Below, one piece after another: positions 1 to 27,171 of a stretch of 27,171 bases of DNA. Source of the stretch: a virus; the IMG/VR virus record IMGVR_UViG_3300021185_002301, positions 1-27,171 of that record; one strand, written 5' to 3'. The stretch's first letter is position 1, and each line of letters begins with the position of its first letter. The translations under genes were made by a program, and so were the position numbers. Below the pieces are notes generated by a model, which had not been told where the DNA came from, did no database searches, and saw only the letters and a list, made by a program, of their open reading frames with translations.

Positions 1-1
1 C

Positions 2-2464
2 TCCGCAAACGATGCTGCTCAAGTCTTACTAGCAAATGGTGGATATATTGGCTCTGCTATAAAAATGCACTCTTCTGGTTCTCAAGAAGGAGATATGCGT
101 TTTTATGTAAGTGGAGCAAGTAGTGGAAACAGTTTATCTGAAGCAATGCGTATTGGCACAAATGGAGCTGTTGGTATAGGTACAAGTACTCCTAATTATA
201 AACTTCATGTTAAAGAAACTGGAGTAAACGCTGGTGCCATTTATGCAGAGGATGGAACTAGTTGGTTAAGAGTAGTTCCTAATCTAGGTGGAAGCGGATT
301 TAATCCAATGTCAGCAGCTGGAGATATAGGACTTATATTTTCTAATGATAATGATAGTACTACAAATAGTTCAACACTTGGTTTATTGATTGCTCCTCAT
401 TCTACTAGCGCGTCTGGAATAAAAATATTAGAAGATGGACGTGTTGGCATCGGAACAACTACTCCAAATAGTAGATTTACAGTTAATGTCGGCAGTCAGG
501 GCGATGGCATAGAACTTCAATCAAGTGAAGTTTCCATAGCAAAATTATCAAGGACTGTTTATGGTAGTACTGTTGTTGCCTCTCTTGATGGGGTTGCGGG
601 AAGACCAATTCATATTGGTGGTATTGTAAACGAAGATGTTTTACTAGCAAATGCTGGCGGAAACGTTGGAATCGGAACTAGTTCACCATCTACAAAACTT
701 GAAGTAGTTGGAGGCTCGATTCAGCTTACAAACGGTACTAGTGGAACTTACATAAAAGCTGTACAGACTACAAATAGTTCGAATGCAGGATTCTACATGG
801 CATCCGGTAGTTCTAATTGGTATACTCTTGTAGACACTTCTGGAAAATACCAAATCTATGACGGAGATGCAGCAGCTATAAGAGTAATTGTAGATGGAAC
901 AGGAAGTGTTGGTATTGGAGTTAATGCGCCTGGAAGAAAGCTTTCTGTTGGTGGTGCAATTGAATTAACAACAGCTGATACTACTGTGCATACAGGCCAT
1001 GCTGCTATTAGACGTGGTAGCTCAGGTGAAATGTTCTTAGATGCTCCAGGCGATATTCATGTAAATTTAGATACTAATAATAACAATACAGATAGAGCGT
1101 TTAGAATTAGAACTAATGCTAATACAACAGATTTATTTACTGTAAATGAAAGCGGTAATGCTACGCTTTCCGGAAATCTTGAAACTACATCATATCTATC
1201 ATCTTCTGCGGGCGCATACTTTAATACAAACACAGGTAGTAATCCAGTATATATTACAAGATCTGGAAATACAGATCAGGCGTTAAAGATTTATACTGAT
1301 GACGCAAATGTTATTTTCGAAAGTATTCAAGATGAAAGTTTAGATAACTATGGCGGATTTATTTTTGCTATGGATTCTGGAACTACACATCCGTTTTTTG
1401 ATGTTAGAAAGGGTACGGCATCTTCTGGTACAAAGTTTAGAGTAGATGGTAGTGGTCATGTTGGTATTAATGAAGCTAATCCTGATTCCAGATTGCACAT
1501 TACTGGTACAGATGGTAGTTGGGATAAACACATTACGATCGAGCATAATTCAAGCGATATAGGCAAAATCTTAGTTGATACCGATGGCATGAAGTTTAGA
1601 AACATGAGTAGTGGTAATGGTTTCTACTTTAGAGATTCTGCAAATGCCACACAAATGGTTATTGATTCATCGGGTCAGGTTGGCATAGGAGTAGGTTCAA
1701 GCCCAGGACAAAAACTAGACGTAGGTGGTATTATAAGATCAAAAGCTGTAAATCCACAGGTTAGAATATACACATCATCAGGAACAGGTACAGGATATTT
1801 AGTGTACGGCGATTCTGCAGACGATGATGTAGGACAAATATATTATAGTCATGCTAATAACGAAATGGGATTTGTTGTTAATGGCGGATCTGCCAAGATG
1901 TTAATTAATAGCTCAGGTAATGTTGGTGTGGGTGTTACGTCAATACCATCATGGGCAAACTTTATGACTAATGGTACTGTTGCTGTTGGTGGTATTCTTT
2001 ATGTCAAACAGGATCAAAAAATCCAGGCATTAACTGCATATCCTGGAGGTGCTGGGTATTTAAGAATCAATCCAGATGGTGGTAATGTTGGTATTGGAAT
2101 GGGTTCTTCTACTCCAAAAGCAAAACTTCAAGTAGAAGAATATGGTATTGATACAAGTGAAACTTCTACAAGTGCAACAACTCAAGTAACAATACATTCT
2201 TTCCCTATTGCTGATTTTAGAACTGCAAGATTTACAATTCAGATTACTAATACTACAGATTCTACATATCATAGTACAGAGATTATTGCTGTTCATGATG
2301 GAACAACTGCTAATATTACAGAGTTTGGTGAAGTTCATACAGGTTCTTCTGTAGAGGCAACATTTGATGCAGATATATCTTCAAATAACTTTAGATTAAG
2401 AGCAACTCCAACATCTACTAATTCTATGGAATTTAAAGTTGTTTGCCATTCCATCACAGTCTAA
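2..2464 (+). CDS. Tail fibre protein, 5'-truncated by window edge
   Basis: The reading frame is open from base 2, so the true start lies outside the window; the ATG at 65 is internal. About 820 residues are visible. The sequence is rich in G, S, T and N. It carries about eight copies of a motif of the form G-x-V-G-I-G-x-x-x-P-x-x-x-L-x-V-x-G (near 163, 437, 656, 899, 1453, 1674, 1916 and 2081), a signature of trimeric beta-helical phage fibres. The last ~110 residues (about 2139-2464) change character to a compact beta-rich domain with no S74 dyad, so this fibre ends in a different tip from its neighbour. The role inferred is a distal or side fibre for host contact. It is followed by 60 noncoding bases with a late promoter, then a second, much larger fibre. 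The exact fibre type cannot be told without the N-terminus. Confidence 0.85.
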   Translation, partial: SANDAAQVLLANGGYIGSAIKMHSSGSQEGDMRFYVSGASSGNSLSEAMRIGTNGAVGIGTSTPNYKLHVKETGVNAGAIYAEDGTSWLRVVPNLGGSGFNPMSAAGDIGLIFSNDNDSTTNSSTLGLLIAPHSTSASGIKILEDGRVGIGTTTPNSRFTVNVGSQGDGIELQSSEVSIAKLSRTVYGSTVVASLDGVAGRPIHIGGIVNEDVLLANAGGNVGIGTSSPSTKLEVVGGSIQLTNGTSGTYIKAVQTTNSSNAGFYMASGSSNWYTLVDTSGKYQIYDGDAAAIRVIVDGTGSVGIGVNAPGRKLSVGGAIELTTADTTVHTGHAAIRRGSSGEMFLDAPGDIHVNLDTNNNNTDRAFRIRTNANTTDLFTVNESGNATLSGNLETTSYLSSSAGAYFNTNTGSNPVYITRSGNTDQALKIYTDDANVIFESIQDESLDNYGGFIFAMDSGTTHPFFDVRKGTASSGTKFRVDGSGHVGINEANPDSRLHITGTDGSWDKHITIEHNSSDIGKILVDTDGMKFRNMSSGNGFYFRDSANATQMVIDSSGQVGIGVGSSPGQKLDVGGIIRSKAVNPQVRIYTSSGTGTGYLVYGDSADDDVGQIYYSHANNEMGFVVNGGSAKMLINSSGNVGVGVTSIPSWANFMTNGTVAVGGILYVKQDQKIQALTAYPGGAGYLRINPDGGNVGIGMGSSTPKAKLQVEEYGIDTSETSTSATTQVTIHSFPIADFRTARFTIQITNTTDSTYHSTEIIAVHDGTTANITEFGEVHTGSSVEATFDADISSNNFRLRATPTSTNSMEFKVVCHSITV

Positions 2465-2476
2465 ATCTTTTACTTG

Positions 2477-2484
2477 TATAAATA
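2477..2484 (+). promoter_or_regulatory. T4-type late promoter core (giant fibre gene)
   Basis: Exact TATAAATA, 41 bases before the giant fibre start. A near copy, TATAAATT, follows at 2491-2498, so this may be a tandem late promoter. The region is intergenic and the spacing to the ribosome binding site (about 2512-2518) is normal. Confidence 0.75.
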
Positions 2485-2524
2485 GTACTATATAAATTAC
2501 CGTGGACAGTGAAACGGAGAACAC

Positions 2525-5500
2525 ATGGCAACAGATCACAACTTTCGAATAAAGAATGGCCTCGAAGTAGGCGGCTCATTAATAGTCAATTCATCAGGAC
2601 AGCTCGTAGCTGTTACGGCATCATCTCATATACATTATTTAGATAATGTTCAAGCCAAATTTGGTAATGGTGGTGATTTACAAATTTATCATGATGGCAA
2701 TTATAGTTATATTAAAGAACTTGGTAATGGTGGATTATATTTAGATACTAATGGAGATGGCATATATTTAAGAGGTACTACTGGCAATAAAAATATGGTT
2801 AGAGCCTTAAAAGATGGTGCAGTAACTCTCTACCATAACGGTTCAGCTATATTAGCCACAACATCAGGTGGTGTTGATATTACTAATACTGGTAATAATA
2901 CAGATATAATTTTAACAGAAGGCGGCACAAATACAGATGCCAGAATAAGAAATTCGAATGGTATTCTTGAACTTGACGCAGACCTTAATAATGAATATGG
3001 TAATAGCTCTATTGTATTTAAAGTTGATGGTAGTACAAAGGCTGAAATAGATAGAAATGGTAGATTATATCTAAGTGGAACAACTGCTAACTATCAATCA
3101 AGTGATGGTAATTATCTAAGAAATACTACTGCTTTTGGTTATATACAAATCGGACCAGGTAATGCAGCTCATGCTCACTTCTTAACAGATAGAAGTAATT
3201 TCTATTTTAATAAGCAGATTCAAGTTGATACCGGTATTATTACATCTCACAACGAAGATTTAATTTTAAGAAGAGCTCAAACTTCTGCATCTGGCCAGTT
3301 AACATTAGGAAGAGGTAAATTTGTAGGTGGTTCACAATCTGCTTCTGATCTATTAAATAGTTCAACAATTCTTGGAGGCTTTCATGCTAACACTGCTTTT
3401 GAAGAAGCTTATGGCCATTTTTATATTCCAGGATTATCACCCAACCAATTAGCTGGTTCACATCGTAGACATACAGTTACAGTTACAAAAAACGGAACTA
3501 CACAATCTGGCGATTATTCAAATATGTTCTCAGCAAATGGAGTAAATACTTCATTTTCACATGCTGCAGGATCCACTGATACAATTGTTATTACCATTAC
3601 AGGTATTGCGATGGCTTATGGACAACATGTTGGTGTACAATTTGGTCATCCAACATTTAGAGCAAAAGATATTGAAATAGAAATAACAACTGATAATGGT
3701 TCAAACTGGACATCAATTTATGATGTAACAAACTTTCCTGAGGCCTCTGTAGCGCACTATCACGGAGGTAGTGGTACAGCAACTAACGGAATTAGATATA
3801 CATTTACAAACTTTAACAATACTGGTATGAGAATCAACCAGTTATTCTGTTATGATTACTCAGAAAACGAAATTTATTTTGCAGAAAAAAATCAAGATCA
3901 AACAATAAGAGGTAACTGGACTTGGCCAGATAATTACAAAGCTAAATTTGGAAGTAGTGGTGATTTAGAAATTTGGCATAGTACTAGTGATTCATTTATA
4001 CGAGATGTTGGTACAGGTAATTTATATTTAGATAGTAGTGCCCTTGTTGTCAGAAATTATGCTAATAGTGCCAATATGATAGTAGCAAGTGGTGGTGGAT
4101 CTGTTGCCCTATATCATAATGGTAATATTAAACTTCAAACAGAATCATGGGGCGCTTTAGTAACAGGTACGTTAAATGCTGATTCTCTCCATTTAGGAAG
4201 TGGAGCTAGTGATTTAATTGATGTTCATCAAGATGGAACATTCACAGCAACATATAGAAACAATACAGGTGGTGTTCTCGATAGAAGATACGCAGATTAC
4301 GGCAATGATGGTACAACAGTAGAATTTCAAACAAGAGTTGGAATGGATGGAAACTATTCATCTATTGGTAATTTTAGTAATCACGGTTTACAGATTAGAA
4401 CAAATAATGCGAATAGATTAAATATTTCAAGTACTGGTACTGTTGAAGTTCAAGGTACAGCGCATTTCATTGCTCCAACTATTAGACTTGCAAACGATGC
4501 TACTGATACTACGAAACATAGAGTTGCTGTTTATGATAGTGGTGGAACATCTTATGGTATGATGTTATGGAATAGTAATGTAACTAGCGGTGATTGGGCT
4601 ACAATGATTTATGGTCCAAACCAAGCTAATAGAAGAATATCATTCGGTAAAGTCACTAATAATACATTTAGTAATCATTCACATGTAACTGAAGCAGCCC
4701 ATTTTGACTTAGACACCAATGATTTAATTTTAAATAATGGTACATTATTTGCTACAGGAACAAGTGATGGTGTAGTTGCAAGAAAAGGCGCTTTTGGTCC
4801 AACACAAACAAGTTTACATGGAAGTTATGATTTATATAATAATGGAACAACGTATTTAAATGGTGCTGTAACTGTCGATGATAATTTAGATGTTGCAAAT
4901 AAAATAAGGCATATTGGAGATACAGATACTTATTTAGCTTTTGCTAATGCCAATGATTTCAGAATTGTAGTTGGTAACAGTACAAGAGCAGCATTTAATA
5001 CAAGTAAAATTCATTTTAATCAAGAAGGTATTGACCAAGATTTTCAGGTAGAATCAAATAATTCTACACATATGTTATTTGTTGACGCAGGCCTTGATCG
5101 CGTGGGTATGGGAACAAACTCACCCGAATATCCTCTTCATGTACAAGGTGTAGTTGATGGTGATTTTGGAATTGGAATATTTAACCAAAAAAGTTATGGA
5201 TCAGGAACTGGTGTAAATGAAACTGCAACTTTAACATTAGGTATAAAAGAAAGCGGTCTTGCTGCAGCAAATAGAATATTTGGTCAAATACGAGTAGCAA
5301 CTACTAATGAATCTTCATCTGGTAGTGGCAGAATGTCATTTAACGTAAGAAGCGCTGGTTCTGTAGTGGAAAGGGCTGTTTTAGATAATGGTGGTAATTT
5401 TACTGTTGATGGTACATTGATAGGTTCTAATGTAAATACAGGACAAGGTGCGACAGAAGTACACTTAATGAACCAAAATGTTAGGACTACTGATTCACCT

Positions 5501-8500
5501 ACATTTGCATCATTAACATTAACTGGCGATTTAAATATTACAGGTGATATTAATACAGTTACCGTTAATGATTTAGATGTTCAAGATAAAACAATTACTG
5601 TCGCGGCTGGTGCTGCATCAAGTTCTGCTGCTGATGAAGCGGGTCTTATAATTGGTGGTGCAGGATCAAAAATCCTATGGGATCATGCTGAAGATAAATT
5701 CCAATTCTCTCATGGTATTAATTTCGATAGAGATACTTATTCAGAAACTAACCAAAACTTAGGAATATATTGGTCAGCATGGGATAAAGAATCAGGCGGA
5801 GATCAATCTGATTCTGCATTTATTAGACACACCGAAAATACCGGTGGTCATTCGAATTCAGTATTAGAAATTAAATCAGGCAATGATTCTGGAGATGGTA
5901 TTGCGTTTACTACACATTCCGGTTCTACATTAAAACATAATAGTAGTAATATTCTTACAGCAGCAAACTTTACAAGTAATATTACTAACCTGTTAACAAC
6001 ATCAACCACTTTTGCTGGTGATGTAGACGGAACATATAATAATTTAGTTATCGATGTTCCTACACAAACTTCGGCACCTACAGCTTCTACTGGTAGATTA
6101 TGGTGGGATTCTAATACTGGTAATTTAAAAATCTATAATGGTTCTGTTTGGGTAACTGCTGCAGCAATTCCTGATGTATCAGGTAAATATGATAAAACTG
6201 GTGGTGCTATTACTGGTGCAGTTTCAATGAGTTCTACTCTTGCGGTAACTGGTAATATTACAGGTTCTGCAAATATTCAAGGTAATGCAATTATCAAAAC
6301 AGGTGGAACATCATCGCAATTCTTAAAGGCAGATGGTTCTGTTGATTCTAGTACATATCTTACAGGTAACCAAACAATTACACTAACTGGAGATGTTACT
6401 GGCTCAGGAACAACTTCAATTGCAACTGTTGTTGGCGACGATTCGCATAACCACTCATCTTCATCTGGTAACTTTAGCGTTGGTGGAACATTATTCGTAA
6501 CTCAAAAAATAGAACACACTGGCGATTCAAATACGTATATGGAGTTTAATAGCGGTGATGAGTGGAGAGTTGTAACTGGTGGAACCGAAAGAATACGAAT
6601 TCAAGGAGGCGATATTGGTATAGGCAATGTCGGTCCAACTGATGGTGATTTAACACTTAATAGTCCAAAACTCCACGTTAAAGGTCCTGATACAACTAAC
6701 AAATATAATTTAGTTGCTAGATTCCAGGGCGGTACTGATTCTGATAATACTGGTGGTGCAATATTAATTAACCATTCTAATGATCGTGGTTTATTAATTG
6801 AAGGTGGTCGAAGCAGTTCTGATAGAGGCGTTGGTTATATTGGTCTATTAAACTCAGGCGCAGCTCATACACGTATTATGGGCTTCTATCAAGATGGAAC
6901 AACATATACTGCAGGTATTAATATTGATCCTGGCACATATCCGCATACAGAGTTGCAAGTAGGTAATCCAGAAATAGCATCAACTGGTATTACAATTGCG
7001 TCAAGATACGATGCGAGTGCTGCTAAATTAACATTCAGAACAGGTCATCCAAATAATGCTAATGTTTGGAATACATCACAAATTGCTTCTACAGATGATG
7101 GAAACTACAATGGTAGATTAGAGTTTAGAACATCCGTTTCTGGACAAGCTGCTCCTACCACTCGAATGTTTATTAGAGCGAACGGTAGAGTTGGCATTGG
7201 TAATGGAGTATTTACTCCTGACGCATTATTAGATGTTAACGGTGAATCGAAATATCGCGCAAAACAAGAAACACATGTAGCTGCAGGTAATTATTTTGCA
7301 AATTATATAAACACTACTGAATCTAATTTTAGATTAACAATGTATAACAACGGAACTGGTAATGGTTCTAATCAATACGCATTTAAATTTGGATTACATT
7401 ATGGTACTACTGCTAATGCGAATATTATGTTCTATAGAGGTGGATCTAGTGTAGGTGGATTCTTAGCATTTACTACAAATAATGATACTGAAAGAATGCG
7501 TATTCATAGCGGCGGTGGAATTAGTGTTGGTACTACAACTACTCCTCCTAGCGGTGGAATATTATCAGATAATGATATTAAGACTAATTCGAGGTTTGGT
7601 GTTGGATCTGGAGGTAATTTAACAGATGCTGCAATTTATAAAAATGATGATACTGATACTGGTATTATTTGGCCATCTACAAATGCATTAGCATTTATTA
7701 CTGGAGGCGTTAATAGACTTAATATTGCTTCATCTGGAGAAGTTGAGTTTGACAAACACTTTAAATCACAATCTCAATATTTAAGTGGTGCTACTAACTT
7801 TGATAATTTAAAAGTTTCAGGATTTTATAGTTTATATAATGCAAATGCGTCTGGTCACACAAATGCGCCTTTCCAATATGGCGCGATGATTCAAGCTGGT
7901 AATACAGATGAAGCTGGTGGAATGGGCATGCAAATAGCTCATGAAAGAACTGGTGCTGGTACTTATATCAGAGGTATGAATGATAGTAATGATACTTGGT
8001 ATTCATGGCAAAGAATCTTCATGGATAATTATCATCCAAATGCTGATAAATGGACAACTGCAAGAACACTAACATTAGCTGGTGACTTAACTGGTAATGT
8101 TTCATTCGACGGTTCAGCTAACTTTACACTTACAGCTGCAGTTGTAAGTGATTCACATAACCATACACGCTTTGATGTTAGTGGTATTAGTGATTTAAAT
8201 TCAGTTTCTGGTGCTAATAATACTAGATTTAGACCTTTTGTAAGTAATTTCCAAGCTTCTAATAGATCTGGATCTAATTATAATGGAGGCTTTGAAGTAG
8301 GTACTGGTGCGACTAATTACGGATCTCAGTTTGTATTTGAGGCTAACGCTGCAGCAACTCAACCTAAATTCAGAAATAAAATTAATGGGACATGGGGTGC
8401 ATGGCAAAGTGTATTTGCTGATGGTTATCATCCAAATGCTGATAAATGGACAACGGCTAGAAGTCATACTGTTACTCTTTCAGGAGAAGTTACAGGTACA

Positions 8501-10861
8501 GCTACTCAATCAGTTGACGGTACGGGCAACAAAACATGGTCAATTGCTACAACACTAAATCATTCATCACTTGATGATCAATACTTAATAAAAGATGGTG
8601 CTAATATTCAAGCTTATTCTGCTGGAAGTAACGAGATGTTTAAATGGCAGAATAATACATCTGGCGGTATAATTCAATTAGGATTCCAGCAAAGCGATAC
8701 AGATGGGTTACATCATAGATTGTATCTTAGAGCATATAAAGGAAGTGCCGGTTCATCAGGTAATGTTGATATTATTGTAAGAGGTACTGGTGGTTCAATA
8801 ACAAGTGATGTATTAGAATTGCATTCAGGTCAAAGAGCTGCATGGCAAGGTAATGATATTTTCACTGATGGTTATCATCCAAATGCTGATAAATGGACAA
8901 CGGCTAGAAGTCATACAGTTACTTTAACTGGGGATGTAACTGGTACTGCAACGCAATCTGTAGACGGAACTGGTAACAAGACATGGTCGATTACAACTGC
9001 GGTTGCTGATAATTCACATATTCACGATCACATTCAAGGTGCAAGTGGTACAGCTACAAACTTAAATACGATTGCAAGTCAGGCAAATAGCGGAGAGTTA
9101 CATTATGATTCTTTTTCTACAAGCGCAGCTAATAAGCCTAATACTAGTGATAATGCTAACGGTGTAATAACTGTAGGACAGCACTCTGGACCTTATACAG
9201 CACAACTTGCCTTTTCTTCTGATGGCTTTATGTATCATAGAGATAATCCAAATAATACTTATGGGGGCTGGAACAAAGTTTTTCAGGATAACTACCATCC
9301 AAACGCTGATATATGGACAACTACAAGAACTGATACTGTTACATTAACAGGTGATGCTACTGGTACTTCAACTGTTAATGTAAATGGTAGCGGTAACTGG
9401 ACAAATAGTGTTTCGGTTACTGTTGGTTCTATTGACGGTCAACAATTTTATAATACAAGATCAAACTCAGGACTAAACTCAACTAGTTTAGATGGTAATG
9501 GTATTTTCTATTATACCGCAGGCCCAGGCAACTTTAGTGGAAACTCTACCGATGGTGCAGCTTATATGCAATCATATAGCTCAAGTTGGCAACATACTAT
9601 TCTTGGTGATTATAGATCTGGTGCGATAGCAGTTAAGAGTAGAAATAGCGGAACATGGCAAGAAACAAAAAGAATTCCAATGATTTTCACTGGAAGTACT
9701 ACTCCTACTATTACAACGCATGCCGATAATGCTGAATTATGGTATGATACATCAGATGGAACATTAAAATTTTATTATAATGACGGTACCTCATCACAAT
9801 GGGTAGATGCAGTTGCTGTGCCAAGTATTTCAAACTTATATAGTAAAGGTGGTGGTGCTATTAGTGGCGCTGTTAGTATTGGAAGTACATTAAATGTTAC
9901 CGGAATTACGGAATTAGATAACGAATTATTTGTTGATATTAATGGTGGAGCTAACGGAACTTCAAACCAAGTTGCTAGATTTAGTAATATAACTACAGGC
10001 GCTACTTCTGGATATATTTACTTAGGTGCGAATAGCGGTGGCGACTGGAAAATTGGTAAAAACGTCCCAGGAACTTCATCTAGAACTAATTTTGATATTG
10101 CTTTGCACACTAATGCCTTGGCTATGAGTATTGACGGCAATAAAAATGCGCAATTTTTTGGAACTGAAATCAGTGGGATTACTGGAGGTACTGGAACAGG
10201 CACTACTCACTTAAAAAGAATTGGTGGAATTTATCTTGGATGGGATAATGCAACTTACGGAGTACAAGACTCGCATTCAATTAAATCAACGTATGGCACA
10301 AATTACATTGATAGTATAACAGTTAATTCTTATAATCATATAAGATTTAATATTGATACTAACGGTAATAATACTGATGAAGTTTTCCAGGTTGGTAGAC
10401 ATACAACTGGAACTGGAAACATTTTAATGACACTGGATACCTCAGGTAACTTCTCCACTACTGGTAATGTTACAGCATATTCATCAGATAGAAGATTAAA
10501 GAAAAACTTTAAGAAAATAGATAATGCATTAGATAAAGTATTATCTCTTAACGGATATAACTTTGATTGGAGAATGGACAAACTGGAAGGAACTACATTC
10601 GAGCCGGATTATGAAACTAATGATGTTGGTCTTATTGCTCAAGAAGTTCAAGCGGTATGTGAGCAAGCTACCGGGCCGGCTCCATTTGATATACAATACA
10701 ATGAAGAAACGAAAAAGCTTGAAAGCCAATCAGGCGAAGATTATCTTACAGTGAATTATGATAAGCTGGTGCCATTACTTGTAGAATCAATAAAAGAACA
10801 ACAAACTATTATAAATAAATTAGAACAGAGATTAAGCGATCTCGAAAAAAGAGAGGAATAA
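2525..10861 (+). CDS. Giant tail fibre with C-terminal S74 chaperone domain
   Basis: 2778 residues in one uninterrupted frame. The ATG at 2525 follows a purine-rich ribosome site (cggaga), and the protein opens with MATDHNFRIKNGLEV, a typical N-terminus of marine T4-like fibres. The body has repeated aKFGxxGDLxIxH segments (about residues 45-90 and 475-520), a few VGIG-type motifs, four to five copies of a YHPNADKWTTAR linker preceded by modules resembling pyocin-knob domains (DNA 7784-9330), and HxH motifs at residues 35/37, 1308/1310, 1878/1880 and 2165/2167/2169. The C-terminus is a peptidase S74 intramolecular chaperone. Its probable Ser2654-Lys2659 dyad lies in SSDRRLKK, followed by GLIAQEVQAV and a terminal coiled coil (~2752-2778). 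Known role of the family: the domain drives trimerisation, then cleaves itself off. The fibre likely contacts the receptor at its distal end. The size is extreme for a T4-like fibre. Confidence 0.92.
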   Translation: MATDHNFRIKNGLEVGGSLIVNSSGQLVAVTASSHIHYLDNVQAKFGNGGDLQIYHDGNYSYIKELGNGGLYLDTNGDGIYLRGTTGNKNMVRALKDGAVTLYHNGSAILATTSGGVDITNTGNNTDIILTEGGTNTDARIRNSNGILELDADLNNEYGNSSIVFKVDGSTKAEIDRNGRLYLSGTTANYQSSDGNYLRNTTAFGYIQIGPGNAAHAHFLTDRSNFYFNKQIQVDTGIITSHNEDLILRRAQTSASGQLTLGRGKFVGGSQSASDLLNSSTILGGFHANTAFEEAYGHFYIPGLSPNQLAGSHRRHTVTVTKNGTTQSGDYSNMFSANGVNTSFSHAAGSTDTIVITITGIAMAYGQHVGVQFGHPTFRAKDIEIEITTDNGSNWTSIYDVTNFPEASVAHYHGGSGTATNGIRYTFTNFNNTGMRINQLFCYDYSENEIYFAEKNQDQTIRGNWTWPDNYKAKFGSSGDLEIWHSTSDSFIRDVGTGNLYLDSSALVVRNYANSANMIVASGGGSVALYHNGNIKLQTESWGALVTGTLNADSLHLGSGASDLIDVHQDGTFTATYRNNTGGVLDRRYADYGNDGTTVEFQTRVGMDGNYSSIGNFSNHGLQIRTNNANRLNISSTGTVEVQGTAHFIAPTIRLANDATDTTKHRVAVYDSGGTSYGMMLWNSNVTSGDWATMIYGPNQANRRISFGKVTNNTFSNHSHVTEAAHFDLDTNDLILNNGTLFATGTSDGVVARKGAFGPTQTSLHGSYDLYNNGTTYLNGAVTVDDNLDVANKIRHIGDTDTYLAFANANDFRIVVGNSTRAAFNTSKIHFNQEGIDQDFQVESNNSTHMLFVDAGLDRVGMGTNSPEYPLHVQGVVDGDFGIGIFNQKSYGSGTGVNETATLTLGIKESGLAAANRIFGQIRVATTNESSSGSGRMSFNVRSAGSVVERAVLDNGGNFTVDGTLIGSNVNTGQGATEVHLMNQNVRTTDSPTFASLTLTGDLNITGDINTVTVNDLDVQDKTITVAAGAASSSAADEAGLIIGGAGSKILWDHAEDKFQFSHGINFDRDTYSETNQNLGIYWSAWDKESGGDQSDSAFIRHTENTGGHSNSVLEIKSGNDSGDGIAFTTHSGSTLKHNSSNILTAANFTSNITNLLTTSTTFAGDVDGTYNNLVIDVPTQTSAPTASTGRLWWDSNTGNLKIYNGSVWVTAAAIPDVSGKYDKTGGAITGAVSMSSTLAVTGNITGSANIQGNAIIKTGGTSSQFLKADGSVDSSTYLTGNQTITLTGDVTGSGTTSIATVVGDDSHNHSSSSGNFSVGGTLFVTQKIEHTGDSNTYMEFNSGDEWRVVTGGTERIRIQGGDIGIGNVGPTDGDLTLNSPKLHVKGPDTTNKYNLVARFQGGTDSDNTGGAILINHSNDRGLLIEGGRSSSDRGVGYIGLLNSGAAHTRIMGFYQDGTTYTAGINIDPGTYPHTELQVGNPEIASTGITIASRYDASAAKLTFRTGHPNNANVWNTSQIASTDDGNYNGRLEFRTSVSGQAAPTTRMFIRANGRVGIGNGVFTPDALLDVNGESKYRAKQETHVAAGNYFANYINTTESNFRLTMYNNGTGNGSNQYAFKFGLHYGTTANANIMFYRGGSSVGGFLAFTTNNDTERMRIHSGGGISVGTTTTPPSGGILSDNDIKTNSRFGVGSGGNLTDAAIYKNDDTDTGIIWPSTNALAFITGGVNRLNIASSGEVEFDKHFKSQSQYLSGATNFDNLKVSGFYSLYNANASGHTNAPFQYGAMIQAGNTDEAGGMGMQIAHERTGAGTYIRGMNDSNDTWYSWQRIFMDNYHPNADKWTTARTLTLAGDLTGNVSFDGSANFTLTAAVVSDSHNHTRFDVSGISDLNSVSGANNTRFRPFVSNFQASNRSGSNYNGGFEVGTGATNYGSQFVFEANAAATQPKFRNKINGTWGAWQSVFADGYHPNADKWTTARSHTVTLSGEVTGTATQSVDGTGNKTWSIATTLNHSSLDDQYLIKDGANIQAYSAGSNEMFKWQNNTSGGIIQLGFQQSDTDGLHHRLYLRAYKGSAGSSGNVDIIVRGTGGSITSDVLELHSGQRAAWQGNDIFTDGYHPNADKWTTARSHTVTLTGDVTGTATQSVDGTGNKTWSITTAVADNSHIHDHIQGASGTATNLNTIASQANSGELHYDSFSTSAANKPNTSDNANGVITVGQHSGPYTAQLAFSSDGFMYHRDNPNNTYGGWNKVFQDNYHPNADIWTTTRTDTVTLTGDATGTSTVNVNGSGNWTNSVSVTVGSIDGQQFYNTRSNSGLNSTSLDGNGIFYYTAGPGNFSGNSTDGAAYMQSYSSSWQHTILGDYRSGAIAVKSRNSGTWQETKRIPMIFTGSTTPTITTHADNAELWYDTSDGTLKFYYNDGTSSQWVDAVAVPSISNLYSKGGGAISGAVSIGSTLNVTGITELDNELFVDINGGANGTSNQVARFSNITTGATSGYIYLGANSGGDWKIGKNVPGTSSRTNFDIALHTNALAMSIDGNKNAQFFGTEISGITGGTGTGTTHLKRIGGIYLGWDNATYGVQDSHSIKSTYGTNYIDSITVNSYNHIRFNIDTNGNNTDEVFQVGRHTTGTGNILMTLDTSGNFSTTGNVTAYSSDRRLKKNFKKIDNALDKVLSLNGYNFDWRMDKLEGTTFEPDYETNDVGLIAQEVQAVCEQATGPAPFDIQYNEETKKLESQSGEDYLTVNYDKLVPLLVESIKEQQTIINKLEQRLSDLEKREE
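8418..8469 (+). repeat. 52-bp exact direct repeat, copy 1
   Basis: Identical to 8865-8916, inside the giant fibre gene. It encodes the DGYHPNADKWTTARSH linker. Related diverged copies lie at about 8021-8066 and 9285-9330. The downstream ~80 bases are also similar but diverged at third positions, so this is an old module duplication with a well-kept core. Confidence 0.9.
8865..8916 (+). repeat. 52-bp exact direct repeat, copy 2
   Basis: Second exact copy of 8418-8469, 447 bases downstream and in the same reading frame (447 = 149 codons). Recombination between the copies would remove a 149-residue module in frame. Confidence 0.9.
10481..10861 (+). other. Peptidase S74 (intramolecular chaperone) domain of the giant fibre
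   Basis: Codons 2653-2778. The SSDRRLKK segment supplies Ser2654 and Lys2659 with the five-residue spacing of the autocleavage dyad seen in endosialidase-type chaperones. GLIAQEVQ and a V-N-Y-D-K-L-V-P-L-L segment follow, both typical of the family, then a C-terminal coiled coil. Cleavage is expected just before the serine, leaving a mature fibre of about 2650 residues. Confidence 0.88.
10810..10817 (+). promoter_or_regulatory. Possible late promoter inside the 3' end of the giant fibre gene
   Basis: Exact TATAAATA, 47 bases before the ATG of the next gene, within the coding sequence of the coiled-coil tail. Position and strand suit transcription of the 10864-13223 genes, but AT-rich codons could produce it by chance. 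Confidence 0.4.
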
Positions 10862-10863
10862 AA

Positions 10864-11127
10864 ATGGCAATTGTAAAAACAAGGAATTTAAGACATGTCT
10901 TAGTAAATCCTGCAGTCGACCCTACAAAGGGCGATGAGCATAATGATGGAAATCCTTCATTAGGTGTAGGTTATGTGGATGTATTTGATGATCCAGATGA
11001 CAATGATTTACCACAAAATTTTGACCGACAAGTTGTATTCTATAAATACGATTCTGAAGGTGAAGCTACAAACTTCGAAAACGAAGATCCATTAGTTGTT
11101 AGTATAGCTGAAGCAATCTGGAGCTAA
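10864..11127 (+). CDS. Small acidic protein of unknown function
   Basis: 87 residues, not recognised. It is rich in Asp, Glu and Asn, with a run of acidic residues at about 41-48, and has no cysteine, signal peptide or membrane segment. A good ribosome site (gagagga) lies inside the end of the fibre gene, two bases separate the genes, and only six bases separate its stop from the next gene, so it is translated as part of the fibre operon. By position it could be a fibre assembly helper or a small structural adaptor, but nothing in the sequence proves this. Confidence 0.75.
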   Translation: MAIVKTRNLRHVLVNPAVDPTKGDEHNDGNPSLGVGYVDVFDDPDDNDLPQNFDRQVVFYKYDSEGEATNFENEDPLVVSIAEAIWS

Positions 11128-11133
11128 GGAAAA

Positions 11134-12162
11134 ATGACAGATTTTCCAACATCACCATCATCGGGAGACACCCTACTAGCAGAAGGCGGTAGATATTATC
11201 AATGGGATGGTTCTTCATGGGGCATTAAATCCGATTTAGGAGGTAATACCTTTTTATATAGAACTATTGTAACTCGTGGTTATGTATCATGTGGTTACAA
11301 ATCTAGTTCACCATGGAGAAATATTAATAGGTGTGTGCACTCTACTGATACTACTACAAATTTAGGAGATTTGTGGACATATACTTGTTCATATAAAGAT
11401 GGAAGTTTTAGTGACTATCACCATTTTATGTATGGTATGACTAATAGCCATTCAGGAACTGGAACATATACGGGTAAATTTGATATGTCAACAGAAACTG
11501 AACAAACTCATGAAACTTATCATGATTTAAAAACTGCTAGACGCGACCACGACATTTTACAAAATCCTGGTTGGACTATTGCTTACATTACAGGCGGAAC
11601 TTCTGGTACATCAACAGATAAACACAATCTTGTAACTGAAGCAATGTATACTTCTAGTATTGCAATGGTTGCAGGTGGTACAGTATTTGGAATGGGTTGT
11701 ATTTTTGGTCAATATAAAGGTTGGGTATCTCAAGGCACATCATCATCAGAATGTGGTAGTTTAACCTGGGCCACTGAGGCTTTTTCTAGTGGCGGTATTT
11801 CATGGGCATCAGACGGACAACCAAAAGGATTATCATCTAAACATGGAAATGGCTATGGTGGAACTGGAACATACGGCGGTTCTTCAACTATGTTAAAATT
11901 TAATGACAATACCGGTTCAACAACTAATTCAGGTATTACAAGACCAGAAGCATGCGGTGAAGAAAATATGAATTTAGGTCAGGATTGGGGATATACGTTA
12001 GGTTCATATAACACGGCTGCACAAACAAATAATACGACAAAGATTTTTTATACAACCGATACTATTACTAATATGGGTTCTGCAACTATGCCTAAAGGTC
12101 ATGACGGTATGTCATCCGGAGGTTGTGCTAGTGCAAGCGCATTAGTTGTTGGAGGAAGTTAA
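11134..12162 (+). CDS. Putative receptor-binding structural protein, paralogue A
   Basis: 342 residues. It opens with FPTSPSSGD, then a G-x-Y-Y-x-W-D-G-S-S-W motif (about residues 19-29), a short N-terminal module frequent in phage fibre and baseplate-attached proteins. The rest has irregular repeats around GGY(K/x)...TDT and TETE..TH, about 45-60 residues each, with alternating hydrophobic residues and many G, S, T, W and Y. This suggests a beta-propeller-like or other repeat beta fold, though that is inference. It ends with PKGHDGMSSGGCASASALVVGG. The next gene is a clear paralogue with the same start, the same GYKSSSPW segment and the same end. The TAATG overlap of stop and start implies coupled translation. 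Likely a virion adhesin; specific function unknown. Confidence 0.8.
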   Translation: MTDFPTSPSSGDTLLAEGGRYYQWDGSSWGIKSDLGGNTFLYRTIVTRGYVSCGYKSSSPWRNINRCVHSTDTTTNLGDLWTYTCSYKDGSFSDYHHFMYGMTNSHSGTGTYTGKFDMSTETEQTHETYHDLKTARRDHDILQNPGWTIAYITGGTSGTSTDKHNLVTEAMYTSSIAMVAGGTVFGMGCIFGQYKGWVSQGTSSSECGSLTWATEAFSSGGISWASDGQPKGLSSKHGNGYGGTGTYGGSSTMLKFNDNTGSTTNSGITRPEACGEENMNLGQDWGYTLGSYNTAAQTNNTTKIFYTTDTITNMGSATMPKGHDGMSSGGCASASALVVGGS

Positions 12163-13223
12163 TGGCACTAAGTTTTCCAACATCGCCTAGTAGCGGAGAT
12201 GTATTCACTGCTCAAAACGGATTTGCATATGTTTATGATGGAGATTCGTGGACTACATTAGGTAGCGCGGTTGATCCTAACCCATTCACAGCTAATCCAT
12301 TTAAGTTTAGATCGGTTTATACAAGAGGTTATGTAACAGGCGGATATAAATCTAGTTCGCCGTGGAAAAATACAAATAGAACAGTGCACGCCACTGATAC
12401 AACGGCGAATTTAGGTGATACAATAGGAACACCCGCTGCATATACAATGGGTTCATATAGTGATTACCATCAATATGTATATCAATGTTCAACTGCATTT
12501 CCAGGCACAGGAACTAGAACAGAATCTGTAAATATGACAACTGAAGCTGCAAGAACACATAACAGCGATTGGGATACGAGTTCTGCATATACTGGTTATA
12601 GCGATATTGGTGTTTTACTAGCGCCCGGACTTACACTAGCATATTTAACTGGTAAGGGTTATAGATCGTGTAGGCATAATTTAGTATCTGAAGTAATGGC
12701 AGATATTGGAACATTTCCATCAATAGATGCTCAAGATACTTCAGGCTCAGATTTTCAAACTGCTTGGCAAGGCAAGACATACGGATGGATAAAATCGACA
12801 CACACTGGTTCGCTAAATTTAAAATTTTTATTTTCAACAGAAACATTTAGTGCAGGTGGATTATCAGTAGGAACTGATGGTTGGGGTAAAGCATTGTCAA
12901 CTAAAGAAGGTCATGCTTATGTAAAAAATACAGGTAATATTGGTAATACTGTGTATAAAATTAATGATGAAACTGGATCTAATATATCTACAACATTAAC
13001 AACACCAGATGGAAATGCTGGTGAAGAAAATTATCAAACAGGACAAGAACATGGATATTGTTTAGGTCACTATAATGGTGTTCAAAACAATAATACATAT
13101 AAGGTAGTACATGAAACTGATACATTTACAACATTAGGTTCTACGGCTCAGCCAAAAGGGCACGATGGAATGTCATCAGCTGCATGTGCTTCCGCAAGTG
13201 CATATCTATTAGGAGGAGATTAA
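12162..13223 (+). CDS. Putative receptor-binding structural protein, paralogue B
   Basis: 353 residues, tandem duplicate of the preceding gene. Shared landmarks are FPTSPSSGD at residues 5-13, TRGYVTGGYKSSSPW (about 53-67), TDTTANLGD, the acidic GEEN followed by GQEHGY, and the final PKGHDGMSSAACASASA. Between these landmarks the two proteins differ strongly, as expected for adhesins under changing receptor pressure. Its start codon overlaps the stop of paralogue A by one base (TAATG). It has no signal peptide or membrane segment. Both proteins may sit on the same fibre or form a heteromer. Confidence 0.8.
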   Translation: MALSFPTSPSSGDVFTAQNGFAYVYDGDSWTTLGSAVDPNPFTANPFKFRSVYTRGYVTGGYKSSSPWKNTNRTVHATDTTANLGDTIGTPAAYTMGSYSDYHQYVYQCSTAFPGTGTRTESVNMTTEAARTHNSDWDTSSAYTGYSDIGVLLAPGLTLAYLTGKGYRSCRHNLVSEVMADIGTFPSIDAQDTSGSDFQTAWQGKTYGWIKSTHTGSLNLKFLFSTETFSAGGLSVGTDGWGKALSTKEGHAYVKNTGNIGNTVYKINDETGSNISTTLTTPDGNAGEENYQTGQEHGYCLGHYNGVQNNNTYKVVHETDTFTTLGSTAQPKGHDGMSSAACASASAYLLGGD

Positions 13224-13226
13224 AAT

Positions 13227-13772
13227 ATGAGATATTGTATAGCACGATTTGAAAGAGAGATTCCTACAGTAGAGGGCGTAACTCATCTTGCAAGTCTAAC
13301 AACGTACCAAATATATTCTGTGGATGAAAGTTCATGGGATGATTTTACTGGAAGAGGACAACCTTGGGAAGAAATTACTGAGCTTGAAGCAACTGAAGGT
13401 ATAAGATTCTATGGAGAAGTCAGAGAATATAGAAAAGCATATTCATTAGATGAGGGTTTAGAGCCTGATGAAGATGAAAATGGCAAAACAAAGGTTTATT
13501 TTACTGATGAAATCCATACTGCAACTGTATTATTAATGAAAAGAGTGTTCAAAAAAATGATTCAAGATGTATATGATACTCGAGATAATAGAGATGGAGA
13601 AGATGCTTTATTAGAAGAGGTCGATGGACTAACAAATATTAGAGATATAAATAAAAATAGAGAAAAATATTTAGGTATTGAAATGCCACGCGCTCAACTA
13701 AGAGAACTTGGTCTTTGGGATGAAGAAGCCGGTTCAAGAGATGGTGTGTGTGATTACAGTTTAGGATTTTAA
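13227..13772 (+). CDS. Acidic protein of unknown function
   Basis: 181 residues, not recognised. It starts three bases after the stop of paralogue B, with GGAGG-like purines just upstream (aggaggag). The first half looks mixed beta; the middle has a very acidic stretch (about residues 73-86, LDEGLEPDEDENG) and the second half is probably helical with many charged residues. No cysteine cluster, signal peptide or membrane helix. Its place between adhesins and a coiled-coil protein, four bases from the latter, suggests a virion assembly factor or chaperone, but this is inference only. Confidence 0.78.
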   Translation: MRYCIARFEREIPTVEGVTHLASLTTYQIYSVDESSWDDFTGRGQPWEEITELEATEGIRFYGEVREYRKAYSLDEGLEPDEDENGKTKVYFTDEIHTATVLLMKRVFKKMIQDVYDTRDNRDGEDALLEEVDGLTNIRDINKNREKYLGIEMPRAQLRELGLWDEEAGSRDGVCDYSLGF

Positions 13773-13776
13773 AATT

Positions 13777-14493
13777 ATGAAGAATGAAGATATATATGAT
13801 TTAGTTGAACACCACGGGACATTTTCGCAATCAGAATTTCAGTCAAGATATTTTGTTGTAAATTCCCATGTAACCAATTATAGAAGAATTAGACAAGCAT
13901 TATTAGAAATTGAAGCACGAGTTCAATCTAAAAGACAGATTGAAAGAAGTGTAAAAAGAGAAGAAGCGCAATTGGCTATTCATCAAAGAAATTTTGATAA
14001 TGAAACTGATGAACTTGAAAAGAACTTAATAGCATGTGATGTTGATCAATCAAAATACGATTTAAACGTATATCAAAAAAGATTAAGACAAACTGAACAA
14101 GAACTAGAAACTTATGCAGAGATTGTAAAAGAATTAGTTCCTGATATGGATAAACTTATCGAAATGAATAAGGAAAATCCAGAAGAGGAAAGAAGATATT
14201 GGATCGCTCGTATGGGAAAACAGGCTGCAATGGATCTTATGACTATTGGAAAAATAGGTCAAGGTAATATGGACTCTATTGCAATGATGTCTCTTGGAGA
14301 TCAAGAGCAAACCGTAAAAGTAGCTTTAAAATATAATGCAGTTATGAATAAAGGTATTGCCAGTTTGGAGCAAAAGGCGCTTGATGAATTGCAGTTGTCA
14401 TACGATCCAACAAATGAAGTAGATTATATTGATAAATTATTAGAACATAGTGACATGATTGAAGATAAAAAAATAAATGGCGAAAGTATTTAG
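13777..14493 (+). CDS. Coiled-coil protein of unknown function
   Basis: 238 residues. An N-terminal segment of about 40 residues (EHHGTFSQSEFQSRYFVVNSH) precedes a long charged helical region (about 40-130) with heptad-like leucines and glutamates, consistent with a coiled coil, and a less charged helical C-terminal part (about 140-238). The function is not recognised. By position it is probably a structural or assembly protein of the fibre/baseplate module. Its last 17 bases overlap the start of the next gene, which suggests translational coupling across the boundary between the structural block and the enzyme/membrane cassette. Confidence 0.78.
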   Translation: MKNEDIYDLVEHHGTFSQSEFQSRYFVVNSHVTNYRRIRQALLEIEARVQSKRQIERSVKREEAQLAIHQRNFDNETDELEKNLIACDVDQSKYDLNVYQKRLRQTEQELETYAEIVKELVPDMDKLIEMNKENPEEERRYWIARMGKQAAMDLMTIGKIGQGNMDSIAMMSLGDQEQTVKVALKYNAVMNKGIASLEQKALDELQLSYDPTNEVDYIDKLLEHSDMIEDKKINGESI

Positions 14494-16114
14494 TGTACCG
14501 CTTAATCCAAAGCTAAGCGAACAAGATTATAATAAATTCCTAGAGTTCTTATCAGAGTATAAGGACTATATCTATGACGTGTATTTTACTTCTAGGATTC
14601 CACCATTTAATCAAGATGCTATGGGAGATGTTTTTGCTTCGACCAATGATTCACAGTATTTAGTAGAAGCTGCGTTAAACATTCAAAATAATATAGGAAT
14701 TCCTATATCAGCAACATTTAATAATATTGAGGTAAGACCAGATCAACAAAACTTAGATTTGTGGATAAAAAATTATAAACCATTGTATGATGCTGGAATA
14801 TATAATGTAACTTTACCACATACTCATTGGATGATGACTGGCCAAGTAAAGAAAAACTTTCCAAAGCTTTTTGTTAAAAACACAATTCTTAGGCAAGTTA
14901 CTGAAGCAAGAGATGTCGCCAAACTTGCCGAGGCTGGTTTTGACTATGTAAACCTTGATAGAGTATTAATGCGCGATCATGATAGAATAAAGGAAATAGC
15001 AAAAGTAAAAGAAAAATATAATGTAAAATTATCTTTATTGGCAAATGAAGGTTGTATTGGTGGTTGTGCTGTAATGCCAGAACATTTTCAATTTAATAAT
15101 ACAAGGGCACAGGGCCCTCAATATTTTGCAGACCCTATTAGTAGAGTATCTTGCCCAAAATGGGATACAGAAGATATAGCAGTAAATTTAAAAACTGCAA
15201 ACTTTACTCCATGGAGAGAGGATTGGCTCGAGTTATTGGATATTGGTATTGATACTATTAAAATGCACGGTAGAGAATCGGTATCAAGATTATGGGAAAC
15301 TGTAGATATTATAAAAAGATTCGCTAATAAAGATGACATATTATTCGATACATTTAATGAATATTTAGAAGAAACAAATATGGAAGGCCGGCCAATAGAT
15401 GGTTGGCGCAAAATTATTAAAACGTGTAAATTTGATTGTTGGGATTGTAATTTTTGTGATAAAGTGTGGAAGGCAAAGGGAAATTCAAATAATAATAAAG
15501 TGGAAAGAGTTGCACAAGCACTAATAGACTGCGTCAATACTGATATAGATATTGATATCGATGGATTGTCGAGCAAAAGAACACAAGGGCTGTTAAACAT
15601 ATTAGGCGGAATGTCGACACATTATTTAGAAGTTGGTGTATTGACAGGATCTACTTTTTGTGCTGCTATAAATAATAATGATATTACTGCTTATGCTGTG
15701 GATCATTTTAGAGATAACACGCAGGCTGTAACTGGTTCTGATATAAACAGTAGTAAACAAACCTTTATAGAAAATGTAAAAAAATATAAAGGAAAGAATT
15801 CAATTCATCTTTTTGATTGTGATTTTAGAAAGGTGAATTTGGATAAAATAGAAAAGATTGATTTAATGTTTTATGATGCGGATCATGATCCAAAATCAAA
15901 CATTGATTCGCTTGTCTATTTTAAAGATAAATTAGCTGATGAGAGTATAATAATATTTGATGATGCTAATTTTGATGAAGTTGTAGATAGTGTGAGGGAA
16001 GGCATGAATCTTGCTAGATTAAATATTATCTATGAAAAAGTGATATTGAATGATATAGAAGATCCGGACCAATGGTGGAACGGGTTATATATTATGGTAA
16101 TAAAAAAGGATTAA
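14477..16114 (+). CDS. Fusion: U32-peptidase-like Fe-S domain + SAM-dependent methyltransferase
   Basis: 545 residues in two parts. Residues ~1-330 look like a TIM-barrel protein of the U32 peptidase-like group: LLANEGCIGGCAVMPEHFQF (188-206) is close to the family's NEGC..C....HF signature. C193, C197 and C226 plus one of C317/C321/C324/C327 could hold the [4Fe-4S] cluster known in U32 members such as UbiU/UbiV and TrhP. Residues 353-364 form an Asp/Ile linker (TDIDIDIDIDG). Residues ~370-545 are a class I methyltransferase (Methyltransf_24-like): SAM motif LEVGVLTGST (384-393), acidic VDHF (408-411), FYDADHD (465-471) and IIIFDDANF (491-499). Substrate unknown; sugar or small-molecule modification is plausible. 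The start overlaps the upstream gene by 17 bases and its ribosome site is weak, suggesting coupling. Good evidence for both domains, none for the substrate. Confidence 0.82.
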   Translation: MAKVFSVPLNPKLSEQDYNKFLEFLSEYKDYIYDVYFTSRIPPFNQDAMGDVFASTNDSQYLVEAALNIQNNIGIPISATFNNIEVRPDQQNLDLWIKNYKPLYDAGIYNVTLPHTHWMMTGQVKKNFPKLFVKNTILRQVTEARDVAKLAEAGFDYVNLDRVLMRDHDRIKEIAKVKEKYNVKLSLLANEGCIGGCAVMPEHFQFNNTRAQGPQYFADPISRVSCPKWDTEDIAVNLKTANFTPWREDWLELLDIGIDTIKMHGRESVSRLWETVDIIKRFANKDDILFDTFNEYLEETNMEGRPIDGWRKIIKTCKFDCWDCNFCDKVWKAKGNSNNNKVERVAQALIDCVNTDIDIDIDGLSSKRTQGLLNILGGMSTHYLEVGVLTGSTFCAAINNNDITAYAVDHFRDNTQAVTGSDINSSKQTFIENVKKYKGKNSIHLFDCDFRKVNLDKIEKIDLMFYDADHDPKSNIDSLVYFKDKLADESIIIFDDANFDEVVDSVREGMNLARLNIIYEKVILNDIEDPDQWWNGLYIMVIKKD

Positions 16115-16117
16115 ATT

Positions 16118-17143
16118 ATGTTAAACTTATTAGATGGCTTAGGCTATCTATGGATGATTATATTCATCATGATTAGTGCGGGACTAGCAAAGGAACACGA
16201 TCTTTTTGCCCCTGCATATGCTTATGTAAGAAATGTATTCCGTTCAAATAAGTTTGTTTTAGTAATACTGAGTGCGATAGGCGGTGTTCTACCAATCTCA
16301 GGAAGAGTTACTGTATCTGCTGGTCTGTTAGATACATTAGCTCCAAAAAGTGGACCAGGCAGAGAAAAATTAGGAATAATTGATTATTTAGCGACTCATC
16401 ACTATTATATGTGGTCACCGTTAGAAAAAACAGTCATTTTGCCTATTGCTGCATTTGGTTTAACTTATACTGCATGGCTAGGAATCGTCTGGCCAATTCT
16501 CATTTCTTCTTTTCTTTTTATTGGCTGGTATGTATGGAGCCAAGTAAAAGAAGACGAAGTTGCAATTAAACCGACAAATTTTAACATGCCTTCTGTTGTG
16601 AGGAATGTGTTCCCTATGATCATAGCGATTGCAGGTTACATTAAAACATCAGATTATGTTTTATGTTTTGGTTTACTGTCATTGTATTATATTATATTGA
16701 CAGCAACATGGGATATTAAAAAGTTAATTAATTATGTAAATTTTGAATTACTTTTTACAGTAGCATTTGTAATAATACTAAGCAATTATTTAAAATCTCA
16801 TGAAGATAGTATTCAGACATTCGTGACTGATGCAATGTTAGATCCAACAACTTTAGTTGGAATAACGCTAATATCTTTGTTAGGATTTACGGGAAGTTTT
16901 ATAATGGGTAGTAGTGGAAAATTTATTGCTTTAGCTGTACTTATGTCGCAGGTATTTGGTATAGAATATTTTCTTTGGTTTTTTGCCTTAGAATATTCTG
17001 CATATCTTTGTAGTCCTATGCATAAGTGTTTAGTTATTGGCCGTGGATATTTTAATACTCCGTTAATAATGTATTACAAAGCTTTGACCATGTGGATTAT
17101 AATTTTATTGGTGTCAAGCGGCATCGCAACTTTTGCAATATAG
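16118..17143 (+). CDS. Polytopic inner-membrane protein, DUF401-like permease
   Basis: 341 residues with about nine to ten hydrophobic helices (roughly 5-23, 45-62, 103-140 as two, 160-195 as two, 209-225, 246-292 as two, 322-341). GGVLPISGRVTVSAG (55-69) and the late SPMHKCLVIGRGYF (299-312) resemble, from memory, conserved parts of the DUF401 membrane family, which belongs to the ion-transporter clan with citrate and arsenite carriers. The late segment matches that family's LSPxHLCLVLTxxYF pattern. The role inferred is transport of an ion or small anion across the inner membrane of the infected cell. The ribosome site aagga lies just upstream, three bases after the methyltransferase stop. 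It is followed, 10 bases on, by a secreted outer-membrane-like protein. Not a holin: far too many helices. Family assignment moderate, substrate unknown. Confidence 0.72.
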   Translation: MLNLLDGLGYLWMIIFIMISAGLAKEHDLFAPAYAYVRNVFRSNKFVLVILSAIGGVLPISGRVTVSAGLLDTLAPKSGPGREKLGIIDYLATHHYYMWSPLEKTVILPIAAFGLTYTAWLGIVWPILISSFLFIGWYVWSQVKEDEVAIKPTNFNMPSVVRNVFPMIIAIAGYIKTSDYVLCFGLLSLYYIILTATWDIKKLINYVNFELLFTVAFVIILSNYLKSHEDSIQTFVTDAMLDPTTLVGITLISLLGFTGSFIMGSSGKFIALAVLMSQVFGIEYFLWFFALEYSAYLCSPMHKCLVIGRGYFNTPLIMYYKALTMWIIILLVSSGIATFAI

Positions 17144-17153
17144 GAGAAAAAAT

Positions 17154-17987
17154 ATGCAATATTTATTAACATTTATTATGGGGCTATTTTTGGTCTTTCC
17201 AGCATTTGCTGAAGAGGTTGAAAAAGAGGAAGAAGACGTTATTGAAGAGGTAGTAGTTGTATCAACTGGCTTACCGCAATTCGCAACTGTCGGTGAAAAC
17301 AATCAACCGGTCTGGACTTTAACGAGGAAATTTCCGGCTACAAGGTCATATATTATGGTTCCAGATGGAGAAGTAATGTATGAGAAATGGTTTGATGTAA
17401 GAGATAGAAGGGACGGCCCTGCTCAAATTAGAATGAGAGATGAAATTGCTCTTGGTCTAGGTGGAAGATGGGAACTTGATCTTTATGCTCATACGGTATA
17501 TGATGGACCACAATACGATCAACGATTTGAATGGCGTGGGTTTAGTTGGGAAGTAAGATATGCTTTAGCAGAATGGGGTGAATTATGGGGAAATCCAACA
17601 CTTTATTTCGAGCATAAGCTAAAACAAGGTAAGCAAGGAATTGAACCAAAACTATTACTTAGTGACAGATTCGGACAGTCTAGTTATATATGGGGATTGA
17701 ATTTAATTTATGAAGCAAATATAGCAGAAACTAAAGAGGAAGAAGAAAGAGAATACGCTGCAACATACAGTGTAGGTAAAGTTTTTAGTAATAAAATGAC
17801 TGCTGGTATATCGACAATGTATCGATATAATGATTTTGATGGAGGTTCTACAGAACTTTATATGGGCCCAACGTTTCATTATAGATTTAATGATAGAGCA
17901 CATATTAGTTTTGAGTACATGCCAAATCTTAGAGACAAAGATGGTTACAAATCAAGAAGTCATTTAATTTTTGCTTGGAGGTTTTAG
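17154..17987 (+). CDS. Secreted protein, predicted outer-membrane beta-barrel
   Basis: 277 residues from the ATG at 17154, which has a clear taggaga ribosome site 8-13 bases upstream; an upstream in-frame TTG at 17133 lies inside the previous gene and lacks such a site. Residues 1-19 are a signal peptide (hydrophobic core, FAFA-like end before EE). Residues 20-38 are acidic then valine-rich (DVIEEVVVVSTG), resembling a TonB box. From about residue 92 the sequence shows ten or more short amphipathic strands with alternating aromatic/aliphatic residues, separated by G/D/N turns, and it ends in WRF. A C-terminal Phe is the usual outer-membrane insertion signal. The role inferred is a pore, receptor-masking or transport protein placed in the host outer membrane. 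At 277 residues it is too short for a full TonB-dependent receptor. Family not recognised. Confidence 0.8.
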   Translation: MQYLLTFIMGLFLVFPAFAEEVEKEEEDVIEEVVVVSTGLPQFATVGENNQPVWTLTRKFPATRSYIMVPDGEVMYEKWFDVRDRRDGPAQIRMRDEIALGLGGRWELDLYAHTVYDGPQYDQRFEWRGFSWEVRYALAEWGELWGNPTLYFEHKLKQGKQGIEPKLLLSDRFGQSSYIWGLNLIYEANIAETKEEEEREYAATYSVGKVFSNKMTAGISTMYRYNDFDGGSTELYMGPTFHYRFNDRAHISFEYMPNLRDKDGYKSRSHLIFAWRF

Positions 17988-18611
17988 TTGTTTAGATTTG
18001 ATAATTTTGATGTAGTTCCGCTGTTTTCTTCTCCGTTAGGGATAACGCAAATACAAGAAGACATGACTGCACTAAATAAAATTAAATCTATTAACTATAG
18101 TATAACGAATGATTCTGGAAGTCAAATTTCAGAATCATCTCGTATATTACACGAATTCCCTATCGAAAAAAATATTATAATGAAATATTTTAATGACTAT
18201 AAAAATAAGATATTTCGATATGATAATACGGAATTTAATCTTTATTCCTCATGGGCTACAAAATGTCAAAGGGGCCAAGGTTCTGACGTGCATAATCATA
18301 CTAATTCTATGTTTAGTGCAGTGTATTACTTAGACACGGTAGAAGATAAAGATGGGGGATCCTTAGAATTTAACAATATTGGAATCAACCAGTCAGGCCA
18401 CAATGTAGTTTCTGCAGAGATGAATTCTTTTAATAGTGATTGCTTTACAGTACAGCCAGGAAAAAACGTAATAGTGTTTTTCCCTAGTTATATTTTTCAT
18501 AAAATTAATAGATATACGGGACTTGATGATAGATATTCTATTGCGATGAATTTTATGCCCAGTGGAAAAATAGGTTATGGTGACTCAAGTCTGGAGTTAA
18601 AAATCGTATAA
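17988..18611 (+). CDS. 2OG-Fe(II) oxygenase-like protein
   Basis: 207 residues, starting at TTG 17988 immediately after the stop of the previous gene; ggagg at 17977-17981 supports this start. The fold signature is that of the short phage 2OG-Fe(II) oxygenases: H102-N-H104 in DVHNHTNSMFSAVYYLD, distal H171 in FFPSYIFHKINRY, and R182 in DDRYSIAMNF for 2-oxoglutarate binding. The metal triad would be H102/H104/H171 or an equivalent. This is a His in place of the usual Asp, as seen in some members of this group. The family hydroxylates proteins or small molecules; such genes are frequent in marine T4-like phages and their substrates are unknown. The stop codon is embedded in the gp13 late promoter. 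Well supported as a family, unknown target. Confidence 0.82.
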   Translation: MFRFDNFDVVPLFSSPLGITQIQEDMTALNKIKSINYSITNDSGSQISESSRILHEFPIEKNIIMKYFNDYKNKIFRYDNTEFNLYSSWATKCQRGQGSDVHNHTNSMFSAVYYLDTVEDKDGGSLEFNNIGINQSGHNVVSAEMNSFNSDCFTVQPGKNVIVFFPSYIFHKINRYTGLDDRYSIAMNFMPSGKIGYGDSSLELKIV

Positions 18612-18614
18612 ATA
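18607..18614 (+). promoter_or_regulatory. T4-type late promoter core (gp13 operon)
   Basis: Exact TATAAATA overlapping the stop codon of the oxygenase gene, 31 bases before the gp13 ATG. Likely drives gp13-gp17. Confidence 0.75.
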
Positions 18615-18644
18615 ATAGTAATATATTAATATTGGAGTTAACAT

Positions 18645-19391
18645 ATGGCTAAACCTAATTCTAGACAAACACTAATAGACTACTGCTTACGTGCTTTAGG
18701 TGCGCCTGTCGTTGAAATAAATGTAGATGATGATCAGGTTGAAGATAGAGTGGATGAGGCTCTTCAGTTTTATCAACATTATCATGCTGATGCTATCGAA
18801 AAGGTTTTTTTAAAGCATAAAGTAACAGCCGATGACATTACAAACGGGTATCTTACTATCCCTGATTTGGTCACGGATGTGGTTAGAGTGTTTCCATTGA
18901 GAGAAGGTATCGGAAGCGGTATGTTTGATATTCAATATCAAATGAGACTGAACGATATGCACTCTCTCGGATATATGGGATCACTTGTTGAATACGAAAT
19001 GGCTCAGCAGTGGTTATCAATGCTAGATCTCTTAATAGACTCAGATGATAAACATATTAGTTGGGATAGACATAAGAATCAGCTTAGAATAGATATGGAC
19101 TGGTCTTCTGAGGTTGAGGTTGACGAATATATTATCGTAGAGTGTTATAGGATTTTAGATCCTGCTACATATACAGACGTCTATAACGATTACTTTTTAA
19201 AGCGGTACCTTACGTCATTAATAAAAATGCAGTGGGGAATTAATCTTTCTAAATTTGAAGGTATGGTAATGCCTGGTGGAGTTACGTTTAACGGAAGACA
19301 AATATTAGAAGATGCAAAGGAAGAAATAGAAAAATTAAATGAAGAAGTCAGATTAAACTGGGAACAACCAGTTGACTTTTATACGGGGTAA
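18645..19391 (+). CDS. 13: Neck protein gp13
   Basis: 248 residues (T4 gp13 is longer, about 309). Identified by sequence character and by its fixed place ahead of gp14-gp15-gp16-gp17. It opens MAKPNSRQTLIDYCLRALGAPVVEINVDDDQVEDRVDEALQF, the standard opening of marine T4-like gp13, then SLIKMQWGINLSKFEGM and a C-terminal helix. In T4, gp13 and gp14 form the neck that seals the filled head and joins it to the tail. ggag at 18634-18637 is the ribosome site; a late promoter lies just upstream. gp14 starts three bases after its stop. Confidence 0.92.
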   Translation: MAKPNSRQTLIDYCLRALGAPVVEINVDDDQVEDRVDEALQFYQHYHADAIEKVFLKHKVTADDITNGYLTIPDLVTDVVRVFPLREGIGSGMFDIQYQMRLNDMHSLGYMGSLVEYEMAQQWLSMLDLLIDSDDKHISWDRHKNQLRIDMDWSSEVEVDEYIIVECYRILDPATYTDVYNDYFLKRYLTSLIKMQWGINLSKFEGMVMPGGVTFNGRQILEDAKEEIEKLNEEVRLNWEQPVDFYTG

Positions 19392-19394
19392 AAT

Positions 19395-20324
19395 ATGCCA
19401 CGAAGTGTATATTTCTCGCAGGCTGTAAGGTCCGAACAAAATTTATATGAAGATTTAATTATTGAATCTTTAAAGATTTTCGGTCAGGATGTATATTATA
19501 TCCCAAGGACTTTAGTTTCAAGAGACAACATATTAGGTGAAGATGCTGCATCTAAATTTGATGATGCTTATCTTATAGAAGCTTATATTGAAAACACCGA
19601 TGGATTTGAAGGTGCGGGCGATCTGTATCAAAAATTTGGACTTGAAATTAGAGATGAAGCTACATTTATTATTTCCAGAAGACAGTGGCAAAACCTTGTT
19701 GGTATATGGAATAATGTAGTAGAAACTAATAAGCCTCAAGAAGGCGATTTGATATTTTTACCTATGTCAAATTCTTTCTTTGAAATTTCTTTTGTCGAAG
19801 ACGAGCAGCCATTTTATCAGTTATCTAACTTACCAGTATACAAAATGCAGTGTAGCTTGTTTGAATATAATGAAGAAGACTTTGAAACTGGGCTTGATGT
19901 TATTGATAGTGTCCAAGGGCAGCAATCATACCAGGTTGGTATGGATGTAACTGTTAGTGGCGGTAATCACTTTGTATTAGGAGAAACGGTAACTCAGACA
20001 ATTTCAACCAATCCGGCCATTAGCGTTTATGGCGAAGTTCAGACACTAACAAAAACTTCTAACATTGCAGCTACTATTTCTTTATCTAATATTGGAGTAA
20101 CAGGTAGCACGGAAGCTAAAGATTTTGTGATCTCAAACTCTTTAGGTTTGGTTGGATCCGAGTCAACAAATACTTGTTACATTGCTAAGATTAATAATGT
20201 TACGGATGCTGAAGCATTCCCAAGTGATGATCAGGCTCAGAACTATGCGTTTGAAATAGAAGCTGATGGATTCTTAGACTTTACTGAAACTAACCCGTTC
20301 GGTGATGCATCGGAGACTTATTAA
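19395..20324 (+). CDS. 14: Neck protein gp14
   Basis: 309 residues (T4 gp14 about 256). N-terminal PRSVYFSQAVRSEQNLYEDLIIESLKIFGQDVYYIPRTLV is characteristic of gp14 in marine T4-like phages. A beta-rich insertion and tail (about residues 175-309) is longer than in T4 and has a repeated, ser/thr-rich character. It works with gp13 at the head-tail neck. Stop and the gp15 start overlap by one base (TAATG), so expression is coupled. Confidence 0.92.
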   Translation: MPRSVYFSQAVRSEQNLYEDLIIESLKIFGQDVYYIPRTLVSRDNILGEDAASKFDDAYLIEAYIENTDGFEGAGDLYQKFGLEIRDEATFIISRRQWQNLVGIWNNVVETNKPQEGDLIFLPMSNSFFEISFVEDEQPFYQLSNLPVYKMQCSLFEYNEEDFETGLDVIDSVQGQQSYQVGMDVTVSGGNHFVLGETVTQTISTNPAISVYGEVQTLTKTSNIAATISLSNIGVTGSTEAKDFVISNSLGLVGSESTNTCYIAKINNVTDAEAFPSDDQAQNYAFEIEADGFLDFTETNPFGDASETY

Positions 20325-21070
20325 TGTTTGGAAATCACTTTTATCACGCAACAACAAGAAAGGCCGTAGCTTTATTTGGAACTCTGTTTAATAATATATC
20401 TGTTATTAGACACGATGGTTCTGGAAATGTACTTAATCAAATTAAAGTTCCTTTAGCTTATGGACCAAAACAAAAGTTTTTAAGTAGACTTGATTCTGTA
20501 ACAGGTCAAGACGCTACTATGGCAATTAAACTGCCTAGGATGGGGTTTGAAATCACTTCTATGGATATTGATTCAACCCAAAAGTTGGCAAAAAGAAACC
20601 AAATTATAGAAAATCACGCGAGTGATTCTACTAAAAAGAAAACAATAAAGCAGCACGTTGCATATAACATTAATATGTCATTATTTGCAATGGCCAAAAA
20701 TCAAGATGACGGATTGCAGATAATGGAACAAATACTTCCATATTTTCAGCCAGAATATACAGTAACAATTAAACCAGTAACTGGATTTGATTATAAGCAG
20801 GATGTTCCTATTATATTAAATGCTGTCACTATTCAAGATGATTATGAAGGTGATTATCAAACAAGACGTGCTTTGATATATCAATTTGACTTTGTAATGA
20901 AGATGAAGTATTTTGGTCCTACCGCAGATCAAGGTATCATTAAAGAAATTAATATTGATTTTAATGCAGATACCGGTGGATCTAATGTTTTAGAAAACAT
21001 GGATTTTACAATATCTCCGTCAACAGCTGATGAGGACGACAACTATACAGTTAATGTAAGTATAACATAG
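20324..21070 (+). CDS. 15: Tail completion/sheath stabiliser protein gp15
   Basis: 248 residues (T4 about 272). The start MFGNHFYHATTRKAVALFGTLF and the segment GLQIMEQILPYFQPEYTVTI match T4 gp15 (there FQIVEQILPYFQPHFN). gp15 caps the head-proximal end of the tail, binding gp3 and the sheath, and meets the neck. The C-terminal Pro-rich tail of T4 gp15 is absent; this one ends in an acidic, Asp-rich tail. Confidence 0.93.
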   Translation: MFGNHFYHATTRKAVALFGTLFNNISVIRHDGSGNVLNQIKVPLAYGPKQKFLSRLDSVTGQDATMAIKLPRMGFEITSMDIDSTQKLAKRNQIIENHASDSTKKKTIKQHVAYNINMSLFAMAKNQDDGLQIMEQILPYFQPEYTVTIKPVTGFDYKQDVPIILNAVTIQDDYEGDYQTRRALIYQFDFVMKMKYFGPTADQGIIKEINIDFNADTGGSNVLENMDFTISPSTADEDDNYTVNVSIT

Positions 21071-21077
21071 GTATATT

Positions 21078-21509
21078 ATGGATAAATTAGAAAAAATGCA
21101 GGCTAGCCTGAATAAGAACTTACCTGAGAAAAAAGCTAAGACTACTGAGCTTACAAAGACCCAGAAAGAGGTCAAAGATGATTATGAATTTTCCAGAAAA
21201 ACATATAAGGATCTCATCGAAACAGGCGTGAGATCTCTCGACGTACTTGCGGAACTTGCAAGGGAATCAGAGCATCCAAGAGCTTTTGAGGTTTTGTCTA
21301 AAGCTATTAAAGATATCGGTGATGTAACTGATAAACTGATGGATCTACAAAAAAGTAATCGTGATCTAAACAATGAGAATAAAGGTAAGAAAGAAGTAAC
21401 AAATAATAATTTATTTGTAGGTAGTACAACAGATCTACAAAGGTTGTTTGCAAAGCACGACAAAGAAAATAAAGAAAAGAAGATTATAGATGCCACGCCC
21501 GAAGAATGA
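21078..21509 (+). CDS. 16: Terminase small subunit gp16
   Basis: 143 residues (T4 gp16 about 164), highly charged, helical and coiled-coil in the middle (about residues 40-100: YEFSRKTYKDLIETGVRSLD, then ALDVL/ARESEHPRAFEVL), as in gp16 families. It recognises the concatemer and regulates gp17. Low-complexity Lys/Glu stretches at both ends. Its last 20 bases overlap the gp17 start, an arrangement that couples the two subunits. Confidence 0.9.
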   Translation: MDKLEKMQASLNKNLPEKKAKTTELTKTQKEVKDDYEFSRKTYKDLIETGVRSLDVLAELARESEHPRAFEVLSKAIKDIGDVTDKLMDLQKSNRDLNNENKGKKEVTNNNLFVGSTTDLQRLFAKHDKENKEKKIIDATPEE

Positions 21510-23091
21510 ACATGAAGGTTATCTAGGAAATCCTAATGTAAAAAAGGATGGAGTAGAAAGCCAATTTAGCGAAGAGCAAATAAAGGAATATCGTCAATGT
21601 ATGATGGATCCTTCCTATTTCGCTACTAAATATCTAAAAGTTATTTCGTTGGATGATGGTCTTGTTCCATTTGATTTGTATCCATATCAAAAAAATATGT
21701 TTAATCACTTTAATGATAATAGATTTAGTATCGTTTTAGCTTGTAGACAGTCAGGTAAATCTATTTCAGCGGTGGCATATCTTTTATGGTATGCATGTTT
21801 TCATCCTGAAAAAACTATCGCGATACTGGCAAACAAAGGATCTACCGCAAGAGAGATGCTTGCCCGTATTACATTGATGTTAGAAAACTTACCGTTTTTT
21901 CTGCAACCAGGATGTAAAGCATTAAATAAAGGGTCTATTGAGTTTAGTAATAATTCGAAGATTATTGCCTCTGCTACTTCAGGTAGTTCTATTCGTGGTT
22001 TATCTATTAACTTATTATTCCTAGACGAGTTTGCGTTTGTTGAAAATGATGCGCAATTCTATACATCAACATATCCCGTTATATCTTCAGGTAAAGATAC
22101 TAAAGTTATTATTACTTCTACTGCTAATGGTATTGGAAATGTGTTCCATAGAATATGGGAAGGTGCAACAACATATACAAATGAATATAAAGCTTTTAGA
22201 GTCGACTGGTGGGATGTGCCTGGAAGAGATGATGAATGGAAAAGGCAGACAATTGCAAATACATCAGAATTACAGTTTGACCAAGAATTTGGAAATAATT
22301 TCCATGGCCGTGGTAATACACTAATTGACGCAAGCGATTTACTTGCTCAGAAATCTTTGCGTCCTATGACGTGGAATGAAAATATTTTTATATATGAAAA
22401 GGCTATAGAAGATCATGATTACGTAATGACTGTTGATGTATCTAAAGGCCGTGGTCAAGATTATAGTACGTTTACAGTTATTGATACATCAGTAGAACCA
22501 TTTAAACAAGTCTGTGTATTTAGAGATAATAATATATCACCTATGCTATTACCAGATTTGTGTTATAAGTATGCAAGATTGTATAATGATGCATATATTA
22601 TTGTTGAATCTAATGATCAAGGTGCTATTGTATGTAATGGACTATATTATGACTTAGAATATGAAAATATGTTTGTAGAATCTCAGGTTAAAGCTAATGC
22701 GATTGGTGCTACAATGACCAGAAGAGTTAAAAGAATTGGATGTTCTACCTTTAAAGATTTAATATCACAGAAAAAATTACACATTGTAGATGCTAATACT
22801 ATTGAAGAAATGTGTACTTTTGTAGCTAGGGGTAATTCTTTTGAGGCACAAGCACCAAATCATGATGACTTAGTTATGAATTTAGTAATGTTTTCTTGGT
22901 TTACGACAACAGATATATTCCAAGGGATGACAAATATTGATATGAAAAATATGTTATATCAAGAACAATTAAAGGCAATACACGATGATTTATTGCCATT
23001 CGGAATTATTAATGACGGTAGTAGTAAGCCTGCACAAGAAGGTGTAGGAGACGGTGAAGGTAATGTATGGTTTGAGGTGGAGCACCTTTAA
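21490..23091 (+). CDS. 17: Terminase large subunit gp17 (packaging ATPase/nuclease)
   Basis: 533 residues (T4 gp17 is 610). N-terminal ATPase: Walker A CRQSGKS (85-91), Walker B LLFLDE with catalytic E180, and a coupling-type ITSTANG motif (208-214). C-terminal RNase H-like nuclease: D316 in TVDVSKGRGQDYS, E373 in IIVESND, D459 or D460 in NHDDLVMN, corresponding to T4 D401, E458 and D542. All catalytic residues are present, so it should be active. It pumps and cuts concatemeric DNA at the portal vertex. The start at 21490 lies within gp16; the first ~25 residues are Lys/Pro-rich and lack the longer T4 N-terminal extension. Shorter than T4 mainly at both ends. Confidence 0.97.
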   Translation: MPRPKNEHEGYLGNPNVKKDGVESQFSEEQIKEYRQCMMDPSYFATKYLKVISLDDGLVPFDLYPYQKNMFNHFNDNRFSIVLACRQSGKSISAVAYLLWYACFHPEKTIAILANKGSTAREMLARITLMLENLPFFLQPGCKALNKGSIEFSNNSKIIASATSGSSIRGLSINLLFLDEFAFVENDAQFYTSTYPVISSGKDTKVIITSTANGIGNVFHRIWEGATTYTNEYKAFRVDWWDVPGRDDEWKRQTIANTSELQFDQEFGNNFHGRGNTLIDASDLLAQKSLRPMTWNENIFIYEKAIEDHDYVMTVDVSKGRGQDYSTFTVIDTSVEPFKQVCVFRDNNISPMLLPDLCYKYARLYNDAYIIVESNDQGAIVCNGLYYDLEYENMFVESQVKANAIGATMTRRVKRIGCSTFKDLISQKKLHIVDANTIEEMCTFVARGNSFEAQAPNHDDLVMNLVMFSWFTTTDIFQGMTNIDMKNMLYQEQLKAIHDDLLPFGIINDGSSKPAQEGVGDGEGNVWFEVEHL

Positions 23092-23094
23092 AAC

Positions 23095-23112
23095 TTTATT
23101 TATATAAATAAA
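23095..23112. promoter_or_regulatory. Palindromic late promoter region (gp18)
   Basis: TTTATTTATATAAATAAA is an 18-base perfect palindrome. It holds TATAAATA at 23103-23110 on the + strand, about 65 bases before gp18, and the same motif on the - strand at 23097-23104, pointing back into gp17. The + site is the likely gp18 late promoter; the - site is an unproven extra. Confidence 0.65.
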
Positions 23113-23174
23113 ACTGATTGAATATAACCGTATTATGAAAACTTATTAATAACTCAAATTGAGAGGACAAAAAA

Positions 23175-24845
23175 ATGGCATTTCAAGTATCACCAGGCGT
23201 CCAAGTCAATGAAATTGACGCATCGGGCGTAGTACCTGCCGTATCGACCAGTATTGGTGGATTCGCTGGGTCTTTCAATTGGGGTCCAGTAGAAGAAGTT
23301 AGAACGGTTGGTTCAGAAACAGAATTAGCTAGTATCTTCGGAACACCAGATTCCAATACTTATAAGTACTTTTTAACTGCAGCATCATTCTTAAAGTATG
23401 GTAATGCTCTTAAAGTAGTACGTGCAGCCACGGGTCACAAAAACGCGACTGACGGAACTGCAAAACTTGTCAAGAATGAAGATCATTACGATTCTTTATC
23501 TCATGACGGAACTTTTATTGCAAGATATCCAGGTGTACTGGGTAACTCAATTCAAGTACAGGTATGTCCAGCTAACGCTACAGCATTTGGAGCATTTACT
23601 CACGCAGGTGAGTTTGATTCAGTTCCAGGAACTTCTAGTTCTGCTGCGGTTGGTGGACACTCAAACGACGAATTACACATTGCTATCATCGATAAGACTG
23701 GAGCATGGACTGGGACAGCTAATACTGTACTAGAAACATTCGCATACGTTTCACAAGCATCTGACGCTAAGAAAGATGACGGAACTTCAAACTACTATAA
23801 AGAAGTGATTAACAGAACTTCTAGATATGTTTGGTGGTCAGGTCATGCTTCTGGATTAACTGACGCAGGTGAATCTTTCGCTAGTCAGTCGGCTGCTACA
23901 ACATATGTAACTGGAAATGCAGTAATTACTGCTAACCTAGCCGGTGGAACAGATGATAACGCGCCAACCTCAGGTGAGATTGGTACTGCATTAGACCTTT
24001 TGGGTGATGCAGAAACAGTAGATGTTAATTTGTTATTCGCATATCCTGATGCAAACGGATCAAAGGATATTGCTGATAAACTAATTAGCCTCTGTAACAC
24101 AAGAAAAGATTGTATGGCTTTTGTATCGCCTCCAATCGAAGATTCAGTTGGAACCGCAACTCCTGCTGCTGACGTAAAAGGATGGGTCGACACACTCGCC
24201 TCAACTTCTTATGCGTCTGCTGATTCAGGTGCTGTATACGTTTATGATAAATATAACGACGTTTACAGATGGTTGGGTGCTTCTGGTCTTTGTGCAGGTC
24301 TTTGTGCGAATACAGACAATGTTGCTGACGCATGGTTCTCACCTGCAGGAACAACAAGAGGTCAACTATTTGGTGTAACTAAACTAGCATATAATCCTAA
24401 GAAAGCTGATAGAGACATGCTTTATAAAGCAAGAGTTAACCCTCTAGTTTCTTTCCCTGGACAAGGAACAATGTTATTTGGTGATAAGACACTATTAAGT
24501 AAGCCAAGCGCATTCGATAGAATTAACGTAAGAAGATTGTTTATCGTATTGGAAAAAGCAATTAGTACCGCTGCTAAGGGTCAATTGTTTGAATTCAATG
24601 ACGAGTTCACAAGAGCTCAGTTTAGAAATCTTCTAGAGCCATTCTTAAGAGATGTTAAAGGAAGACGTGGTGTAACAGACTTTAGAGTCGTATGTGACAC
24701 TACAAACAACACAGGTCAAGTAATTGACGCTAATAGATTCGTTGCTGATATCTTTATCAAGCCTTCTAGATCTATTAACTTCATCACACTTAACTTTATT
24801 GCAACAAGAACCGGAGTCGATTTCTCTGAAATCGCCGGTAGTTAA
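23175..24845 (+). CDS. 18: Tail sheath protein gp18
   Basis: 556 residues (T4 gp18 is 659). The N-terminus AFQVSPGVQVNEIDASGVVPAVSTSIGGFAG and the C-terminal FIKPSRSINFITLNFIATRTGVDFSEI are hallmark gp18 sequences forming the conserved sheath core; the middle domains facing outwards (about residues 100-270) are shorter and differ from T4. Contractile sheath subunit around the gp19 tube. Codon choice is less AT-extreme than in neighbours, with more C at third positions, as expected for one of the most highly made proteins. Ribosome site gagagga; own late promoter. Confidence 0.96.
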   Translation: MAFQVSPGVQVNEIDASGVVPAVSTSIGGFAGSFNWGPVEEVRTVGSETELASIFGTPDSNTYKYFLTAASFLKYGNALKVVRAATGHKNATDGTAKLVKNEDHYDSLSHDGTFIARYPGVLGNSIQVQVCPANATAFGAFTHAGEFDSVPGTSSSAAVGGHSNDELHIAIIDKTGAWTGTANTVLETFAYVSQASDAKKDDGTSNYYKEVINRTSRYVWWSGHASGLTDAGESFASQSAATTYVTGNAVITANLAGGTDDNAPTSGEIGTALDLLGDAETVDVNLLFAYPDANGSKDIADKLISLCNTRKDCMAFVSPPIEDSVGTATPAADVKGWVDTLASTSYASADSGAVYVYDKYNDVYRWLGASGLCAGLCANTDNVADAWFSPAGTTRGQLFGVTKLAYNPKKADRDMLYKARVNPLVSFPGQGTMLFGDKTLLSKPSAFDRINVRRLFIVLEKAISTAAKGQLFEFNDEFTRAQFRNLLEPFLRDVKGRRGVTDFRVVCDTTNNTGQVIDANRFVADIFIKPSRSINFITLNFIATRTGVDFSEIAGS

Positions 24846-24859
24846 TTAGGAGAAGAATA

Positions 24860-25387
24860 ATGGCAATTTTAGGCGTAGACGATTTTAAATCTAAGCTCGT
24901 TGGAGGTGGTGCTCGTGCTAACATGTTCAAAGTAACATGTAACTTCCCATCTTATGCTCAAGGTGATGTTGAATTATCTTCTTTCATGATTAAGGGTGCT
25001 CAGTTTCCTTCATCAGTCGTAGCTCCTGTCCCTGTATTATTCAGAGGCAGACAACTACAATTAGCTGGTGATAGAACTTTTGAGCCTGTCTCATTAACAG
25101 TGATTAATGATACTGGTTTTGAAGTAAGAAACGCATTCGAAAGATGGATGAATGGTATCAGCGAACATAATAATAATACAGGTCAAAGTAATCCTACCGA
25201 TTACATGGCTGATATTATTATTGAGCAGCTAAACAAGCAAGGTGAAGTAACCAAGACTTATGATATAAGAGGTTGTTTCCCAACTAATCTTTCTACAATT
25301 GAACTTTCATACGATAGTGAAAATACAATTGAGGAATTTACAGTTGAGTTACAGGTTCAATATTGGGAGTCTGGAACTACTTCTTAA
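24860..25387 (+). CDS. 19: Tail tube protein gp19
   Basis: 175 residues (T4 gp19 163). It begins MAILGVDDFKSKLVGGGARANMFKVTCNFP and contains FEVRNAFERWMNGISEHNNN, DYMADIIIEQLNKQGEVTKTYDIRGCFPTNLSTIELSYDSENTIEEFTVELQVQYWE, spanning almost the whole tube-fold signature of marine T4-like phages. Subunit of the hexameric tail tube. Strong aggagaag ribosome site, 14 bases after gp18, so co-transcribed with it. Codon use resembles gp18, in line with high output. Confidence 0.96.
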   Translation: MAILGVDDFKSKLVGGGARANMFKVTCNFPSYAQGDVELSSFMIKGAQFPSSVVAPVPVLFRGRQLQLAGDRTFEPVSLTVINDTGFEVRNAFERWMNGISEHNNNTGQSNPTDYMADIIIEQLNKQGEVTKTYDIRGCFPTNLSTIELSYDSENTIEEFTVELQVQYWESGTTS

Positions 25388-25393
25388 AAGTAG

Positions 25394-25401
25394 TATAAAT
25401 A
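25394..25401 (+). promoter_or_regulatory. T4-type late promoter core (gp20)
   Basis: Exact TATAAATA, intergenic, 52 bases before gp20. A hairpin leader begins at its last base. Confidence 0.75.
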
Positions 25402-25441
25402 ATATTAGATGAGGGGAGTTGTTCTCCCCTCTGATAATATT
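25401..25441 (+). promoter_or_regulatory. Structured 5' leader of gp20 (imperfect hairpin)
   Basis: An 18-base left arm (25401-25418) and right arm (25424-25441) enclose a five-base loop (ttgtt). Inner stem 8 bp (gaggggag with ctcccctc), outer stem 7 bp (aatatta with taatatt), separated by a 3x3 internal loop whose bases gat/tga could form tandem G-A pairs. The right arm ends one base before the gagga ribosome site of gp20 (25442-25446). There is no U-run after the hairpin, so a simple terminator is unlikely, though factor-dependent end or RNA-processing stop for the gp18-gp19 message remains possible. Confidence 0.7.
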
Positions 25442-25452
25442 GAGGAAATAAA

Positions 25453-26943
25453 ATGGCAGAACTTTTTGGTTTTGAGATCAATAGAAAGGGCAGTAAACAA
25501 CCTGAGCTACCTTCTTTTGTTCCAAATACAGACGAAGACGGTGTAGGCGTTATTTCTACTGGCGGTCACTTTGGCCAGTATGTAGATTTAGACGGAGACA
25601 GCGCAAAAAACGAAGTAGACCTTATTTTAAAATATAGGGACATTGCTTCGCACCCAGAATGTGATGCAGCTGTTGAAGACATTGTAAATGAAGCAATTGT
25701 AGGTGATAATAAATCAGCACCTATTGAAATTATTATGGATGAAATGGAGGATGCATCAGATCAGGTTAAGAAGGCTATTAAATCGGAATTTGAAAATATT
25801 ATTTCGCTTCTGAGATTTAATAGTTATTCGCACGACATTTTTAGAAAATGGTATGTAGATGGTAGATTACCGTATCATATTATTATCGATAATAAAAACC
25901 CTAAAAAGGGTATACAAGAATTAAGATATATCGACCCTACAAAACTTAGAAAAATTAAAGAGGTCGAGAAAGATAAAGACCCAAAAACAGGCGCAGAGAT
26001 AATTAAGAAGTCAGAAGAGTACTTCTTATTTCAGGACGCCAAAATGCAATCAGCTGATCAAGGATTAAAAATACATCCAGACTCTATTGCATACTGTACT
26101 TCGGGGATGTTAGACCCAAGTAGAAAAAGAATATTATCGTTCTTACATAAGGCTATTAAGCCAGTAAATCAGTTAAGAATGATGGAAGATTCTTTAGTTA
26201 TTTACAGGATTAGTAGAGCTCCAGAACGAAGAATTTTTTATATTGATGTTGGTAACCTTCCTAAAGGTAAAGCAGAAGAATATCTAAAAAATATTATGGG
26301 CCAATATAGAAATAAGTTGGTTTATGACGCAAAGACTGGAGATATTAAAGATGATCGTAAACACATGTCGATGTTGGAAGATTTCTTCTTACCGCGTAGA
26401 GAAGGTGGTAGAGGTACAGAAATATCAACGTTACCGGGGGGAGAAAACCTCGGACAGATCGACGATATCATCTACTTCCAGAAAAAACTCTATAAGTCAC
26501 TCAACGTTCCAGCTAACCGTTTAGAGCAGGAGTCTGGGTTTAATCTCGGTAGAAGTACTGAAATTACTAGAGATGAAGTTAAGTTTAAGAAGTTCTTAGA
26601 TAGGCTGAGAAAAAGATTTAGTGATCTATTCTTACAACTACTAAAAACGCAGCTTATGCTAAAAGGTGTTATTACTAAGGACGATTGGCTTAAATGGAAA
26701 GAAGATATATATTTTGACTTTATCGAAGATAACTATTTTAGTGAATTAAAAGAAGCTGAAATTATTCGTGAAAGGTTTGAGATGCTTGCTCAAATGGATG
26801 AGTACGTTGGGAAATATGTATCTAATCAGTGGATTCGTAAGAATATCTTACGACAAAACGATGACGAGATTGCTGAAATCCAAAAACAAATTGAATCTGA
26901 AAAAGCTTCAGGCGAAATTGGAGATGAAGAAGAAGATTTTTAA
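25453..26943 (+). CDS. 20: Portal vertex protein gp20
   Basis: 496 residues (T4 gp20 524). Typical marine gp20 segments include DLILKYRDIASHPECDAAVEDIVNEAIV, KWYVDGRLPYHIIIDNKNPKKGIQELRYIDP, YRISRAPERRIFYIDVGNLPKGKAEEYLK and SLNVPANRLEQESGFNLGRSTEITRDEVKF. Forms the 12-subunit portal through which gp17 pumps DNA and from which the prohead assembles. The C-terminus is strongly acidic (GDEEEDF). This gene is the usual marker for diversity surveys of marine T4-like phages. Late promoter and hairpin leader directly upstream. Confidence 0.97.
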   Translation: MAELFGFEINRKGSKQPELPSFVPNTDEDGVGVISTGGHFGQYVDLDGDSAKNEVDLILKYRDIASHPECDAAVEDIVNEAIVGDNKSAPIEIIMDEMEDASDQVKKAIKSEFENIISLLRFNSYSHDIFRKWYVDGRLPYHIIIDNKNPKKGIQELRYIDPTKLRKIKEVEKDKDPKTGAEIIKKSEEYFLFQDAKMQSADQGLKIHPDSIAYCTSGMLDPSRKRILSFLHKAIKPVNQLRMMEDSLVIYRISRAPERRIFYIDVGNLPKGKAEEYLKNIMGQYRNKLVYDAKTGDIKDDRKHMSMLEDFFLPRREGGRGTEISTLPGGENLGQIDDIIYFQKKLYKSLNVPANRLEQESGFNLGRSTEITRDEVKFKKFLDRLRKRFSDLFLQLLKTQLMLKGVITKDDWLKWKEDIYFDFIEDNYFSELKEAEIIRERFEMLAQMDEYVGKYVSNQWIRKNILRQNDDEIAEIQKQIESEKASGEIGDEEEDF

Positions 26944-26961
26944 TCTTGAAGTCAAAAATTT

Positions 26962-26969
26962 TATAAATA
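26962..26969 (+). promoter_or_regulatory. T4-type late promoter core (gp67 / prohead core operon)
   Basis: Exact TATAAATA in the 46-base gap after gp20, 21 bases before the ATG of the core protein. Likely also drives the gp21-gp22-gp23 genes expected beyond the window. Confidence 0.75.
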
Positions 26970-26989
26970 TATAACGAAGGAAACAAATA

Positions 26990-27157
26990 ATGAGTATTGA
27001 AAATTTAATTGATAATGTTAAAAATGGCGATAATGTTGCTGCTGGTAAGCAGTTTAACTCTATTATGGCCGATAAATTAACAGCTGCTCTTGATGCAAAG
27101 AAGATTGAAATTGCTTCTACATTGCAAGACAGACAAGCCTCTAAAGAAGAGGAATAA
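26990..27157 (+). CDS. 67: Prohead core protein, gp67-like (short)
   Basis: 55 residues, aagga ribosome site. The sequence starts MSIENLIDNVKNGDNVAAGKQF and continues with an ALDAKKIEIA segment, aligning by eye with T4 gp67 (MEGLIEAIKSNDLVAARKLF..., then KEEKIAIARNFL). Its place directly after gp20 is also that of gp67. T4 gp67 has 80 residues with a long acidic tail; here the tail is reduced to KEEE, so the protein is shorter and less acidic. In T4 it is part of the scaffold core that is cleaved by the gp21 protease. After its stop, 14 bases remain to the window edge, including a purine-rich stretch that could be the next ribosome site. Confidence 0.82.
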   Translation: MSIENLIDNVKNGDNVAAGKQFNSIMADKLTAALDAKKIEIASTLQDRQASKEEE

Positions 27158-27171
27158 TAACGGAAATAAGT

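Follow-up and report, generated by a model that had tools for sequence, protein, structure and literature searches.

What could a T4-like virus gain from carrying, in the middle of its structural genes, a gene for an inner-membrane permease followed directly by one for an outer-membrane barrel? The question arises from part of the genome of an uncultivated virus, a 27-kb piece analyzed here over its whole length of 27,171 nucleotides (the window). The two open reading frames lie on the plus strand within a T4-like structural gene cluster, with tail fibre genes upstream and genes for the head-tail adaptor, neck, tail sheath stabiliser, terminase, sheath, tube, and portal downstream. The nearest annotated portal genes were those of phage C48C1 (60.8% identity) and of T4-like cyanophages (58–59%). 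One tail-fibre-like protein in the window is very large (2525–10861, 2778 amino acids), and its C-terminus is that of a long-tail-fibre distal subunit (phrog_11011). A T4-type late-promoter-like sequence, TATAAATA, was found immediately 5' of several structural genes (18607, 23103, 25394, and 26962); the window contained 10 matches vs 5.9 expected, so that an excess over chance is not clear, and none was seen immediately 5' of the pair.

The coordinates of the pair and its surroundings are collected in the table. The gap of 10 bases between the two genes, given in a first-pass annotation of this DNA, is exact: an AGGAG core at 17142–17146 places the start of the barrel gene at the ATG in position 17154. 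The TTG at 17133 proposed by a mechanical ORF list is not needed. A counterpart of the gene upstream of the permease recurs in the same place in several distant lineages (L016, L025, L042, L050, L056, and L070), and the cysteine cluster of its product is a possible Fe-S site. We do not claim this gene, or the oxygenase gene downstream of the barrel gene, as part of a transporter.

Features of the permease–barrel pair and its neighbours (window coordinates unless a locus is named)
Feature	Position	Strand	Basis or remark
TIM-barrel-like N-terminus with Cys cluster + Methyltransf_24, phrog_1458	14477..16114	+	conserved upstream neighbour
DUF401 inner-membrane permease, 341 aa	16118..17143 (stop included)	+	PF04165, phrog_14035, AlphaFold2 model, fold match
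Ribosome-binding site AGGAGA, sharing bases with the DUF401 stop codon	17142..17147	+	read from the sequence
Predicted outer-membrane 12-strand beta-barrel with putative TonB box, 277 aa	17154..17987	+	AlphaFold2 model, FapF match, alignment of 23 relatives
Signal peptide MQYLLTFIMGLFLVFPAFA, residues 1–19	17154..17210	+	read from the translation
TonB-box-like motif IEEVVVVS, residues 30–37	17241..17264	+	equivalent place in 23/23 relatives
Ordered stretch after the TonB box and before strand 1, residues 41–60	17274..17333	+	block pLDDT 84–89
Twelve predicted transmembrane strands, residues 74–276	17373..17981	+	AlphaFold2, block pLDDT 91–97
2OG-Fe(II) oxygenase	17988..18611	+	PF13759, 4.8e-17; directly downstream of the barrel gene
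DUF401–barrel in-frame fusions	L050:5191-6813, L052:1-1203, L054:920-2554		three contigs, three metagenomes (L050/L053, L052, L054)

The DUF401-like landmarks noticed in the first protein at first pass were borne out by profile searches, in which residues 14–336 matched PF04165 with 46.9 bits (3.3e-12), above the Pfam gathering cut-off of 24. The protein also matched phrog_14035, a family of unknown function (4.7e-75). Against NCBIfam TIGR00529 it scored 54 bits and did not reach the equivalog cut-off of 378.4; it is related to TIGR00529 and is a different equivalog. The AlphaFold2 model, for which 29 relatives were used (pLDDT 87.1), displayed the ion-transporter fold that had been anticipated. 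It aligned along its full length with NaDC1 (VIA Z 23.6, 334 residues, rmsd 4.2), followed by LaINDY (Z 23.2), AtDiT1 (22.9), NaS1 (22.4), and Pho90 (22.2); the NaDC1 and LaINDY alignments covered 334–337 residues. The efflux carrier ArsB, of the same superfamily, was also among the structural matches (Z 13.8). Foldseek alone gave weak E-values (best 7e-4), and no sequence match to a solved structure was found. Thus, the DASS/INDY-type elevator anion-transporter fold is predicted for the permease at the level of the fold, and we claim no family membership.

The permease resembles the DASS anion transporters (LaINDY, NaDC1, NaS1, and Pho90) in its full-length fold (Z 21–24) and differs from them in lacking the SNT substrate/sodium motifs as well as sequence matches to any solved structure. 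Its conserved loops carry WSPLEK, MGSSGK, and SPMHK, and the alignment of relatives showed invariant residues in loop motifs including GRV, HHYYxWSPxEK, GSSxK, and SPxHKC. Loops so rich in invariant Ser, Lys, His, and Arg would suit an anion. Both the DUF401 relatives and the barrel relatives are under purifying selection (NG86 dN/dS approximately 0.07–0.13 where dS could be computed). One scan with the DUF401 profile matched 493 viral contig stretches, and cyanophage relatives shared 33–35% identity with the window protein. When the DUF401 alignment was run against 84,980 species genomes, no bacterial relatives were detected at the sensitivity of the method, and there was no match in annotated plasmids.

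The second protein had been described at first pass as secreted, with alternating strands and a C-terminal Phe, and expected to form a closed barrel. All of this agrees with our results: a signal peptide is present, the last residue is Phe, and AlphaFold2 predicted a closed barrel of 12 strands with high confidence. The best structural match was FapF (Z 22.4, 221 residues aligned, rmsd 2.6) and the second was COG4313 (4rl8, Z 20.7); the KdgM/NanC porins also matched in fold. Against PF13557 (Phenol_MetA_deg), the family of the FapF/COG4313 barrels, the window protein scored 17.7 bits and its relative in L069 a borderline 21.9 bits, the cut-off being 22. No relatives were detected in annotated phages, nor, at the sensitivity of the method, in the 84,980 bacterial species genomes.

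In FapF, a 13-residue helix (A89-G101) plugs a pore of 12 strands (PMC5557850). The window barrel has the same number of strands and a similar length, and in the alignment of the two a short N-terminal segment falls at the place of the FapF plug: the alignment opens at model residue 40, corresponding to FapF residue 88, beside the plug helix. Residues 41–60 are ordered in the model and include a four-residue helix at 53–56; this segment is a possible miniature plug. By contrast, residues 18–37 had pLDDT values below 50, and the N-terminal stretch holding the TonB-box motif is probably flexible. Unlike FapF (approximately 13% identity), the barrel has a TonB-box motif in place, is phage-borne, and is paired with a permease, and it is devoid of the N-terminal periplasmic coiled coil, as only about 20–45 residues of low pLDDT precede the barrel segment.

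Since the nearest fold is that of a secretion pore, the pair might form an export route in which a metabolite or ion, pumped out by DUF401, leaves the cell through the FapF-like barrel. ArsB among the permease matches would fit such a role, and a TonB-dependent transporter of Myxococcus is reported as required for protein secretion (PMC6434023). We nevertheless consider export quite unlikely, because the large periplasmic coiled coil of FapF has no counterpart within the 277 residues and because sister phages have a protein of the siderophore-receptor type in this position (see below). It is also relevant that TonB boxes usually mark import.

The textbook TonB box reads DTxxVTA, and the motif in the window barrel resembles it. 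The pattern [LIVM]xx[VF]x[VI][TSVEA] was found right after the signal peptide in all 23 barrel relatives (for example KLNEVVVTAKK, QLDTFTVTGKR, and ELKEVQVTAKR), and it occurred in only 3.4% of shuffled 50-residue stretches. These sequences span 51–76% identity to the window barrel, and the motif is kept within a stretch that is otherwise variable. We infer that it is a TonB box through which the barrel may be coupled to the host TonB. In the position of the motif straight after the signal peptide, the barrel is like the TonB-dependent transporters FhuA and FetA. It is not a classical member of that group, however, because it has 277 residues rather than roughly 600–750, 12 strands rather than 22, and no match to the Plug domain PF07715 (none at E ≤ 1 in the window barrel, its relatives in L015 and L046, or the L050 fusion). 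The possibility that the phage brings its own TonB received no support, since no TonB gene was found in the ten phage records searched, most of which were fragments; host TonB would thus be needed.

Alternatively, the barrel could be an ordinary porin with a fortuitous motif, so that DUF401 alone would drive a passive uptake of anions. The fold similarity to COG4313 and the KdgM/NanC porins is consistent with this, as is the finding that small barrels without the motif (0/9) occupy the same slot, which also means that TonB coupling is not general to the DUF401 neighbourhood. Retention of the motif in 23 of 23 diverged sequences, right after the signal peptide, is difficult to reconcile with such a reading, which we regard as improbable.

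The first-pass annotation had suggested a survey of whether the two genes stay adjacent in other phages, and took routine separation as evidence against a functional pair. A barrel profile search found 49 viral loci, and 50 barrel loci, falling into 21 clusters at 90% identity, were then examined. DUF401 was directly adjacent in 46 of them and the other four stop at a contig edge. The barrel came first in 25 loci, where the gene ends usually overlap, and DUF401 in 21. In loci of the barrel-first group, leaders such as FAQYTGRALNNG gave the impression of being Bacteroidota-like. For the barrel, separation was thus never seen where the contig allowed a view.

In addition, the two proteins were found fused in frame. 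At the joint, the last DUF401 helix ends in AKA|DVIEEV or VNA|EEKEQIIEEV, that is, in an AxA-type, signal-peptidase-like site with the TonB box immediately behind it; signal peptidase could therefore free the barrel from the fused DUF401. Misassembly is an unlikely cause of the fusions, as the frame is open on three contigs from three metagenomes, of which L052 and L054 are near-identical and form one cluster. About 40 central residues of the window DUF401, comprising two predicted helices, are missing from the L050 and L054 fusions and from the unfused L055.

For DUF401 itself the outcome of the survey was mixed. Among loci found by the DUF401 query alone (46 loci, 23 clusters), a downstream neighbour resembling an outer-membrane protein was present in 11 of 23 lineages vs 2 of 296 other nearby genes (p = 1.3e-12). 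The rule used, a signal peptide plus a C-terminal aromatic residue, is crude and missed a DUF2490-like case; a recognised outer-membrane family adjoined DUF401 in 15 of the 23 clusters. The adjacency is beyond chance. In a manual count based on the best 80 of the 493 DUF401 stretches and a few earlier loci, at least one outer-membrane neighbour was present in 21 of 38 non-edge clusters and none was adjacent in 17, nor was a barrel adjacent at the cyanophage loci examined. The notion that DUF401 is always paired was thus discarded, as something else (Hsp20, DnaK, Dps, or tail genes) lies next to it in about half of the lineages, and the protein can function by itself or with porins of the host. 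Pairing is frequent yet not obligatory for DUF401 and, as far as seen, obligatory for this barrel.

Some of these other neighbours are recognisable. A gene for a full-length phage DnaK (HSP70, E 2e-260) was found at L095:5995-7881 and also in L008, L009, and L046, directly after DUF401 or two genes after it, and Hsp20 takes a similar position in L006 and L007 and, by inspection, in L143, L154, and L197. A Dps/ferritin-like gene (PF00210, 3.4e-22) comes next in the L010/L011 lineage (L010:8041-8478), with equivalents in L011, L012, L015, L017, L019, L020, L022, L026, and L030; it is a frequent follower, lying next to the pair or, if there is no barrel, immediately after DUF401.

The slot beside DUF401 is filled by at least six kinds of outer-membrane protein: (i) the 12-strand barrel with the TonB-box motif, as in the window; (ii) a small porin-like barrel of 185–211 residues, adjacent to DUF401 in 24 of 26 loci, the two exceptions (L127 and L128) being one lineage; (iii) a 717-residue TonB-dependent siderophore receptor in L034/L035/L038, with Plug and TonB barrel Pfam matches and a TIGR01783 match of 2.4e-58 that is below the model's own cut-off, and related to the enantio-pyochelin receptor and FhuA; (iv) a receptor-like protein of 585 residues that has a weak Plug score (best 0.0013) and a TonB-box-like motif; (v) a DUF2490-like barrel; and (vi) a Gcw_chp barrel (4.1e-50). 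The small barrels without DUF401 lie at L127:550-1110 and L128:1653-2213, with a cell-wall-hydrolase-like gene nearby. The idea that all neighbouring barrels are one family received no support, as hhalign of the 12-strand barrels (A3) against A5 gave only 20.8% probability over 46 columns. In the loci L010 and L011 (around 6001–8837), the flanking genes agree in their size and in how their sequences start, while the outer-membrane protein is a different one, and this site is a swapping hot spot for either the 12-strand barrel or the 585-residue protein.

Such swapping between related phages could reflect an arms race at the cell surface. The barrel might mask or replace a phage receptor, or its TonB box might sequester TonB against TonB-dependent phages and bacteriocins, with DUF401 a mere neighbour; outer-membrane barrels are common in phages, many being present in BFVD. 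The constant adjacency of barrel and DUF401 in two gene orders and in fusions argues for a joint function instead, and we find envelope remodelling or superinfection exclusion unlikely. Of the two readings offered at first pass, uptake or efflux by the pair and a block of superinfection, the former is favoured and the latter less so, owing to the conserved partner with a predicted anion-transporter fold, the TonB box, and the siderophore receptor in the slot of sister phages.

The reading that we prefer, and hold to be probable, is that the pair provides a phage-encoded import route across the envelope for a scarce anionic solute, driven by host TonB. The barrel would fold in the host outer membrane, where TonB-ExbBD would engage its N-terminal TonB box and pull a short stretch of the N-terminus clear of the pore. 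The solute would then pass into the periplasm, and DUF401, as an elevator transporter of the DASS/INDY fold, would carry it on into the cytoplasm. Import fits best because TonB acts on outer-membrane importers, a siderophore receptor occurs in the slot, and carriers of the DASS fold move anions. Against an import pair stand the DUF401 lineages and cyanophages with no adjacent outer-membrane protein, and the small barrels without a TonB box. The likeliest single substrate is perhaps iron as a carboxylate (citrate-type) chelate, which is the weakest step of the proposal: iron is suggested by the siderophore receptor and Dps of sister phages, that is, of lineages other than that of the window. 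Phosphate, sulfate, and organic acids are alternatives, and with respect to the predicted DUF401 fold, phosphate, sulfate, and dicarboxylates would be equally compatible.

The pair shares with phage auxiliary transport genes and phage outer-membrane barrels that it consists of phage-borne membrane proteins, and it differs from them in that inner- and outer-membrane partners are kept as a unit. The open-access literature searched, with incomplete coverage, contained no description of a phage pair of a TonB-box 12-strand barrel and DUF401, nor of any phage-borne inner/outer-membrane transport pair. Phage outer-membrane barrels as such are already known; there is a fair chance that this one is new as a minimal class of TonB-coupled importer. 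More tentatively, the barrel could be an undescribed importer class of 12 strands, TonB box, and tiny plug, acting with its dedicated DUF401 in a self-contained two-membrane system, with phages swapping the barrel to suit the available chelate or nutrient.

The pair occurs in many water-dwelling phages and looks like a virus-built nutrient route across both membranes. If this is true, lytic phages would install their own path for nutrients, going beyond the re-tuning of host metabolism, and TonB would be shown to drive barrels much smaller than its classical receptors. The pair would also give a first functional lead for the phage DUF401 proteins and, for natural waters, a concrete, testable case in which phages drive the uptake of a nutrient in short supply, possibly iron.
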